Assembly (NCBI GenBank): GCA_902168115.1
Contig: CABHPB010000068.1
Span: 1 to 64,000, forward strand
From: an uncultured Methylopila sp.
GTDB lineage: Bacteria; Pseudomonadota; Alphaproteobacteria; Rhizobiales; Methylopilaceae
Direction: 5' to 3'
DNA: 64,000 nt
The position numbers and the translations under genes are program-made. The notes under the pieces are model-generated. The model searched no databases and was not told where the DNA came from. It was given only the letters and a program-made list of their open reading frames with translations. Numbering within the stretch: position 1 is the stretch's first letter; each line of letters opens with the position of its first letter. Shown here piece after piece: positions 1 to 64,000 of this stretch.

Positions 1-85
1 TTGGGCGGAGGGCAGGGTGGGGAGGGCCTGACGTGAAGCTCGACGCCGCAAATCCCCGCTCAATCCTGCCCGATCCCCACCCTTA

Positions 86-107
86 CCCTCCCCTTGCAAG
101 GGGAGGG
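86..107. repeat. 22-bp perfect palindrome upstream of argC
   Basis: The left arm ccctccccttg (86-96) is followed directly by its exact reverse complement. A related half, ttctcccgcaaggggaagg, follows at about 136-154. The motif resembles the repeat pair between anmK and the hydrolase at 43.25-43.38 kb, so it is probably one copy of a dispersed intergenic element. The remainder of 1-208 holds no gene that I can support. Confidence 0.6.
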
Positions 108-208
108 AGTTTGGCGAGCGACCGCATCACTGACTTCTCCCGCAAGGGGAAGGGGACATCGACGTCGCGTTTCGATATCAAGCCGCGAAGCCACGCTTGG
201 ACTAGGTC

Positions 209-1258
209 ATGACACAGCTCAACGTCGCCATTCTCGGAGCTTCCGGCTACACCGGCTCGGAGCTCGTGCGCCTGCTGTCGCGGCATCCGCGCGTCGCGAT
301 CCGCGCGCTCACCGCCGACCGCAAGGCGGGGCAGGCGATGGCGGACGTGTTCCCGCAGTTCGTCCATCTCGACCTGCCGAAGCTCACGACGATCGCCGAG
401 GTCGCGCTGGACGAGATCGACCTCGTCTTCTGCGCGCTGCCGCATGGCACGACGCAGACCGTCATCGCCGAGCTGTTCCAGAAGAAGCCCGAGATCAAGG
501 TCGTCGACCTCTCCGCCGACTTCCGGCTGACGGACCCGGCCGCCTACGAGCAGTGGTACGGCCACCCGCATCAGGCGCTCGAGCTGCAAAGCGAGGCGAT
601 CTTCGGCGTGAGCGAGCTTTACCGCTCTGCGATCAAGGGCGCGCGGCTGGTCGCCAATCCCGGCTGCCATTCGACGACGTCGATCCTGCCGATCGTCCCG
701 CTGCTGAGGGAGCGACTGATCGAGCCGGATTCGATCTCGATCGTCTCGGCGACGGGCATGTCGGGCGCGGGCAGGGCGGCCAAGGAGGCGATGCTGTTCT
801 CGGAGGTCTCCGAGGGCGTCCACGCCTACGGTGTCGGCGCGCACCGGCACACCTCCGAGCTCGACCAGGAGTTCGACAAAGCGTCCGGCCGCACGACGCG
901 CGCGACCTTCACGCCGATGCTGATCCCGATGAACCGAGGCATCTATGCGACGATCACGGTGCGGCTCGCGGGCGGCGCGACCGCGGAGGCGCTGCACGCG
1001 GCGCTTGCGACCGCCTATTGGGGCGAGCCCTTCGTGACCGTGCTGCCGCTCGGCAAGGTCCCGCAGTCGCGGCACGTGCGCGGCTCGAACAACGTCCAGA
1101 TCGGCGTCGTCGCCGACCGCGGGCCTGACAAGGTGATCGTGCTCTCGACCCTCGACAACCTCGTGAAGGGCGCCTCGGGGCAGGCGGTGCAGAACATGAA
1201 CCTCGTCGCCGGCTTCGAGGAGACCGAGGGGCTCGGCCAGCTCGCGATCTTCCCGTAA
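209..1258 (+). CDS. argC: N-acetyl-gamma-glutamyl-phosphate reductase
   Basis: This enzyme reduces N-acetyl-glutamyl-5-phosphate to the semialdehyde with NADPH, the third step of arginine/ornithine synthesis in the cytosol. The 349-residue length is normal for the family. An N-terminal dinucleotide-binding motif GASGYTGSELVRLL is visible at about residues 10-23. The catalytic cysteine is C153 in NPGCHST, and the family histidines lie in GAHRHTSE (H212/H214). The ATG at 209 gives a start typical of ArgC. The gene converges on the asparaginase gene, with an inverted repeat pair between them. In many Rhizobiales argC follows rplM-rpsI; no ribosomal gene is present in the 208 bp upstream. Confidence 0.96.
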   Translation: MTQLNVAILGASGYTGSELVRLLSRHPRVAIRALTADRKAGQAMADVFPQFVHLDLPKLTTIAEVALDEIDLVFCALPHGTTQTVIAELFQKKPEIKVVDLSADFRLTDPAAYEQWYGHPHQALELQSEAIFGVSELYRSAIKGARLVANPGCHSTTSILPIVPLLRERLIEPDSISIVSATGMSGAGRAAKEAMLFSEVSEGVHAYGVGAHRHTSELDQEFDKASGRTTRATFTPMLIPMNRGIYATITVRLAGGATAEALHAALATAYWGEPFVTVLPLGKVPQSRHVRGSNNVQIGVVADRGPDKVIVLSTLDNLVKGASGQAVQNMNLVAGFEETEGLGQLAIFP

Positions 1259-1272
1259 GGCGTTGGCGCCGG

Positions 1273-1360
1273 TCGTCACCCCCGGGCTTGACCCGGGGGG
1301 TCCATCGGGCGCGGACGCGCCCGCTCAAGATGGATGCCCGGATCAAGTCCGGGCATGACG
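1273..1360. repeat. Inverted pair of a ~33-bp palindromic repeat
   Basis: The left arm (about 1273-1306) contains cccgggcttgacccggg. The right arm (about 1327-1360) read on the other strand contains cccggacttgatccggg with the same flanks (cgtca at one end, ccatc at the other). Each arm is itself a hairpin around a cttga core. The pair sits between the convergent genes argC and the asparaginase gene, where it could act as a two-way terminator. A related hairpin with a tcaag core occurs at 43413-43433. Confidence 0.7.
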
Positions 1361-1389
1361 GCGGAGCTTGAGCGAGCCGCGCGCGGCGC

Positions 1390-2520
1390 TCAGTACTTGT
1401 AGAGGATCTTCTCGATCTCCTTCGCATCCTGCGTCTTGGTGAGCGCAAGCGACACCAGCAGGCGGGCCTTCTGGGGCGTCTGGTCGGCGGTGACGATCCA
1501 GTCGTTCTCGTCGTCCTTCTCCTCGCCGTTGCGGACCACCTGGCCAGAGCCGGTGCGGGTCGCGCGGACGACGATCTCCTTCTTGCGGACCTCCTTCAGC
1601 GGCTCCTCCATGTAGTCGGCGACCGAACCATTGCCGGTGCCGGCGTAGATGAGCGCCTTGCCGCCGCGGTCGGCGATCGCGGTGAGGATGCCGGGGTCCA
1701 TCGAGGTGTGGGCGTAAAAGACGTCGACCTTCGGCAGGCTGTCGATCTTGTCGATGTCGAACTCGGTCGCGGTCGTGTGGGGCCTGGCGGGCAGGCGGTA
1801 GTAGTAAGGCTTGGACTCGACGACCACGCCGAGCGGGCCATAGAGCGACTTGAAGGTCTCGACCTTGAGCGCGTTGGTCTTGGCGACGTCGCGGGCGGAA
1901 TGGATCTCGTCGTTCATGACGACGAGCACGCCCTTGCCCTTCGATTCCGGCGAGGCCGCGACGACGGCGGCGTTGTAGAGGTTGAGCGGGCCGTCGGCGG
2001 AGAGCGCCGTGCCGGGACGCATGGCGCCGATGACGACGACCGGCTTGTCGGACTTCAGCGTCAGGTTGAGGAGGTAGGAGGTCTCCTCGATCGTGTCGGT
2101 GCCGTGGGTGATCATCACCGCGTCGACGTCCGGCTGCTTCAGAAGCTCCGAGACGCGCTTGGCGAGCTTCAGCATGCGCTCGTCGTTGTAGCTCTCCGAG
2201 CCGATCTGGAAGATCTGCTCGCCGCGCACGTTGGCGACGGTCTTCATCTCAGGCACGCCGGCGATGATCTTGTCGACCGCGACCTTGGCGCTGTCATAGT
2301 CGCCGGTGTTGACCGTCGAGGCGCCGGCGCCCGCGATCGTGCCGCCGGTGCCGATGATCACGATGTTCGGTTTCTTCGTCTCGGCCGCGGCCTCGGGCTT
2401 GGCCGGGGCTTCCTGCGCCGAGACATGCGCCGGCGTCGCCAGCGCGAGGCAGGCCGCCAAGACGCCGAGGATCGCAGGGCTGACGCTCGTCGCCCGCCGC
2501 TTGGTCAGACTTCCAGTCAT
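1390..2520 (-). CDS. ansB: Type II (periplasmic) L-asparaginase
   Basis: The product hydrolyses asparagine to aspartate and ammonia. The N-terminus is a Sec signal peptide: a basic start, a hydrophobic stretch at about residues 15-30, and a likely cleavage site after AHVSA near residue 35, so the enzyme should be periplasmic. Both asparaginase signatures are present: GTGGTIAG with nucleophile T58, and THGTDT with the second catalytic Thr-Asp pair at T141/D142. GAMRPGTALSADGPLN carries the substrate-proximal residues. An alanine/lysine-rich linker separates the signal from the enzyme. At 376 residues it is slightly longer than E. coli AnsB because of that linker. It is divergent from the acyl-CoA synthetase gene. 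Activity on glutamine cannot be judged. Confidence 0.93.
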   Translation of the reverse strand: MTGSLTKRRATSVSPAILGVLAACLALATPAHVSAQEAPAKPEAAAETKKPNIVIIGTGGTIAGAGASTVNTGDYDSAKVAVDKIIAGVPEMKTVANVRGEQIFQIGSESYNDERMLKLAKRVSELLKQPDVDAVMITHGTDTIEETSYLLNLTLKSDKPVVVIGAMRPGTALSADGPLNLYNAAVVAASPESKGKGVLVVMNDEIHSARDVAKTNALKVETFKSLYGPLGVVVESKPYYYRLPARPHTTATEFDIDKIDSLPKVDVFYAHTSMDPGILTAIADRGGKALIYAGTGNGSVADYMEEPLKEVRKKEIVVRATRTGSGQVVRNGEEKDDENDWIVTADQTPQKARLLVSLALTKTQDAKEIEKILYKY

Positions 2521-2666
2521 CGCTTGTTCGCTCCCGCTGGACGCCGCGCCGGGTGGCGCGACTTAAGTCGCACGAGGGCGAGCTTAACTGCCGAAGACTT
2601 CGCCCGTGAACCGGGAATCCGCGCCTGCCGCGCAAATCTTCGCCACGGGCCGGCGCCGCCGAAAGC

Positions 2667-4244
2667 ATGAGCGCCAGACCGCCGCCGCCGCGTTATGCCT
2701 CGGTGATGTCGAACGCCCCGCACGCCGTCCCCGTCCGCTTCAATCTCGCGCGCTGCTGCCTGGAGGAGAACGCGCGCCTGCGCGGCGCCAAGGTCGGGCT
2801 GACGGTCGTCGACGGGGCGGGGGGCGACACGCTCGCTCTGACCTTCGCCGAGGTCGAGGCCGCCGTGCTCGCGCTCGCAGGAGGGATCGCGGGCCTCGGC
2901 CTTCCGGGCGGCTCGCGCATCGTCATCCGCATGGGCAACGAGGTCGACACGATCCTGCTGTTCTTCGCGATCATCGCGGCGGGCCACGTCGCCGTGCCGA
3001 CCTCGATGATGCTGACGCGCGACGAGGCGCGCTTCGTCGTCGAGAACGCCGAGGCCGGCGCCGTCGTCCTCGGCGCGGAGTCAGCGCAGGAGGAGGGATT
3101 TGGCGACGCGCTCGTAATTGGGCCGGACAAGCTCGCCGAACTGAAGCGCTCCACGCCGCTCGCGCAGTACGCCGACACGGCCGGCGAGGACGCCGCCTAT
3201 CTGGTCTACACCTCAGGCACCACCGGCAAGCCGAAGGGCGTGGTGCACGCCCACCGCGTCGCGCTCGGCCGCCGGCCGATGCACAGCCACTGGCTCGACC
3301 TCCGCCAAGACGACGTGCTGTTGCACGCCGGCGCGTTCAACTGGACCTACACGATCGGCGTCGGCGTTCTTGACCCCTGGTTCTGCGGGGCCGCCGCGAC
3401 GCTCGCGCGCGACGTTTCCGACCCGTCGCTCTGGCCAGAGATCATCCGCCGTCACGGCGTGACGATCTTCGCGGCGGTCCCCGGCGTCTACCGGCAGATC
3501 CTGAAGCGCGGGCTGGAGGACGCCGGCGCGCTCGCCTCGCTCCGCCACGGAGTCGCGGCGGGCGAGGCGCTACCGACGCCGCTGCTCGACGAATGGCGCG
3601 AGAGAACAGGGCGGGAGATCTACGAGGCTTTCGGCATGAGCGAGATCTCGACCTTCGTGTCGTCCTGCCCGAGCGTGCCGGCGCGGCCGGGCTCGCCCGG
3701 CAGGCCGCAGCCGGGACGCCGCGTCGTCGCGCTTCCGCCCGAGGGCGGGGAGACGCCGCTGCCGCAGGGCGAGACCGGCCTGCTGGCCGTCCATCGCTCC
3801 GATCCGGGGCTGATGCTCGGCTACTGGAAACGGCCGGACGAGGAAGCCAGCGCCTTCCGCGGAGACTGGTTCGTCGCCGGCGACCTCGTCTCCTTCGACG
3901 GGGACGGCTATATGCGCCACCACGGCCGCGACGACGACGTGATGAACGCGCTCGGCTACCGCGTCTCGCCGCTCGAAGTGGAGGAGGCGGTCGCGAGCCA
4001 CCCGTCGGTGGCGGAGGTGGGCGTGACCGAACAGCGGGTGCGGGCCGATCTGTCGCTGATCGCGGCCTTCATCGTGCTCCGCGACGGAGCGGAGGCCGAC
4101 GAGGCGGGCATCGCGGAGGCCTGCGCGGCGCGGCTCGCCTCCTACAAGCGGCCCAAGCTGTTTCATTTCGTCGAGCGCCTGCCGCGCTCGGCCAACGGCA
4201 AGCTGCTCAGGCGGCGTCTCGCAGAGAGCGTGCCGGCGAAGTGA
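2667..4244 (+). CDS. AMP-dependent acyl-CoA synthetase/ligase (benzoate-CoA-ligase-like)
   Basis: This is an ANL-superfamily enzyme that activates a carboxylic acid to an acyl-adenylate and then to the CoA thioester. The P-loop-like motif YTSGTTGKPKG lies at about residues 181-191. The hinge region GRDDDVMNALGYRVSPLEVE is clear, and the C-terminal catalytic lysine is in SANGKLLRR (about residue 511). Overall order and the compact C-terminus recall benzoate- and aryl-CoA ligases, but the acid substrate cannot be assigned. Two in-frame starts are possible: 2667 and 2706 (MSNAPHAV); neither has a convincing Shine-Dalgarno sequence. The stop is only 4 bp from the stop of the convergent CYTH/CHAD gene. 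Confidence 0.88.
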   Translation: MSARPPPPRYASVMSNAPHAVPVRFNLARCCLEENARLRGAKVGLTVVDGAGGDTLALTFAEVEAAVLALAGGIAGLGLPGGSRIVIRMGNEVDTILLFFAIIAAGHVAVPTSMMLTRDEARFVVENAEAGAVVLGAESAQEEGFGDALVIGPDKLAELKRSTPLAQYADTAGEDAAYLVYTSGTTGKPKGVVHAHRVALGRRPMHSHWLDLRQDDVLLHAGAFNWTYTIGVGVLDPWFCGAAATLARDVSDPSLWPEIIRRHGVTIFAAVPGVYRQILKRGLEDAGALASLRHGVAAGEALPTPLLDEWRERTGREIYEAFGMSEISTFVSSCPSVPARPGSPGRPQPGRRVVALPPEGGETPLPQGETGLLAVHRSDPGLMLGYWKRPDEEASAFRGDWFVAGDLVSFDGDGYMRHHGRDDDVMNALGYRVSPLEVEEAVASHPSVAEVGVTEQRVRADLSLIAAFIVLRDGAEADEAGIAEACAARLASYKRPKLFHFVERLPRSANGKLLRRRLAESVPAK

Positions 4245-4248
4245 CCGC

Positions 4249-5781
4249 TCAGCGCCAGAACGGGCGCAGACCGACCAGCGTGTCGTAGGCCGTACAGGCG
4301 TCGCCGAGGAGGTCGGACGACCCGGCCTGCAGCCCGCCCGCCGTGAGGCCCGCGGCGAACAGGCTGGAGCGATCCTTGAGCCGGCTAGCCGCCACGTCGG
4401 CCAGCAGGTCGGTCGCGGTGGCGATGTCGTTGAGCCCGCCGAGCTTGCCTTGAAGGCGCTTCAGCGCCTTGACGAAATCCTTGAGGCGCGCCGCTTTCTT
4501 CTCGCCCGGGTACAGGCTCTCGAAGAACTGTGCGCCATAGCGCAGCTTCTTGGCGGCGATGCGGACCTCGTGGCGCTGCTCGACCGAGAGGCGTTCGAGA
4601 TGCTCCCCGCGCTTGATCTGTCGAAGCCGCTTTTCGAGCGTCTTCGCGGCGAATTTCCGGGCGGGACCGTGCAGCATGGCCGCGATCTTCTCGTCCTGCG
4701 GGGCGAGCCATCCGCCGACGTGAACCCAGCTCAGGATGGCCAGGAGCAGCTTGCGCCAGTCGGGGCTCGCAAGACAGCTCGCCACGACCTTGTGAGCCTC
4801 GTCGCGGTCGATCGTTAGCTGCCTTTCTATCCCGATGTATCCGGGCTCCCCCGGGCGGCGTTCGCGCTCCTGCGGCAGCGTTTCGACGAGGAAGACGTCG
4901 AGGTTTCGTCCGCGACCGAACGGCCCCGACAGGGCCTTGAGCTCCGCGAACAACGCGATCCCTTCAGGCTCCTTGACCACACGGCCGAACAGGGAGAAGG
5001 CCGATCTCAACCGGCGCACTCCGACGCGAAGCTGGTGGAGGGCCTCAGTGTCCGGTCCCTGCAGAAGGATCGCTTCGTTGAGGCGGATCTGGCGCAGGCA
5101 GTCATGCGCGATCGCGCGGAACGCCTCGGCCGTGGAGGCGTCTTTCGCCAGCGAGATCTTGCCGGCGTGGCAGGGAGCCTCCGTCTCTCCGTCGAGCAAC
5201 CGGAAGCCCCGTTCGGATTTGCTGCGCGCGCCCAGACGCAGATCCGCCGTCTGCGCGAGCTCCGCCGCGAGGCGAAAGAGGTCGTTCAGTTCGCCGGACT
5301 TGAGCTCGAGCTCGACCTCGCTGATCGGAGTCGCGGTCGCCTCGTCGAGGAGCACTCGTCCCGTGTCGAGCGCGACCTCGATCTCGGAGGCGCCTTCGGT
5401 CACCAGAAAGGTGCGCCTGTGAACGTCCACCGTGAACAGCGGAGCGACAGGCGCCCCGTCCGCAAGCAGCGACGCGGCGGGCGTCTCGCCGAGGAGGCTG
5501 AGGTCAGGCTCGGGTGTCGGGCACCGGGTCTCCCATTCAGGGCGCGCGAGCATGCCGTCCCCGGCCGCCTTGACCGTCTGGCGGTGCCGGCTGCGAAACG
5601 TCCGCACGCGCAGCGTGACGCCGGCCTCGCGCAGCCGCCCGTAGGGCGCGTCGAAGTAAACCGTCTTCAGTTTCGCGAGCGGACGCCTGATCGCCGCGGC
5701 CAGACGCGGATGGGCGCGAAGGGCCTCGAGCGCCCTTTGATCACATTCGAGCTTGAGTTCGGTCTCGGTCGGCGCGGCCAT
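4249..5781 (-). CDS. CYTH and CHAD domain-containing protein
   Basis: The N-terminal half (about residues 1-200) is a CYTH triphosphate-tunnel domain with the hallmark ExExK motif in ETELKLE. CYTH proteins bind inorganic triphosphate or related anions through acidic and basic strands. The C-terminal half (about 215-500) is an all-helical CHAD domain rich in conserved His/Arg/Lys, for example LHQLRVGVRRLRSAF and RHEVRIAAKKLRYGAQFF. CHAD domains bind polyphosphate, so a role in polyphosphate or inorganic triphosphate metabolism is likely but not proven. I prefer the ATG at 5781, just ahead of the ExExK motif; a GTG at 5823 would add 14 residues. No polyphosphate kinase gene is nearby. Confidence 0.9.
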   Translation of the reverse strand: MAAPTETELKLECDQRALEALRAHPRLAAAIRRPLAKLKTVYFDAPYGRLREAGVTLRVRTFRSRHRQTVKAAGDGMLARPEWETRCPTPEPDLSLLGETPAASLLADGAPVAPLFTVDVHRRTFLVTEGASEIEVALDTGRVLLDEATATPISEVELELKSGELNDLFRLAAELAQTADLRLGARSKSERGFRLLDGETEAPCHAGKISLAKDASTAEAFRAIAHDCLRQIRLNEAILLQGPDTEALHQLRVGVRRLRSAFSLFGRVVKEPEGIALFAELKALSGPFGRGRNLDVFLVETLPQERERRPGEPGYIGIERQLTIDRDEAHKVVASCLASPDWRKLLLAILSWVHVGGWLAPQDEKIAAMLHGPARKFAAKTLEKRLRQIKRGEHLERLSVEQRHEVRIAAKKLRYGAQFFESLYPGEKKAARLKDFVKALKRLQGKLGGLNDIATATDLLADVAASRLKDRSSLFAAGLTAGGLQAGSSDLLGDACTAYDTLVGLRPFWR

Positions 5782-5892
5782 GGATCGCTTCTGATCGGAG
5801 CGCCGGGGCGCGGGAGGCGACACGCGCCACCGCCGTCTTGCTACACAAGACTGTCACAATCCAATCAGGAGCTCTGGAGCCGGAAAACGCCC

Positions 5893-7140
5893 TCAGTCCT
5901 GCGTCGTCGACGTGTCGGTCTCGCGGGGCGCGCCGCCGCCGTTGCGGCGCTTGCGATGGCGCGGCTTCGGCGCGGGCAGGGGGCCGTCCTCGGCCGGATC
6001 GCGCTCGACGGCGACGACCCGGCCGCGCTCGACCGCGAGCGCGAGCGTGCCGGCCTTCAGCTTCAGCGCCTGCTCGCCGAACAGCTCGCGCCGCCAGCCG
6101 GAGAGCGCCGGAACGTCCGCCTCGTCGTCGGCCGCGATCTTTTCCAGGTCGTCGACATTGGCGAGAACCTTGGCCGCCACCGCATGGCGCTCCGCGATCA
6201 TGCGGAGCAGGACCTTCAGGAGTTCGACGGTCGCCGGATTGCCGCCGCCGGCGCGTTCGCGCTCCATGGTCGGCAGGCTGGCGGGATCGCGGTCGACGCC
6301 GCGCGCGACCGCCTCCAGGATCTCCTGTCCCGCCCTGGAGCGCTCATAGCCGCGCGGGAAGGCGCGCAGGGCGCCGAGCGCGTCGACGGTGCGCGGCGCG
6401 CGCGTCGCGATCTCGACCAGCGCGTCGTCCTTCAGCACGCGCGAACGCGGCACGTCGCGCCCCTGCGCCTCGCGCTCGCGCCAGGCCGCGACCTCGATCA
6501 TGACGGAGAGCTCGCGCGGCTTGCGCAGCCGCGAGCGGAACCGCTGCCAGGCGTCTTCCGGGTGCGACTCGTAGGTCGAGGCGGAGGTCAGCACCTCCAT
6601 CTCCTCGAGCAGCCATTCGGCGCGGCCGCGCTTCTCGAGATCGGCGGAGAGCTTCTCGTAGACCTGCCGCAGATGGGTGACGTCGGCGATGGCGTAGGTG
6701 ATCTGCTCGTCGGAGAGCGGGCGCCGGCTCCAGTCGGTGAAGCGCGAGGACTTGTCGATCGCGGCGCCGGTCGTGCGGCCGACGAGCTGGTCGTAGGAGA
6801 TCGAGTCGCCGAAGCCGAGCACCATGGCCGCGACCTGGGTGTCGAACACCGGATGCGGGACCTTGCCCGACAGGTGGTGGAAGATCTCGATGTCCTGCCG
6901 GCCGGAATGGAAGACCTTGAGCACCGCCTCGTTCGCCATCAGCTCGAACAGCGGCGACAGATCGATGTCGGGCGCGAGCGCGTCGACCACCTCGGGCTTC
7001 ACGTCGTCGGCGAGCTGCACGACGCACAGCTTCGGCCAGAACGTGGTCTCCCGGAGGAACTCCGTGTCGACTGTGATGTAGGGGGCCTTCGAGAGCCGTG
7101 CGCAGGCGTCCGCGAGCTCTTGTGTCGTGGTGATCATCAT
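5893..7140 (-). CDS. rnd: Ribonuclease D
   Basis: A 3'-to-5' exoribonuclease that trims tRNA precursors. The DEDDy catalytic set is visible: VDTEF near the N-terminus, [12 protein letters not shown] for the middle aspartate, and [13 protein letters not shown] with the Y-x3-D motif. An HRDC-type helical region follows at about residues 205-290. The C-terminus ends in a basic tail ([12 protein letters not shown]) that could contact RNA. At 415 residues it is longer than many RNase D proteins, mainly because of that tail. Two adjacent ATG codons (7140 and 7137) can serve as start. The gene is divergent from aspS with a spacer of about 150 bp. Confidence 0.94.
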
Positions 7141-7289
7141 GGAACGCGCCTATAGCGCCAAACCAGCGCGCTGTCTCGCGCTCGCGCGCGTCTCATCCTT
7201 GACAAGCCGTCGAAGCGCATGCGGTGGTCCGGCGCGAAATTCCCGGGCCCGATCCGCCCGCCGGCGCGCCCCCAAGACCTTCGGGACGA

Positions 7290-9074
7290 ATGACGATGCA
7301 TCGCTACCGCACCCACACCTGCGCCGCGCTCCGGCCCGAGCATGTCGGCCAGACGGTCCGGCTCTCCGGCTGGGTGCATCGCGTGCGCGACCATGGCGGC
7401 GTGCTGTTCGTCGACCTGCGCGACCATTACGGCATGACGCAGGTCGTCGCCGACCCGGATTCGCCGGCCTTCGGCGCGATCGAGAAGGCGCGCGCGGAAT
7501 GCGTCATCCGCGTCGACGGCAAGGTCCGCACGCGGCCCGCCGGCACCGACAACGCGGAGCTGCCGACGGGCCAGATCGAGGTGTTCGCGACCGAGGTGGA
7601 AGTGCTTGGCCCGGCCGCCGACCTGCCGCTGCCGGTGTTCGGCGACCAAGACTATCCGGAGGAGACGCGGCTCAAGTACCGCTTCCTCGACCTGCGCCGT
7701 GAAAAGCTCCACCGCAACATCATGACGCGCGGCGCGATCGTCGACGCCATGCGGGCCAAGATGAAGGGGCAGGGCTTCTTCGAGTTCCAGACGCCGATCC
7801 TGACGGCGTCCTCGCCCGAAGGCGCGCGCGACTTCCTGGTGCCGAGCCGCATCCATCCGGGCAAGTTCTACGCGCTGCCGCAGGCCCCGCAGCAGTACAA
7901 GCAGCTCATCATGATGAGCGGCTTCGACCGCTACTTCCAGATCGCGCCCTGCTTCCGCGACGAGGACCCGCGCGCCGACCGCCTGCCGGGCGAGTTCTAC
8001 CAGCTCGACCTGGAGATGAGCTTCGTCGAGCAGGAGGACGTGTTCGCGGCCGTCGAGCCTGTCATCACCGGCATCTTCGAGGAGTTCGGGAACGGCAAGC
8101 CCGTCACCAAGAACTGGCCGCGCATCCCGTTCGCCGAGGCGATCCGCAAATACGGCACCGACAAGCCGGACCTGCGCAACCCGCTGGTGATGCAGGACGT
8201 CTCCGAGCATTTCCGCGGCTCGGGCTTCAAGGTGTTCGCGCGGATGCTGGAGAGCGAAGGCGCCCAGGTCTGGGCGATCCCCGGGCCGACGGGCGGCTCC
8301 AGAGCCTTCTGCGATCGCATGAACTCCTGGGCCCAGAGCGAGGGGCAGCCGGGCCTCGGCTACGTCATGTGGCGCGAAGGCGGGGAGGGCGCGGGCCCGA
8401 TCGCCAACAACATCGGGCCGGAGCGCACCGCCGCGATCCGCGAACAGCTTGGCCTCAAGGACGGCGACGCCGCGTTCTTCGTGGCGGGCGATCCGGAAAA
8501 ATTCTGGAAGTTCGCAGGCCTTGCGCGCACCCGGGTCGGCGAGGAGCTGAAGCTCGTCGACCACGACCGCTTCGAGCTCGCCTGGATCGTGGACTTTCCG
8601 TTCTACGAGTGGAGCGAGGAGGACAAGAAGGTCGACTTCTCGCACAACCCGTTCTCGATGCCGCAGGGCGGCATGGACGCGCTGACCGGCCAGGACCCGC
8701 TGACCATCAAGGCGTTCCAGTACGACATCGCCTGCAACGGCTTCGAGATCGCGTCGGGCGGCATCCGCAACCATCGTCCCGAGGCTATGGTGGAAGCCTT
8801 CGAGATCGCGGGCTATGACGAGCAGACGGTGATCGACCGTTTCGGCGGCATGTACCGCGCCTTCCAGTACGGCGCGCCGCCGCATGGCGGCATGGCGGCC
8901 GGCGTCGACCGCATCGTCATGCTGCTGACCGGCGCGACCAACCTGCGCGAGATCTCGATCTTCCCGATGAACCAGCGCGCGGAAGACCTGCTGATGGGCT
9001 CGCCCTCCGAGGCGTCCCCGAAGCAGCTCAAGGAGCTGCACCTGCGTCAGGCCCTGCCGCAGACGAAGGGCTGA
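7290..9074 (+). CDS. aspS: Aspartyl-tRNA synthetase
   Basis: A class II aminoacyl-tRNA synthetase charging tRNA-Asp (and possibly tRNA-Asn if the organism uses the transamidation route). The N-terminal OB fold begins with [18 protein letters not shown]. Class II motif 2 is seen as [23 protein letters not shown] insertion domain occupies about residues 290-430, and motif 3 is in [17 protein letters not shown]. Length 594 residues fits the bacterial type. The reading frame runs upstream to 7224, but homologues start at MHRYRTHTC, so the ATG at 7290 (or 7296) is preferred. The stop is 9 bp from the convergent gene's stop. The sequence does not show whether it is discriminating or non-discriminating. 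Confidence 0.97.
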
Positions 9075-9083
9075 CGAGGGACT

Positions 9084-11066
9084 TCAGCGCCTGTAGAGCA
9101 CCTGCAGGTCGACGACCTGGGCGAGGCCGACCGGGCCGAGCTGGGCGGCGCGGATCAGGTCGAGCAGCGTCTGGTCCGACTTGCGCGGCGCGAGCAGGAT
9201 CTCGGCGGCGCGCGGGTCACGGATGAAGTCCGCGGCGGCGACGCCCGACTGCTCGGCCGGCGGCCCCAGCAGGCGCGGGATGGTCTCCTGCAGCTCGCGC
9301 GCGAGGCTTTCGCGGAACGCCTCCGGCGGCTCGCCGGCCTTGCCCGCTGCGCGGCGCAGCAGCACGTCGGTCGCGCCGCCGTCCTTCAGCGTCAGCTTGA
9401 ACGGGGCGAGCCTGATGGCGGAGAACTTGTCGACGAAGTCGGCCCCGCTCGCGACCGCAAGCACCGGGTCGACCTGCTCGAAGGAGCCGCTGGCCTCGAT
9501 CGCGCCGAGCCCCTCGAAACTGTAGTCGAGCCAGTCCAGCTTCAGGGCGTTCTTCTCGAGGTCGAGGGTGAGCGAGAACTTGGCGGAGCCCTTCAGCCCC
9601 TCGAGCTCCATGCGCTCGACCCACTTCTGCGCGAAGGAGTCTCCCGGAGGCGAGGCGTCGAGCCCGTCGAGCCGGAACATCACGTTTTGCGGGACGGCGT
9701 CGAGCGGGGCGTCGACGTCGATCCGCGCCCGGTCGGCCTTGAGCGATCCGTCCGGGCTCCAGACGTCGAGCGCCTGCGCGTCGAGGCCCTTGAGCCGCGG
9801 AATGATCTTGAGCATCTCGCCCGCGGTCGGCCTGGTCGTCAGCAGCACCTCGTTGCGGGCGACCCTCTCGGCGTAGGCGAGGACGCCGCTGGCGTCGAAG
9901 CCGAAGGCCCCGCCGCCGTCGAGACCGACCTTGATCGCGCCGACGTCTTCGAAGGCGGTCTTGGCGAACTTCACCGAGTCGATCCGCGCGTCGGCGTAGG
10001 GCCCGACCTGCGCCGAGCTTAAAGCGAACGTCGTCTGTGGCGAGCCGGCGGAGGTGATCTGGGCGCTGGCGTTCGCGACGGAGATCTTCTGGAACGAGGC
10101 GGCCTTGAGCAGCGAGACCATGAAGGACAGCTGCTCGCGGATCTCCTGGGGCGTGGCGTCGGAGCCGAAGCGCATGCTGGTGGCGATCGGGTCGAAGGCG
10201 GAGAGCTCGAAGCCGAGCGGGCTGAGCGCGACGCCCTCGACGTCGAGCCTTTCGGCGGCGGCCGAGAAACGTCCGCCCGGGCGCATCGTCAGCGAGACGT
10301 TGAGATCGACTATCGACACCGCCTTCACGAGGCCGCGCCGCTCCTCGTCGCGCACGCCGTCGCGGAAACGCCAGAGCGTCGGCAGGCTGAGCTGGTCGTA
10401 GCGGACGGCGCCGGTCGAGATCAGAAGGGAGGAGGGCGCGTTCGGGTCGGTCGGGGGCAGATAGGGCGCCTCCATCGTGATCGCGTCGGCGGTGGCCGTC
10501 CCGATAACGCCTTCGTTCATGCCGCTGACGACGAGGTTGCGCACGGTGCGCCGGACGCCGCTCTTGGCCGCGAACGTCACGACCGGCGCGACCAGCCGCT
10601 CGATCGAGAGGTTCTCGAACAGGTCGGCCTGGCTCCTGGCGCCCCGGTTTATTCCGGGCGTCGCCGTCAGGCCGCGCTCGGGACCTGAATAGCCGCGGAG
10701 CTCAGCGCGCGGGATCGACATCGTCTCCGCCGGGCCGCTCGCCTTCACGTCGTCGAGGACCATGCGGCCGGCGGTCATCCGCCCGTCCGAGCCGCTCGGA
10801 CGCACGATGGTCAGCCGGCCGATCTCGGTCCGCGTTTCGCCGCCGGCGCCGATGATCTGGATCGACGCCACGTTCACGGTCCAGGACCAGACGTCCACCG
10901 TCACGTCGCCGCGCCGGACGAGAGAGGTCGTCTGCCAGGCGATGCGCGACAGCGAACGGTCGACCTGGGACTCCGCGAACTTCCGGACCGCATAGGGCGT
11001 CGCCAGGACGATCGCGCAGCCGAACAGGACCGCGCCGCCTATGACGACAGCGAATTTGCGGTTCAT
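9084..11066 (-). CDS. Membrane-anchored periplasmic protein, unrecognised (AsmA-like character)
   Basis: I do not recognise this 660-residue protein. It begins with a single hydrophobic segment (about residues 5-27, FAVVIGGAVLFGCAIVLATP), followed by a long, mostly beta-predicted region with alternating short hydrophobic and polar stretches and frequent phrases such as VDLNVSLTM and FALSSAQVG, which resemble AsmA/DUF945-type lipid-transfer or envelope proteins. No cysteines or enzyme motifs stand out. The frame extends to 11279 but MNRKFAVV at 11066 gives a clean signal-anchor start. It is divergent from maeB, with a 212-bp spacer. A role in envelope lipid or outer-membrane homeostasis is only a guess from architecture. 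Confidence 0.72.
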   Translation of the reverse strand: MNRKFAVVIGGAVLFGCAIVLATPYAVRKFAESQVDRSLSRIAWQTTSLVRRGDVTVDVWSWTVNVASIQIIGAGGETRTEIGRLTIVRPSGSDGRMTAGRMVLDDVKASGPAETMSIPRAELRGYSGPERGLTATPGINRGARSQADLFENLSIERLVAPVVTFAAKSGVRRTVRNLVVSGMNEGVIGTATADAITMEAPYLPPTDPNAPSSLLISTGAVRYDQLSLPTLWRFRDGVRDEERRGLVKAVSIVDLNVSLTMRPGGRFSAAAERLDVEGVALSPLGFELSAFDPIATSMRFGSDATPQEIREQLSFMVSLLKAASFQKISVANASAQITSAGSPQTTFALSSAQVGPYADARIDSVKFAKTAFEDVGAIKVGLDGGGAFGFDASGVLAYAERVARNEVLLTTRPTAGEMLKIIPRLKGLDAQALDVWSPDGSLKADRARIDVDAPLDAVPQNVMFRLDGLDASPPGDSFAQKWVERMELEGLKGSAKFSLTLDLEKNALKLDWLDYSFEGLGAIEASGSFEQVDPVLAVASGADFVDKFSAIRLAPFKLTLKDGGATDVLLRRAAGKAGEPPEAFRESLARELQETIPRLLGPPAEQSGVAAADFIRDPRAAEILLAPRKSDQTLLDLIRAAQLGPVGLAQVVDLQVLYRR

Positions 11067-11278
11067 CGGCTTCAGGCGGTCCTCCCGTCGGTTTCGCATC
11101 GGCTGACGGCGCGTAGGCGACCCCGCCGATACGGTCGACTGCGCCGTTTGTCTCACGTCGTCGCCGGTCTCGCCCTGCGAACTGCTTGACTGGGACACGC
11201 AGGGGGCGGCATTCCGGATAGCCCGGACTATAACAATCAACACCGGACCGCCGGGCCCGGACCTCCCGGAGACGCCCA

Positions 11279-13591
11279 ATGGCCAGCCAGATGTCCGATG
11301 ACCTGCGCACTGGAGCGCTGGTCTATCACCGCGGCGCGAGCGCGACCGGCGCGCGACCGGGCAAGATCGAGGTCATGCCGACCAAGCCGCTCGGCAACCA
11401 GCGCGACCTCGCTCTCGCCTATTCCCCCGGCGTCGCCGCCGCCTGCGACGCGATCGCCGAGGATCCGCGCCAGGCCGACGAACTGACGATCCGCCAGAAC
11501 CTCGTCGCGGTGCTGACGAACGGCACGGCCGTGCTCGGCCTCGGCAACATCGGCGCCCTCGCGGGCAAGCCGGTGATGGAGGGCAAGGCCGTCCTCTTCA
11601 AGAAATTCGCCGGCATCGACGTGTTCGACATCGAGGTGGCCGAGACCGACGCCCAGCGGCTGATCGAGGTCGTCTGCGCGCTGGAGCCGACCTTCGGCGG
11701 CATCAATCTCGAGGACATCAAGGCGCCCGAGTGCTTCGAGGTCGAGGAGGCCTGCAAGGCGCGGATGGGCATCCCGGTCTTCCACGACGACCAGCACGGC
11801 ACGGCGATCATCGTCGCCGCCGCGATCGTCAACGGCCTCGAGCTCGCGCAGAAGGCGCTCGGCTCGGTGAAGATCGTGACGTCCGGCGCCGGCGCCGCGG
11901 CGCTCGCCTGCCTCAACCTGCTGGTGGCGCTCGGCGCCAGGCGCGAGAACATCTGGGTCACCGACATCGAGGGCGTCGTCTATGAGGGCCGCGAGGCGCT
12001 CATGGACCGCTGGAAGAGCATCTATGCGCAGAAGACCGACGCCCGGACGCTCGCCGAGGTGATCGGCGGCGCGGACGTCTTCCTCGGCCTGTCCGCCGGC
12101 GGCGTTCTGAAGCCCGAAATGGTCGCGTCGATGGCGGCGAAGCCGATGATCCTCGCGCTCGCGAACCCGTCGCCGGAGATCATGCCGGACGAGGCGCGCA
12201 AGGCGAGCCCGGGCGCGATGATCTGCACCGGCCGGTCGGACTTCCCGAACCAGGTCAACAACGTCCTGTGCTTCCCCTACATCTTCCGCGGCGCGCTCGA
12301 CGTCTCGGCGAGCAGCATCAACGAGGAGATGAAGGTCGCCGCCGTCCGCGCGATCGCGGCGCTGGCGCGCGAAGCCTCCTCCGACGTGGTGGCCAAGGCC
12401 TATGGCGGCGAGACGCGCCTGTTCGGCCCCGACTCGCTCATCCCGAGCCCGTTCGATCCGCGCCTCATCCTGCGCATCGCGCCGGCCGTGGCCCGCGCGG
12501 CGATGGAGACCGGCGTCGCCCGCCGGCCGATCGCCGACTTCCGCGCCTATGAGGACCAGCTGAACCGCTTCGTGTTCCGCTCGGGCTTCGTCATGAAGCC
12601 GGTGTTCTCCGCCGCCCGCGCGGCGCCGAAGCGGGTGATCTACGCCGACGGCGAGGACGAGCGGGCGCTGCGCGCGGCCGAGGTCGCGATCGAGGAGGGC
12701 ATCGCGACGCCGATCCTGATCGGGCGGCCGAACGTCATCGACGTGCGCGCGCGGCGCTACGGCCTCACCTTCAAGCCGGGCGTCGACATCGAGGTCATCA
12801 ATCCCGAGGACGACAAGCGCTATCGCGACTACGTGGCGCTCTACGTCGAACGGGCGGGGCGCAAGGGGGTCACCCCCGACCGGGCCAGGACCGTGGTGCG
12901 CACCAACTCGACCGTGATCGCGGCGCTCGCCGTCCAGCGCGGCGAGGCCGACGCGATGCTCTGCGGCCTCGAGGGCCGGTTCCACGACCACCTGCGGTCC
13001 ATCGACCGCGTCCTCGGGCTCGCCTCCGACGCGCCCGACTACTCCACCATCTCGCTGCTGATCAGCGGCCGCGGCGCCTATTTCCTGTCGGACACCTATG
13101 TGACGCCCGATCCGGACGCCCGCAGCGTCGCCGAATGCGCCGTGCACTGCGCCCGCGTCATCAAGCGGTTCGGGATCACCCCGAAGGCGGCGCTGCTGTC
13201 GCACTCCAATTTCGGATCGCACGACACGCCGTCGGCCCAGAAGATGCGCGACGCGCTCGCCATCATCCGGGAGATGGATCCGTCGCTCGAGGTCGACGGC
13301 GAGATGATGGGCGACATCGCCCTGCTGCCCTCGCTGCGAGAGCGCCTGTTGCCGGACAGTCGTCTGCAAGGCGAGGCGAACCTGCTGCTGTTCCCGAACC
13401 TCGACGCCGCCAACATCGCGACGCAACTGATCAGGACGCTGGCCGACGCGCTTCCGGTCGGGCCGATCCTGGTCGGCGCGGCCAAGCCTGCGCACATCCT
13501 CACTCCGTCCGTCACGGCGCGCGGCGTCGTGAACATGACGGCGGTGGCCGTGGTGGAGGCGCAGGGGCAGCCGCTGCCGGTCGGCGTCTGA
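11279..13591 (+). CDS. maeB: NADP-dependent malic enzyme with C-terminal phosphotransacetylase-like domain
   Basis: It converts malate to pyruvate and CO2 with NADP(+). The N-terminal malic domain includes the SPGVAAACDAIAEDP region and the FHDDQHGTA catalytic stretch. The NAD(P)-binding Rossmann domain shows VTSGAGAAALACLNLL, and the loop LALANPSPEI is typical. From about residue 430 the protein continues as a PTA/PTB domain (for example YADGEDERALRAAEVAIEEG), which in MaeB proteins is generally a regulatory domain binding acetyl-CoA or other effectors rather than an active transacetylase. At 770 residues the length is standard for MaeB. It lies alone, divergent from the unknown periplasmic protein gene. 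Confidence 0.95.
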   Translation: MASQMSDDLRTGALVYHRGASATGARPGKIEVMPTKPLGNQRDLALAYSPGVAAACDAIAEDPRQADELTIRQNLVAVLTNGTAVLGLGNIGALAGKPVMEGKAVLFKKFAGIDVFDIEVAETDAQRLIEVVCALEPTFGGINLEDIKAPECFEVEEACKARMGIPVFHDDQHGTAIIVAAAIVNGLELAQKALGSVKIVTSGAGAAALACLNLLVALGARRENIWVTDIEGVVYEGREALMDRWKSIYAQKTDARTLAEVIGGADVFLGLSAGGVLKPEMVASMAAKPMILALANPSPEIMPDEARKASPGAMICTGRSDFPNQVNNVLCFPYIFRGALDVSASSINEEMKVAAVRAIAALAREASSDVVAKAYGGETRLFGPDSLIPSPFDPRLILRIAPAVARAAMETGVARRPIADFRAYEDQLNRFVFRSGFVMKPVFSAARAAPKRVIYADGEDERALRAAEVAIEEGIATPILIGRPNVIDVRARRYGLTFKPGVDIEVINPEDDKRYRDYVALYVERAGRKGVTPDRARTVVRTNSTVIAALAVQRGEADAMLCGLEGRFHDHLRSIDRVLGLASDAPDYSTISLLISGRGAYFLSDTYVTPDPDARSVAECAVHCARVIKRFGITPKAALLSHSNFGSHDTPSAQKMRDALAIIREMDPSLEVDGEMMGDIALLPSLRERLLPDSRLQGEANLLLFPNLDAANIATQLIRTLADALPVGPILVGAAKPAHILTPSVTARGVVNMTAVAVVEAQGQPLPVGV

Positions 13592-13601
13592 GGCGGGGCT
13601 C

Positions 13602-13617
13602 TTAGGCCGGAATTAAG
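13602..13617 (+). promoter_or_regulatory. CtrA-like box upstream of the EAL gene
   Basis: TTAG at 13602-13605, a 7-base spacer, and TTAAG at 13613-13617 approximate the CtrA consensus TTAA-N7-TTAAC, with mismatches at the last base of each half. It lies about 60 bp upstream of the EAL gene start. Short motif, so the call is tentative. Confidence 0.25.
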
Positions 13618-13638
13618 GCTGTCGCGCGAAGGTCGTTT

Positions 13639-13662
13639 CCGGAGGGGCGGTCGGCCCTCCGG
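13639..13662 (+). terminator. Hairpin between maeB and the EAL gene
   Basis: An 8-bp perfect stem (ccggaggg / ccctccgg) with an 8-base loop follows the maeB stop by about 48 bp. There is no T-run, so it may be a weak terminator for maeB or a leader structure for the EAL gene, whose start is 14 bp downstream. The stem contains ggagg, so it could also occlude a ribosome binding site. Confidence 0.35.
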
Positions 13663-13676
13663 TTGGCCGGAGCGGC

Positions 13677-15332
13677 TTGGCGGTGCATGACGCGCGAAAG
13701 ACCTGGAAGCGCGCGCTGTTAACGGCGCTCGGCGTCGTCGCCGCGCCGATCGTCGGCCTCAACGCCCTGCTCGCGATCAACGCGCTGACGACGGCGCAAC
13801 GCGAGTTGGACGACATCGCGGCTTCCGCGCTCTCGGTCGCCGAGCAGCGCATCGACTCCGCCATGACCCAGCTCATCCTGCTCGGCCTCGGCGGCGTCCG
13901 CGACTGCAAGGCGGGCGATCTCGCCGCGATGCAGAGGGCCGAGCACGCCGCGCGCTTCGTCTCCGAGATCTCCGCGACGGCGCCGAACGGAACCCCGACC
14001 TGCACCGGGTTCGGCACGACGCGCGCCGTCCGCATCGTCTCGCCCGAGCACGGCACCGCAAGCCCGGACGTGACGCTCTCGGTGGTCGCCGTCGGCAGCG
14101 AATCGCACGACCGGATGCTGCGCCTGCAATGGAGCTACGAGGACGGCTCCGGCCTGCGCTTCCTCATCCCCGGCGACGACTTCCTGCCGCCATTCCTGCG
14201 CAGCCGGATGACGTCCGGCTTCAGCGCAGAAGCGGAACTGATGCATGGCGGCGTGTTCAGCCGCAGCGTCGCCTCCGAGGCGCGGATCGACCGCGAGGAC
14301 GCAGCGCCCGCGCTCGCCGTCTCGGCGACCGAGGTCAGCGGACGCTACCCGCTCAAGATCGTGATTTCGGCGCCGGGATCCGCCGTGCTGCGCGCGAACG
14401 CGGCGCCGTTCGTCTACGCCAACATCGGCGGCACCGCCTTCGCCCTGTTCGCGATCGCGATCGCCGTGATCGTCGGCAGGCGCAGCGGCGGCCCGATCCG
14501 CGAGATCGCCGACGGCATCCGGCGCGGCGAGTTCGTGCCCTACTACCAGCCGGTGATCGACATCGCCACAGGCCGGATCCACGGCTGCGAGGTGCTGGTC
14601 CGCTGGATCAAGCGCGACGGCAAGGTGGTCCCGCCGGGGCGCTTCATCGGCCTCGCCGAGGCCAGCGGCGAGATCTTCCCGATGACGCTCTCGCTGCTGG
14701 AGAAGGCGCGGGACGACATGGCCGCGCTCTACGAGGCGCGTCCGGGCCTCAAGCTCAGCTTCAACCTGTGCGCCGGACATTTCGAGGACCTGTCGATCGT
14801 CGACGACGTCGAGCGCATTTTCGGGGCGTCTCCGATCCGCATGTCGCAGCTGATCTTCGAGGTGACGGAGCGGCAGCAGTTGCCGGACATCACCAAGGCG
14901 CGGCTGATCATCGCCAAGCTGCAATCGCTCGGCGCCCGCGTCGCGCTCGACGACGTCGGCACCGGCCACGGCGGCCTGTCCTATCTCCTGAAGCTCGGCG
15001 TCGACGTCATGAAGATGGACAAGATGTTCGTCGACGCGATTGGCACCGATCGCTACTCGGTCGCGATCGTCGACAGCCTCGTGAAGCTCGCCGAGGACAT
15101 GAACCTCGACCTCGTCGCCGAGGGTGTGGAGTCGATCGAGCAGGTCGAGTATCTGCGTGCTAAGGGCGTGCGGATGGCGCAGGGCTACGTGTTCTCGCCG
15201 CCGCTGCCGGCCTCGTCCTTCGCCTCGCTCGTCGAGGCGATGACGCCGCCCGCGCGCCGCGAGCGCCGGCCCGCCAGGACGACCACCGGCGAGGACGACG
15301 CCAACCCGACGCAACAAGCTGCGAGCGCCTGA
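13677..15332 (+). CDS. c-di-GMP phosphodiesterase with periplasmic CSS-type sensor and EAL domain
   Basis: Two membrane segments (about residues 12-36 and 244-266) bracket a periplasmic domain with two cysteines (C77, C109), the layout of CSS-motif sensors whose disulfide state controls the cytoplasmic EAL domain. The EAL domain (about 280-530) has the signature as EVL (E305 in GCEVLVRW), then SFNLCAG, FEVTE, ALDDVGTGHGG, MKMDK, AEGVE and QGYVF, so the metal and catalytic residues are all present and c-di-GMP hydrolysis is likely. No GGDEF domain is present. The start is a TTG at 13677; a GTG lies two codons further on. The ceramidase-like gene follows after 4 bp, so the two are probably co-transcribed. 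A CtrA-like box precedes the gene. Confidence 0.9.
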   Translation: MAVHDARKTWKRALLTALGVVAAPIVGLNALLAINALTTAQRELDDIAASALSVAEQRIDSAMTQLILLGLGGVRDCKAGDLAAMQRAEHAARFVSEISATAPNGTPTCTGFGTTRAVRIVSPEHGTASPDVTLSVVAVGSESHDRMLRLQWSYEDGSGLRFLIPGDDFLPPFLRSRMTSGFSAEAELMHGGVFSRSVASEARIDREDAAPALAVSATEVSGRYPLKIVISAPGSAVLRANAAPFVYANIGGTAFALFAIAIAVIVGRRSGGPIREIADGIRRGEFVPYYQPVIDIATGRIHGCEVLVRWIKRDGKVVPPGRFIGLAEASGEIFPMTLSLLEKARDDMAALYEARPGLKLSFNLCAGHFEDLSIVDDVERIFGASPIRMSQLIFEVTERQQLPDITKARLIIAKLQSLGARVALDDVGTGHGGLSYLLKLGVDVMKMDKMFVDAIGTDRYSVAIVDSLVKLAEDMNLDLVAEGVESIEQVEYLRAKGVRMAQGYVFSPPLPASSFASLVEAMTPPARRERRPARTTTGEDDANPTQQAASA

Positions 15333-15336
15333 CGCC

Positions 15337-16008
15337 ATGGAATGGAACGCGCCGGTCCTCGGGATCTACTGCGAGCGCGGCGGCGACCCGTCGCTCTGGG
15401 CGGAGCCGTTCAATGCGGTGAGCAATGTCGGCTTCCTGATCGCCGGCGCGATCCTGTTCTCGCGGGCGAAGGGAGACGTCGCGGCGCGGGCGCTGTCGGC
15501 GATCGTGTTCGTGATCGGGATCGGGAGCTTCCTGTTTCACACGCTCGCGACGCGCGCGGCGATGGTCGCGGACGTGCTGCCGATCCAGATCTTCATCGCG
15601 GCGTACTTCTTCGTCGCGATGCGCCGGCTCATCGGCCTCAGCGTCCTTTCGGCCGCGGCGGCGATGATCGCCTTCGTCGCGGTCGTCGGGATCGGGCCGC
15701 GCCTCGTCGACGCGCCGCAGCCGCTGCTCAGCATCGGCGGCTATATCGGCGGCCTCGCGGGCATGGTCGGGCTGGCGCTGTGGCTCGGGCTGTCGGGCGG
15801 CGAGAACAGCCGCACCGGCGGCAAGATGGCGGCGATCGCCGGCCTGTTCGCGGTCGCGCTCGCCTTCCGGACCATCGACGGACGGATCTGCGAGCTGTTC
15901 CCGATCGGCTGCCACTTCGTGTGGCATCTTCTCAACGCCGTCGTGCTCTATGCGCTGGTCGCATTGCTGCTGCCCCAGCGCCGCGAAACCGACCCATTCC
16001 CTGCGTGA
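15337..16008 (+). CDS. Ceramidase-family integral membrane protein
   Basis: The 223-residue protein has about seven hydrophobic segments and the CREST/alkaline ceramidase signature: an N-terminal YCERG, then EPFNAVSN, SFLFHT with a metal-ligand histidine, DVLPIQI, and a C-terminal GCHFVWH with two histidines. In eukaryotes these enzymes hydrolyse the amide of ceramides at a Zn site; bacterial members are mostly uncharacterised and the substrate may be another amide lipid. The ATG at 15337 follows the EAL gene stop by 4 bp, which suggests translation coupling. No sphingolipid synthesis gene is present in this window, so the physiological substrate is open. Confidence 0.85.
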   Translation: MEWNAPVLGIYCERGGDPSLWAEPFNAVSNVGFLIAGAILFSRAKGDVAARALSAIVFVIGIGSFLFHTLATRAAMVADVLPIQIFIAAYFFVAMRRLIGLSVLSAAAAMIAFVAVVGIGPRLVDAPQPLLSIGGYIGGLAGMVGLALWLGLSGGENSRTGGKMAAIAGLFAVALAFRTIDGRICELFPIGCHFVWHLLNAVVLYALVALLLPQRRETDPFPA

Positions 16009-16036
16009 AGTCGCGTCGGGAGCCGAAATCTCAGCG

Positions 16037-16052
16037 TTAACAGCTGGTTTAC
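16037..16052 (+). promoter_or_regulatory. CtrA-like box upstream of the small lipoprotein gene
   Basis: TTAA (16037-16040), 7 bases, then TTTAC (16048-16052) match TTAA-N7-TTAAC at 8 of 9 fixed positions. It lies about 80 bp upstream of the lipoprotein start. Confidence 0.3.
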
Positions 16053-16129
16053 GACTGAGTCGCAAAACTCCGGACGGGGGTTGCTGCGCGGCCTTGGGGG
16101 GTCGACGGTCAACTGGAGCAGTTCAAGTC

Positions 16130-16423
16130 ATGAAGAAAGTCGCATCCCTCGCCGCCATTTCGGCGCTGGCGCTTGGCCTCGCGGCCTGCGGCGAGACACG
16201 TAACGAGCGCACCCTGAGCGGCGCGCTCATCGGCACCGGCGCCGGCGCCGCGATCGGCGGCCTCGCCACGGGGTCCGCCGGCGGCGCGCTCGTCGGCGGC
16301 GCGATCGGCGCCGGCACCGGCGCGATCATCGGTTCTGAGTCGCGCGGCCCGCGTCGCTATCGCCGCGCCAAGTGCTTCGAAGAGAACCGCTACGGCGAGC
16401 GCATCCGCGTCCCGTGCGACTGA
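16130..16423 (+). CDS. Small glycine-zipper outer-membrane lipoprotein
   Basis: A 97-residue protein with a lipoprotein signal (MKKVASLAAISALALGLAAC), lipidated at C20. A glycine zipper follows at about residues 32-65 (GALIGTGAGAAIGG, GGALVGGAIGAGTGA), as in Omp/SlyB-like or YMGG-type proteins that span or associate with membranes. The C-terminus is short and basic with two cysteines (CFEENRYGERIRVPCD) that could form a disulfide. The ATG at 16130 is chosen because it starts the signal peptide. A strong terminator follows. The likely role is structural in the envelope; the exact function is unknown. Confidence 0.87.
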   Translation: MKKVASLAAISALALGLAACGETRNERTLSGALIGTGAGAAIGGLATGSAGGALVGGAIGAGTGAIIGSESRGPRRYRRAKCFEENRYGERIRVPCD

Positions 16424-16451
16424 CGGTTCGCGCAGTCGAACAAGCTTGATG

Positions 16452-16477
16452 CGGGCGCTCCTCGGAGCGCCCGTTTT
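16452..16477 (+). terminator. Rho-independent terminator after the lipoprotein gene
   Basis: A 9-bp perfect stem (cgggcgctc / gagcgcccg) with loop ctcg is followed directly by tttt. It lies about 30 bp after the lipoprotein stop and just before the convergent trpE stop. Confidence 0.85.
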
Positions 16478-16482
16478 CGTTG

Positions 16483-17997
16483 CTACTGGCCGCGCCGGGC
16501 CGCGCTCGCGAAGCGGCGGGCCTCCTCGGCGGCGCGGAACAGCGCCTTGGCCTTGTTGACGCACTCGGCCTGCTCGGAGGCCGGATTGGAGTCCGCCACC
16601 ACGCCGGCGCCGGCCTGCACGAAGATGCGTCCGTCCTTCACCACGGCGGTGCGCAGGACGATGCAGGTGTCCATCTGGCCGTCGGCGCCGAAATAGCCGA
16701 CCGAGCCGGCATAGACCCCGCGCTTGTCCTTCTCGAGCTCGTCGATGATCTGCATCGCGCGGACCTTCGGCGCGCCGGACACGGTGCCGGCCGGGAAGCC
16801 CGCCACCAGCGCGCTCAGCGCGTCGTAGGACGGCGACAGCCGGCCCTCGACGTTCGAGACGATGTGCATGACCTGGCTATAGTACTCCAGGAAGAACTGG
16901 TCGGTGACCGTCACGCTGCCGATCTCGGAGACGCGGCCGACGTCGTTGCGGCCGAGGTCGAGCAGCATCAGGTGCTCGGCGCGCTCCTTCGGATCCGCCA
17001 GAAGCTCCTCGGCCAGCTCGCGGTCGAGCGCGGGGGTCGACCCGCGGGGCCGGGTGCCGGCGATCGGCCGGATCGTGACCTTGCCGTCGCGCACCCGCAC
17101 CAGGATCTCCGGGCTCGAGCCGACGATCTGGAAGCCGCCGAAGTCGAGATGGATGAGGAACGGCGCGGGATTCGTCCGGCGCAGGGCGCGGTAGAGCGCG
17201 AAGGCCGGCAGGTCGAACGGCGCCTCGAAGCGCTGCGACAGCACCACCTGGAAGATGTCGCCGGCCGCGATGTACTCCTTGGCGCGCAGCACCATGGCCT
17301 CGTATTCGGCGGGCGTCGTGTTCGAGGAGAGGTCATAGCCGCCCGCGGCGGCCGCGGAAGCCGGCTCCTTCGGGACGTGCCGGTCCAGGCCGTCGATGAT
17401 CTCCGTCAGCCGGTCGACCGCCCGCGAATGCGCGACCGCGGCCGAGACGTCCGGCTGCGGGCGGACGGGCGTCACGACGGTGATCTCGTCCTTCACGCCG
17501 TCAAAGATGACGATGACGGTCGGACGCATCATGACCGCGTCGGGGACCTTCAGCACGTCCGGGTTGGGCGCGCCGATCTCCTCCATCTCGCGGACCATGT
17601 CGTAGCCGAGATAGCCGAACACGCCCGCCGCCATCGGCGGCAGGCCGTCGACGACGTCCAGGCGCGATTCCGCGACGAGCGCGCGGAGCGCGTCGAGCGG
17701 GCGCTCGGGGCAGGGGACATAGGCCTCCGGATCGCGCGTCGGCGTCCGGTTGATCTCCGCGCGGCCGTCCCGCGAGCGCCACAGCACGTCCGGCTTCAGC
17801 CCGATGATCGAATAGCGCCCGCGGACGGCGCCGCCCTCGACGGATTCGAACAGGAACGCGTTCGGGCGCCCCTCGGCGAGCTTCAGATAGGCCGAGACGG
17901 GCGTCTCGAGGTCGCCGACGAGCGTGGTCGCCACCAGCTGCGGCGCGCCCGCCTCATAGCGCAAGGCGAAGTCTTCGAGCGCTGGGGTGACGATCAT
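16483..17997 (-). CDS. trpE: Anthranilate synthase component I
   Basis: It makes anthranilate from chorismate using ammonia released by the TrpG glutaminase subunit. The chorismate-utilising domain carries IAGTRPRGSTP, GRNDVGRVS, VVLSQRFEAPF and GAPKVRAMQIIDELE. The N-terminal tryptophan feedback region contains FLFESVEGG. Length 504 is right for stand-alone TrpE; there is no C-terminal TrpG fusion, and no trpG lies downstream, where the terminator and the convergent lipoprotein gene follow instead. Upstream, 32 bp away and in the same direction, is the peptidyl-prolyl isomerase gene, so trpE is probably read from that promoter. trpG, trpD and trpC must be elsewhere in the genome. Confidence 0.96.
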   Translation of the reverse strand: MIVTPALEDFALRYEAGAPQLVATTLVGDLETPVSAYLKLAEGRPNAFLFESVEGGAVRGRYSIIGLKPDVLWRSRDGRAEINRTPTRDPEAYVPCPERPLDALRALVAESRLDVVDGLPPMAAGVFGYLGYDMVREMEEIGAPNPDVLKVPDAVMMRPTVIVIFDGVKDEITVVTPVRPQPDVSAAVAHSRAVDRLTEIIDGLDRHVPKEPASAAAAGGYDLSSNTTPAEYEAMVLRAKEYIAAGDIFQVVLSQRFEAPFDLPAFALYRALRRTNPAPFLIHLDFGGFQIVGSSPEILVRVRDGKVTIRPIAGTRPRGSTPALDRELAEELLADPKERAEHLMLLDLGRNDVGRVSEIGSVTVTDQFFLEYYSQVMHIVSNVEGRLSPSYDALSALVAGFPAGTVSGAPKVRAMQIIDELEKDKRGVYAGSVGYFGADGQMDTCIVLRTAVVKDGRIFVQAGAGVVADSNPASEQAECVNKAKALFRAAEEARRFASAARRGQ

Positions 17998-18029
17998 GTC
18001 GAACCTTCAATGGCCGCGACGGCGCCGCG

Positions 18030-19928
18030 TCACTCCGCGCTTGCGGAGCCCGTGACCTTGGCGACGGCCGACTGGTCGACCTTGGCGCCGAGATCCGTCC
18101 GGAGCTGACGCACGAGCGCCGACACGACGTCGTTGCCCATGCTCTGGGAGATCTTCTCGATCTGGCCGTTGTCGTCCGGCTTCGACGGATCGTAGGGACG
18201 GTCCGTCTCGGCGGTGACGCGGAACACGATTCGCCCACCCTGATCGTCCGTCGGCGTCATGCCGAAACCGTCCACGGGCGTCTGGAACACGGCCTTCGCC
18301 TGGACGGCCGTGATCGACGGCGCGCCGCCGAGACGGGTGGTCTCGGCCTGCTCGACCTCGAGCTTGTTCGCCTGGGCGACCTGGTCGATCGACTTGCCGG
18401 ACTTCAGGTCCTTGATGATCGCCTCGGCCTTGGCGTCGAGCCGCACGCCGACCTGTTCCTCGCGCCAGCGGCTCTCGACCGCCGCGCGCGCCTCGTCGAA
18501 CGAACGCTCGCGGGGCGGCGTGACGCCGCGCACCTCGTACCAGGCGTAGGCGTCGCCTTCGCTCAGGGTCTCCGTCTGGCCGCCCACTTCGGCGGCGAAG
18601 GCCGCCTCGCGCAGCTTGGCGGACAGCGGAAGATCGGCGATCTCCTTGCCGTCCGGCCCCCGGCCCGTGCTGTCGACCGCCTCGATCTCGCGGACCTTGA
18701 GATTGTTGGCCTTGGCGACCTCGTCGAGGGTGGCGCCGCCGAGACGCGCCTCGTCGATCTTGTCGTGGACCGAGAGCACCTCCTTGCGGGCCTGTTCCTC
18801 GGTCAGCACGGAGCGGATCTGCTCCTTCACGTCCTCGTAGGACTTCAGCTGCTGCTGCTGAATGCCGGTCACGCGCAGAAGGACGGTGGCGTAGGCGCCC
18901 TGCACCGGCTCGCTGACGCGACCCTGCGGCAACGCGAAGGCGGCGTCGGCGATCTTGCTGTCGAACAGCTGGTCCTTGGTCAGGTCGCCGAGGAAGATGT
19001 CGTCTGGCTTGAGCTTGCGCTCGGCCATGATCTGCTCGAACAGCGTCCCGCTCTGGATCTTGTCGTAGGCGGCCTTCGCCTCCTCGAGCGACGGGAAGCT
19101 GATCTGCTCGATCGAGCGCTTCTCGAGATCGGCGTATTTCGGCTGGTTGGCGTCGTAATAGGCCTTCAGCTGCTCGTCCGAGACCTGCTTGGCGGCTGCG
19201 AGCGCCTTGGGATCGAGCGAGAGCACCGCGAGCTTGCGGAATTCCGGCGCGGTGAAACTCGACTTGCGCTCGTCGAAATACTTGCGCAGCACGTCCGCGG
19301 ACGGCGCGGGCAGGGCGCCCGCCTCCTCGGCCCTGAGCCGCAGATATGTGATCGAGCGGCTGTCGGTGTTGAAGGCGTGGATCGCCTGCCGGAACGTGTC
19401 GGGCGCGCCGAGATTAGCCATCAGGGCGTCGGTCAGCTGCCTGCGCGAGGAGAACGAGCGCTGCAGTCCGAGATACTGGTTTTCGGTGAGATTGTTCTGG
19501 CGAAGGATCTCGTTGAACGTCCGGCGGTCGAAGGATCCGTTGGCGCCGGCGAACATCTCGTCGTCCTGCACCTCCTTGACGACCTCTTCGTCGGACAGCG
19601 TCAGGCCGAGCTGCGCGACCTTGGCGTCCATCGCCGCCTCGTTGACGAGATCGCCGAGCACCTTGTCGCCGACGCCGGCCATGCGGGCCTGCTCCGGCGT
19701 GATGACACGCTTGGCCTGATTCGAGATGCGGCGGAGCTCGTTCGTGTAGGCCGATCGGAAATCCTCGACCGAGATCTTCCGCTCGCCGATCTGAGCGACG
19801 TCCGTCCCGCTGCCGCCGATGCGACGGAACACGTCCTCGATCCCCCAGACCGCGAAGCTGAGCACGAGCAGCGCGAAGAAGACCTTCGCCACCCAGCCGG
19901 CGGCGCCTTTGCGGAGCGTCTGAAGCAT
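18030..19928 (-). CDS. ppiD: Membrane-anchored peptidyl-prolyl cis-trans isomerase (PpiD/SurA type)
   Basis: A periplasmic foldase tethered to the inner membrane. One transmembrane segment lies at about residues 12-30 ([19 protein letters not shown]), after which come a SurA_N-like chaperone region (about 35-180) and a parvulin-type PPIC domain (about 240-365), then further chaperone helices to residue 632. It should assist folding of exported proteins near the Sec translocon. The N-terminus [11 protein letters not shown] at 19928 is typical of this family. It is divergent from tpiA and 32 bp ahead of trpE, an arrangement I associate with Rhizobiales. The parvulin domain is often degenerate in PpiD proteins, so isomerase activity is not certain. 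Confidence 0.92.
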
Positions 19929-20131
19929 CGAACCGACCAGGACCTTTCAATCACGCGCCGCCCGGCGCGCACAAAGGGCGCGACCATAGTGAAGCGACGA
20001 CGGCCCGCGCAAATCGCAAGAGCGGGAGCAATTTGCAAGCGCCGAGCGCCCGATTTCCAAGCCGCGTCGCATCTGATAGGCCCCGCGGCGGCCCGGGCGC
20101 CACGAAACCGGGCGTTGAGGAGACTGCCGAG

Positions 20132-20893
20132 ATGGCGAAAAACGCGCGCAAGAAGCTGATCGCGGGCAACTGGAAGATGAACGGTCTGGCGGCCTCAGCG
20201 CCGGAGTTCGTGCGCGTCGTCGGCGCCTATCAGGGCCTGAAGGACAGCGTCGACGTCATGGTGTTCCCGCCGTTCACGCTGCTGACCAGTTTCGGGACCG
20301 CCTCGCGCGGCGTGGGCGTCCTCGTCGGCGGGCAGGACTGCCACGCCAAGGCCTCCGGCGCGCACACCGGCGACGTTTCGGCGGAGATGATCGCTGACGC
20401 CGGCGGGCAGGCGGTCATCGTCGGCCATTCCGAGCGCCGCACGGACCATGGCGAGACCGACGCCGACGTCCGCGCCAAGGCCGAGGCCGCGCGCCGGGCC
20501 GGACTGGTCGCCGTCATCTGCGTCGGCGAGACGAAGGAGCAGCGGGAATCGGGCGAGGCGAAGGCCGTGGTGAGCCGCCAGCTCGCCGGCTCGCTGCCGG
20601 ACGACGCGGCCGCCCCGCACGTCGTCGTCGCCTACGAGCCGGTCTGGGCGATCGGCACCGGGCTGACGCCGACGGCGGAGGAGATCGCCGAGATGCACGG
20701 CTTCATCCGGTCCGAGATCGTCGGACGCTTCGGTGCGGACGCCGGCGCGAAGATGCGGATCCTCTACGGCGGCTCGGTGAAGCCGGACAACGCCAAGGAG
20801 ATCCTCGCGACCGCGGACGTCGACGGCGCGCTCGTCGGCGGCGCGAGCCTGAAGGCGGACGACTTCCTGGCGATCGCCCGCGCCGCGGGCTGA
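20132..20893 (+). CDS. tpiA: Triosephosphate isomerase
   Basis: It interconverts dihydroxyacetone phosphate and glyceraldehyde-3-phosphate in glycolysis and gluconeogenesis. Catalytic residues are all visible: Lys in GNWKMNG, His in VIVGHSERR, Glu in [11 protein letters not shown], and the phosphate-binding [12 protein letters not shown]. At 253 residues it has the usual length. The frame is open to 20033, but MAKNARKKL at 20132, a short distance after a gag-rich stretch, is the sensible start. secG follows after about 120 bp in the same direction. Confidence 0.97.
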
Positions 20894-21012
20894 CGGCCGC
20901 GCCCTCGCGGGCGTTCAGGGATCAATCGGTGGCGTCGGGCGTTGGGCTGGTGTAAAGAGCCGGCCCCGGCGCCCGCTCGCCCGCTCTTCAGCCAGAATTC
21001 GTTCAAAGCGTC

Positions 21013-21717
21013 ATGCAGACTGTTCTTATCGTCATCCATCTCATGATCGTCCTCGCGCTGGTGGTGGTCGTCCTCCTCCAGAAGTCCGAGGGCGGCGCGC
21101 TCGGCATCGGCGGCGGCGGCGGCTTCATGGCCGGCCGCGGCCAGTCCAACCCGCTGTCGCGCCTCACCGCCTATCTCGCGGCCGGCTTCTTCGCGACCAG
21201 CATGGCGCTCACCATCATCGCCGGCTACGGCGGCGGCTCGGTGTTCGACCGCCTGCAGCCTTCGGGCGCGGCCCGCCAGCAGCCCGCCGGCCAGCCCGGC
21301 GGCCCGCAGGCGCCGCTCGGCACCGGCTCCGGCGGCATCCTGAACGACCTGAAGAAGATGCAGGGCGCCGGCGCGCCGCCGCAGCCGTCGGGCGCGGCTC
21401 CCCAGCCCGCCGCGCAGGGCGGCCAGCCGCCGCAGCCGGCGGCCGAAGACCAGCCCAAGTTCGACGCCGTGCCGTCCCCGCAGGGCGACGCCAACACCCC
21501 GCCGCAGGGCGCCGACCAGCAGCAGCCCGGCGGCGCGCAGACCGCGCCGATGCCGAAGGACGCCCAGCCGGTCGCCCCGCAGGTCTCCGATCCGAAGGAA
21601 GCCGGCGGCAACGACGGCGTGAAGCACGCCCCGGCCCAGCCGGCCGCCCCCGAGGGCTCCGGCGCGCAGCCGGCGGCGCCGAACGCCGGTCCCGCCGCGC
21701 CGAGCGGCGGCCAGTAA
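21013..21717 (+). CDS. secG: Preprotein translocase subunit SecG with long Pro/Ala/Gln-rich tail
   Basis: SecG is the small accessory subunit of the SecYEG channel. The first ~75 residues are the canonical protein: helix 1 (VLIVIHLMIVLALVVVVLLQ), the cytosolic loop with GGGGGFMAGRG, and helix 2 (LTAYLAAGFFATSMALTI). The remaining ~155 residues are low-complexity sequence rich in Pro, Ala, Gly and Gln with scattered acidic residues. The total of 234 residues is about twice the E. coli protein; Rhizobiales proteins often have extended tails. The gene follows tpiA and ends at a strong terminator. pyrG, often next in related genomes, is absent here. Confidence 0.95.
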   Translation: MQTVLIVIHLMIVLALVVVVLLQKSEGGALGIGGGGGFMAGRGQSNPLSRLTAYLAAGFFATSMALTIIAGYGGGSVFDRLQPSGAARQQPAGQPGGPQAPLGTGSGGILNDLKKMQGAGAPPQPSGAAPQPAAQGGQPPQPAAEDQPKFDAVPSPQGDANTPPQGADQQQPGGAQTAPMPKDAQPVAPQVSDPKEAGGNDGVKHAPAQPAAPEGSGAQPAAPNAGPAAPSGGQ

Positions 21718-21786
21718 CGGATCGCTCTCCGGTTTCGGGTCGCGCACGCCGCGCCGCCCAAAACCCACAAGACGCGCAAGACATGA

Positions 21787-21816
21787 AAAAAGGCCCGGAG
21801 CGATCCGGGCCTTTTT
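21787..21816. terminator. Bidirectional Rho-independent terminator between secG and rne
   Basis: A 13-bp perfect stem (aaaaaggcccgga / tccgggccttttt) with loop gcga is flanked by an A-run on one side and a T-run on the other, so it can end transcription of both secG (+) and rne (-). Confidence 0.92.
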
Positions 21817-21843
21817 CTATTGTTCGGCGTAGCCGCGCGGCGC

Positions 21844-24450
21844 TCAGCCGGTGCGGCGGCTCCACCAGCCGGTGCGGCGCGGACGGTTCGGGTCGTCCTC
21901 GACGGCCTCCAGAACGGGCGCGGGAGCGGGAGCGGGCGGGGCCGGCTCCTCGGGGGCGGCAACTTCCGCTTCGGCCTCAGGAGCCTCGTCGTGCGTCGGC
22001 ACGGCTTCCTCGGCGGGCGCTTCCTGAGCGACTTCGGCCGTCACGACCGGCTCGGCGGCGACAGGCTCGAGGCCTTCGGGAGCCGGGGCTTCGGGAGCAA
22101 GGGAGGCCGCAGCGAGCGGCGCCTCGGCCTCAGCCGCGGCGACGGTCTGCTCCCCACCCTCGGACGGCGTGTCCGTGGCGTCGTCGGAGGCGTCCTTCGC
22201 GCCGCGGCCGCGACGACCGCCGCGACGTCCGCGACGGCGCGCCTTCGGCTGGGCCTCGTCCTCTTCCGGCTGCGTCTCGGCGGCGGCTTCCGCGACGACC
22301 GCCTCGGCGGCAGGCTCCGGCGCGCTCGCGTCGGCGGCGGCCTCTTCGCCCTCGTCGGACTCGGAGTCCTCGCCCTCGTCAGAACCCTCGGACTCGGCCC
22401 GGGCCTCGCCGGAGCCGCGACCGCCACGGCGGCGGCGGCGGCGACGACGACGGCGGCCGCCCTCGCGGTCCTCGCCTTCCGCGTCGGCGGATGCGGAGGT
22501 CGCGGCGGGGCGCTGCTCCTCGACGTCCTCGGCCTCGGTCTCCTCGACCTCGACCTCGGGCTCCTCCGGCTCGACGCTGTCGACGCGGACCTGGGTGACG
22601 GCGCGCGCCTCGCCCGTGGCGGGCTCGGTCCGCTCAATCACGAGATGCTGGCCGGACGGCAGGTGCTCCTCGGCCGCGAACATCAGCACGACGCCGAAGC
22701 GCTGCTCGATCTCGCGGATGTGCCCGCGCTTCTGGTTCAGCAGATAGAGCGCGACCTCGGCCCGCGTCTTGACCAGCAGGTTGCGCGAGGCGTCCTTGCG
22801 CAGCCCGTCCTCGACGAGACGAAGCACGTGCAGCGCGACGGACGGCACGGCGCGGACGGTGCCGACGCCGCTGCAATACGGGCAGATCTCGCTCGAGCTT
22901 TCGAGCACGCCCGTGCGGATGCGCTGGCGCGACATCTCCATCAGGCCGAAATGCGAGATCCGGCCGAGCTGGATGCGCGCGCGGTCGTTCTTCAGGCAGT
23001 CCTTGAGCTTCTTCTCGACGGCGCGGTTGTTCCGCGACTCCTCCATGTCGATGAAGTCGATGACGATGAGGCCGGCGAGATCGCGCAGCCGCATCTGGCG
23101 CGCGGCTTCCTCGGCCGCCTCCAGATTGGTGCGGAGCGCGGTGTCCTCGATGTTGTGCTCGCGCGTCGAGCGTCCCGAGTTCACGTCGATCGCGACCAGC
23201 GCCTCGGTCTGGTTGATGACGATGTAGCCGCCGGACTTCATGGTCACGATGTTCGAGAACATCGCGTCGAGCTGGGTCTCGACGCCCATCTTCGAGTAGA
23301 GCGGCTGGCTGTCGCGGTAGGGCTGGACGATCTTGGCGTAGCTCGGCATGAGCATCCGCATGAAGTCCTTGGCCTCGCGGTAGCCGTCGTCGCCCGAGAC
23401 CAGGATCTCGTCGATCTCCTTGTTGTAGAGATCGCGGATGGACCGCTTGATCAGCGAGCCTTCCTCATAGACGAGCGCCGGCGCCGTGGACTTCAGCGTC
23501 AGGTCGCGCACCGTCTCCCAGAGGCGCATCAGATATTCGAAGTCGCGCTTGATCTCCGGCTTGGTGCGGCTCGCGCCGGCCGTGCGGAGAATGACGCCCA
23601 TCCCGTCCGGAACGTCCAGGTCCGCGACCATGTCCTTGAGGCGCTTGCGGTCCTGCGCGCTGGTGATCTTGCGCGAGATGCCGCCGCCGCGCGCGGTGTT
23701 CGGCATCAGCACCGAATAGCGGCCGGCGAGCGACAGGTAGGTGGTGAGCGCCGCGCCCTTGGTGCCGCGCTCTTCCTTGACGACCTGCACAAGCAGGATC
23801 TGCCGGCGCTTGATGACTTCCTGGATCTTGTAGGAGCGCAGGCGCCGCGGCTTGCGCTCGGGCAGCTCCTCGAGCGCGTCGCCGGCGCCGATCGACTCGA
23901 CCGGATGATCCTCGTCGCCCTCGCCATGGTCGTCATGATCGTCGGCGTCAGCCTTGTCGGCCTTCTCCTCCTGCTCGGCGACGTGCTCGGCCACGGCGGC
24001 GTCGGCGTCCGCCGCCTCGACGGGTGTCTCGGAGGCCTCGCCGTCAGCGTCGGCCGCCTCGCTCACCGCCTCGTCGGACTGGGGCGCGGCCTTCGGACGG
24101 GCGCGCCCGCGCCGGCGGCGGCCGCCGGACGGCTTCTCGGACGGCTCGTCCTCGTCGGCGTGGACGCGCTCCTCCTCGGCGAGCAGCGCCTGCCGGTCGG
24201 CGACCGGGATCTGGTAGTAGTCCGGGTGGATTTCGGAGAAGGCGAGGAAGCCGTGGCGGTTTCCGCCGTACTCGACGAACGCCGCCTGAAGCGACGGTTC
24301 GACCCGCGTCACCTTCGCGAGATAAATGTTCCCGCGAAGCTGCTTGCGGTTGGCGCTCTCGAAGTCGAACTCCTCGACGCGCGAGCCTCGAACCACCACG
24401 ACGCGGGTCTCCTCCGCGTGGGTGGCGTCGATGAGCATTTTATTGGCCAT
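21844..24450 (-). CDS. rne: Ribonuclease E/G family endoribonuclease
   Basis: The main mRNA-decay and rRNA-processing endonuclease. The N-terminus MANKMLIDATHAEETRVVV starts the RNase H-like/S1 region. The S1 domain is interrupted after IPVADRQALLAEEE by a roughly 120-residue highly charged insertion (RRRRGRARPKAA and long D/E runs), a hallmark of alphaproteobacterial enzymes. The DNase I-like catalytic core includes VAIDVNSGR and IVIDFIDM. The Zn-link is CPYCSGVGT. The C-terminal ~250 residues are acidic/alanine-rich with an Arg-rich block, probably the degradosome scaffold. Total 868 residues. The frame continues upstream to 24819, but that stretch is leader, not protein. The gene faces secG across a bidirectional terminator. 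Confidence 0.95.
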   Translation of the reverse strand: MANKMLIDATHAEETRVVVVRGSRVEEFDFESANRKQLRGNIYLAKVTRVEPSLQAAFVEYGGNRHGFLAFSEIHPDYYQIPVADRQALLAEEERVHADEDEPSEKPSGGRRRRGRARPKAAPQSDEAVSEAADADGEASETPVEAADADAAVAEHVAEQEEKADKADADDHDDHGEGDEDHPVESIGAGDALEELPERKPRRLRSYKIQEVIKRRQILLVQVVKEERGTKGAALTTYLSLAGRYSVLMPNTARGGGISRKITSAQDRKRLKDMVADLDVPDGMGVILRTAGASRTKPEIKRDFEYLMRLWETVRDLTLKSTAPALVYEEGSLIKRSIRDLYNKEIDEILVSGDDGYREAKDFMRMLMPSYAKIVQPYRDSQPLYSKMGVETQLDAMFSNIVTMKSGGYIVINQTEALVAIDVNSGRSTREHNIEDTALRTNLEAAEEAARQMRLRDLAGLIVIDFIDMEESRNNRAVEKKLKDCLKNDRARIQLGRISHFGLMEMSRQRIRTGVLESSSEICPYCSGVGTVRAVPSVALHVLRLVEDGLRKDASRNLLVKTRAEVALYLLNQKRGHIREIEQRFGVVLMFAAEEHLPSGQHLVIERTEPATGEARAVTQVRVDSVEPEEPEVEVEETEAEDVEEQRPAATSASADAEGEDREGGRRRRRRRRRRGGRGSGEARAESEGSDEGEDSESDEGEEAAADASAPEPAAEAVVAEAAAETQPEEDEAQPKARRRGRRGGRRGRGAKDASDDATDTPSEGGEQTVAAAEAEAPLAAASLAPEAPAPEGLEPVAAEPVVTAEVAQEAPAEEAVPTHDEAPEAEAEVAAPEEPAPPAPAPAPVLEAVEDDPNRPRRTGWWSRRTG

Positions 24451-24886
24451 GTAGACAACTCGTAGATGCGGCCGGGCGGGCCGCCCTCGACAGGCGAGGG
24501 CAGGGCGCGGCAGGCGCGCGATCGGCGCCCGGCGATGTGTGTCGGAAGGTGGTGAAAAACGTCGGCGCGCGCGATGGTCGGAGCGGCGCAGGCGATAGGC
24601 GAGCGCCGGCGGATCCGGCGCGTCGAGGTCCCGGTCGAAGCGTTGTCGGCGCAGGTCGCCGTGCGCATCCTTCCAGAAGCCTCGCCAATCTGGGCGGCCC
24701 GATCGGGCGGGCGCGTCCGTGAATTCAACAGGTCGCCGGGCAGTCCGGCGGCTCTTCGCAAGTCTTTCGCTGCGTCTTCCAGACGGCGGGTCGCGAAAAG
24801 CGATCGTCGCGCGTTGCATTCGGAAGCCGCAAAGACCGGCGGCGCGCGATGGTCGAGACTCGTCTCGCTTTCGCGTGAGCGCCGGT

Positions 24887-24915
24887 TTTTAACCGACCAG
24901 TCGCATATTTGACAA
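24887..24915 (-). promoter_or_regulatory. Candidate sigma-70 promoter for rne
   Basis: On the minus strand TTGTCA (24915-24910) and TTAAAA (24892-24887) are separated by 17 bases. This would start rne transcription near 24880 and give a leader of about 430 nt. Confidence 0.4.
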
Positions 24916-25010
24916 GCTCTTGACGGGGACAAATGCGAACGGCCGTTTCCAGCGCCTGGATTCAGCCGATATTGATCGCGCGCTTCGCGACGTCCTTTCG
25001 GTCCGCACTG

Positions 25011-25026
25011 TTTAGGGATGGTTAAC
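25011..25026 (+). promoter_or_regulatory. CtrA-like box upstream of the amidase gene
   Basis: TTTA (25011-25014), 7 bases, TTAAC (25022-25026) match TTAA-N7-TTAAC at 8 of 9 fixed positions. It lies 65-80 bp ahead of the amidase ATG. Confidence 0.4.
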
Positions 25027-25090
25027 CTTGCGGTTTCTAACTGCTAGGCAGACGCCTGATCCTGCCTGGCGAAGGAGCCGCGCCGCCGCG

Positions 25091-26293
25091 ATGATTTGCC
25101 GGAGTCTTCGACTGATGGGTCTTGCCGTCGCGATCGTGGGGGCCGCAACGGCCGCCTGCGCGCAGACCGCGCCGGTGGCGACGGACGCCCGGCTCGCCGG
25201 CGACGATCAGCGCACCCGCCTCGTCATCGACATGACCGCGTCCGCGCCGATCAAGGCGTTTACGCTCGCCGACCCCTACCGCGTCGTCGTCGATCTTCCC
25301 GAAGTGACGTTTCGCCTTCCCGAGAAGGCCGGACGCGAGGGCAGGGGGCTCATCAGCGCCTACCGCTACGGCGTGCTCGCGCCGGGGCGCTCGCGGATCG
25401 TCGTCGACGTGAAGCGCCCGGTCGCGATCGACAAGGCCTTCGTGCTCGATCCGGTCGAGGGCCAGCCGGCCCGGCTGGTGCTCGACCTGACGCCGAGCGA
25501 CCGGAAGACGTTTCTCCAGTCGAGCGCCGCCGCCGAAAAGGCCCCGGACGCCGACGTGACGGCCGCGATCGGCCCGCCGGAAGAAGCCGCGCCGCTCGTC
25601 GTCATCGATCCGGGCCACGGCGGCGTCGACCCGGGCGCAGCCGGCCCCGACGACGCGAGCGAGAAGGATATCGTGCTCGCCTTCGCCAAGGCGCTGAAGC
25701 AGAAGATCGAGGCGACGGGCCGTCGGGCGCTGCTGACCCGCGACGACGACACCTTCGTCTCGCTCGCAGGCCGCGTGAAGATCGCGCGCGAAGCCAATGC
25801 GGCGCTGATGATTTCCATCCACGCCGACACGCTGTCCGACCCGTTCGGGGTGAGGGGCGCCACCGTCTACACGCTGTCGGACAAGGCTTCCGACAAACAG
25901 GCCGCAAAGCTCGCCGAGACGGAGAACCGCGCCGACATGTTCGCGGGCCTCGATTTCGCCGAGGAGCCGGAGGAGGTGGCGGGCATCCTCGTCGACCTCA
26001 CCATGCGCGAGACCCGCTCGTTCACGACCCAGTTCGCGCAGGGCCTCGTGCGCGAGCTGAAGCAGGCCGCGCAGCTCAACAAGAATCCGCTCCGCTCGGC
26101 CGGCTTCCGGGTGCTGAAGGCGCCGGACGTGCCCTCCGTCCTGCTCGAGCTCGGATATCTGTCGAGCAAGGAGGACGCCAAGGCGATGATGTCCGACGCC
26201 TGGCGCGACAAGGCCACCGCCGCGGTGGCGAAATCGATCGACCGCTACTTTGAGACCCGTATTGCCCAGGGCACACTCGGCCGCGTAAATTGA
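25091..26293 (+). CDS. amiC: N-acetylmuramoyl-L-alanine amidase with AMIN domain
   Basis: A periplasmic Zn amidase that cuts the peptide stem from muramic acid during septum splitting. A signal peptide (about residues 1-25, RLMGLAVAIVGAATAACAQ) is followed by an AMIN domain (about 35-130) that targets peptidoglycan, and an Amidase_3 domain (about 175-390). Zn and catalytic residues are in VIDPGHGGVDPG, the conserved Glu in SEKDIVLAF, SIHAD, and the C-terminal Glu in LLELGYLS. The ATG at 25091 begins the signal; upstream alternatives from 25028 would spoil it. PBP1A follows in the same direction after 136 bp, a conserved Rhizobiales neighbourhood. Such amidases usually need an EnvC/DipM-like activator, and an M23 protein is encoded 5 kb away. 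Confidence 0.94.
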   Translation: MICRSLRLMGLAVAIVGAATAACAQTAPVATDARLAGDDQRTRLVIDMTASAPIKAFTLADPYRVVVDLPEVTFRLPEKAGREGRGLISAYRYGVLAPGRSRIVVDVKRPVAIDKAFVLDPVEGQPARLVLDLTPSDRKTFLQSSAAAEKAPDADVTAAIGPPEEAAPLVVIDPGHGGVDPGAAGPDDASEKDIVLAFAKALKQKIEATGRRALLTRDDDTFVSLAGRVKIAREANAALMISIHADTLSDPFGVRGATVYTLSDKASDKQAAKLAETENRADMFAGLDFAEEPEEVAGILVDLTMRETRSFTTQFAQGLVRELKQAAQLNKNPLRSAGFRVLKAPDVPSVLLELGYLSSKEDAKAMMSDAWRDKATAAVAKSIDRYFETRIAQGTLGRVN

Positions 26294-26429
26294 AGCGCGC
26301 GCGGCGCCGCCGCACATTCTCCACAAAGCGGCGTGATGCCGTCCAATAGCAAACCGACCGACCCTGCGTCGGATCGGCGTCCGGGGGCGAGCGGCGCAGA
26401 GCTGCTCTGACGGATCGCGAGGGGTTCGG

Positions 26430-28874
26430 GTGCGACTGCTTCTGCGTTTCTTCGGCTTCGTGTTCGCGACCGGCGCGCTTCTCGCGCTTCTCGGCGCGGC
26501 CGGAATCGCCTTCCTCGCGATGAAATATTCGCGGGAGCTGCCGGACTACGAGCAGCTCGCGAAATACGAGCCGCCGATCATGACGCGGCTGCACGCGAAC
26601 GACGGCCGGCTGATCGCCGAATACGCCAAGGAGCGGCGCCTGTTCGTGCCGATCCAGTCGGTGCCGAAGCGCGTCGTCGGCGCCTTCCTGTCGGCCGAGG
26701 ACAAGTCGTTCTATGAGCATGGCGGGCTGGACTTCTTCGGCATCGCCCGCGCGGCGATCACCAACTTCCAGAACCAGGGCCGCCGCCCGCAGGGCGCCTC
26801 GACCATCACGCAGCAGGTCGCCAAAAACTTCCTGCTGACCAACGACCAGAACTACGAGCGCAAGATCAAGGAAGCGCTGCTCTCGCTGCGGATCGAGCAG
26901 ACCTATTCCAAGGACCGCATCCTCGAGCTCTACCTGAACGAGATCTATTTCGGCATGGGCGCCTACGGCGTCGGCGCGGCCTCTCTGGTCTATTTCGACA
27001 AGGCGGTGAACGAGCTCGACGTCGCCGAGGCCGGCTATCTTGCGGCGCTGCCCAAGGCGCCGAACAACTATCACCCGTTCCGCTACACCGAGAAGGCGCT
27101 GGAGCGCCGCAACTGGGTGATCGACCGCATGGTCGAGAACGGCTACGCGACCCGCGAGGAGGGCGACGCCGCCAAGAAGGAGCCGCTCGACGTCAAGCCG
27201 CGGCCGACCGGCGTCCAGCTCGCCGACAGCGAGTACTTCAACGAGGAAGTGCGCCGGGTGCTCTACGAGCGCTACGGCGAGAAGGGCCTCTACGAAGGCG
27301 GCCTGTCGGTCCGCACCACGATGGATCCCAAGCTCCAGACGCTCGCCCGCAAGGTGCTGAGCACGGGCCTCATCCGCTTCGACGAGCAGCGCGGCTGGCG
27401 CGGCGCGCCGAAGGAGATCGATCCGCGCGGCGACTGGGGCGTCGCGCTCGCCGACATTCCCTCGCTCGGCGACGTGCCGTGGCAGCTCGCCGTGGTGCTC
27501 GATTCCGGGACGTCCGAGGCGCAGATCGGCCTGCAGCCGGGCCGGGAAAAGTCCGGCGCCGTGACGCGCGAGCGGCTGACCGGCCGGATTTCGCTCGAAG
27601 GCGTGCGCTGGGCCAAGTGGGCGACCGGCCCGGAGCGCGGACGGGCCGTCAAGGCGGTCTCGCAGGTGCTGAAGCCGGGCGACGTCATCTATGTCGAGGA
27701 GACCAAGCAGGGCTCCGGCGAATTTCGCCTGAGGCAGGTGCCGAACATTTCCGGCGGTCTCGTCGCGATGGATCCGTACACGGGCCGCGTGCTCGCGCTC
27801 GCTGGCGGGTTCTCCTATGACGAGAGCCAGTTCAACCGCGCGACGCAGGCGCTCCGCCAGCCCGGCTCGTCGTTCAAGCCGTTCATCTACGCCGCCGCGC
27901 TCGACAACGGCTACACGCCGTCCTCGGTCGTGCTCGACGCGCCGATCGAGATCGACCAGGGCCCCGGCATCGGGATCTGGCGGCCGGAGAACTACGCCAA
28001 GAAGTTCTACGGCCCACAGACCCTGCGCTTCGGCATCGAGAAGTCGCGCAACGTCATGACGGTCCGGCTTGCCCAGGACATGGGCATGCCGCTGATCTCG
28101 GAATACGCCAAGCGCTTCGGCGTGATGGAGGACCTGCCGCGGCTGCTGTCGATGTCGCTCGGCGCCGGCGAGACCACGGTTCTCAGGATGACGGCCGCCT
28201 ATTCGATGTTCGCCAATGGCGGCAAGCGCGTGATCCCGACCGTGATCGACCGGGTGCAGGACCGGACCGGCAAGACCGTCTACCGCCACGACGACCGGCA
28301 ATGCATCGGCTGCACCGCCTCGGCCTGGGCTAACCAGGACGAGCCGAAGCTGATCGACGCGCGCGAGCAGGTGCTCGACCCGATGACAGCCTATCAGGTG
28401 ACGTCGATGCTGGAAGGCGTGGTGCTGCGCGGCACCGCGACGAGCCTCAAGGCCATCGGCAAGCCCGTCGCCGGCAAGACCGGAACGACCAACGACTACA
28501 AGGACGCTTGGTTCGTCGGCTTCTCGCCCGACATGGTCGTCGGCGTCTATCTCGGCTACGACAAGCCGCATTCGATGGGCGAGGGCGAGACCGGCGGCGA
28601 GGTCGCGGCGCCGGTGTTCGGGGACTTCATGAAGGCCGCGCTCGCCGACAAGCCGGCGACGCCGTTCCGCGTGCCGCCGGGCATCAAGCTGATCCGCATC
28701 AATCCCTCGACCGGCATGCGCGCCGACGGCGGCAAGGTGATCCTCGAGGCTTTCAAGCCCGGCACCGCGCCGCCGGACAGCTACTCGATCATCGGGCAGG
28801 CGACGTCGCGCGGGGAGACCGTGACGCCGGAGGCCGACCGCGCCGTCCGCTCGGGGACCGGCGGGCTCTACTGA
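26430..28874 (+). CDS. mrcA: Penicillin-binding protein 1A (bifunctional transglycosylase/transpeptidase)
   Basis: A class A PBP that polymerises glycan strands and crosslinks them. One N-terminal membrane anchor (about residues 5-28) precedes the glycosyltransferase domain with SAEDKSFYEHGGLDFFGI and QGASTITQQVAKN. An OB-like linker domain (about 300-430) follows. The transpeptidase domain has all three motifs: SxxK in PGSSFKPF, SxN as SRN in EKSRNVMTV, and KTG in GKTGTTNDYKDAW. Length 814 is usual. The start is the GTG at 26430 that begins VRLLLRFF. The amidase gene lies upstream; in relatives prfB is usually next, but here two small genes intervene. Confidence 0.97.
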   Translation: MRLLLRFFGFVFATGALLALLGAAGIAFLAMKYSRELPDYEQLAKYEPPIMTRLHANDGRLIAEYAKERRLFVPIQSVPKRVVGAFLSAEDKSFYEHGGLDFFGIARAAITNFQNQGRRPQGASTITQQVAKNFLLTNDQNYERKIKEALLSLRIEQTYSKDRILELYLNEIYFGMGAYGVGAASLVYFDKAVNELDVAEAGYLAALPKAPNNYHPFRYTEKALERRNWVIDRMVENGYATREEGDAAKKEPLDVKPRPTGVQLADSEYFNEEVRRVLYERYGEKGLYEGGLSVRTTMDPKLQTLARKVLSTGLIRFDEQRGWRGAPKEIDPRGDWGVALADIPSLGDVPWQLAVVLDSGTSEAQIGLQPGREKSGAVTRERLTGRISLEGVRWAKWATGPERGRAVKAVSQVLKPGDVIYVEETKQGSGEFRLRQVPNISGGLVAMDPYTGRVLALAGGFSYDESQFNRATQALRQPGSSFKPFIYAAALDNGYTPSSVVLDAPIEIDQGPGIGIWRPENYAKKFYGPQTLRFGIEKSRNVMTVRLAQDMGMPLISEYAKRFGVMEDLPRLLSMSLGAGETTVLRMTAAYSMFANGGKRVIPTVIDRVQDRTGKTVYRHDDRQCIGCTASAWANQDEPKLIDAREQVLDPMTAYQVTSMLEGVVLRGTATSLKAIGKPVAGKTGTTNDYKDAWFVGFSPDMVVGVYLGYDKPHSMGEGETGGEVAAPVFGDFMKAALADKPATPFRVPPGIKLIRINPSTGMRADGGKVILEAFKPGTAPPDSYSIIGQATSRGETVTPEADRAVRSGTGGLY

Positions 28875-28896
28875 TCCACGGCTCGGAGTTCAGGCG

Positions 28897-29247
28897 ATGA
28901 CGACCTACCGGGGCGCCTGCCACTGCGGGAAAATCAGCTTCACGGCCGAGGGCGAGATCGAGCAGGTCTACGAGTGCAACTGCTCGATCTGCTCGAAGCG
29001 CGCGGCGCTGCACTGGTTCGTGCCGGCCGCGAGGGTGACGGTCGAGGGCGGCGACGAGGCGGCTTCGACCTACCTGTTCAACAAGAACGTCATCCGTCAC
29101 CGCTTCTGTCCGGACTGCGGCGTCGCGACGTTCAGCCAGGCCGAAAAGCCGGGCGCCGGACTGATGTTCGCCGTCAACGCGCGGTGCCTCGAAGGCGTCG
29201 ACCTCAAGTCCATCCCGGTCGTGCCGGTCGACGGACGCAGCCTCTGA
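28897..29247 (+). CDS. GFA family protein (glutathione-dependent formaldehyde-activating enzyme-like)
   Basis: A 116-residue member of the GFA/CENP-V fold, which binds Zn through paired cysteines. The ligands are visible: CHCG near the N-terminus, CNCSIC in the middle, and CPDCG at about residues 71-75. Gfa itself was described as speeding S-hydroxymethylglutathione formation, but most family members have no proven function, so the name is a family label. It lies 22 bp after mrcA on the same strand and may be read through from it. It converges on the EthD-like gene. Confidence 0.85.
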   Translation: MTTYRGACHCGKISFTAEGEIEQVYECNCSICSKRAALHWFVPAARVTVEGGDEAASTYLFNKNVIRHRFCPDCGVATFSQAEKPGAGLMFAVNARCLEGVDLKSIPVVPVDGRSL

Positions 29248-29310
29248 TCAATCTGGACGTCCCCGCGCACGGCGGTCGGCCGCGCGCGGGAATTCCTGAC
29301 GCCTCGCGCG

Positions 29311-29619
29311 TCAGCCTTCGGTCGCGTCGATGACCGCGATGGTCGGCGCGTCGGGCGAGTAGTTCGGGATGTCGGCGACGGCCGCCTGACCTTCCGGCGA
29401 CGACAGGGCGGCGCCGAGCGCGTCCTTGCTGTCCCAGGTTCCGACGAAGATCCAGAAGTACGGGCCTTCGCCGCCGTCAGGGCCGGTGGACGGGCCGAAG
29501 CTGTGCGCCCCGAGGCCGGGCATCTTCTTCACAAGCGGCATGTGCGTGCCGCGGAAATAGCTGTCGAAAGCCGCTGGGTCCTTCGGCTTCGGATACATGA
29601 CGACGAGCTTGGTGCTCAC
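29311..29619 (-). CDS. EthD-family protein (dimeric alpha/beta barrel)
   Basis: A 102-residue ferredoxin-like-fold protein of the EthD family. The signature appears as MYPKPKDPAAFDSYFRGTHM, followed by PLVKKMPGL and a C-terminal beta/alpha unit. EthD was named for ethyl tert-butyl ether degradation, but the family is broad and many members act on or bind small aromatic or quinone-like molecules; the ligand here is unknown. The start is a GTG at 29619 (VSTKLVVMYPK); the longer frame to 29874 runs through prfB leader sequence. It and the GFA gene separate mrcA from prfB. Confidence 0.85.
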   Translation of the reverse strand: MSTKLVVMYPKPKDPAAFDSYFRGTHMPLVKKMPGLGAHSFGPSTGPDGGEGPYFWIFVGTWDSKDALGAALSSPEGQAAVADIPNYSPDAPTIAVIDATEG

Positions 29620-29788
29620 GCTTGGCCTCGCATTCTTCAGGGGATTCACCCGCCGGACTGGCGGGCAAGGCCGGTATGGGGCGTGACGCCGGGACGCCAA
29701 GCGCCGGCGCCGCAGATGTTTGCAGCGCGGCGCGCAGCGGGCTATTGCTCCCGCGCAATTCACCCCCGAGCCGGATTCCCTCAACGCC

Positions 29789-30920
29789 ATGCGCGCCGAG
29801 ATCGAACAACTCGTCCAGGACATCGAGCAGTCAGTCGGGCTGCTGAGGAGGCATCTTTGACTGGGATCAGTCACAGGCCCGCCTCGACGAACTGAACCAT
29901 ATCGCCGAAGACCCGACTCTCTGGGACGATCCTTCGCGCGCCCAGAAGATCATGCAGGAGCGGACCCAGCTCGACGACGCCATGGCCGGCGTCCTCAAGA
30001 TCGAGCAGGACCTCAAGGACAATGTCGAGCTGATCGAGCTCGGCGAGATGGAGAACGACCAGTCCGTCGTCTCCGACGCCGAGAAGGCGATCGCCGGCCT
30101 CAAGGAGGAGGCCGGGCGGCGCCAGCTCGAATCGCTGATCTCGGGCGAGGCGGACGGCTTCGACACGTTCCTGGAAGTCCATCCCGGCGCCGGCGGCACC
30201 GAGAGCCAGGACTGGGCCGAGATGCTGCTGCGCATGTACACCCGCTGGGCGGAGCGGCGCGGCTTCAAGATCGAGGTCGTCGACCACCAGAACGGCGAAC
30301 AGGCCGGCATCAAGGCCGCGACCCTTCAGATCAAGGGCCACAACGCCTATGGCTGGCTGAAGACCGAGGCCGGCGTGCACCGCCTGGTGCGCATCTCGCC
30401 GTTCGATTCGAACGCCCGGCGCCAGACCAGCTTCGCCTCGATCGACGTCTATCCGGTGATCGACGACTCGATCAAAATCGAGATCAACGAGAGCGACGTG
30501 CGCGTCGACACGATGCGCTCCGGCGGCGCCGGCGGCCAGCACGTCAACAAGACCGAGTCGGCGGTTCGCCTGGTCCACAACCCGACCGGCATCATGGTCG
30601 TCAGCCAGGGCGACCGCTCGCAGCACAAGAACCGCGCGACCGCGTGGGACATGCTGCGCGCCAAGCTCTACGAGCTCGAGCTCAAGAAGCGCGAGGAGGC
30701 GGCCGCGGCCGACCAGGCGGCCAAGACCGACATCGGCTGGGGCCACCAGATCCGCTCCTACGTGCTGCAGCCGTACCAGCTCGTGAAGGATCTTCGGACC
30801 GGCCACTCGTCGACGTCCCCGCAGGACGTGCTGGACGGCGAGCTCGACGACTTCATGGAGGCTACGCTCGCCCAGCGCGCCTACGGTACCACCGCCGGCG
30901 ACATCGAGGACGTCGACTAG
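29789..30920 (+). CDS. prfB: Peptide chain release factor 2 (programmed +1 frameshift)
   Basis: RF2 ends translation at UGA and UAA. The frame-0 segment starts at ATG 29789 and encodes 23 residues (MRAEIEQLVQDIEQSVGLLR...) before an in-frame TGA at 29858-29860. A +1 shift on CTT continues with GACTGGGATCAG (DWDQ) and runs to 30920, giving 376 residues, the normal RF2 length. The joined sequence LLRRHLDWDQSQARLDEL matches the RF2 N-terminal helix. The tripeptide anticodon SPF (ISPFDSNARR) identifies RF2, and the hydrolytic motif is GGQ in SGGAGGQHVNK. Expression should be autoregulated: low RF2 slows UGA decoding and favours the shift. The stop is 8 bp from the convergent M23 gene's stop. Confidence 0.97.
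29846..29861 (+). promoter_or_regulatory. prfB programmed +1 frameshift site
   Basis: AGGAGG (29846-29851) acts as an internal Shine-Dalgarno sequence, followed after CAT by the slippery CTT codon, the in-frame TGA and a C (29861). The arrangement matches the E. coli prfB site CTT TGA C with the SD three bases before CTT. Confidence 0.95.
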
Positions 30921-30928
30921 CCCTTGGG

Positions 30929-32179
30929 CTAGCCCTTCGCCACCAGCAGGCGGCCGGCGTTCAGGAAGCGCAGCGGGTTGACGGCCACGCCGTCGACCCG
31001 CGTCTCGTAGTGCAGGTGCGGGCCGGTCGAGCGCCCCGTCGAGCCGACGCGACCGACCACCGAGCCGATCTGCACGCGGTCGCCGGGCTGGACGAGGATC
31101 GCCGACATGTGGCCGTAGCGCGTGGTCAGACCGCCGCCATGGTCGATCTCGACCATGTTGCCGTAGCCGCCGCTCCATCCTGCGGAGACGACGCGGCCTT
31201 CGGCGGTCGCCTTCACCGGCTGGCCGTAGTCGACGTCGAAGTCGAGCCCGGAATGGAACGCCGGGCGGCCGAGAAACGGATCGACCCGCGCGCCGAAGCC
31301 GCTCGACAGGGACGCGCCCTTGGCGGGGGTGCGGATCGGCGTCCGGTCGAGGCCGCGCTCGAAGACGGCGACGACCGCGCGCTCGGCCATGAGCTGGTCC
31401 AGCCGCATCTCGAAATTCAGCGCGCTTTCCGGCAAAGGCTCGAACGGGCCGCCGCGGCCCTTGCCGTCCGCCGGCAGGGCGGGGCGGGGGACGCCGGCGG
31501 CGTCGTAGACCTGTTCGAGCGTGCGGCGACGTTCGCGATTCTTCGAGGCGAGCCCTTCCAGCGTCCGGGTCTGGCTAACGTCGACGGCGTCGAGCGCCGC
31601 GGCGACGCGCTGGGCGCGCTCGGTCGCGCTCTCGCTGCGGCGGTCGGGCAGCGTGCCGGTCTCGATGCTGTCGAAGGCGGACGCGGCGCCGTCGAGCGGC
31701 GCGGGCTTGGGCGCATAGGCCAGAACGTCGTCCGCCGAGGTGTCGAGGTCGCTGCGCCCGGCGAGTTCGGCGAGGCGGGACTGGCGTTTCTCGACCAGGC
31801 TCTGGCGCAGGCCGAGCTCCGCGAGCCGCTCGTCGAGGCCGGCCTTCTCGACCATGCGGCGGGTGCGGGTGCGTTCGAGCTCGTCCCGCATCGCGGCCAG
31901 CTGCGCCTCGTAAGCGCGGGAGGACGCGCTGGCGCCGCTGCGGATCTCGGCGACGACCTCGTCATGGAACAGGATGTAGCCGGCGGAGGCGACGCCCCAT
32001 CCGACAAGCGCGACGAGCGACAGGACGCAGGCCGCGACGCCGTGCCGGGGCAGGCGGACTGCGCCGCGCCGCCCCGAGCGCTCGATCACGATCCGGTCTC
32101 CGCCGTCGTGCGCGCGACCGTAGCCGTCGTCTTGGAGCCGCATTCCGTCCCCCGGACCGTCCTTGGGCCGGGAAACCAT
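30929..32179 (-). CDS. M23-family metallopeptidase with N-terminal anchor and coiled coil (EnvC/DipM-like)
   Basis: The first ~45 residues are cytoplasmic and basic; a transmembrane helix follows at about residues 48-70 (VAACVLSLVALVGWGVASAG). Then come a coiled coil (about 75-150, RAYEAQLAAMRDELERTRTR), a linker, and a C-terminal LytM/M23 domain (about 285-410). The Zn ligands are intact: HSGLDFD and HLHYE (H-x-H), with GHMSA for the other histidine. It is therefore probably an active peptidoglycan endopeptidase rather than a degenerate amidase activator. The ATG at 32179 is used; 32143 (MRLQDDGYG) is also possible. The peroxiredoxin gene is 37 bp upstream in the same direction, and a CtrA-like box sits in that gap. 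Confidence 0.9.
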   Translation of the reverse strand: MVSRPKDGPGDGMRLQDDGYGRAHDGGDRIVIERSGRRGAVRLPRHGVAACVLSLVALVGWGVASAGYILFHDEVVAEIRSGASASSRAYEAQLAAMRDELERTRTRRMVEKAGLDERLAELGLRQSLVEKRQSRLAELAGRSDLDTSADDVLAYAPKPAPLDGAASAFDSIETGTLPDRRSESATERAQRVAAALDAVDVSQTRTLEGLASKNRERRRTLEQVYDAAGVPRPALPADGKGRGGPFEPLPESALNFEMRLDQLMAERAVVAVFERGLDRTPIRTPAKGASLSSGFGARVDPFLGRPAFHSGLDFDVDYGQPVKATAEGRVVSAGWSGGYGNMVEIDHGGGLTTRYGHMSAILVQPGDRVQIGSVVGRVGSTGRSTGPHLHYETRVDGVAVNPLRFLNAGRLLVAKG

Positions 32180-32190
32180 GATCGATTAGG

Positions 32191-32206
32191 GTTAATCGCC
32201 GGATAA
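32191..32206 (-). promoter_or_regulatory. CtrA-like box upstream of the M23 peptidase gene
   Basis: On the minus strand TTAT, 7 bases and TTAAC match TTAA-N7-TTAAC at 8 of 9 fixed positions. It is 12-27 bp upstream of the M23 start codon at 32179, in the 37-bp gap after the peroxiredoxin gene. Confidence 0.35.
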
Positions 32207-32216
32207 CGGGGCGAAC

Positions 32217-32687
32217 TCAGAGCCCCCTTGCGGCCGCCAGCACCTCGTCCGCATGCCCGGCGACCTTGACCTTTTCCCAGACGCGGGCGACGCGGCCCTC
32301 GCGGTCGAGGAGGACCGTGGTGCGCTCGACGCCCATGTACTTGCGCCCATACATGCTCTTTTCGGTCCAGACGCCGTAGGCTTCCAGCATCCGCTTGTCC
32401 TCGTCGGCGGCGAGGCTGAGCTCCAGCCCGTGCTTGGCGCGGAACTTGTCGTGGCTCGCGGCGCTGTCGGGCGACACGCCGACAATCTCGGCGCCCGCCT
32501 CGGCGAAGGCGCTCCTAAGACGATTGAACTCGATCGCCTCCTTGGTGCAGCCGCTGGTGTCGTCCTTCGGATAAAAGTACAGAACGACCGACTTGCCGAG
32601 GAGATCTTTCAGCCGCACCGTCGCTCCGCCTGCGCCCGGCAACTCGAAATCGGGCGCAGCCTGGCCAACCTTCAACGTCGAGGACAT
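32217..32687 (-). CDS. bcp: Thioredoxin-dependent peroxiredoxin, Bcp/PrxQ type
   Basis: It reduces hydrogen peroxide and organic hydroperoxides. The peroxidatic cysteine is C47 in DDTSGCTKEAIEF. Many Bcp proteins have a resolving cysteine five residues later; here that position is isoleucine and no other cysteine is seen in the protein, so it should work as a 1-Cys enzyme or use an external thiol. Length 156 residues is standard. MSSTLKVGQAAPDFEL at 32687 is the canonical start; the open frame upstream is not coding. The M23 peptidase gene follows 37 bp downstream, and the large AsmA-like gene is divergent. Confidence 0.94.
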   Translation of the reverse strand: MSSTLKVGQAAPDFELPGAGGATVRLKDLLGKSVVLYFYPKDDTSGCTKEAIEFNRLRSAFAEAGAEIVGVSPDSAASHDKFRAKHGLELSLAADEDKRMLEAYGVWTEKSMYGRKYMGVERTTVLLDREGRVARVWEKVKVAGHADEVLAAARGL

Positions 32688-32846
32688 CGCCGTTTCCTCC
32701 CTCTTCACGAAAACGCCCCTATGCTTGGGCATCACGGCCGCATTCGAATCGCGGCTGATCAAGCATGGGCGCGGGGCGGCGTCCACCTGTCCGCGAACGC
32801 CGGGCGCGGATGAAGGCGCGACGACGCGGGAGACGCCGACCAGCTG

Positions 32847-35800
32847 ATGCCCAAGGCCGGGAAGTCCAAAAGCACATCGCGTATCCGCGCCGTAGCGCTG
32901 CCCTGGATCGGGCGACGCCAGGAACGGCTGCGCGCGGACGGCCATCAGGCGTCGCCCAAGCCGACATGGCGCCGGCTGGTCCAGATCGTCGCCGGAGCGG
33001 GGCTCGCGGTCGGCGCGCTCGGCCTCGCGGCATGGCTTGCGATTCTCTACCTGCCTTTGCCGGCGTCCCAGGTCATTCCGCGGGTCAAGGCCGCGATCGA
33101 GGAGCGCCTCGGCCCGGCCTATGCGGTTGCGATCAAGGACGCCGAGCTGCAGCGCGACCGCCAGGGCGTCGAGCTTCGGCTGGTCGAACTCGTGATCACG
33201 AAAGCGGATGGGGGACAGACCCTTGCGAGCGTTCCGCGAGCCGAGCTCCAGCTCGACGGCATGGGCCTGCTCGGCGGCGAGGTGAAGGTCCGCCGCGTCC
33301 ACGTCACCGCCCCCAAGCTCGACCTGCGGTTCGACACGACCGTCGACGCGGCGTCAAAGAACTCCGATCTGCCCGAGCGAATCCTCGCCGCGATCGGCGA
33401 TCTCGACCGCCTGCTCGGCGCCGACGGCGCCGCCGGCGCTCTGGAGGAGGTCGACGTCTCCAACGCGACCCTGCTCGTCGCCCCGCGCGCCCGCGCGCCG
33501 CTGTCGTTCGAAGGGGTCGACCTGCGCCTGTCACGCGGGACCGGCGGCGCCATCGCGCTGACCGCCGCGTCTTCGCGCGCCGAGAACCGCTGGTCGAGCG
33601 CGCTGACGGTCTCCGCCGCGGACGGCGAGAAAGGCCGGGTGATCGACCTCGGCCTCGAGAACATCGACCTCGGCCCCTATTCCGCGCCCTTCGCCGAGAA
33701 GGCGGGCGCGCCGCCGGTCGCCGGGCGTATCGCGGGCCACCTGAACGCCCGTATCGGGCCCGACTCCCGGCTTGCGGCGGGCGAGGGGAGGATCGAGGCG
33801 CGCGATCTCGTCCTGACCCTGCCGCGCAAGCAGGATCCGTCAAAACCTGCCGACGGTCCGATCGCGATCGACCGCCTCCAGCTCGCGCTCGGATGGGACG
33901 CGCAGAAGCGCGCGCTGCTGATCGAGCCGTCGCACATCCGCGGCAAGGGCGGGCAGGGCGGCTTCACGGGCGCGCTGACGGCCCCGGCGGCCTCGGGCGA
34001 ACCGTGGCTCGCCGACATCAAGGGCCGCGACGTCCTGCTCGCCGGCGAGAACGTCGGCGATCCACCGCTGCGGCTCGACCGGGTCGACGTCGCCGCGAGC
34101 TTCGATCCCGCCAAGGGCGTGCTCGACGTCAGCAAGGCGCAGTTCCTGGGACCGACCTCGCGCGCGGCCGCGACGGCGACGGTGCGCTTCGAAGGCGAAA
34201 GCCCCGCGGTCAAGCTCGGGCTCGTCACCGAGCCGATGCCGACCTCCGCGGTGAAGCGGCTGTGGCCGTACTTCCTCGCCGGCTCCGTCCGCAGCTGGGT
34301 CATCGAGAACGTCGGCGCGGGGACCGTCGACAGCCTGTCGCTGACGATCGACGTGCCGTCCAACGTGCTGCACACGCTCGGGCCGCACGATCCGCTGCCG
34401 GACGGCTCGATGTTCCTCGACATCGGCTTCACCGACGGCGTGCTGCGCGGTTCGGCCGGCATGCCCTGGATCGAGGGCGCCAAGGGCCGGGTGACCTCCA
34501 CCGCCCGCAAGACCGAAGTCTCGATCGAGCGCGCCTTCGTGTCGGGCGGCGAGGAGGGACAGCTTGGGGTCTCCGACGTGCTGTTCAGCGTGCCGGACCT
34601 CGCGCCGCGTTATCCCAAGGCGCGCCTGACGCTCAAGGCGGACGGCTCGCTACGACGCGCACTTTCGATGCTGAGCTCCGGCGCGTTCGGCGCGAACCCG
34701 GTGCCGGCGCAGATCGACGTCTCGAAGGTCTCCGGTCGCCTCACCAGCAATGTGATGGTCGACCTCGAGCTCGCCCATGACGACGGCAAGTCGCCGCCGC
34801 CGGTCGTCAACGCCAACGCCGACATGCGCGACGTCCGGATCGCCGCGGTGTTCGCCAATCGGAACTTCGAGAAGGGCTCGCTGCAGCTGAAGGTCGGCGA
34901 GGGCCCGACCACGCTGTCCGGCAAGGGGCAGGTCGGCGGCGCGCCCGCGACCGTGCTGATGACCGACGCGCCGACCGCGCCCGGCGCGCCCACGAAGCGC
35001 AAGCTCAATGTCCTCTTGACGGCCGACGCCTCCGACCTTCAGCGCCTCGGCCTCGACGTTCCGGGCTCGATGCGCGGCTCCGTTCCGCTTTCCGCCGACC
35101 TGATGCTGGACGAGCCGCGTGCGCCGATGAACGTCAGCGCGGACCTGACGAGCGTCGGCATCGACGGGGTCGTTCCGGGGTTCAGGAAGCCGGCGGGCCG
35201 CGCGGGCAAGCTGAGCTTCGTCGTCGAGAAGGGCGGGGAGAAGACGCTCATCCGCGACTTCGCGATCGAGAGCGGCGACCGCAGCGTGCGCGGCACGATC
35301 GAGTTCGGCGCCAAGGGCGAGCTGGTCTCCGCCAGTCTCCCGATCTATCGGCCGGGACCGGGCGACGACGCCAAGATCGAGATCGACAAGGCCAAGGGCG
35401 GCGTCACCAAGGTCGCCGTGCAGGGCGCGGCGCTGGACCTGAAGCCGATTCTCGACCGGGTGCGCGGCAAGCCGACGAGCGCGGGCGTGGCGGCGGACAA
35501 GTCCGACGCCGGCAACGTGCCCAAGGACCTCGACGTGACCGCCAAGCTCGGCACCGGGCTCGGCTATGGCGGCGAGGCGATCGCCGGCCTCGACATGCGG
35601 CTGACGGTGCGCGGCGGCAAGGTCACCGACGCCGACGGCACGGGCCGGATCGGCGACGGGCCGATCTCGGTCGCGACGGGGGAAAGCGGGCGCCTCGCGA
35701 TCGCCGGCAAGGATGCGGGCTCGTTCTTCCGCTTCGCCGATCTCTATGGCCGGATCGACGGCGGCGACTTCACCCTGGCGGCCTCGCTCTCGGGCGGTCC

Positions 35801-36326
35801 TGGGGTCCTGAAAATCTCGAGGTTCGCGGTCCGCAACGAGACTGCGCTGGAGCGCGCGCGGCAGGCGACGGACGCTGACAGGAGCGCGCCGGCCGAGGCG
35901 CAGCAGCGCGGCTCCACCCGCTTCGACAAGCTGCAGGTCATCTTCGTCCAGCAGTCCGGCACGATCAAAGTCAGCGAGGCGACCGTCTACGGGCCGACGA
36001 TCGGCGCGACGCTGGAGGGCACGGTCAACTATGCCGCCGACCGCGTCGATCTCGTCGGGACGTTCGTGCCGGTCTATGCGCTCAACAATCTCGTCAGCCG
36101 CGTGCCGATCATCGGCGCGCTTCTCGGCGGCGGGAAGAACGGCGGCCTCGTCGGCGTGACCTTTCAGGTGAAGGGCGGCACGAGCTCGCCGACGGTCTCG
36201 ATCAATCCGATGTCGGCGGTCGCGCCCGGCTTCCTGCGCAAGCTGTTCGAGTTCCGCCAGAACGGCGGCGCGTCGCAGGAGCCCGTCACCGGCTCCACCC
36301 CGCAGAGCGCGCCGACCCAGCAGTAG
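32847..36326 (+). CDS. Very large AsmA/YhdP-like periplasmic protein (DUF3971-type)
   Basis: A 1159-residue protein with a cytoplasmic basic N-terminus, one transmembrane helix at about residues 48-72 (GAGLAVGALGLAAWLAILYLPL), and a long beta-rich periplasmic body with repeated phrases such as LDVSKAQFLGP and VKLGLVTEPMPTSAVKRLWP, the latter typical of the DUF3971 region. The C-terminal part (from about residue 1000) resembles the AsmA C-terminal domain, for example GTVNYAADRVDLVGTFVPVYALNNL. YhdP/TamB/AsmA proteins form bridge-like structures that move phospholipid across the periplasm, which is the likely role. Its stop lies 5 bp from the convergent Lrp gene's stop. Confidence 0.88.
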   Translation: MPKAGKSKSTSRIRAVALPWIGRRQERLRADGHQASPKPTWRRLVQIVAGAGLAVGALGLAAWLAILYLPLPASQVIPRVKAAIEERLGPAYAVAIKDAELQRDRQGVELRLVELVITKADGGQTLASVPRAELQLDGMGLLGGEVKVRRVHVTAPKLDLRFDTTVDAASKNSDLPERILAAIGDLDRLLGADGAAGALEEVDVSNATLLVAPRARAPLSFEGVDLRLSRGTGGAIALTAASSRAENRWSSALTVSAADGEKGRVIDLGLENIDLGPYSAPFAEKAGAPPVAGRIAGHLNARIGPDSRLAAGEGRIEARDLVLTLPRKQDPSKPADGPIAIDRLQLALGWDAQKRALLIEPSHIRGKGGQGGFTGALTAPAASGEPWLADIKGRDVLLAGENVGDPPLRLDRVDVAASFDPAKGVLDVSKAQFLGPTSRAAATATVRFEGESPAVKLGLVTEPMPTSAVKRLWPYFLAGSVRSWVIENVGAGTVDSLSLTIDVPSNVLHTLGPHDPLPDGSMFLDIGFTDGVLRGSAGMPWIEGAKGRVTSTARKTEVSIERAFVSGGEEGQLGVSDVLFSVPDLAPRYPKARLTLKADGSLRRALSMLSSGAFGANPVPAQIDVSKVSGRLTSNVMVDLELAHDDGKSPPPVVNANADMRDVRIAAVFANRNFEKGSLQLKVGEGPTTLSGKGQVGGAPATVLMTDAPTAPGAPTKRKLNVLLTADASDLQRLGLDVPGSMRGSVPLSADLMLDEPRAPMNVSADLTSVGIDGVVPGFRKPAGRAGKLSFVVEKGGEKTLIRDFAIESGDRSVRGTIEFGAKGELVSASLPIYRPGPGDDAKIEIDKAKGGVTKVAVQGAALDLKPILDRVRGKPTSAGVAADKSDAGNVPKDLDVTAKLGTGLGYGGEAIAGLDMRLTVRGGKVTDADGTGRIGDGPISVATGESGRLAIAGKDAGSFFRFADLYGRIDGGDFTLAASLSGGPGVLKISRFAVRNETALERARQATDADRSAPAEAQQRGSTRFDKLQVIFVQQSGTIKVSEATVYGPTIGATLEGTVNYAADRVDLVGTFVPVYALNNLVSRVPIIGALLGGGKNGGLVGVTFQVKGGTSSPTVSINPMSAVAPGFLRKLFEFRQNGGASQEPVTGSTPQSAPTQQ

Positions 36327-36331
36327 CGACC

Positions 36332-36793
36332 TCAGGTCGGCAGGGCGCTTGCGTATTTCACCTGCTGGAGCGCGAAGCTCGACTCGATCGAGGCGACGCC
36401 GTCGAGGCGGGTGAGCTTGCGCTTCAGGAAGGTCTCGTAGGCCTCGAGGTCGGCGGCGACGACGCGCAGCAGATAGTCCTGCTTGCCGGTCATCAGGTAG
36501 CACTCGACGACCTCCTCCCAGCCGGCGATGGCCTTGGCGAAGCGCTCCAGATCCTCCTCGCGCTGGCGCTCCAGCTTGATCGAGACGAAGACGCTGACAT
36601 GCAGGCCGAGCGCCTTCTGGTCGAGCTGCGCGATGTAGCGGCTGATGACGCCGCGCTCCTCCAGCAGCTTCACTCGCCGGTGGCAGGGGGAGGCGGACAG
36701 GTTCACCAGCTCCGCGAGCGCCTGCATGGTGATCCGGCAGTCGCTCTGGAGCGCGGCGAGGATCTTGCGGTCGGTCGCGTCGAGCTCGGCCAT
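36332..36793 (-). CDS. Lrp/AsnC-family transcriptional regulator
   Basis: A 153-residue regulator with the N-terminal winged helix-turn-helix (LDATDRKILAALQSD, then LAELVNLSASPCHRRVKLLE) and the C-terminal RAM ligand-binding domain (about 70-150, HVSVFVSIKLER and GKQDYLLRVVA). Lrp proteins bind DNA as dimers or octamers and usually sense amino acids. MAELDATDRKIL at 36793 is the conserved start; an ATG at 36835 would add 14 residues. The gene is divergent from the AceE-type E1 gene across 172 bp, which suggests that it controls that gene. This pairing resembles mdeR-mdeB of Pseudomonas putida methionine catabolism, which is inference only. Confidence 0.93.
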   Translation of the reverse strand: MAELDATDRKILAALQSDCRITMQALAELVNLSASPCHRRVKLLEERGVISRYIAQLDQKALGLHVSVFVSIKLERQREEDLERFAKAIAGWEEVVECYLMTGKQDYLLRVVAADLEAYETFLKRKLTRLDGVASIESSFALQQVKYASALPT

Positions 36794-36965
36794 TGGAATC
36801 TTTTGCTGAAGCGGGGCGTCCTTCGCCCATTCCATACCAGTCGTCTCGTCCTCGATGGTCAAGTTTGGCGCCCGACGCCGTGCGCCCTCTGGTAGCCTCA
36901 TGTCACTTCGGCGCGCCGTGGCGGGCTCCCTCCGTTGCGGCGCGACCCCTTTGTGAAGGGCCGCC

Positions 36966-39356
36966 ATGACCGACCCGCGCCTTCCCGCACTTTCGGCGCT
37001 TGAACGCAAGGTGCTGTGGCTGGCCACCTGGACCATCCACAACGCCAACCATCTGCGCGAGCATGCGGACGGGCTGAAAGTCGGCGGCCACCAGGCGTCG
37101 TCGGCCTCGCTCGCGACCATCATGACGGCGCTCTATTTCGCGATTCTGCGGCCGGAGGACCGCGTCGCGGTGAAGCCGCACGCGAGCCCGAACTTCCACG
37201 CCATCCAGTATCTGTTCGGCCTCCAGAGCCGCGAGAAGCTCGAGAACTTCCGCGGCTTCAAGGGCGCCCAGTCCTATCCGTCGCGCTCAAAGGACGTCGA
37301 CGACGTCGACTTCTCGACCGGCTCCGTCGGCCTCGGCGTCGCGCAGACGCTGTTCGCCTCGCTGGCGCAGGATTACCTGCGCGCCAAGGGGCTCGGGACC
37401 GACCGGGCGGAAGGCAAGATGGTCGCACTGCTCGGCGACGCCGAAATGGACGAGGGCAACATCTTCGAGGCGCTGCTCGAAGGCTGGAAGCACAACGTCC
37501 GCAACACCTGGTGGGTGGTCGACTACAACCGACAGAGCCTCGACGCCGTGGTGCGCGAAGGCCTCTGGGCGCGCTTCGAGGCGATGTTCCGCAACTTCGG
37601 CTGGGACGTCGTGATCCTGAAGCACGGCGCGCTGCAGCGCGCGGCCTTCGAGGAGCCCGGCGGCGACCGGCTGCGGGCGTGGATCGACGAGTGCCCGAAC
37701 CAGGACTACGCGGCGCTGACCTTCCAGGGCGGCGCTGCGTGGCGCAAGCGCCTGACGATCGACCTCGGCGAGACCGGGCCGGCCGCCGAGCTGATCGCCC
37801 GGCGCGAGGACGACGCGCTCGCCGAGCTGATGTGCAATCTCGGCGGCCACGACATGGCGTCGATCCTCGAGGCTTTCGAGGCGGCGCAGGCGCATGACCG
37901 GCCTGTCTGCTTCATCGCCTACACGACCAAGGGCTTTGCGCTGCCGCTCGCAGGCCACAAGGACAACCACGCCGGCCTGATGACGCCCGCGCAGACCGAC
38001 GTGCTGCGCAAGGCCATGAAGATCCGCGAGGGGCGTGAGTGGGACCGGTTCGAGGGCCTCGACCAGTCGGCCGCCGAGCTCCAGGCCTTCATCGACGCCG
38101 CGCCCTTCGGCAGGGGCGGCCGGCGGCGTTTCGTGGCGCCGGCGATCGAGACGCCGGCGAAGCTCGGCTTCCCCGCGCAGCCGACCATGTCGACCCAGCA
38201 GGGCTTTGGGCTGATCATGCACGAACTCGCCAAGAGCGAGACGGCGCTCGCCGACCGCATCGTCACGACCTCGCCGGACGTCACGGTCTCGACCAATCTC
38301 GGCGCATGGGTGAACCGGCGCGGCCTGTTCGCCCGCAAGGAATTGGCCGACGTCTTCAAGGCGCAGCGGATCCCGTCGACCTTCAACTGGTCGTTCTCGC
38401 CGACGGGCCAGCATCTCGAGCTCGGCATCGCCGAGATGAACCTGTTCACGGCGCTTTCCGCGCTCGGCCTGACCCATTCGCTGTTCGGCGAGCGGCTGCT
38501 GCCGGTCGGCACGCTCTACGACCCCTTCATCGAGCGTGCGCTCGATGCGCTGAACTACGCCTGCTACCAGGACGCCCGCTTCATCCTCGCCGCGACGCCG
38601 TCCGGCGTGACGCTCGCGCCGGAGGGCGGGGCGCACCAGTCGATCAAGACGCCGCTGATAGGCATGGCGCAGGACGGGCTGGCGAGCTTCGAGCCGGCCT
38701 TCGTCGACGAGCTCGCGACGATCATGGCCTGGGCGTTCGACTACATCCAGCGCTCCTCCGAAGGCGCCGAGGATCGCGGCGAGACCCACGACAAGGAGGG
38801 CGGCTCGGTCTATCTGCGCCTCTCGACCCTGCCGGTCGAGCAGGTCGGCCGCGAGATCGACGAGGCTCTCGCGCACGACATGATCGAGGGCGCCTACTGG
38901 CTCAGGAAGCCCGGTCCGAACGCCGAGGCGATCGTCGCCTATACCGGCGTCATCGCGCCGGAGGCGATCGCGGCCGTCGGGATGATGGCGGAGGACCGCC
39001 GCGACGTCGGGCTGCTCGCGATCACCTCCGCCGACCGGATCTACGCTGGCTGGACAGCGTCGCGCCGGGCGCGGGAGCGCGGCGAGGGCAGGGCGCTCAG
39101 CCACATCGAGACGCTTCTGGAGGACGCGCCGCGCCATTCGAAGATCGTGACGGTGCTCGACGGGCATCCCGCGACGCTCGCCTGGCTCGGCGGCGTGCGC
39201 GGGCAGGAGACCCGCGCGCTCGGCGTCGAACGCTTCGGCCAGACGGGGACGGTGGCCGACGTCTACCGCCACCACCAGATCGACGCCTCGGCGATCGTCC
39301 GCGCCGCCGAGTCGCTCGCGCCGGCGAAGCCGATCCGGACGATCAGTTACGTATGA
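36966..39356 (+). CDS. AceE-type (homodimeric) 2-oxoacid dehydrogenase E1 component
   Basis: A 796-residue thiamine-diphosphate enzyme that decarboxylates a 2-oxoacid. The N-terminal transketolase-like domain has the ThDP/Mg motif as GDAEMDEGN (about residues 157-165) followed by VVDYNRQSLDAVV, the same order as the GDGEMDEP...NCNLQRLDGPV stretch of E. coli AceE. The pyrimidine-binding domain (about 410-600) and C-terminal domain are recognisable (STFNWSFSPTGQHLELGIAEMN). It is shorter than E. coli AceE (887). Rhizobia normally use a heterodimeric PdhAB, so this may be a second enzyme, possibly for 2-oxobutyrate as in MdeB. No E2 or E3 gene is adjacent. The stop is 3 bp from the tyrS stop. 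Confidence 0.87.
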   Translation: MTDPRLPALSALERKVLWLATWTIHNANHLREHADGLKVGGHQASSASLATIMTALYFAILRPEDRVAVKPHASPNFHAIQYLFGLQSREKLENFRGFKGAQSYPSRSKDVDDVDFSTGSVGLGVAQTLFASLAQDYLRAKGLGTDRAEGKMVALLGDAEMDEGNIFEALLEGWKHNVRNTWWVVDYNRQSLDAVVREGLWARFEAMFRNFGWDVVILKHGALQRAAFEEPGGDRLRAWIDECPNQDYAALTFQGGAAWRKRLTIDLGETGPAAELIARREDDALAELMCNLGGHDMASILEAFEAAQAHDRPVCFIAYTTKGFALPLAGHKDNHAGLMTPAQTDVLRKAMKIREGREWDRFEGLDQSAAELQAFIDAAPFGRGGRRRFVAPAIETPAKLGFPAQPTMSTQQGFGLIMHELAKSETALADRIVTTSPDVTVSTNLGAWVNRRGLFARKELADVFKAQRIPSTFNWSFSPTGQHLELGIAEMNLFTALSALGLTHSLFGERLLPVGTLYDPFIERALDALNYACYQDARFILAATPSGVTLAPEGGAHQSIKTPLIGMAQDGLASFEPAFVDELATIMAWAFDYIQRSSEGAEDRGETHDKEGGSVYLRLSTLPVEQVGREIDEALAHDMIEGAYWLRKPGPNAEAIVAYTGVIAPEAIAAVGMMAEDRRDVGLLAITSADRIYAGWTASRRARERGEGRALSHIETLLEDAPRHSKIVTVLDGHPATLAWLGGVRGQETRALGVERFGQTGTVADVYRHHQIDASAIVRAAESLAPAKPIRTISYV

Positions 39357-39359
39357 GCC

Positions 39360-40619
39360 TCAGTTCCTCGGCCGCACGAGGACGTGCTTCTTCTTGCCGA
39401 GCGAGAGCTTGATGACGCCCTCTGGCGTCAGCTCGGCGTCGGTGAGCACGGCGCGGTCGTCGGTCACCGCCTTGTCGTTGACGCGCAGGCCGCCGCCCTT
39501 GACGAGGCGCCGCGCCTCGCCGTTGGACGCGACGAGGCCGGCGACCTCGGCGAACATGCTCAGCACGCCGACGCCCTCCGCCAAAGCCGCGGCCTCGATC
39601 TCGACGGTCGGCAAATCCTCGGCGAGCGATCCTTCCTCGAAGGTCTTGCGCGCCGCCTCTGCGGCCGCCTCAGCGGCGGCGCGGCCGTGGACGATGGCGG
39701 TCGCCTCGGTCGCGAGAGTCTTCTTGGCGTCGTTGATCTCGGCGTCCTTCAGGGCGCTGAGCCGCGCGATCTCGTCGAGCGGCAGGTCGGTGAACAGCTT
39801 GAGGAACCGCTCGACGTCGGCGTCGTCGACGTTGCGCCAGTACTGCCAGAAGGCGAAGGGCTCGGTCATGTCGGCGTTGAGCCAGACCGCGCCGGAGGCC
39901 GTCTTGCCCATCTTTGCGCCGGAGGCCGTGGTGATCAGCGGGCAAGTGAGCGCGAACAGCTGCGCCTGGTCGACCCGGCGGCCGAGCTCGATGCCGTTGA
40001 CGATGTTGCCCCACTGGTCCGACCCGCCCATCTGCAGCCGGCAGCCGTAGCGCCTGTTCAGCTCCAGGAAGTCGTAGGCCTGCAGGATCATGTAGTTGAA
40101 TTCGAGGAAGGAGAACGGCTGCTCCTGCTCGAGCCGGCTCTTCACGCTGTCGAAGGACAGCATGCGGTTGACCGAGAAGTGCCGGCCGATCTCCCGCAGG
40201 AAGGGCACGTATTCCAGCCTGTCCAGCCATTCGGCGTTGTCGACCATGACGGCGTCGGTCTTCGCCTCGCCAAAACTCATGAACTGCTGGAACGTGCCCT
40301 TGATCGTCTCCTTGTTCCGCGCGATCGCGGCGTCGTCGAGGAGCGGGCGCTGCTCGTTGCGGAAGGAGGGATCGCCGACCTTGGTGGTGCCGCCGCCCAT
40401 CAGCACGATCGGCTTGTGGCCGGCCTGCTGGAGACGCCGCAGCATCATGATGTTCGCCATGTGCCCGACATGGAGCGAGGGCGCCGTCAGGTCGTAGCCG
40501 ATATAGGCCGTGACCGGCCCCTGCAGCGCGAGCGCGTCGAGCGCCTCGGGCTCGGAGATCTGGTGGATCTGGCCGCGCTCTTCGTAGAGGCGCAGGAGGT
40601 CGGACTTGTAGGCGGACAT
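39360..40619 (-). CDS. tyrS: Tyrosyl-tRNA synthetase
   Basis: A class Ic aminoacyl-tRNA synthetase. The HIGH motif is LHVGHMAN and the KMSKS-like motif is AKMGKTASG, both typical of TyrRS. Tyrosine-binding residues lie in [15 protein letters not shown]-terminal S4 RNA-binding domain is visible from about residue 355 ([18 protein letters not shown]). Length 419 is standard. [16 protein letters not shown] at 40619 is the family start; the longer frame upstream is not coding. It converges on the AceE-type gene with a 3-bp gap. Confidence 0.97.
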
Positions 40620-40843
40620 CGAAGGCTCGTCGGAAGGTTTCGGCGCGGTGTGTAGCAGGTTCGCGCGCCAAATCCATGCGCGCCGCCGCCGAAGCGGCAT
40701 GAGTGCGACCCCGCAAAGATGGTTAACGAATCTGGGGCATGATTCACGAGGTTCAGCCACGCCGGACTGATGCGCGGGCGCTCTAGCGCCAGCAACCTGA
40801 TGACGGCGACGGGCTTCTGCGTCGCGTTCGGGGAAGTCGGTCG

Positions 40844-42070
40844 ATGTCTGCAAGCGTTCGCACGGCGCGCATCTTACGCGGGGGGCGGCTGATACTCACC
40901 GGCGCTACGCTGATACTCGCGAGCGGCGTCTCCCTTACTGCGGTTCTGGCGGTGGCGTTCACCGCGACAGGCAATCTCGCGCTCGCCGCCGCACATCGCC
41001 CGGACGCGATCGACGGGTGGCGGCAGACCGCGCCGACATTGGAAGCGTATCGGGGCGCGACGACGAGGAACGACGTGGTCGCGGCGGTCGCCGACGATCG
41101 CAGCCGCTGGGACGAAGCGTTCGAGGACGCCGAGGCCGCAAGCCGGGGCCATGAGGCGCTCGGAGCCAGGCTCGCGGCTGCCAATTCGGGAATCGAAGTC
41201 GCCGAAATCGAGATTCCGGATACTTCGAGCGAGCCGCGCGTCGTGGCTTCGGCCACGCCGGTGCTGGCCTCGTTGACGCCGGCGACGCCGCCGGTCCAGG
41301 TCGCAGCGCTCGAAGTCGCCGCGCCGGAGAACACACCGGTCGCGCAGGAGCCCATGGAAACGACCCGCGCCGCAGCGGCGATGGAAGCTCCGGCGCCCGA
41401 GCCGGTCCGGGCCATACCCTTCCCGATGCCGCGCCCCGCCGATTTCGCCCGCATGGCGCAGCAGTCCGAGAAAGCCCCGGCTCGCGTGCAGATGGCCTCG
41501 CTCACCCCCGAGGTTCCGTCGTCGTCCGCGCCTGCTCCGCGTGCGACTGCGCTCGCCTATGCGACGCCGGACGTGGAGACGAAAAGCGACAGGCCCGGCG
41601 ACTTCTTCAGCAAGCTGCTCGACCGCGACCAGGGTTTGCAGCTGCCCAGCCGCAGGAGCGGCGTCGCGGTCTACGACATCGCCTCGGCGACCGTGCGCCT
41701 GCCGAACGGCGAGCGGCTGGAGGCCCATTCTGGCCTCGGCCACCGGCAGGACAATCCGGCCTATGTCCGCGAGAAGAACCGCGGGCCGACGCCGCCCAAC
41801 GTCTACGATCTCAGGATGCGCGAGGCGCTGTTCCATGGCGCGGCCGCGATCCGCCTGCTTCCGCGCGACCAGAAGAAGGTGTTCAATCGGGACGGCCTAC
41901 TCGCCCACCCGTACATGTATGTCGGCGGCGGCAGCCGCTCGCAGTCCAACGGATGCGTCGTCTTCAAGGACTACGGCCGCTTCCTGAGGGCCTTCAAGGC
42001 CGGCGAGATCGCGCGCCTCGTCGTGGTGCCGAACATCAACGAGTTGCCGAGCTACATGGCGGGGCTGTAA
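40844..42070 (+). CDS. DUF2778 (Tlde1-like) domain protein with N-terminal membrane anchor
   Basis: A 408-residue protein with one transmembrane segment (about residues 18-45), a long Ala/Pro/Val-rich linker (about 100-245), and a C-terminal DUF2778 domain (about 270-400). That domain carries an L,D-transpeptidase-like active site: [13 protein letters not shown] supplies the histidine and SQSNGCVVF the cysteine. Related Salmonella Tlde1 is an L,D-carboxypeptidase/transpeptidase effector, but anchored rhizobial members are probably housekeeping murein-modifying enzymes. No secretion-system or immunity gene is adjacent. The ATG at 40844 gives a short basic N-terminus. anmK follows by about 50 bp, consistent with a peptidoglycan theme. 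Confidence 0.87.
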
Positions 42071-42123
42071 TCGGGCTCCGCGGCGCAGGTCGCAGCAAGT
42101 CAATCTTGTCGAGCGAGCCGACG

Positions 42124-43218
42124 ATGCGCGCCATAGGCCTGATGAGCGGGACCTCCTTCGACGGCGTCGACATCGCGCTGGTCGAGACGGACGGGGAGCG
42201 GATCGAGCGCTTCGGCCCGAGCGGCTACTACCCTTACGATTCGTACGAGCGCGCCGTGCTGGCCCGCGCCCTCGAAGAGGCGACATCGCTTACCGACCGG
42301 TCCGCCCGGCCGGGCGTCATCGCCATCGCCGAGGCCATCGTGAACGGCCGGCACCGCATGGCGGTCGAAAGCTTTCTCTCCGGCAACGACATGCAGCGCT
42401 CCGACGTCGACGTGATCGGCTTCCACGGCCAGACGGTGCTGCATCGGCCGGAAGCAAAACTCACCATCCAGATCGGCGACGGCGAGGCGCTCGCGCGGGC
42501 GCTCGGACGCCCGGTCGTCTACGACTTCCGCGCCGCTGACGTCGCGGCCGGCGGGCAGGGGGCGCCGCTCGCCCCGACCATCCACCCGGTGCTGACCAGG
42601 AACCTCGATCTGCCGCGGCCGCTCGCGGTGCTCAATCTCGGCGGCGTCGGCAACGTGACCTTCATTGGGCGCGACGGCGAGCTGGTCGCCTTCGACACCG
42701 GCCCGGCCAACGCGCTGATGGACGACCGGATCTTTCGCGAGACCGGGCAGGCCTTCGACAGGGACGGCGAGATCGCCGCCTCCGGCGCGGTCGACGAGGC
42801 GGTCGTCGCGCGGCTGATGGAAAACCCGTACTTCGCGAAGACGCCGCCGAAATCGCTCGACCGCAACACCTTCGACGCCTCGCCGACCGAAGCCCTGCCG
42901 CTCGCCGACGCGATCGCGACGTTGGCGGCCTTCACGGCGCAGTCCGTCGCGCGAGGGGCGGAGCAGCTGCCGGCAAGGCCCGAGCTGTGGGTCGTCGCCG
43001 GCGGCGGCGCGCGCAATCAGACGTTGCTCAAGATGCTGCGCGAGCGACTCGGCGCCGAGGTGCGGACGGCCGACGAGGTCGGCCTGTCCGGCGACGCGCT
43101 GGAGGCGCAGGCCTTCGCTGTGCTGGCGGTGAGGAGCCTGAAAGGCCTGCCGCTGACCTATCCCGGCACGACCGGCGCGCCGCGCCCGATGACCGGCGGC
43201 GTGCTGGCGCGGCCGTAG
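42124..43218 (+). CDS. anmK: Anhydro-N-acetylmuramic acid kinase
   Basis: It opens and phosphorylates 1,6-anhydro-MurNAc to MurNAc-6-phosphate in peptidoglycan recycling. The ATP-binding start GLMSGTSFDGVDIALVE is diagnostic. VLNLGGVGNVTFIG, AFDTGPANALMDD and WVVAGGGARNQTLL follow in the expected order, as does the C-terminal EAQAFAVLAVRSL. Length 364 is typical. MRAIGLMSGTS at 42124 is the start. It lies downstream of the DUF2778 gene with a 53-bp gap. MurQ, the next enzyme in the pathway, is not encoded here. Confidence 0.96.
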   Translation: MRAIGLMSGTSFDGVDIALVETDGERIERFGPSGYYPYDSYERAVLARALEEATSLTDRSARPGVIAIAEAIVNGRHRMAVESFLSGNDMQRSDVDVIGFHGQTVLHRPEAKLTIQIGDGEALARALGRPVVYDFRAADVAAGGQGAPLAPTIHPVLTRNLDLPRPLAVLNLGGVGNVTFIGRDGELVAFDTGPANALMDDRIFRETGQAFDRDGEIAASGAVDEAVVARLMENPYFAKTPPKSLDRNTFDASPTEALPLADAIATLAAFTAQSVARGAEQLPARPELWVVAGGGARNQTLLKMLRERLGAEVRTADEVGLSGDALEAQAFAVLAVRSLKGLPLTYPGTTGAPRPMTGGVLARP

Positions 43219-43251
43219 GGGACGAGGAAAGGTGGCGCCGGCTCCGTCCCC

Positions 43252-43382
43252 CTCTCCCCTCGCGGGAGAGGGTCAGGGTGAGGGGGCGGTTCAAGACAAG
43301 GCTGATGCGTCCCGCTAGCTGAGACGCCCCCTCATCCGACCTCGGCTACGCCGAGGCCACCTTCTCCCGCGAGGGGAGAAGG
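43252..43382. repeat. Inverted pair of a dispersed GC-rich repeat, anmK/hydrolase intergenic
   Basis: The left copy (about 43252-43288) reads ctctcccctcgcgggagagg and ends gagggggcg; the right copy (about 43325-43382) read on the other strand has the same order with a 20-bp insert containing a small hairpin (cctcggctacgccgagg). About 36 bp separate the copies. Each copy contains its own hairpin. It fills most of the space between convergent genes and resembles the palindrome at 86-107. Confidence 0.7.
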
Positions 43383-43412
43383 AAGGACGCGCTTCCGTCG
43401 CCAGAAATGGCG

Positions 43413-43433
43413 GTCCCGGCTCAAGGCCGGGAC
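43413..43433. repeat. Hairpin related to the argC-proximal repeat
   Basis: An 8-bp perfect stem (gtcccggc / gccgggac) with loop tcaag. The core and flanks resemble the arms at 1273-1360. It lies just before the hydrolase stop codon and could terminate that minus-strand gene's transcript or that of anmK. Confidence 0.55.
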
Positions 43434-43441
43434 ACGCGGAC

Positions 43442-44158
43442 TCACGCCGCGTCGTCGTCCTCGCTGTCGTCTTCCTCGCTCGGCGGCGGGGGAGGCGGCA
43501 GTTCGGCGGTCGGCTCGACCGCGCCGAGGCGCTTGTCGAGATAGCCGTTGACCTCGACCATCAGCTCGTCGACGCGGTTCTCGAAGAAGTGGTTGGCGCC
43601 GGGGATGACCGACTGGTCGATCACGATGCCCTTCTGCGTCTTCAGCTTCTCGATGAGGGTCTGGACGTCCTTCATCGGCGCGACGCGGTCCTGGTCGCCA
43701 TGGACGAACAGGCCGGAGGACGGGCAGGGCGCCAGGAACGAGAAGTCGAAGCGGTTCGCGGGAGGGGCGACCGAGATGAAGCCCTCGACCTCGGGACGGC
43801 GCATCAGCAGCTGCATGCCGATCCAGGCGCCGAAGGACACGCCCGCGATCCAGCAGGCGCGCGCGTCGGGGTTGAGCGCCTGCGCCCAGTCGAGCGCGGA
43901 AGCGGCGTCCGAGAGCTCGCCCGAGCCGTGGTCGAAATTGCCCTGGCTGCGCCCGACGCCGCGGAAGTTGAAGCGCAGGACGGAGAAACCGCGGTTCAGG
44001 AAGGCGTAATAGAGATTGTACACGATCTGATTGTTCATCGTGCCCCCGAACTGCGGATGCGGGTGCAGGATGAGCGCGATCGGGGCGCGGCGGCGCTTGG
44101 CGGGATGATAACGTCCCTCGAGCCGGCCGGCGGGGCCGGCGAAGATCACCTCGGGCAT
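43442..44158 (-). CDS. Alpha/beta hydrolase, unknown substrate (COG2945-like)
   Basis: A 238-residue alpha/beta-hydrolase-fold protein. HPHPQFGGTMNN is the oxyanion region of this subfamily, the nucleophile serine is in GVSFGAWIG, the acid is probably Asp in FVHGDQDRVAP, and the histidine is in GANHFFENR. The C-terminus is a short acidic tail (EEDDSEDDDAA) after a proline run. MPEVIFAGPAGRLEG at 44158 is the start; the longer frame upstream lacks coding character. It is divergent from the cysteine desulfurase gene, the same position it has beside suf genes in related genomes as I recall them. Substrate unknown. Confidence 0.87.
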   Translation of the reverse strand: MPEVIFAGPAGRLEGRYHPAKRRRAPIALILHPHPQFGGTMNNQIVYNLYYAFLNRGFSVLRFNFRGVGRSQGNFDHGSGELSDAASALDWAQALNPDARACWIAGVSFGAWIGMQLLMRRPEVEGFISVAPPANRFDFSFLAPCPSSGLFVHGDQDRVAPMKDVQTLIEKLKTQKGIVIDQSVIPGANHFFENRVDELMVEVNGYLDKRLGAVEPTAELPPPPPPSEEDDSEDDDAA

Positions 44159-44330
44159 TCGCTGTCCTTGAGTTTCGCCGGCGCGGGCGCCCGAGACGGG
44201 CGCGGCCTTGCGTGTCGGTCCGGCTGTCTCTAGCACGGAAGGGACGTCGAAAAGCAAGGATCGCGTGCGCCGGCCGCGACCGGAAATCGACCCACCGCGC
44301 CGCCACACGCGTCATGTCCGGGAAGCAAAG

Positions 44331-45506
44331 ATGATCGAGCGCGTCTATCTCGACCACAACGCCACGACAGCGACCCGCCCGTCGGTCATCTCCGCGATGG
44401 CGGAGGCCATGGCGGCGACCGGCAACCCGTCGTCGATCCACGCGGAAGGGCGCGCCAAGCGCAAGCTCGTCGAGGACGCGCGCCGGCAGATCGCGGCGCT
44501 CGTCGGGGCGGATCCGGCCTGCGTCACCTTCACCAGCGGCGGCACCGAGGCGTCGAATCTGGCGCTGTCGCCGACGATCCGCGACGCGCGCGACCCGCGA
44601 CCGGTCACGCGGCTGCTGGTCTCCGCCGTCGAGCATCCGGCGGTGTCGGTCGGCGCCCGTTTTGAGCGGAGCGCGATCGGGACGATCCCCGTAGATGGCG
44701 ACGGTTTGATCGACCTTGTGGCGCTTGAGGCGGCTTTCGCCCGCCACGCGGCCGAGCGGCCCGAGGAGCGCGCGCTGGTCGCGCTCATGCTGGCGAACAA
44801 CGAGACCGGCGTCATCGAGCCGGTGGCCGAGGCGGCCGCGATCGCGCGCCGCTTCGGCGGGCTCGTCCATGTCGACGCGGTGCAGGCGGCGGGCAAGATC
44901 CCCGTCGACATCGCCGCGCTCGGCGCCGACTTCATGGCGATCGCTGCGCACAAGTTCGGCGGCCCGGCGGGCGTCGGCGCGCTGATACGGGCGAGCGAGG
45001 CGCTGCATGTCGAGCAGCCCGTGGTCCGCGGCGGCGGGCAGGAGAAGGGCTGGCGCGGCGGCACCGAGAACGTCCCCGGCGTCGTCGGCATGGGCGTCGC
45101 GGCCGAGGAGGCGCTCGCCGGCCTCAACGCCTTTGCGGGCCTCGCGCGGGACAGGGATGCGCTGGAATCCGGGCTGCGACGCATTTGTCACGTGACCGTC
45201 TTCGGCGCGGCGGCGGCGCGTCTGCCGAACACCAGCTGCTTCTCGGCGCGCGGCGTCGCGTCCGACCGGGCGATGATCGCGCTCGACCTCGCAGGAATCG
45301 CGGTTTCTGCGGGATCGGCATGCTCTTCCGGGAAAATGAAGGCCTCGCCCGTGCTTGACGCGATGGGCGTCAGTCACGATCTGTCGACAGGAATGCTGCG
45401 CGTCAGCTTCGGCTGGTCGTCGAAACCGGGCGACGGAGAGCGTTTCCTCGAGGCCTTCGGCCGTGTGGCCGCGGCCGGCGCCGGGGCTGCGGCGAGCGCG
45501 GCTTAA
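44331..45506 (+). CDS. Cysteine desulfurase (class I, NifS/IscS-like)
   Basis: A PLP enzyme that releases sulfur from cysteine for Fe-S assembly. The N-terminus VYLDHNATTATRPSV is typical; the PLP lysine is in AAHKFGGPAG and the persulfide cysteine is in GSACSSGKMKASPVL, which is the class I loop (SSG) rather than that of SufS. Length 391 fits. MIERVYLDHNAT at 44331 is the start. sufB follows after about 95 bp, and sufC and sufD complete the cluster, so this enzyme probably feeds SufBCD even though its type is NifS/IscS-like. No iscR/rirA-type regulator gene lies nearby. Confidence 0.93.
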   Translation: MIERVYLDHNATTATRPSVISAMAEAMAATGNPSSIHAEGRAKRKLVEDARRQIAALVGADPACVTFTSGGTEASNLALSPTIRDARDPRPVTRLLVSAVEHPAVSVGARFERSAIGTIPVDGDGLIDLVALEAAFARHAAERPEERALVALMLANNETGVIEPVAEAAAIARRFGGLVHVDAVQAAGKIPVDIAALGADFMAIAAHKFGGPAGVGALIRASEALHVEQPVVRGGGQEKGWRGGTENVPGVVGMGVAAEEALAGLNAFAGLARDRDALESGLRRICHVTVFGAAAARLPNTSCFSARGVASDRAMIALDLAGIAVSAGSACSSGKMKASPVLDAMGVSHDLSTGMLRVSFGWSSKPGDGERFLEAFGRVAAAGAGAAASAA

Positions 45507-45601
45507 GAGATTGTAAGGCTGCGGCCGTTCCGTCCGCGCGCAAGCCCTGCTAGAGAGTTTCAAATGTGCGCCGCGCGACCCCCAACGCGGCCAGGGAGTT
45601 C

Positions 45602-47080
<1,479 letters not shown>

Positions 47081-47157
47081 TACCGAACGGCGCGCCGGCC
47101 TATGGCGCGGAAACGCTGAGCGCGGCGCACCGACACGCACAGCGAGATTCTGACGAG

Positions 47158-47352
47158 GTGAAAAGCAGCACCTTGTGCGGCTGCTTCTACTGCCTCGAAA
47201 TCTTTCCGCCCGAGGAAATCGGCGATTGGATTTCGAACGAAGGGACTGCGGTCTGTCCGCGTTGCGGGATTGATTCCGTGCTGGGCGATCTTTCGGGATA
47301 TCCCGTCAGCGACGCGGCTTTCCTGAAGGCGATGCACGACGAATGGTTTTGA
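47158..47352 (+). CDS. Small cytoplasmic zinc-ribbon-like protein inside the suf cluster
   Basis: A 64-residue protein with GTG start. Two cysteine pairs, CFYC (C10, C13 if counted from the GTG) and CPRC (C33, C36), make a likely Zn ribbon. The phrases EEIGDWISNEGTAVCPRCG, IDSVLGD and the ending AMHDEWF match a family of small cytoplasmic proteins that I have seen only as uncharacterised entries. It is inserted between sufB (77 bp) and sufC (14 bp to its start). Its codons are visibly less GC-rich than those of sufB and sufC (for example gaaatc, gaacgaa, ggattt), which hints at a separate origin. A link to Fe-S assembly is only suggested by position. Confidence 0.82.
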   Translation: MKSSTLCGCFYCLEIFPPEEIGDWISNEGTAVCPRCGIDSVLGDLSGYPVSDAAFLKAMHDEWF

Positions 47353-47366
47353 GGACTGAACAGAGA

Positions 47367-48116
<750 letters not shown>

Positions 48117-48118
48117 GG

Positions 48119-49447
48119 ATGGCCGAGGCGATGAACGCAGAAGTCCGACCCATACGCACGGCCGCCGAGAGCGCGCTCGTCGAAGCCTACGAGGCCGTCC
48201 GACTCGATCTGCCGGGTGGCGACGCCGCCAGGCGCATTCGTGACCGCGCCTTCGGCGAGGTCGCCGCGCGCGGCCTGCCGAACCGCCGTGTCGAGGAATG
48301 GAAATACACCGACCTGCGCGCGCTGATGCGAGAGCTGCGGCCGTTCCCGCCGGCCCCGTCGGCCGCGGAGATCGAAGCGGCGAAAGCGCTGCTGCCGCTT
48401 GAGGACGTCAACGCCCGCCGGGTCGTGTTCGTGAACGGGCGGCTTGCGCCGGACCTGTCGGAGATGGGCGACGTCCAGGAAGGCGCCTCGATCGCGCCGC
48501 TGGCGGTCGCGCTCGCGGGCGACGCCGCCTCGACGCTGGAGCTGAAGGGACTGCCCCAGGGCAACATCGCGGTCGAGCTCAACACCGCCTTCGCGGCCGA
48601 CGGGCTGGTCGTCGCGATCGACGACGACGTGCATGGTCGCCGGCCGCTCCACGTGGTCAACGTCCAGACCGGCCCTGCGCACGCGACCTATGGCCGGGTG
48701 CTGATCTCCGTCGGCAAGAACGCCTCCGTCACCCTGATCGAAAGCCATGTCGGCGACGGCGCGGGCCACCAGACCAACACGCTGGTCGGCCTCGACATCG
48801 CCGAGGGCGCCAACGTCCGCTACGTGAAGCTGCAGGACGAGGGTCTCGGCACGCTGCATCTCGGCACGCTCGCCGCCCGCATCGGCGAGAAGGGCGAGCT
48901 CGAGACCATCATGCTCGCCGCCGGCGCGACCGCCGCCCGGCAGCAGATCTTCATCGACTTCTCCGGCGATCATGCGCGCGCCAACCTCACCGGCGCGGGC
49001 TTCGCGGGCGGGCGGCGGCACCTCGACACGACGCTCGTCGTCAACCACGCCACGCTTCACTGCGGCAGCCGCGAGCTGTTCAAGACCGCGCTCGACGGCG
49101 AGGCGCGCTCGGTGTTCCAGGGCAAGATCGTCGTCCAGCCGGGCGCCCAGAAGACCGACGGCAAGATGATGGCGAATGCGCTGCTGCTTTCGGACACGGC
49201 CGAGGCGGACGCCAAGCCCGAGCTCGAGATCTTCGCCGACGACGTGGTCTGCGGCCACGGCGCGACCGTCGGCGCGATCGACGAGGAGCTGCTGTTCTAT
49301 CTCCTCTCGCGCGGCATCCCGCGGCCGGAAGCCGAGGCGCTGCTCGTGCAGGCCTTCATCGGCGAGGTGTTGGAGCCGGTCCAGATCGACACGCTGCGCG
49401 ACGCCCTCGAGGCGCGCGCCGAGAAGTGGCTCAGCGAACGCCTCTGA
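48119..49447 (+). CDS. sufD: Fe-S cluster assembly protein SufD
   Basis: The SufB paralogue that completes SufBC2D and helps iron entry. The variable N-terminal helical domain contains the conserved RRVEEWKYTDLRAL, and the beta-helix core has VLISVGKNASVTLIE and HADTTLV-like stretches (HLDTTLVVNHATLHC). The C-terminal domain ends with LFYLLSRGIPRPEAEALLVQ followed by FIGEVLE, diagnostic of SufB/D. Length 442 residues. The start at 48119 lies 2 bp after the sufC stop; MNAEVRPI four codons on is the alternative. In related genomes sufS, a DUF59 gene and sufA normally follow; here a nitronate monooxygenase gene follows instead. Confidence 0.96.
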   Translation: MAEAMNAEVRPIRTAAESALVEAYEAVRLDLPGGDAARRIRDRAFGEVAARGLPNRRVEEWKYTDLRALMRELRPFPPAPSAAEIEAAKALLPLEDVNARRVVFVNGRLAPDLSEMGDVQEGASIAPLAVALAGDAASTLELKGLPQGNIAVELNTAFAADGLVVAIDDDVHGRRPLHVVNVQTGPAHATYGRVLISVGKNASVTLIESHVGDGAGHQTNTLVGLDIAEGANVRYVKLQDEGLGTLHLGTLAARIGEKGELETIMLAAGATAARQQIFIDFSGDHARANLTGAGFAGGRRHLDTTLVVNHATLHCGSRELFKTALDGEARSVFQGKIVVQPGAQKTDGKMMANALLLSDTAEADAKPELEIFADDVVCGHGATVGAIDEELLFYLLSRGIPRPEAEALLVQAFIGEVLEPVQIDTLRDALEARAEKWLSERL

Positions 49448-49487
49448 GGCGCGGCGGCCGCGGCGTCGAACGGAGCGAAGCGGTCGC

Positions 49488-50444
49488 ATGCCATTGCCGA
49501 AGATGCTGGAAGGCCGCCTGTCGATCCCGGTGATCGGCGCGCCGCTGTTCATCGTCTCGGGGCCCGAGCTCGTCATCGCGCAGTGCAAGGCGGGAATCGT
49601 CGGCTCGTTCCCGGCGCTGAACGCCCGCCCGGCCGACCAGCTCGATGTCTGGCTCGATCGGATCGAGCGCGAGCTCGCCGGCTTCTCCCCGGAAAACCCT
49701 TCCGCGACTGTCGCGCCCTTTGCGGTCAACCAGATCGTCCATGCCTCCAATGCGCGGCTCGGCGAGGACATGCGCGCCTGCGCCCGCCATCGCGTCCCGA
49801 TCGTCATCACCTCGCTGCGGCCCCCGACCGAGGTCGTGAAGGCGGTGCACGACTGGGGCGGGATCGTGCTGCACGACGTCATCTCCGTCCGCCACGCCGA
49901 GAAGGCGATCGAGGCCGGGGTCGACGGGCTGATCCTCGTCGCGGCCGGGGCGGGAGGGCACGCCGGGACGCTCAGCCCCTTCGCGCTCGTCCAGGAGGTC
50001 CGCGCGATCTTCGACGGGCCGCTCGTGCTGTCCGGCGCGATCGCGACGGGGAGGGCTGTGCTGGCGGCCGAGGCGATCGGCGCGGACCTCGCTTATGTCG
50101 GGACACGCTTCATCGCCTCGGCGGAAGCGAACGCCGATCCGGCCTACAAGCGCATGCTCGCCGCGAGCGCCGCCGCCGACATCGTCTACTCCTCACTGTT
50201 CACCGGCGTGGCCGGCAATTACCTCAAGCCGTCGATCGCCGCCGCCGGGCTCGATCCCGAGTCGCTGCCGCAAGCCGACAAGTCGAAGATGGACTTCGGC
50301 TCACTGTCGGCGGCGAAGGCATGGCGTGACGTCTGGGGGGCAGGGCAGGGACTTGGCGCGATCCGCGATGCGCCGCCGACCGCAGAGATCGTGCGTCGCA
50401 TGCGGGAAGAGTATGAGGGCGCGAGGACTGCGCTTCTGGGCTGA
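49488..50444 (+). CDS. Nitronate monooxygenase (2-nitropropane dioxygenase family)
   Basis: A 318-residue FMN-dependent TIM-barrel enzyme that oxidises alkyl nitronates such as propionate-3-nitronate to the aldehyde. Barrel features are clear: an opening PVIGAPLFIVSGPEL, AAGAGGHAG with the catalytic histidine, LSGAIATGRAVLAA and YVGTRFIAS for FMN phosphate binding, and a C-terminal GAGQGLGAI. MPLPKMLEG at 49488 is the start. It lies 40 bp after sufD on the same strand, in the place where sufS is normally found in relatives. It converges on a small unknown gene, with a 6-bp gap. Confidence 0.92.
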   Translation: MPLPKMLEGRLSIPVIGAPLFIVSGPELVIAQCKAGIVGSFPALNARPADQLDVWLDRIERELAGFSPENPSATVAPFAVNQIVHASNARLGEDMRACARHRVPIVITSLRPPTEVVKAVHDWGGIVLHDVISVRHAEKAIEAGVDGLILVAAGAGGHAGTLSPFALVQEVRAIFDGPLVLSGAIATGRAVLAAEAIGADLAYVGTRFIASAEANADPAYKRMLAASAAADIVYSSLFTGVAGNYLKPSIAAAGLDPESLPQADKSKMDFGSLSAAKAWRDVWGAGQGLGAIRDAPPTAEIVRRMREEYEGARTALLG

Positions 50445-50450
50445 CGGCCG

Positions 50451-50696
50451 TCAGTGTCGCTGACGGGACGGCCAGTCGGCGCCGTCGGCGCTGTCCACCC
50501 CGAACTTGAAGGCCCGAATCAGCTCGGAGAGATATTCCGCCCGGCCGGCGACCGTTAGCTTCACCCCGCTGTCTCCCTGATGGACCAGCTGTCGGTCCGA
50601 AAGCGTTCCGACGACGTCTTCGTCGAGCGATGCGAAAGGATCGCAGTGCAGCGCTCTCAGGGCGACGAATTCGTCGCGCGTAAGAGTCTTCCTCAT
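50451..50696 (-). CDS. Small hypothetical protein (winged-helix-like)
   Basis: An 81-residue protein that I do not recognise by family. It begins MRKTLTRDEFVALRALHCDP, with phrases like DRQLVHQGDSGVKLTVAGRAEY that look like the second and third helices of a small winged-helix module, as in proteins where a 'hypothetical' reads out near MarR folds. The rest is charged. The ATG at 50696 is chosen because the longer frame loses coding character upstream. It ends 6 bp from the nitronate monooxygenase stop, and beyond it lies a 417-bp stretch without genes. Confidence 0.5.
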   Translation of the reverse strand: MRKTLTRDEFVALRALHCDPFASLDEDVVGTLSDRQLVHQGDSGVKLTVAGRAEYLSELIRAFKFGVDSADGADWPSRQRH

Positions 50697-51113
50697 GGCT
50701 TGGTCTCTCGTCCCGCTGGACCTTGAGTCGGACGGCCACCACCAGCGCCAGGGCTGCGCCTCGTCGGCGACCACGGCTGAAAGCAGCGCGGAAACGGCGC
50801 GACCTGAACCTTCCAGCACCGATCGATGAAACCGCATCCGCCGCCTGGCTCCGCAACGTAGGGCCGTGCGGGCGCCCGCCCGCATTGCAAGCCTAACGTG
50901 CACGAACCGGGACGGTTCACCGGGACCGGCCTAGTCTTTTGGCGGAATGGGCGTCGGTCAAACCTCCCGGCTCGCGTCGAGGCCTGAAAGACTTCGAGAG
51001 GCGCCGCCCGAACAAGCGCCGCCCGACGATCGAACGGCCACGACGGCCAGCGTAGCCGGCGCCGGCGCTGCAGCGACCTTGCGGCGCGGCCGAGAGTCGG
51101 GCACCGGTCAGCG
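50697..51113. other. 417-bp intergenic region without a supportable gene
   Basis: Open frames here lack conserved features. A small perfect hairpin (gaaccg-gga-cggttc) lies at 50904-50918. Near 50940-50951, tggcggaatggg resembles the 12 bases at the 3' end of the tRNA-Ser gene (plus-strand 52018-52029) with one mismatch. I see no clear promoter. Confidence 0.5.
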
Positions 51114-51998
51114 ATGCATGGCGTCGCCAAGTTGAAATCCGCGGGAGCAGGCGATCCTCTCGATGGCCTCCCGCCGCACATCAAGCATGCGGTTCGCCAA
51201 ATGCGCGACAGGCGCGAGTTGGTCGTCGTCATGTCGTCCCGGCCACGGTTCGAACTCGGCCGCGTGGACATGCACTGCACGACGCTCGACCTGGCTGACC
51301 TCGATCGCTCGTACTATCTGCGCGCCGCGGCGAAGACGGTGCGCGCGCTGGCCAGTTTCATCGACGAAGGCGGCTTCGAGCGGGTCTGCTTCGTGGGGGG
51401 CAGCAAAGCCGGGTTCGGGGCCCTCATGCTGACCCGTGAGCTTGCTGACGCGTTGCCTCTGGTCCAGTTCGCCGCCATCGCGTTCAGTCCCCAAACGCGG
51501 CTTTGGCCCAGGAACGACAGCCTCGAGTTTCCGAGCTACGCCGACCTCCTCGCCGATGCGAAGCATGATCGACGTCTCGCCGCGGCTCTCGGCAAGTTCG
51601 GCGACCAACGTCGTCCGATCAAATCGAGCAACCTGCGGTGGCGCGTCTTCTACGGGGAGAAGAACGCAGGCGATACGGCCGAGGCTTTGGGCTTGGCGAC
51701 CGGCCACGTCATCCTCGAGCCGTTCCCGATGCGCTCCCATTCCACGCTCCTTCCCATGCTTTGCGCCGGGATGGAGGTCGAGCAGGTCCGACAGATGGTC
51801 AAGGCCCATTACGGCGCGAAGTCCGCCGACGCAGACATCGCCTTTAATTTGCCGTCCTCTGACCAAGAGGATCTCGTCGTCGAGATCCTCGCGACGCTGC
51901 CGCAACCGACGTTCAACGAACTTGTTCGCGACAGCCTTGACGCCTTGCCGGGGCAAAGCGTCTGGCGGCGGCTGATGTTGCGGTTCGGGCGCGGATAG
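51114..51998 (+). CDS. Alpha/beta-hydrolase-fold protein, unrecognised
   Basis: A 294-residue protein with no close family that I can name. A nucleophile-elbow-like motif VGGSKAGFGAL (about residues 102-112) follows a central strand (FERVCFVGG), as in alpha/beta hydrolases. The motif is SxAG where SxGG is common. A candidate histidine is in FPMRSHSTLLP (about 208-213). No signal peptide or membrane segment is evident. Similar proteins occur near polysaccharide genes in rhizobia as I recall, where they are annotated only as hypothetical. Its codons look somewhat less GC-rich than the flanking housekeeping genes. It sits immediately downstream of the 3' end of tRNA-Ser, a frequent insertion position. 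Confidence 0.7.
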   Translation: MHGVAKLKSAGAGDPLDGLPPHIKHAVRQMRDRRELVVVMSSRPRFELGRVDMHCTTLDLADLDRSYYLRAAAKTVRALASFIDEGGFERVCFVGGSKAGFGALMLTRELADALPLVQFAAIAFSPQTRLWPRNDSLEFPSYADLLADAKHDRRLAAALGKFGDQRRPIKSSNLRWRVFYGEKNAGDTAEALGLATGHVILEPFPMRSHSTLLPMLCAGMEVEQVRQMVKAHYGAKSADADIAFNLPSSDQEDLVVEILATLPQPTFNELVRDSLDALPGQSVWRRLMLRFGRG

Positions 51999-52017
51999 TC
52001 GCGCTTTCGCGATCGTG

Positions 52018-52107
52018 TGGCGGAAGGGGTGGGATTCGAACCCACGGTGGAGTCGCCCCCACGGCGGTTTTCAAGACCGCTGCCTTAAACCACTCGGCCA
52101 CCCTTCC
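52018..52107 (-). tRNA. tRNA-Ser (anticodon UGA)
   Basis: On the minus strand the acceptor stem GGAAGGG pairs with CCCTTCC, followed by discriminator G and an encoded CCA (52020-52018). The anticodon stem gcggt/accgc holds the loop cttgaaa, with anticodon TGA (plus-strand TCA at 52071-52073). A long variable arm typical of tRNA-Ser is present, and the T-arm contains GGTTCGAATCC. Length is 90 nt with CCA. It reads codons UCA and, by wobble, other UCN codons. Confidence 0.97.
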
Positions 52108-52219
52108 GGCGTGGCGATGTTTGCGCCATGGCGTCTCGCGCCGCAACTCGCTTCGGCGATCGGCGACCCTTCACGGGGCGCGTCCGGCGCATTCGCCATT
52201 CACGAAACGTAAAACACTG

Positions 52220-52247
52220 TTGCAAGGTCGCATTCCCGCCGTATTCT
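52220..52247 (+). promoter_or_regulatory. Candidate sigma-70 promoter for rlpA
   Basis: TTGCAA (52220-52225) and TATTCT (52242-52247) are separated by 16 bases, about 80 bp upstream of the rlpA start. This is a plausible but weak promoter. Confidence 0.35.
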
Positions 52248-52329
52248 GGACGCCAGTTCCGCACGCATGCGGCCGCCCCCAGGCCGTGGACGGGAGAGCC
52301 GCATGAACCGCATCGAAGGCGCCGCCTGA

Positions 52330-53496
52330 ATGTCGCGTTTTCGATCCGGCCGCGCTCCCGCGGAGTTTTGCAAGACGGGCCTGAAATCCGTTGGTCTGGT
52401 CGCGCTCTGCGCCGGCCTCGCCGCCTGTTCCGCGCATGAGCGCGCCGCCTCCGGCGGCCCGGCGGCGGGCGGCGAATCGGCGGAGGCCTCCGCGGCGCCC
52501 GCCCAGGCGGTCGGCGTGATGACCGTGCTCGCGTCCTCGAGCGTCCCGCTGCCGCCGATCGCGCCTCCGCTCGGGGCGAAGCCGATCGTGGTCGCATCGG
52601 CGCAGGCTGATGTCCCGGCGCAGCCCCGTCCCGCGACGGCGCCGCCGAAGATCGGCAAGTCCGGAGGCGGTTTGGCCTCTTGGTACGGCGACCGATTCCA
52701 TGGTCGCCGCACGGCGAACGGCGAGCGGTTCGACATGGGCGGCTTCTCCGCCGCGCACCGGAGCTTCCCGCTGCCGTCCTACGTTCGGGTGACGAACGTC
52801 AGCAACGGGCGCTCGATCGTCGTGCGGGTCAACGATCGCGGGCCGTACCACGGCGGCCGCGTCATCGACGTCTCCCGCCGCACCGCCGACGTGCTCGGTT
52901 TCCGGGGCCACGGCGTCGGCAACGTCAAGCTCGACTACATCGGCTCAGCTCCCGACAGCAGCGACGACCGGCGGCTCCTTGCCTCCTACCAGGAATTCGG
53001 ACATCCGGCGGCCGCGCCCGGCATGCAGGTCGCGGCGCTTTCGCCGGTGAGCGACGCGGACCTCGCCGCCGAGGCCGGGTCCGGCGGCGCCTACGCCATC
53101 GCGAGCCGCGCGGTCTCACGGACCGCGACCTATGTCGTCGCCTCCGCCGAAAACGCCGCCTCCACGGTGCGGTCGGCCGCCTCGGCGACGGCCCAGACGG
53201 CGAGGGCCGCGGTGCGGAAGATCATTCCGGGCGAGTCCGCGCCGGCCGCCTACGCCGCCCAACAGCCGACGCTCGCCTCGGTCCCGTCCGCGATCGCGAC
53301 GGGCCGTTCGGCCGAGCCGAAGCGGGTCGTGGCGCCGGGAGAGCCGGTGCTCGCGAGCGCCGCGCCGGCGCTCAGGCCGTCGGTCTCGTCCCAGGCCGAG
53401 ATCTCCTCGCGTATCTCATCGAGCTTCGATAGCTTCGGCGCGCCGAAGACATCCGTGTCGACCGGCGCGTCGGTGACGGCGGAAGCGACGCGCTAA
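52330..53496 (+). CDS. rlpA: RlpA-family septal ring lytic transglycosylase-like lipoprotein
   Basis: A 388-residue outer-membrane lipoprotein: signal and lipobox LCAGLAACSAHE put the lipidated cysteine near residue 36. A double-psi beta-barrel domain (about 110-205) contains LASWYGDRFHGRRTANGE and VRVNDRGPYHGGRVIDVS, with the catalytic-type residues conserved. The C-terminal ~170 residues are low-complexity and lack a visible SPOR domain, so glycan recruitment must differ from that of E. coli RlpA. In Pseudomonas RlpA cleaves naked (stem-less) glycan strands at the septum. A D,D-carboxypeptidase homologue gene follows in the same direction after 86 bp. Confidence 0.92.
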   Translation: MSRFRSGRAPAEFCKTGLKSVGLVALCAGLAACSAHERAASGGPAAGGESAEASAAPAQAVGVMTVLASSSVPLPPIAPPLGAKPIVVASAQADVPAQPRPATAPPKIGKSGGGLASWYGDRFHGRRTANGERFDMGGFSAAHRSFPLPSYVRVTNVSNGRSIVVRVNDRGPYHGGRVIDVSRRTADVLGFRGHGVGNVKLDYIGSAPDSSDDRRLLASYQEFGHPAAAPGMQVAALSPVSDADLAAEAGSGGAYAIASRAVSRTATYVVASAENAASTVRSAASATAQTARAAVRKIIPGESAPAAYAAQQPTLASVPSAIATGRSAEPKRVVAPGEPVLASAAPALRPSVSSQAEISSRISSSFDSFGAPKTSVSTGASVTAEATR

Positions 53497-53582
53497 CCCT
53501 CGCGGCCGAAGGCCGCCGGGCTCCATTGTCCGAGTCACAGTTTCGCCTTACCTTCCCCGTCGTCGGGTCGAAGGGCGTCGCC

Positions 53583-54806
53583 ATGTTTCTGAGTAGCCTT
53601 CCGCGCCGCGCGCGCGGCCTTTGCGCGGCCTCGGCGCTCGCCGTCGCAGCCTCGCTCGCGCCGGTCGTCGGCGCCTTCGCCGCCCCCAAGGACGCCAAGC
53701 CCCCGGCGGCTCCGACCAGCGCGCCCTTCGCCTATCTCTATGACGTCACGTCCGACGCCACGCTCTACGCGGCCAAGGCCGACATGCCGACGCCGCCGGC
53801 CAGCATGGCGACGCTCATGACGCTGGAGCTGGTCTTCAAGGCGCTGAAGGAGGGGCGGCTCTCCCGCGACCAGACCTTCCGCGTGACCGAGGACGCCTGG
53901 CGCCGCGGCGGCGCGCCGTCCCGCAACTCGACGATGTTCGCCAAGCTGAACTCAGAGGTCGCGGTCGCCGACCTGCTGCGCGGCGTGATCGTCCAGTCGG
54001 GCACCGACGCCGCGATCACGCTCGCGACCGGGCTCGCCGGGTCGGAGCAGTCCTTCGTCGGACTGATGAACCAGCGCGCCAAAGAGCTCGGCCTCGTCTA
54101 CTCGACCTTCCGCAACGCGACCGGCCAGCCCGACCCCGAGCAGAAGATGTCAGCGCGCGACGTCGCCAAGCTCGCCGCGCATCTCATCGACACATATCCC
54201 GAATACTACCGGATCTTCGCCGAGCCGGAGTTCACCTGGAGCAAGATCACCCAGCGCAACCGCAACCCGCTACTGGCTGACTACCAGGGCGCGGACGGGC
54301 TCAAGACGGGATACACCGAGGACTCGGGCTTCGGTCTCGTCGGTTCGGTCACGCGCGACAGCCGCCGGCTGATCATCGTGATCAACGGGGTCGAAACGGC
54401 GAAGCAGCGCGCCGAGGAGGCCCGCAAGCTGCTCGACTGGGGCTTCAACGCCTTCGAGCAGCGCCGCCTGTTCGAGGGCGACGACGCCGTGGCGGAAGCG
54501 CGCGTGTTCGGCGGCTCCGCGATGCATGTCGCGCTCGTCGCCCAGAAGCCGGTCGACCTGCTCGCGCCGAAGGGCGACGACGCCCGCGTGGTGGCGCGCG
54601 TCACCTATGACGGGCCGATCGCGGCCCCGGTCGCCAAGGGCCAGCGCATCGGGACGCTGAAGGTGTGGCGCGGCGCGATGCTCACGGTCGAGACCCCGGT
54701 CTATGCGGCGAACGACGTCCCGGTCGGTGACCTGACGCGGCGCGCGATCGACGGCGCGCTGGAGCTCGTCAGCGGCTTCGTGGGCCAGGTCGCCGAAAAG
54801 ATCTGA
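53583..54806 (+). CDS. dacC: D-alanyl-D-alanine carboxypeptidase homologue (PBP5/6 family) with substituted active-site motifs
   Basis: The fold is that of PBP5-type D,D-carboxypeptidases: signal peptide (about residues 1-33), peptidase S11 domain (about 42-290), PBP5 C-terminal domain and a terminal amphipathic helix (RRAIDGALELVSGFVGQVAEKI-like anchor). Close surroundings match active homologues (PASMATLMT, AKLNSEVAVADLLRGVIVQSG, DGLKTGYTEDSG). However, the SxxK lysine is threonine (S74-M-A-T77) and the SxN asparagine is threonine (S139-G-T141); only KTG (K241-T-G) is standard. Each change is one base from the expected codon. The protein may thus be inactive as an enzyme, or act as a binding protein. 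The ATG at 53583 begins the signal; a TTG at 53526 is an alternative. tmk overlaps its stop by 1 bp. Confidence 0.9.
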   Translation: MFLSSLPRRARGLCAASALAVAASLAPVVGAFAAPKDAKPPAAPTSAPFAYLYDVTSDATLYAAKADMPTPPASMATLMTLELVFKALKEGRLSRDQTFRVTEDAWRRGGAPSRNSTMFAKLNSEVAVADLLRGVIVQSGTDAAITLATGLAGSEQSFVGLMNQRAKELGLVYSTFRNATGQPDPEQKMSARDVAKLAAHLIDTYPEYYRIFAEPEFTWSKITQRNRNPLLADYQGADGLKTGYTEDSGFGLVGSVTRDSRRLIIVINGVETAKQRAEEARKLLDWGFNAFEQRRLFEGDDAVAEARVFGGSAMHVALVAQKPVDLLAPKGDDARVVARVTYDGPIAAPVAKGQRIGTLKVWRGAMLTVETPVYAANDVPVGDLTRRAIDGALELVSGFVGQVAEKI

Positions 54807-55462
54807 TGGCGGGACGTCTCGTCACCTTCGAGGGCGGGGAGGGCGTCGGCAAGTCGACGCAGATCCGTCGCCTCGCCGACCGCCTGAAGGAGCTCGGCCA
54901 GGATGTCGTCGTCACGCGCGAGCCGGGCGGCTCGCCCCGCGCCGAGCGGCTGCGCGAAACGCTTCTGTCGGGCGGCGCGAAGGCGTTCGGGACCTTCGCG
55001 GAGACCGCGCTGATCGCCTCGGCGCGCGCCGATCACGTCGACCGAGTCATCCGGCCGGCGATCCAGCGCGGCGCGATCGTTCTGTGCGACCGCTACGTCG
55101 ACTCCACCCGGGCCTATCAAGGGTCCCTCGGCGGGCTCGACCGCGCCATCATCCGCTCGCTGGAACGCGTCGCGACGACCGGCGCGTGGCCGGACCTCAC
55201 CGTCATTCTCGACCAGCCGGTGGAGCGTAGCCTCGAGCGCGTGGCGCGCCGCGCGCAGGGCGCGGCCGCAGACCGGTTCGAATCGGAAGGGCGCGACTTC
55301 CACGTCAGGCTGCGGGCCGCCTTCGTCGAGATCGCGCGCGACGAGCCGGAGCGCTGCGTGCTCGTCGACGCGGAAGGCCCCGAGCCGGTCGTGGCGGGCC
55401 GGGTCTGGGACGTCGTCTCCCGACGCCTCGGACTCGTCGACGCGAAGAGCCGGGCGGTATGA
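54806..55462 (+). CDS. tmk: Thymidylate kinase
   Basis: It phosphorylates dTMP to dTDP. The P-loop is FEGGEGVGKSTQI, the DR(Y/X) motif is CDRYVDSTRAYQG, and a LID-region arginine lies in ARRAQGAAADRFESEG. Length 218 residues is usual. The ATG at 54806 overlaps the carboxypeptidase-homologue stop by one base, and the holB start overlaps the tmk stop (ATGA at 55459), so the three genes are translationally coupled. The order dac-tmk-holB-metG-tatD is conserved across Rhizobiales. Confidence 0.97.
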   Translation: MAGRLVTFEGGEGVGKSTQIRRLADRLKELGQDVVVTREPGGSPRAERLRETLLSGGAKAFGTFAETALIASARADHVDRVIRPAIQRGAIVLCDRYVDSTRAYQGSLGGLDRAIIRSLERVATTGAWPDLTVILDQPVERSLERVARRAQGAAADRFESEGRDFHVRLRAAFVEIARDEPERCVLVDAEGPEPVVAGRVWDVVSRRLGLVDAKSRAV

Positions 55463-56517
55463 TCGAGCCCGACGGCCTGCCGGAAGCCGACCGGCGCGAC
55501 GGCTGCCCGCATCCGCGCGAGACCGCGCGCCTCGTCGGCCATGCCGAGGCCGAGCGCGCGCTGCTATCCGCCTTCCGCTCCGGACGCATGCACCACGCCT
55601 GGCTGGTCACCGGGCCGGAAGGCGTCGGAAAGGCGACGCTCGCCTACCGCATGGCGCGCTTCGCCTTCGCTCATCCCGATCCCGCGCTCGCCGGCGCCGC
55701 GACAAGCCTAGCGGTCGCCGAGGACAATCCCGCCTTCCGACGCGTCGCGCGGCTCGCCCATCCCGATCTTCTGCTCCTGAGGCGCGGCTGGAACGCGGAC
55801 CGCAAGACTCACTACGCCGAAATACGCGTGGACGACGTTCGCCGCGCGACCTCGTTCTTCGGCTCGACCACCGGGGAGGGCGGCTGGCGCGTCGCGATCG
55901 TGGACGCCGCGGACGACCTCAACGGCGCGGCGGCGAACGCGCTGCTGAAGTCGCTCGAGGAGCCGCCGGCGCGCACCATCTTCTTCCTTGTCGCCGCGAC
56001 GCCGCGCGCGCTCCCGGCGCCGGTGCGCTCGCGCTGCCGCGCGCTCGCCCTTCAGCCGCTCGCCGCCGCCGAGGTCGCCGAAATCCTTTCCGGCCTGCCG
56101 GAGATCGCCGACGCGCACGACGCCGAAGAGATCGCCAGCGCGGCCGAACTTGCGGACGGCAGCGTCGCGCGCGCGCTGTCGCTGCTCGGAAGCGACGGGG
56201 CGTCCCTGCGCCGCACGGTCTCGACGCTGCTCGACCGTCTGCCGGCCGTCGACGTCAAGGCGAGCCACGCGCTGGCGGAGGATCTCGCCCGCAAGGGCGC
56301 CGAGGAGCGTTTTTCCCTGTTCGTCGGGCTGGTTGGCGACTGGCTCCACGATCGGGTTAGGGCCGGCGCCTCGACGGGAGAGCCAGGCCTGCAGCGCTTC
56401 GCCGAAGCGTGGGAGAAAGCCACGCGCGCCGCGCGGGAGGTCGAGACCTTCAACCTCGACCGCCGGCCCTATGTGCTCGAGACGCTGACCGACCTCTCCG
56501 GCCTCGCCCGCGGCTGA
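55459..56517 (+). CDS. holB: DNA polymerase III delta' subunit
   Basis: Delta' is part of the clamp-loader complex. AAA+ features are seen: a P-loop-like [15 protein letters not shown] (delta' may or may not bind ATP), and the stretch [15 protein letters not shown] with SRC in RSRCRALAL, the delta' equivalent of the SRC motif that contacts neighbouring ATP sites. Length 352 is normal. It starts within the tmk stop (ATGA overlap). metG follows after 112 bp. The zinc-finger cysteines of E. coli HolB are not visible here. Confidence 0.93.
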
Positions 56518-56629
56518 ACCGCCGGCCTTCGCTTGTGAGCCGGCTTGTCGCAGCGCGACGCCGCGTCCCCGGTTTCCCTCGCGGCGGGCAGGCTTTAGGG
56601 TGCGCCTCCCGCCGAGAGCCAAGATCGCG

Positions 56630-58192
56630 ATGCCGGACTCCAAGACCCCGTACTACGTCACCACCGCAATCGCCTACCCGAACGGCGCGCCGCATATCGG
56701 CCACGTCTACGAGGCGATCGCGACAGACGCGATCGCGCGCTTCCATCGGCTCGACGGACGCGACGTGCGGTTTCTCACAGGCACCGACGAGCACGGCCTG
56801 AAGATGGCGCAGACGGCCGCGCGCGAGGGCGTGAGCCCGTTCGACTGGGCGACGAAGAACGCCGCGCGCTTCCGCGAGATGGACGAACGCTACGGCATCT
56901 CGTTCGACCGCTTCATCCGCACCACCGACAAGGACCACTACGCCGCGAGCCAGGAGCTGTGGCGGCGCATGCAGGCGGCCGGCGACGTCTATCTCGGCAA
57001 GTACGAGGGTTGGTACTCGGTTCGCGACGAGGCCTATTTCGACGAGAGCGAGACCACGGTCGGGGAGGGAGGCAAGCGCTTCGCGCCCTCCGGCGCGCCG
57101 GTCGAATGGGTCGTCGAGGAGAGCTACTTCTTCAGGCTCTCTGCTTACCAGGATCGCCTGCTGAAGCTCTACGAGGAGCAGCCGGGCTTCATCGGCCCGG
57201 ACGCCCGGCGCAACGAGGTGCTGGCCTTCGTCAAGCGAGGCCTGTCGGACCTCTCGATCAGCCGCACGACCTTCAACTGGGGCGTTCCGGTTCCGGACGA
57301 CCCCAAGCACGTGATGTATGTCTGGGTCGACGCGCTCACGAACTACATCACCGGCGCAGGATTTCCGGACGAGTCGTCGGAGCTGTGGCGCTGGTGGCCG
57401 GCTGACCTTCACGTCATCGGCAAGGACATCATCCGCTTCCACACGGTGTTCTGGCCGGCCTTCCTGATGTCGGCCGGCCTGCCGCTGCCGAAGCGGGTGT
57501 TCGCGCATGGCTTCCTGAACGTGCGCGGGGAGAAGATGTCCAAGTCGGTCGGCAACGTCGTTGACCCGTTCGCGATCGCCGACGGCTACGGCGTCGACGC
57601 GGTCCGGTACTTCCTGCTGCGCGAGGCGCCGTTCGGGCAGGACGGCTCCTACAGCCACGAGGCGATCGTCGGGCGGCTCAACGCCGACCTCGCCAACGAC
57701 CTCGGCAACCTCGCCCAGCGCTCGCTGTCGATGATCGGCAAGAACTGCGAGGGCAGGGCGCCGACGCCGGGGCCCCTCTCGGATGCGGACGCGGCGATGC
57801 TGGCCGCCGCCGACGGACTGCTGGAGAAGACCCGCGCCGCCTTCGGCGACCTTGCGCTCCACACTGCGCTGTCGTCGATCTGGGCGGTCGTCGCTGAGGC
57901 CAACCGGTACTTCGCAGGGCAGGAGCCCTGGGCGCTGAAGAAGACCGATCCCGAGCGCATGGCGACCGTGCTGTACGTGACTGCGGAGACCTTGCGGCAG
58001 GTCGCGATCCTGGCGCAGCCCTTCATCCCGGAGGCCGCCTCGAAGCTGCTCGACCTGCTTGGCGTTCCGGCCGAGGCGCGCGGCTTCGACGCGCTGGGGC
58101 AGGGCGGACGGCTCGCGGCCGGCGCGACGCTTCCGGCGCCGCAGCCGGTGTTTCCGCGCTACGTCGAGCCGGCGGCGGAGGCCGCGTCGTGA
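56630..58192 (+). CDS. metG: Methionyl-tRNA synthetase
   Basis: A class Ia synthetase. HIGH motif HIGHVYE in [19 protein letters not shown] motif in [12 protein letters not shown], and a knuckle with [14 protein letters not shown] that lacks zinc-binding cysteines, so it is the zinc-less bacterial type. The catalytic core is complete and the protein ends at residue 520 without the C-terminal tRNA-binding dimerisation domain. [17 protein letters not shown] at 56630 is the start; an in-frame ATG/GTG upstream would add ten unconserved residues. tatD starts within its stop (GTGA overlap at 58189). Confidence 0.97.
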
Positions 58193-59010
58193 CGATCGTC
58201 GACAGCCACTGCCATCTCGACTTCGACGACTTCGACGACTTCGCGCCCGAGCGCGACGCCATCGTCGAGCGGGCGCACGCCGCCGGCGTCGGACTGATGG
58301 TGACGATCTCGACGCGGGTCCGCCGCTTCGAACGGATCCTCGCGCTCGTCGAGCGCTATCCGAGCGTCTTCGGCACGGTCGGGACCCATCCCCACAATGC
58401 GCATGAGGAACTCGACGTCGCGGTCGACGAACTCGTTCGGCTGGCGGAACACCCGAAGATCGTCGGTCTGGGCGAGGCCGGTCTCGACTACCACTACGAG
58501 GGCGACTACGCCGCGCAGGAACAGGGCTTCCGCACCCACATCGCCGCCGCCCGCCAGACCAGCCTTCCGCTCGTCATCCACGCCCGCTCGGCCGACGAGC
58601 GCATGATCGAGGTGCTGGAGGAGGAGACGGGGAAGGGCGCCTTCCCGGCCGTCCTGCACTGCTTCTCGTCCGGCGCGGAGCTCGCCCGCCGCGGCGTGGC
58701 GCTCGGCCTCTACGTCTCGTTCTCCGGCATCCTGACCTTCAAGCGGTCCGAGGAGCTGAGGGCGATCGCCGCGGAGGTCCCGGCCGACCGGCTGCTGGTC
58801 GAGACCGACGCGCCCTACCTCGCCCCCGAGCCGTTCCGCGGCAAGCGCAACGAGCCGGCCCACACCGCGAAGACCGCGGCCGTTCTCGCCGACGTGCGGG
58901 GCTGGTCGCTCGAGAAGACGGCTGAAGTCACCACAGACAATTTCTTCAGACTTTTCAGTAAGGTCCCACGATCTGCTCTGGTCGTGAATGAGGCTGCGGG
59001 CGCGGCGTGA
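58189..59010 (+). CDS. tatD: TatD-family metal-dependent hydrolase
   Basis: A 273-residue TIM-barrel metal hydrolase of the TatD DNase family. Metal ligands are clear: [27 protein letters not shown], the histidine in VIHARSADE, and [11 protein letters not shown]. TatD proteins act as 3'-to-5' DNA/RNA exonucleases and, in some cases, D-aminoacyl-tRNA deacylases, so a role in quality control or repair is likely. The GTG start overlaps the metG stop by 4 bp, and its own stop overlaps the next start by 4 bp. TatD and metG are neighbours in many Rhizobiales. Confidence 0.93.
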
Positions 59011-59807
59011 GCCTCAAGGTCACCATCCTCGGCTGCGGCTCTTCCGGCGGCGTCCCACGCGTCGCCAGCGGCTGGGGCAAGTGCGATCCTGACGAGCCGA
59101 GGAACCGCCGCCGCCGCTGCTCGATCCTGATCGAGCGGACGGGCCCCGACGGCGTGACCCGCGCGCTGGTCGACACCGGGCCGGACCTGCGCGACCAGCT
59201 GATCGGCGCCGGCGTCGACCGGCTCGACGCCGTCCTCTACACCCATGAGCACGCCGACCACAGCCACGGCATCGACGACCTTCGGCCGCTCGCGATCCAC
59301 GCGCGGGCGCGCGTCGACATCTGGTGCGACGCCAAGATGTCAGGCTTCCTGAACGAGCGCTTCGGCTACGTCTTCAAGAGCCCGCCGGGCAGCGACTATC
59401 CGCCGATCCTCAACGAGCACCGGCTGACCGCCGGGGAGGTCACGGCGATCGCTGGCAAAGGCGGTCCGATCGAGGCGCTGCCGGTCGAGGTGGCCCACGG
59501 GCAGGAGAGGGCGCTCGGCTTCCGCTTCGGGTCCCTTGCCTACATCCCGGACGTCAATGACATCCCGGACCCCTCGGCGGCGCTGCTCGAGGGCCTCGAT
59601 GTCTGGATCATCGACGCGCTGCGCGACACGCCGCATCCGACGCACTTCTCGCTCGACGACGCGCTGGGCTGGATCGGGCGGCTGAAGCCGCGCCGCGCCG
59701 TCCTGACCAACCTCCACACCGACATGGACTACGCCACGCTGAAGGCGCGGCTGCCGCCCGAGATCGACGTGGCCTACGACGGCATGGTGATCGAGACCGC
59801 GCCGTGA
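59007..59807 (+). CDS. MBL-fold metallohydrolase (PhnP-like)
   Basis: A 266-residue metallo-beta-lactamase-fold hydrolase. The metal motif is THEHADHSHGIDDLR, preceded by LGCGSSGGVPR and a later histidine in IDALRDTPHPTHFS. The family includes PhnP (cyclic phosphodiesterase in phosphonate use) and tRNase Z-like enzymes; with no phn genes nearby a generic nucleotide/cyclic phosphodiester hydrolase is more likely. It is adjacent to tatD in related genomes. The GTG start overlaps the tatD stop by 4 bp, and the next gene also overlaps by 4 bp. Confidence 0.9.
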   Translation: MSLKVTILGCGSSGGVPRVASGWGKCDPDEPRNRRRRCSILIERTGPDGVTRALVDTGPDLRDQLIGAGVDRLDAVLYTHEHADHSHGIDDLRPLAIHARARVDIWCDAKMSGFLNERFGYVFKSPPGSDYPPILNEHRLTAGEVTAIAGKGGPIEALPVEVAHGQERALGFRFGSLAYIPDVNDIPDPSAALLEGLDVWIIDALRDTPHPTHFSLDDALGWIGRLKPRRAVLTNLHTDMDYATLKARLPPEIDVAYDGMVIETAP

Positions 59808-60862
59808 GCCGGTTCCTGATCTACGGCGCGACGGGCTACACGGGGGCTCTCTGCGCCGAGCACGCCGCGAGCCGCGGCCTCGCCCCGGTCGTCGCCGGGC
59901 GGAGCGCGGCGAAGGCGAGGGCGCTCGCAGACCGGCTCGGGCTCGACTGGCGCGCTTTCCCGCTGGACGAGCCGGCCCAGCTCGCGGAGGGCCTGTCCGG
60001 CGTCGAGGCCGTTCTCCACGCCGCCGGGCCGTTCTCCGCGACGTCGAAGCCGATGGCCGACGCCTGCCTGGCGCGCGGCGTCCACTATGTCGACGTCACC
60101 GGCGAGATCGAGGTGTTCGAGGCGCTTGCGGCGCGCGACGGCGAGGCGAAGGCGAGGGGAGTCGCCCTCCTCCCGGGCGCCGGCTTCGACGTGGTTCCAA
60201 GCGACTGCCTCGCCGCGCATGTCGTCCGCCGGCTGCCGTCCGCCACGCGCCTTTCGCTCGCAATTGGCGGCTTCGGGGGCCTTGCGAGCGCGAGCCGCGG
60301 CACGGCCAAGACCATGCTCGAGGCCGCCGGCCGCGGCTGCCGAGTACGCCGCGGCGGACGGATCGTGGAGATCGATCCCGCGCCGCGCGGCGTCGCCGAT
60401 TTCGGCGCGGGGCCGAGACCGACGGTCGGCGTCAGCTGGGGCGACGTCTCGACGGCGTTCCACTCGACCGGCGTCCCCGACGTCGACGTCGCGTTCGACG
60501 CGACGCCGGCGATGCGCCAGGCGGCGGGCGCGCCGAAGCTCGCGCGAAGACTGTTCGGCGCGCGGACGACGCAGCGCCTCCTTGGCAGGCTGATCGAGAT
60601 CGCGATGCCGCCGGGACCGACGGACGAGCAGCGCGCCGCGTCCGGCAACGTCATCGTCGCCGAAGCCCACGACGACGCCGGCGGCCGCGCGGCGAGCCGC
60701 CTCAGAATCCCGAACGCCTACACGTTGACGGCGTGGACGGCCGTCGAGGCGGCGCGACGCGCGGCGGACGGCAAGGTCGCTCCGGGCTTCCAGACGCCCT
60801 CCAGGGCGTTCGGTCCGGACTTTATTTTATTGTTTCAAGACGTTGATCGGGAAGATGTTTAG
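59804..60862 (+). CDS. Saccharopine dehydrogenase-family NAD(P)-binding protein
   Basis: A 352-residue protein with an N-terminal Rossmann motif IYGATGYTGALCAEHAAS and the saccharopine dehydrogenase-like pattern that follows (AVLHAAGPFSATSKPMADAC, HYVDVTGEIEVFEALA). Bacterial members of this family are trans-acting enoyl reductases or lipid/membrane oxidoreductases; true lysine metabolism is unlikely. GTG start, overlapping the MBL gene by 4 bp, so it ends the metG-tatD-MBL chain. Its last 41 bp overlap the 3' end of the convergent cytochrome b561 gene. Confidence 0.85.
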   Translation: MSRFLIYGATGYTGALCAEHAASRGLAPVVAGRSAAKARALADRLGLDWRAFPLDEPAQLAEGLSGVEAVLHAAGPFSATSKPMADACLARGVHYVDVTGEIEVFEALAARDGEAKARGVALLPGAGFDVVPSDCLAAHVVRRLPSATRLSLAIGGFGGLASASRGTAKTMLEAAGRGCRVRRGGRIVEIDPAPRGVADFGAGPRPTVGVSWGDVSTAFHSTGVPDVDVAFDATPAMRQAAGAPKLARRLFGARTTQRLLGRLIEIAMPPGPTDEQRAASGNVIVAEAHDDAGGRAASRLRIPNAYTLTAWTAVEAARRAADGKVAPGFQTPSRAFGPDFILLFQDVDREDV

Positions 60863-61421
60863 GCCGTTCGGCACGCTTGCGCCATTTCGGCAGCATGCCG
60901 GTCAGGACGTCGTCGCGATCGATGAAGTGGTGCTTCAGCGCCGCCGCGACGTGGAGGCAGACCAGCGCGGCGAACAGCGCCGTCAGCCAGACATGCGCCG
61001 AAGAGGCGAGGGCGAAGGCGGCCTCCCCGGGCTCCACGACGTCGGGCGCCTTGAACAGTCCGAAGAACAGCGTCGGGATTTCGAGCGGCGAGGCCGAGGC
61101 CGTCGCCCAGCCGGACAGCGGCGCGAGGATCATCAGTCCCCACAGGCCCGCCCGGCCCGCCTGGACCAGGCGGCGTTCGGTCTGCGACGGCGGCGGCGGC
61201 GGCGCCTCCCGGAACGTCAGGTGCATCAGCCTCAGCCAGACCAGCGCGAGCGCGAGCGCCAGAAATCCGAAGGACTTGTGGAGCTGGTAGAGGTCGAAGC
61301 GCAGCGCCGCGTTCATGTCCGCATGCACCATGGCCCAGCCGAGCCCCATCAGCCCGAGGATCAGCGCCGCGCCCGTCCAGTGCAGCGCCTTGGCGGTTCC
61401 GCTCCAGCGCATGCCGGTCAA
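60822..61421 (-). CDS. Cytochrome b561 family protein
   Basis: A 199-residue four-helix membrane cytochrome. Haem-ligand histidines lie in ALHWTGAALIL (helix 1), LYQLHKSFGFLAL (helix 2) and HVWLTALFAALVCLHVAAALKHHF-type stretches in helices 3-4. The family transfers electrons, often to or from a periplasmic or quinone partner. Downstream of the YceI gene with a 4-bp overlap (ATGA), a pairing often seen in proteobacteria. Starts at 61421 and 61412 are both usable. Its 3' end overlaps the convergent dehydrogenase gene. Confidence 0.9.
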   Translation of the reverse strand: MTGMRWSGTAKALHWTGAALILGLMGLGWAMVHADMNAALRFDLYQLHKSFGFLALALALVWLRLMHLTFREAPPPPPSQTERRLVQAGRAGLWGLMILAPLSGWATASASPLEIPTLFFGLFKAPDVVEPGEAAFALASSAHVWLTALFAALVCLHVAAALKHHFIDRDDVLTGMLPKWRKRAERPKHLPDQRLETIK

Positions 61422-61978
61422 TGTCCCGGAGCGGCCTGGGTCGCGACCCGGATGGCGATCTCGTCCGCCACGATCGGAGCCGCCTCCCGGATCCCGAACT
61501 CGCGCCTGCTGATGACGCAGGCCGCCGTCAGGCGGACCGGCCTGTCATGCGCTGCGCCGTCGACGGAGACGCGGACCGTCAGCGGCCGCGTGACGCCGTG
61601 CAGCGTCAGGTCGCCCGTCACGTCGACATGCGATCCGTCGATCTCGCGCACGCTGGTGGAACGGAACCGCATCTCCGGAAAGTCGCCGGCGTCGAGAAAC
61701 GTCTTGCGGATGTAGTCGTCGAGCTGCCGGGAGCCGGTCTCGACCGAGCCCGTCGCCACGGTGAAATCCACGCGGCTGTTCTGCGGCCGGTCGAAATCCA
61801 GCGTGAGCCGTCCGGTGACGGAGCGGAACTCGCCATGCGTCTTGCCGAAGCCGATCGAGTTCACGTCGAACGCGACCTCGGCGTGGGCGACGTCGAACGG
61901 CCGCGGCGCGGCGGACGCCGGCCCGGCGACGGCCAGCACCGCCACGACGGCGGCGAGGCGATGGATGGATGTCGGCAT
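61418..61978 (-). CDS. YceI-family periplasmic lipid-binding protein
   Basis: A 186-residue protein with a signal peptide (about residues 1-23, ending GPASA). The YceI beta-barrel follows: VAFDVNSIGFGKTHGEFRSV, FTVATGSVETGSRQLDDYI and a C-terminal strand set. YceI-like proteins bind polyprenyl or isoprenoid lipids such as ubiquinone in the periplasm, which fits the partner cytochrome b561 encoded just downstream with a 4-bp overlap. MPTSIHRLAAVVAV at 61978 begins the signal; the longer frame to 62176 is not coding. A palindromic site lies upstream. Confidence 0.92.
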   Translation of the reverse strand: MPTSIHRLAAVVAVLAVAGPASAAPRPFDVAHAEVAFDVNSIGFGKTHGEFRSVTGRLTLDFDRPQNSRVDFTVATGSVETGSRQLDDYIRKTFLDAGDFPEMRFRSTSVREIDGSHVDVTGDLTLHGVTRPLTVRVSVDGAAHDRPVRLTAACVISRREFGIREAAPIVADEIAIRVATQAAPGH

Positions 61979-62080
61979 GGGGGACGTCCTGACTGTCAGG
62001 GGAATCGGATCGCCACCATGGACCTCGGTCCGGCTCGCCAAGCTGACCGCGGCCGTCAGCCCGGCGTCAGATTTAAGTTC

Positions 62081-62096
62081 CATAATATATCTTATG
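62081..62096. promoter_or_regulatory. Palindromic operator-like site between yceI and mazG
   Basis: CATAA (62081-62085), 6 bases, TTATG (62092-62096) form a perfect inverted repeat in an AT-rich patch that stands out in an otherwise GC-rich spacer. It sits about 100 bp upstream of the YceI start and about 125 bp upstream of mazG. The binding protein is unknown. Confidence 0.4.
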
Positions 62097-62218
62097 CGAC
62101 TCATGGATGGGCGCTTCGGCCTCGATCTTGAGGCGGTTTTCAGGCCCCCGGCCCCGTCGCGCCGCTTGACCGGCAAGCGCCGTTGGGCGACGCGTCGGGC
62201 GAACCAGCGGGGCCGAGC

Positions 62219-63046
62219 ATGACGCCGTCAAGAGACATCGCGCGACTGATCGAGATCATGGCGGCGCTGCGCACGCCCGTCACGGGCTGCCCCTGGGACC
62301 TCGAGCAGAGCTTCGGGACGATCGCGCCATACACGATCGAGGAGGCCTACGAGGTCGCCGACGCCATCCAGCGCGGCGACCTGCTGGACCTGCGCGACGA
62401 GCTCGGCGACCTGCTGCTGCAGGTCGTCTACCACGCGCGGATGGCCGAGGAGGCCGGCGCCTTCGCCTTCGGCGACGTCGTGGAGGCGATCACCGCCAAG
62501 ATGGTCCGCCGCCACCCGCATGTCTTCGGAGACGCTCACGGCCTGAAGACCGACGCCGTCAACGCCCAGTGGGACCGCATCAAGGCCGAGGAGAAGGCGG
62601 CGAGGGCAGCCGAGCGCGGGGCGGCGCCGGAGCGCGCGGCGAGCCTGCTGGACGGGATACCGGCCGCCCTGCCCGGCCTCAGCCGCTCTATCAAGCTGCA
62701 GCGACAGGCGGCGACGGTCGGGTTCGACTGGGACGACGTCGCGCTCGTCGTCGGCAAGATCCACGAGGAAGCGGAAGAGGTGTCGGAGGCCGTCCGGTCC
62801 GGCGACCGCGACGCGATCGAGGACGAGATCGGCGACCTGCTCTGCGCCGTCGCCAATCTCGCGCGCCACGCCGGCGTCGATCCGGAGGCCGCGGTGCGGC
62901 GGTCGAACGCCAAGTTCGAGCGGCGGTTCCGGGCGATCGAGGCCGCGCTCGCGGAGCAGGGCCGGACGCCGGCCGACAGCGACCTGACCGAAATGGACGC
63001 GCTCTGGAACGAGGCCAAGGCCGCGGAGCGCAAGGCGGCGGAGTAG
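62219..63046 (+). CDS. mazG: Nucleoside triphosphate pyrophosphohydrolase MazG
   Basis: A 275-residue enzyme that hydrolyses non-canonical and canonical NTPs to NMP and PPi. Two MazG helical domains are seen. The first has GCPWDLEQSF and the EExxE-type metal-binding helix (IEEAYEVADAI, then DELGDLLLQVV). The second repeats with KIHEEAEEVSEAVRSGDRDA and DEIGDLLCAVANLARH. MTPSRDIARLIEIM at 62219 is the start; the frame upstream (62183) is not conserved. It is divergent from the YceI gene and nearly abuts the convergent esterase gene (18 bp between stops). Confidence 0.95.
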   Translation: MTPSRDIARLIEIMAALRTPVTGCPWDLEQSFGTIAPYTIEEAYEVADAIQRGDLLDLRDELGDLLLQVVYHARMAEEAGAFAFGDVVEAITAKMVRRHPHVFGDAHGLKTDAVNAQWDRIKAEEKAARAAERGAAPERAASLLDGIPAALPGLSRSIKLQRQAATVGFDWDDVALVVGKIHEEAEEVSEAVRSGDRDAIEDEIGDLLCAVANLARHAGVDPEAAVRRSNAKFERRFRAIEAALAEQGRTPADSDLTEMDALWNEAKAAERKAAE

Positions 63047-63064
63047 GGAGCGCCCTGCCCGGTC

Positions 63065-64000
63065 TCAGGCCGCCGGTCGGCTCCCCGGCGCGCCGCGCCC
63101 GGCGGCGGCCTCCGCCTGCGCCGCGTCGCCGGAAGCCTCGAAGATCCCGCGCAGGAAGGCGTTGATCCGCTGAAGGGCGAGCTTGCCCTCGGGCAGGAAG
63201 ATCGCGAAGGCCTGCCAGACATGCGGCATCTGCGGCCAGACCTCGAGGTCGCATACGACCCCCGCCTCCGACAGCCCGGCATGGAGCCTGCGCGCGTCGT
63301 CGAGAAGGATTTCGTCGCTGCCGCACTGGATCAGCGTCGGCGGCAGTCCCGACAGGTCGCCGAAGATCGGCGACAGCAGCGGGTCGCGCCGGTCCGCATC
63401 CGGCGCATAGGCCTGCACGACGCTGGGCAGGCCGTTGACGTGGAGCAGCGGATCGAGCGCCGCGTTCAGCCGAAAACTGTCGCCGGAGGCCGTGAAATCC
63501 ACAAAGGGCGAGAGCCCGACGGCGCCGCCCGGCATCGGTCCGCCCTGCCCCTTCAGCTTTAGCAGCAGCGCGAAGGCCAGGTTGCCGCCGGCCGAGTCGC
63601 CGGCGATGACGAGCCGCGACGGGTCGACGCCGCGTTCGAGCAGATCGAAATAGGCCGCCTCGGCGTCCTCGAGCGCGGCCGGGAACGGGTGCTCCGGCGC
63701 GAGCCGGTAATCCAAAACGACGACCTCGGCCTTCGCCCCGCGCGAAATCCGCCCGGCGATGCCGCGATGGGTCCGGGGCGAACCGCAGACGAAGGCGCCG
63801 CCATGGAGGTAGAGCACGTGACGGTCCGGCTCGCGTCCGAAGGTGTGGATTTCCGCCGGACGGCCGCCGACGGTCGCAGCCCGCCGCGCGACGCCGAAGG
63901 GCTGATCCGGCGCGATGGCGGCGAGCCTCTCCACCGAGCGGCGGATCCGGGCTATGTCGGGGTCGGCGTGGACGCGCGTCTTCACGGCGTAGCGCATCAC
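63065..64000 (-). CDS. Alpha/beta hydrolase, hormone-sensitive-lipase type (possibly incomplete at the window edge)
   Basis: At least 311 residues of an HSL-family esterase. The HGG oxyanion motif is LYLHGGAFVCGSPRTH, the nucleophile serine is in GDSAGGNLAFALL, the acid is in CGSDEILLDDA, and the histidine is in MPHVWQAF. The C-terminal tail is alanine-rich with no other domain. An ATG at 63997 or the GTG at 64000 could be the start, but the frame is open to the window edge, so the true start may lie outside. It probably hydrolyses short- to medium-chain esters; the substrate is unknown. Confidence 0.85.
   Translation of the reverse strand: MMRYAVKTRVHADPDIARIRRSVERLAAIAPDQPFGVARRAATVGGRPAEIHTFGREPDRHVLYLHGGAFVCGSPRTHRGIAGRISRGAKAEVVVLDYRLAPEHPFPAALEDAEAAYFDLLERGVDPSRLVIAGDSAGGNLAFALLLKLKGQGGPMPGGAVGLSPFVDFTASGDSFRLNAALDPLLHVNGLPSVVQAYAPDADRRDPLLSPIFGDLSGLPPTLIQCGSDEILLDDARRLHAGLSEAGVVCDLEVWPQMPHVWQAFAIFLPEGKLALQRINAFLRGIFEASGDAAQAEAAAGRGAPGSRPAA

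Follow-up and report, generated by a model that had tools for sequence, protein, structure and literature searches.

A PBP5-type protein encoded between rlpA and tmk lacks catalytic residues throughout the Methylopila group and, in complementary fashion, in many other Hyphomicrobiales

Low-molecular-mass penicillin-binding proteins of the PBP5 type (MEROPS family S11; DacA, DacC and DacD of E. coli) carry the active-site motifs SxxK, SxN and KTG. In the available part of one account, the SxxK lysine serves as the general base with the KTG lysine as an aid, and the S11 triad is given as two serines and one lysine (PMC9953012). A 2008 survey that counted inactive serine protease homologues covers family S12 and not S11 in its available part (PMC2605481), and no report of inactive S11 homologues at the rlpA-tmk locus was found among the open-access papers listed. 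A parallel in the manner of working is offered by the degenerate LytM factors EnvC and NlpD, whose cell-wall hydrolase fold is inactivated and which, in the accessible text, have been retained to regulate other hydrolases; degenerate LytM factors of A. tumefaciens localise to mid-cell (PMC8416486). Their fold is that of M23 metallopeptidases, however, and the likeness to the protein described here would be one of function only. For A. tumefaciens, the part of the paper at hand reports that insertions in the DD-carboxypeptidase gene Atu1499 and in the RlpA gene Atu1500 are synthetically detrimental when the yej muropeptide transporter has been lost (PMC9790009), and an excerpt of another that a gene named dac is synthetic with loss of LD-transpeptidases (PMC11527210). 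Four serine-type D,D-carboxypeptidase genes are annotated in S. meliloti, according to the available text of a further paper (PMC7327166). The adjacent locus numbers, on which the comparison is based, suggest that Atu1499/Atu1500 is the same gene pair as the one studied here; Tn insertions in rlpA could be polar on Atu1499.

The window, a 64,000-nucleotide stretch of DNA from an uncultured Methylopila sp. (contig CABHPB010000068.1), encodes an S11 protein in an intact frame of 407 amino acids (Table 1). Homology with PBP5-type proteins extends over its whole length: the S11 fold was recognised at 207 bits (PF00768, cut-off 27.6) and the PBP5 C-terminal domain at 69 bits (PF07943, cut-off 21.2), and the best-scoring solved relatives were D,D-carboxypeptidases/PBP5, such as 4k91, 3a3j and 3it9. 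The DacA/DacC/DacD-type equivalog models gave 208-235 bits, far under their curated cut-offs of 610-765. Unlike PBP5-type enzymes, the window protein has neither the SxxK lysine nor the SxN asparagine. The preliminary description had noted threonine at both positions next to an intact KTG, and the translation bears this out: SxxK is replaced by S74-M-A-T77 (in PASMATLMT) and SxN by S139-G-T141 (in VQSGTDAA), and the third motif is K241-T-G (in GLKTG). Both threonine codons are indeed one base away from the usual ones (ACG for AAG, ACC for AAC). Translational coupling with tmk, also proposed there, is plausible from the overlap of the S11 stop and the tmk start in TGATG at 54804-54808. A promoter and terminator scan of 51900-55600 returned no promoter and no terminator. 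An amphipathic C-terminal membrane anchor is known from PBP5-type proteins, and a candidate stretch follows the PBP5_C domain of the window protein. In the upstream rlpA homologue, only the DPBB domain was recognised by Pfam, followed by a long low-complexity tail seen by eye; SPOR, the usual septal targeting domain, was not found in it by Pfam.

Table 1. Positions in the window of the S11 gene, its domains and key residues, and the adjoining genes.
Feature	Position	Strand	Basis
S11/PBP5-type protein, 407 aa, subject gene	53583..54806	+	PF00768 E 3.6e-61; PF07943 E 3.6e-19
Peptidase_S11 catalytic-fold domain, residues 45-270	53715..54392	+	Pfam
PBP5_C domain, residues 291-380	54453..54722	+	Pfam
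Putative signal-peptide-like N-terminal stretch, about residues 1-34	53583..53684	+	by eye
Candidate amphipathic membrane anchor, C-terminal stretch	54723..54803	+	by eye
Ser74, SxxK nucleophile position, kept in 13/13 of genus	53802..53804	+	
Thr77 (ACG) in place of SxxK Lys; Thr in 13/13 of genus	53811..53813	+	
Ser116, conserved loop serine, kept in 13/13 of genus	53928..53930	+	
Ser139 of SxN, kept in 13/13 of genus	53997..53999	+	
Thr141 (ACC) in place of SxN Asn; genus T 3, N 2, G 7, A 1	54003..54005	+	
Thr149 in place of Glu; T/V/A in 13/13 of genus	54027..54029	+	
KTG motif K241-T242-G243, kept in 13/13 of genus	54303..54311	+	
rlpA homologue, directly upstream of S11 gene	52330..53496	+	DPBB lytic transglycosylase domain (Pfam)
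tmk, start overlaps S11 gene stop	54806..55462	+	named by synteny with S. meliloti locus
holB (DNA polymerase III delta' type), synteny marker	55459..56517	+	named by synteny with S. meliloti locus

The substitutions were followed through the genus Methylopila/Hansschlegelia/Chenggangzhangella, sampled by 13 genomes with one match each to the window protein at E below 1e-60. Threonine replaced the SxxK lysine in all 13, two of which are single-contig assemblies; outside the genus, position 77 was lysine in 266 of 269 genomes read. The SxN asparagine was missing in 11/13. A third conserved position, absent from the preliminary description, was gone as well: Glu149, present in 111/112 intact orthologues, was Thr, Val or Ala throughout the genus, unlike the other broken copies, 63/67 of which retained it. 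Ser74, Ser116, Ser139, Lys241, Thr242 and Gly243 were each kept in 13/13. Conservation of 95% or more was reached by 43 columns of the intact orthologues, a set that includes the seven motif positions used to define 'intact'; the genus departs from it at exactly three, 77, 141 and 149, and leaves 40 unchanged. Although 174 of 355 alignment columns vary within the genus, Thr77 does not. The only genus-specific fixed residues in columns 40-399 were Y53, A63 and T77; sequence comparison over these columns revealed no lysine or asparagine supplied from a neighbouring position, and no newly fixed Lys, Arg, His, Asp or Glu in place of the lost residues. A DNA pattern for the threonine-bearing motif, limited to AGY serine codons, had one S11 gene among its matches in 385 class genomes, that of the window itself; the sole other match was not an S11 gene. 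In the gene tree, the two species with Asn141 were placed inside the genus, beside three with Thr141. This nesting suggests that the general-base Lys77 was lost first, probably before the genus diversified, and Asn141 later, probably at least twice. The record named Chelatococcus sambhunathii S14 (L155, JADBEO010000018.1) grouped with Methylopila/Hansschlegelia and its protein was 94% identical to that of the window, so that its name may be wrong.

The gene is under purifying selection in the genus. Its dN/dS (Nei-Gojobori) was 0.071-0.316 over nine genus pairs, lower than that of rlpA in 9/9 and of tmk in 7/9, values that are rough since the pairs share species and four have dS of 0.60-0.85. 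Selection of this kind on an intact frame is what is looked for in a pseudoenzyme. The preliminary description had judged the gene not to be decayed, and the fixation of the losses across the genus, the purifying selection and the intact frame uphold that judgement. Decay, or a sequencing or assembly error, might be suspected from each window change being a single base from the usual codon; it is scarcely tenable against 13/13 genomes of different species agreeing at position 77, intact frames, dN/dS of 0.07-0.32 and 40 of 43 conserved columns kept, and was ruled out on the genus genomes, frames and dN/dS. A read error at codon 77, named earlier as a way in which the claim could fail, is excluded by the 13 genomes.

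Recurrence of active-site loss across the order, which the preliminary description did not foresee, became evident when the locus was searched in Hyphomicrobiales. A match at E 1e-70 or better was obtained in 260 of 297 genomes, leaving 37 without. The first set comprised the best match in 192 genomes, one per species, from 44 families and 103 genera, with all motif positions present (the partial row G263 and the partial locus L087 were excluded); 112 were intact and 80 were broken in at least one of SxxK, SxN and KTG. Among 90 added genomes of family f24, 68 were intact and 22 broken. Altogether, the active site at the rlpA-[S11]-tmk-holB locus was broken in 102/282 genomes and 44/164 genera, a proportion that is not a prevalence, weak matches having been oversampled in the order and only strong matches taken in f24. 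No genus among the 164 contained both states; families f14, f16, f31, f35 and f42 of the first set did, and so did f24 with the added genomes. Orthology was assigned by gene order where flanks sufficed and otherwise by best match. Among broken genomes, tmk followed in all 59 that had a downstream flank of 600 bases or more, and rlpA preceded in 56 of the 60 that had 1200 or more upstream, as compared to 79/80 and 71/80, respectively, in intact genomes. These flanks rule out an old inactivated paralogue posing as the orthologue. The four broken genomes without an upstream rlpA (G066, G135, G163 and G209) all belong to family f50. Both S11 and PBP5_C domains were still recognised by Pfam in all six broken copies scanned.

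The residues lost in the window genus and elsewhere are largely complementary. The genus lost K77, N141 and E149 while both serines and KTG stayed. The 67 other broken genomes of the first set kept K77 in 64, N141 in 66, E149 in 63 and S74 in 47, with S139 in 2 and K241 in 5. Over all 89 broken genomes outside the genus, the counts were 86 for K77, 88 for N141, 65 for S74, 11 for S139 and 5 for K241; S139 and/or K241 was lost in every one. The Fisher values computed for this contrast take no account of relatedness and are not to be taken as probabilities. The serine nucleophile itself was gone in 24 of the 102 broken genomes. Loss of K77 occurred in one other genus only, g15 of family f13, with leucine in 3/3 genomes (L075, L321 and L323), which also lacked Ser139 of SxN and Lys241 of KTG. 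Within the window's family, no residue lost in g2 and g3 is among those lost in g1, so that their losses are independent unless residues were regained. In an AU test with 30 broken and 40 intact rows, a single origin of the broken state was rejected (p-AU 3.4e-5), long branches being in play, but not the placement of the window family's five rows in one clade (p 0.476). As the gene trees are uncertain, with fast-evolving broken rows drawn together, the minimum counts of 9 and 6 changes are only approximate; the families with both states and the non-overlapping losses within family f1 are the better arguments for repeated loss. Six loci (L201-L203, L206, L366 and L406) had SLAK and SAN with GTG or ETG, the KTG lysine alone being lost, which may be the first inactivation step in that branch.

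A canonical paralogue in the same genome had been proposed as a check, and two were found: the window genome has two further S11 genes with all motifs, SVTK/SAND/KTG and SLTK/SAND/KTG. Pfam detected PBP5_C in neither; one of the matches stops 40 bases before the contig end and may be truncated there. A search of the window genome for Peptidase_S13 found nothing. At least three S11 genes were present in every one of 18 genomes of the family and in 40/40 further genomes of the order. The motifs were intact in 24/24 unlinked S11 paralogues read from 18 genomes, a control biased towards intact copies since these were the best-scoring loci; 18 of the 24 came from 12 genomes of the window's family, of about 37 there, and L087, a partial orthologue, was not counted. 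Where flanks were available in that family, neither rlpA nor tmk adjoined the S11 paralogues. Four or more S11 genes over the cut-off were present in 7/18 broken as against 2/22 intact genomes, in a by-eye count that ignores relatedness and was therefore not taken as a sign of compensation by extra paralogues.

The gene is also missing from some genomes. Eight genomes of the order without a strong match were sampled, from families f18, f45, f4 and f33. In seven of them (L346-L352; f18, f45 and f4), tmk was found with an rlpA-like frame directly upstream on the same strand (the rlpA match of L350 being weak, E 2e-9) and with holB following tmk, and no S11 match was obtained in the stretch examined. 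Thus, the gene is dispensable somewhere, and the locus shows three states: intact, inactivated and absent. Outside the order, three Rhodobacterales, one Sphingomonas and one Azospirillum record were intact, the Azospirillum copy lying in other surroundings and hence not at the same locus; L207 and L209, labelled Caulobacterales and Robiginitomaculum, were intact too. These records support an intact ancestor.

We consider it probable, though well short of certain, that the window gene encodes a pseudoenzyme maintained by selection and probably anchored in the membrane, which binds peptidoglycan and acts together with RlpA. The preliminary description had proposed a pseudoenzyme of the penicillin-binding fold, and this is well supported by the genus-wide fixation, the purifying selection, the canonical paralogues in the same genome and the lack of a new fixed lysine nearby. 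The protein most likely retains its fold, is exported and is tethered to the inner membrane through its C-terminus. The retention of Ser74, Ser139 and the KTG strand makes it probable that the groove still accommodates the ends of stem peptides, whether D-Ala-D-Ala or its trimmed product, and is not efficiently acylated. The protein would then be a non-covalent peptidoglycan-binding factor, partner of the lytic transglycosylase RlpA encoded upstream, with trimming left to the two canonical S11 paralogues; its orthologues in many other Hyphomicrobiales, in which the losses fell on the opposite half of the active site, presumably share the non-catalytic role alone. Reasoning from sequence, we hold the inactivity with moderate confidence and the partnership with RlpA with less. 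The neighbourhood of rlpA is no proof of interaction, and the four broken genomes of f50 have no rlpA upstream. A septal role beside RlpA, suggested in the preliminary description, is likewise unproven, drawing on gene order and on the Agrobacterium genetic data for what is presumed to be the same pair. Against the pseudoenzyme itself, the strict retention of Ser74, Ser139 and KTG exceeds the needs of a pure scaffold.

Two rival readings keep the protein catalytic. In a rewired enzyme, the altered mechanism that the preliminary description also raised, Ser74, Ser139 and Lys241 would form a Ser-Ser-Lys arrangement, like that of amidase-signature enzymes, in place of the SxxK base, with slow or altered hydrolysis and perhaps another substrate. 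Ser74, Ser139, Lys241, Thr242 and Gly243 are indeed invariant in the genus despite variation at Asn141 and Glu149, and Thr77 is fixed in 13/13 and not drifting where 174 of 355 columns vary; the S11 triad of two serines and a lysine, as described in the accessible part of PMC9953012, would also fit. However, none of the residues newly fixed in the genus is acidic or basic. Moreover, Asn141 of SxN, expected to position the substrate, is lost in 11 of 13 genomes, and no S11 enzyme is known to us to be active when the SxxK lysine is missing, so that we give such rewiring little chance. A mixed outcome, with the Methylopila/Hansschlegelia lineage still catalytic through Thr77 along with Ser74, Ser139 and Lys241 and with true pseudoenzymes in the parallel lineages, appears quite doubtful to the same degree; if catalysis without the SxxK lysine did occur, one locus would provide a natural set of both outcomes. 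It is unlikely, too, that a residual canonical enzyme persists, in which water or some other group would replace the base, acylation would be weak but of the usual kind, and slow turnover would suffice. The genus does retain the nucleophile and KTG, but the same protein has lost two to three conserved positions, of which two belong to motifs, and other lineages lose even the nucleophile at the same locus. A non-catalytic role unrelated to peptidoglycan binding, for example as a structural partner in a membrane complex or through an effect of co-expression with the tmk operon, is similarly improbable. It would agree with the conserved gene order with tmk and holB, and the loss of groove residues S139 and/or K241 in 89/89 other broken genomes suggests that ligand binding is not required there; in the window genus, however, the groove residues are invariant, and the PBP5_C domain and export-like N-terminus suggest a role in the envelope.

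Along the locus in Sinorhizobium meliloti Ak57, rlpA is followed by a gene annotated as D-alanyl-D-alanine carboxypeptidase (UIJ96504.1) and then by tmk, the gene for DNA polymerase III delta' and metG. This copy shares with that of the window both the rlpA-S11-tmk-holB order and a broken active site, but breaks the complementary half, with SLAK kept, SxN replaced by LAN and KTG by ATG. Two other Sinorhizobium records and one Shinella record were also broken, as were the Aurantimonas and Aureimonas records. The copy of a model symbiont is labelled a D-alanyl-D-alanine carboxypeptidase despite its broken active site, and Agrobacterium genetic screens have been interpreted with a carboxypeptidase label on a gene that looks to be the same. 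Should many such proteins be inactive, the phenotypes would report a non-catalytic function. Repeated complementary loss, along with families in which the gene is intact, inactivated or absent, makes non-trimming roles of PBP5 homologues directly testable by comparison, and a regulator of this type would mean that cell-wall regulators in the group have come from a second fold besides that of the degenerate LytM factors. The 3.7-Mb S. meliloti record L443 (CP090106.1) bears the title plasmid pSymB, but with lexA, tmk, metG and the gene for DNA polymerase III delta' on it, it appears to be the chromosome.
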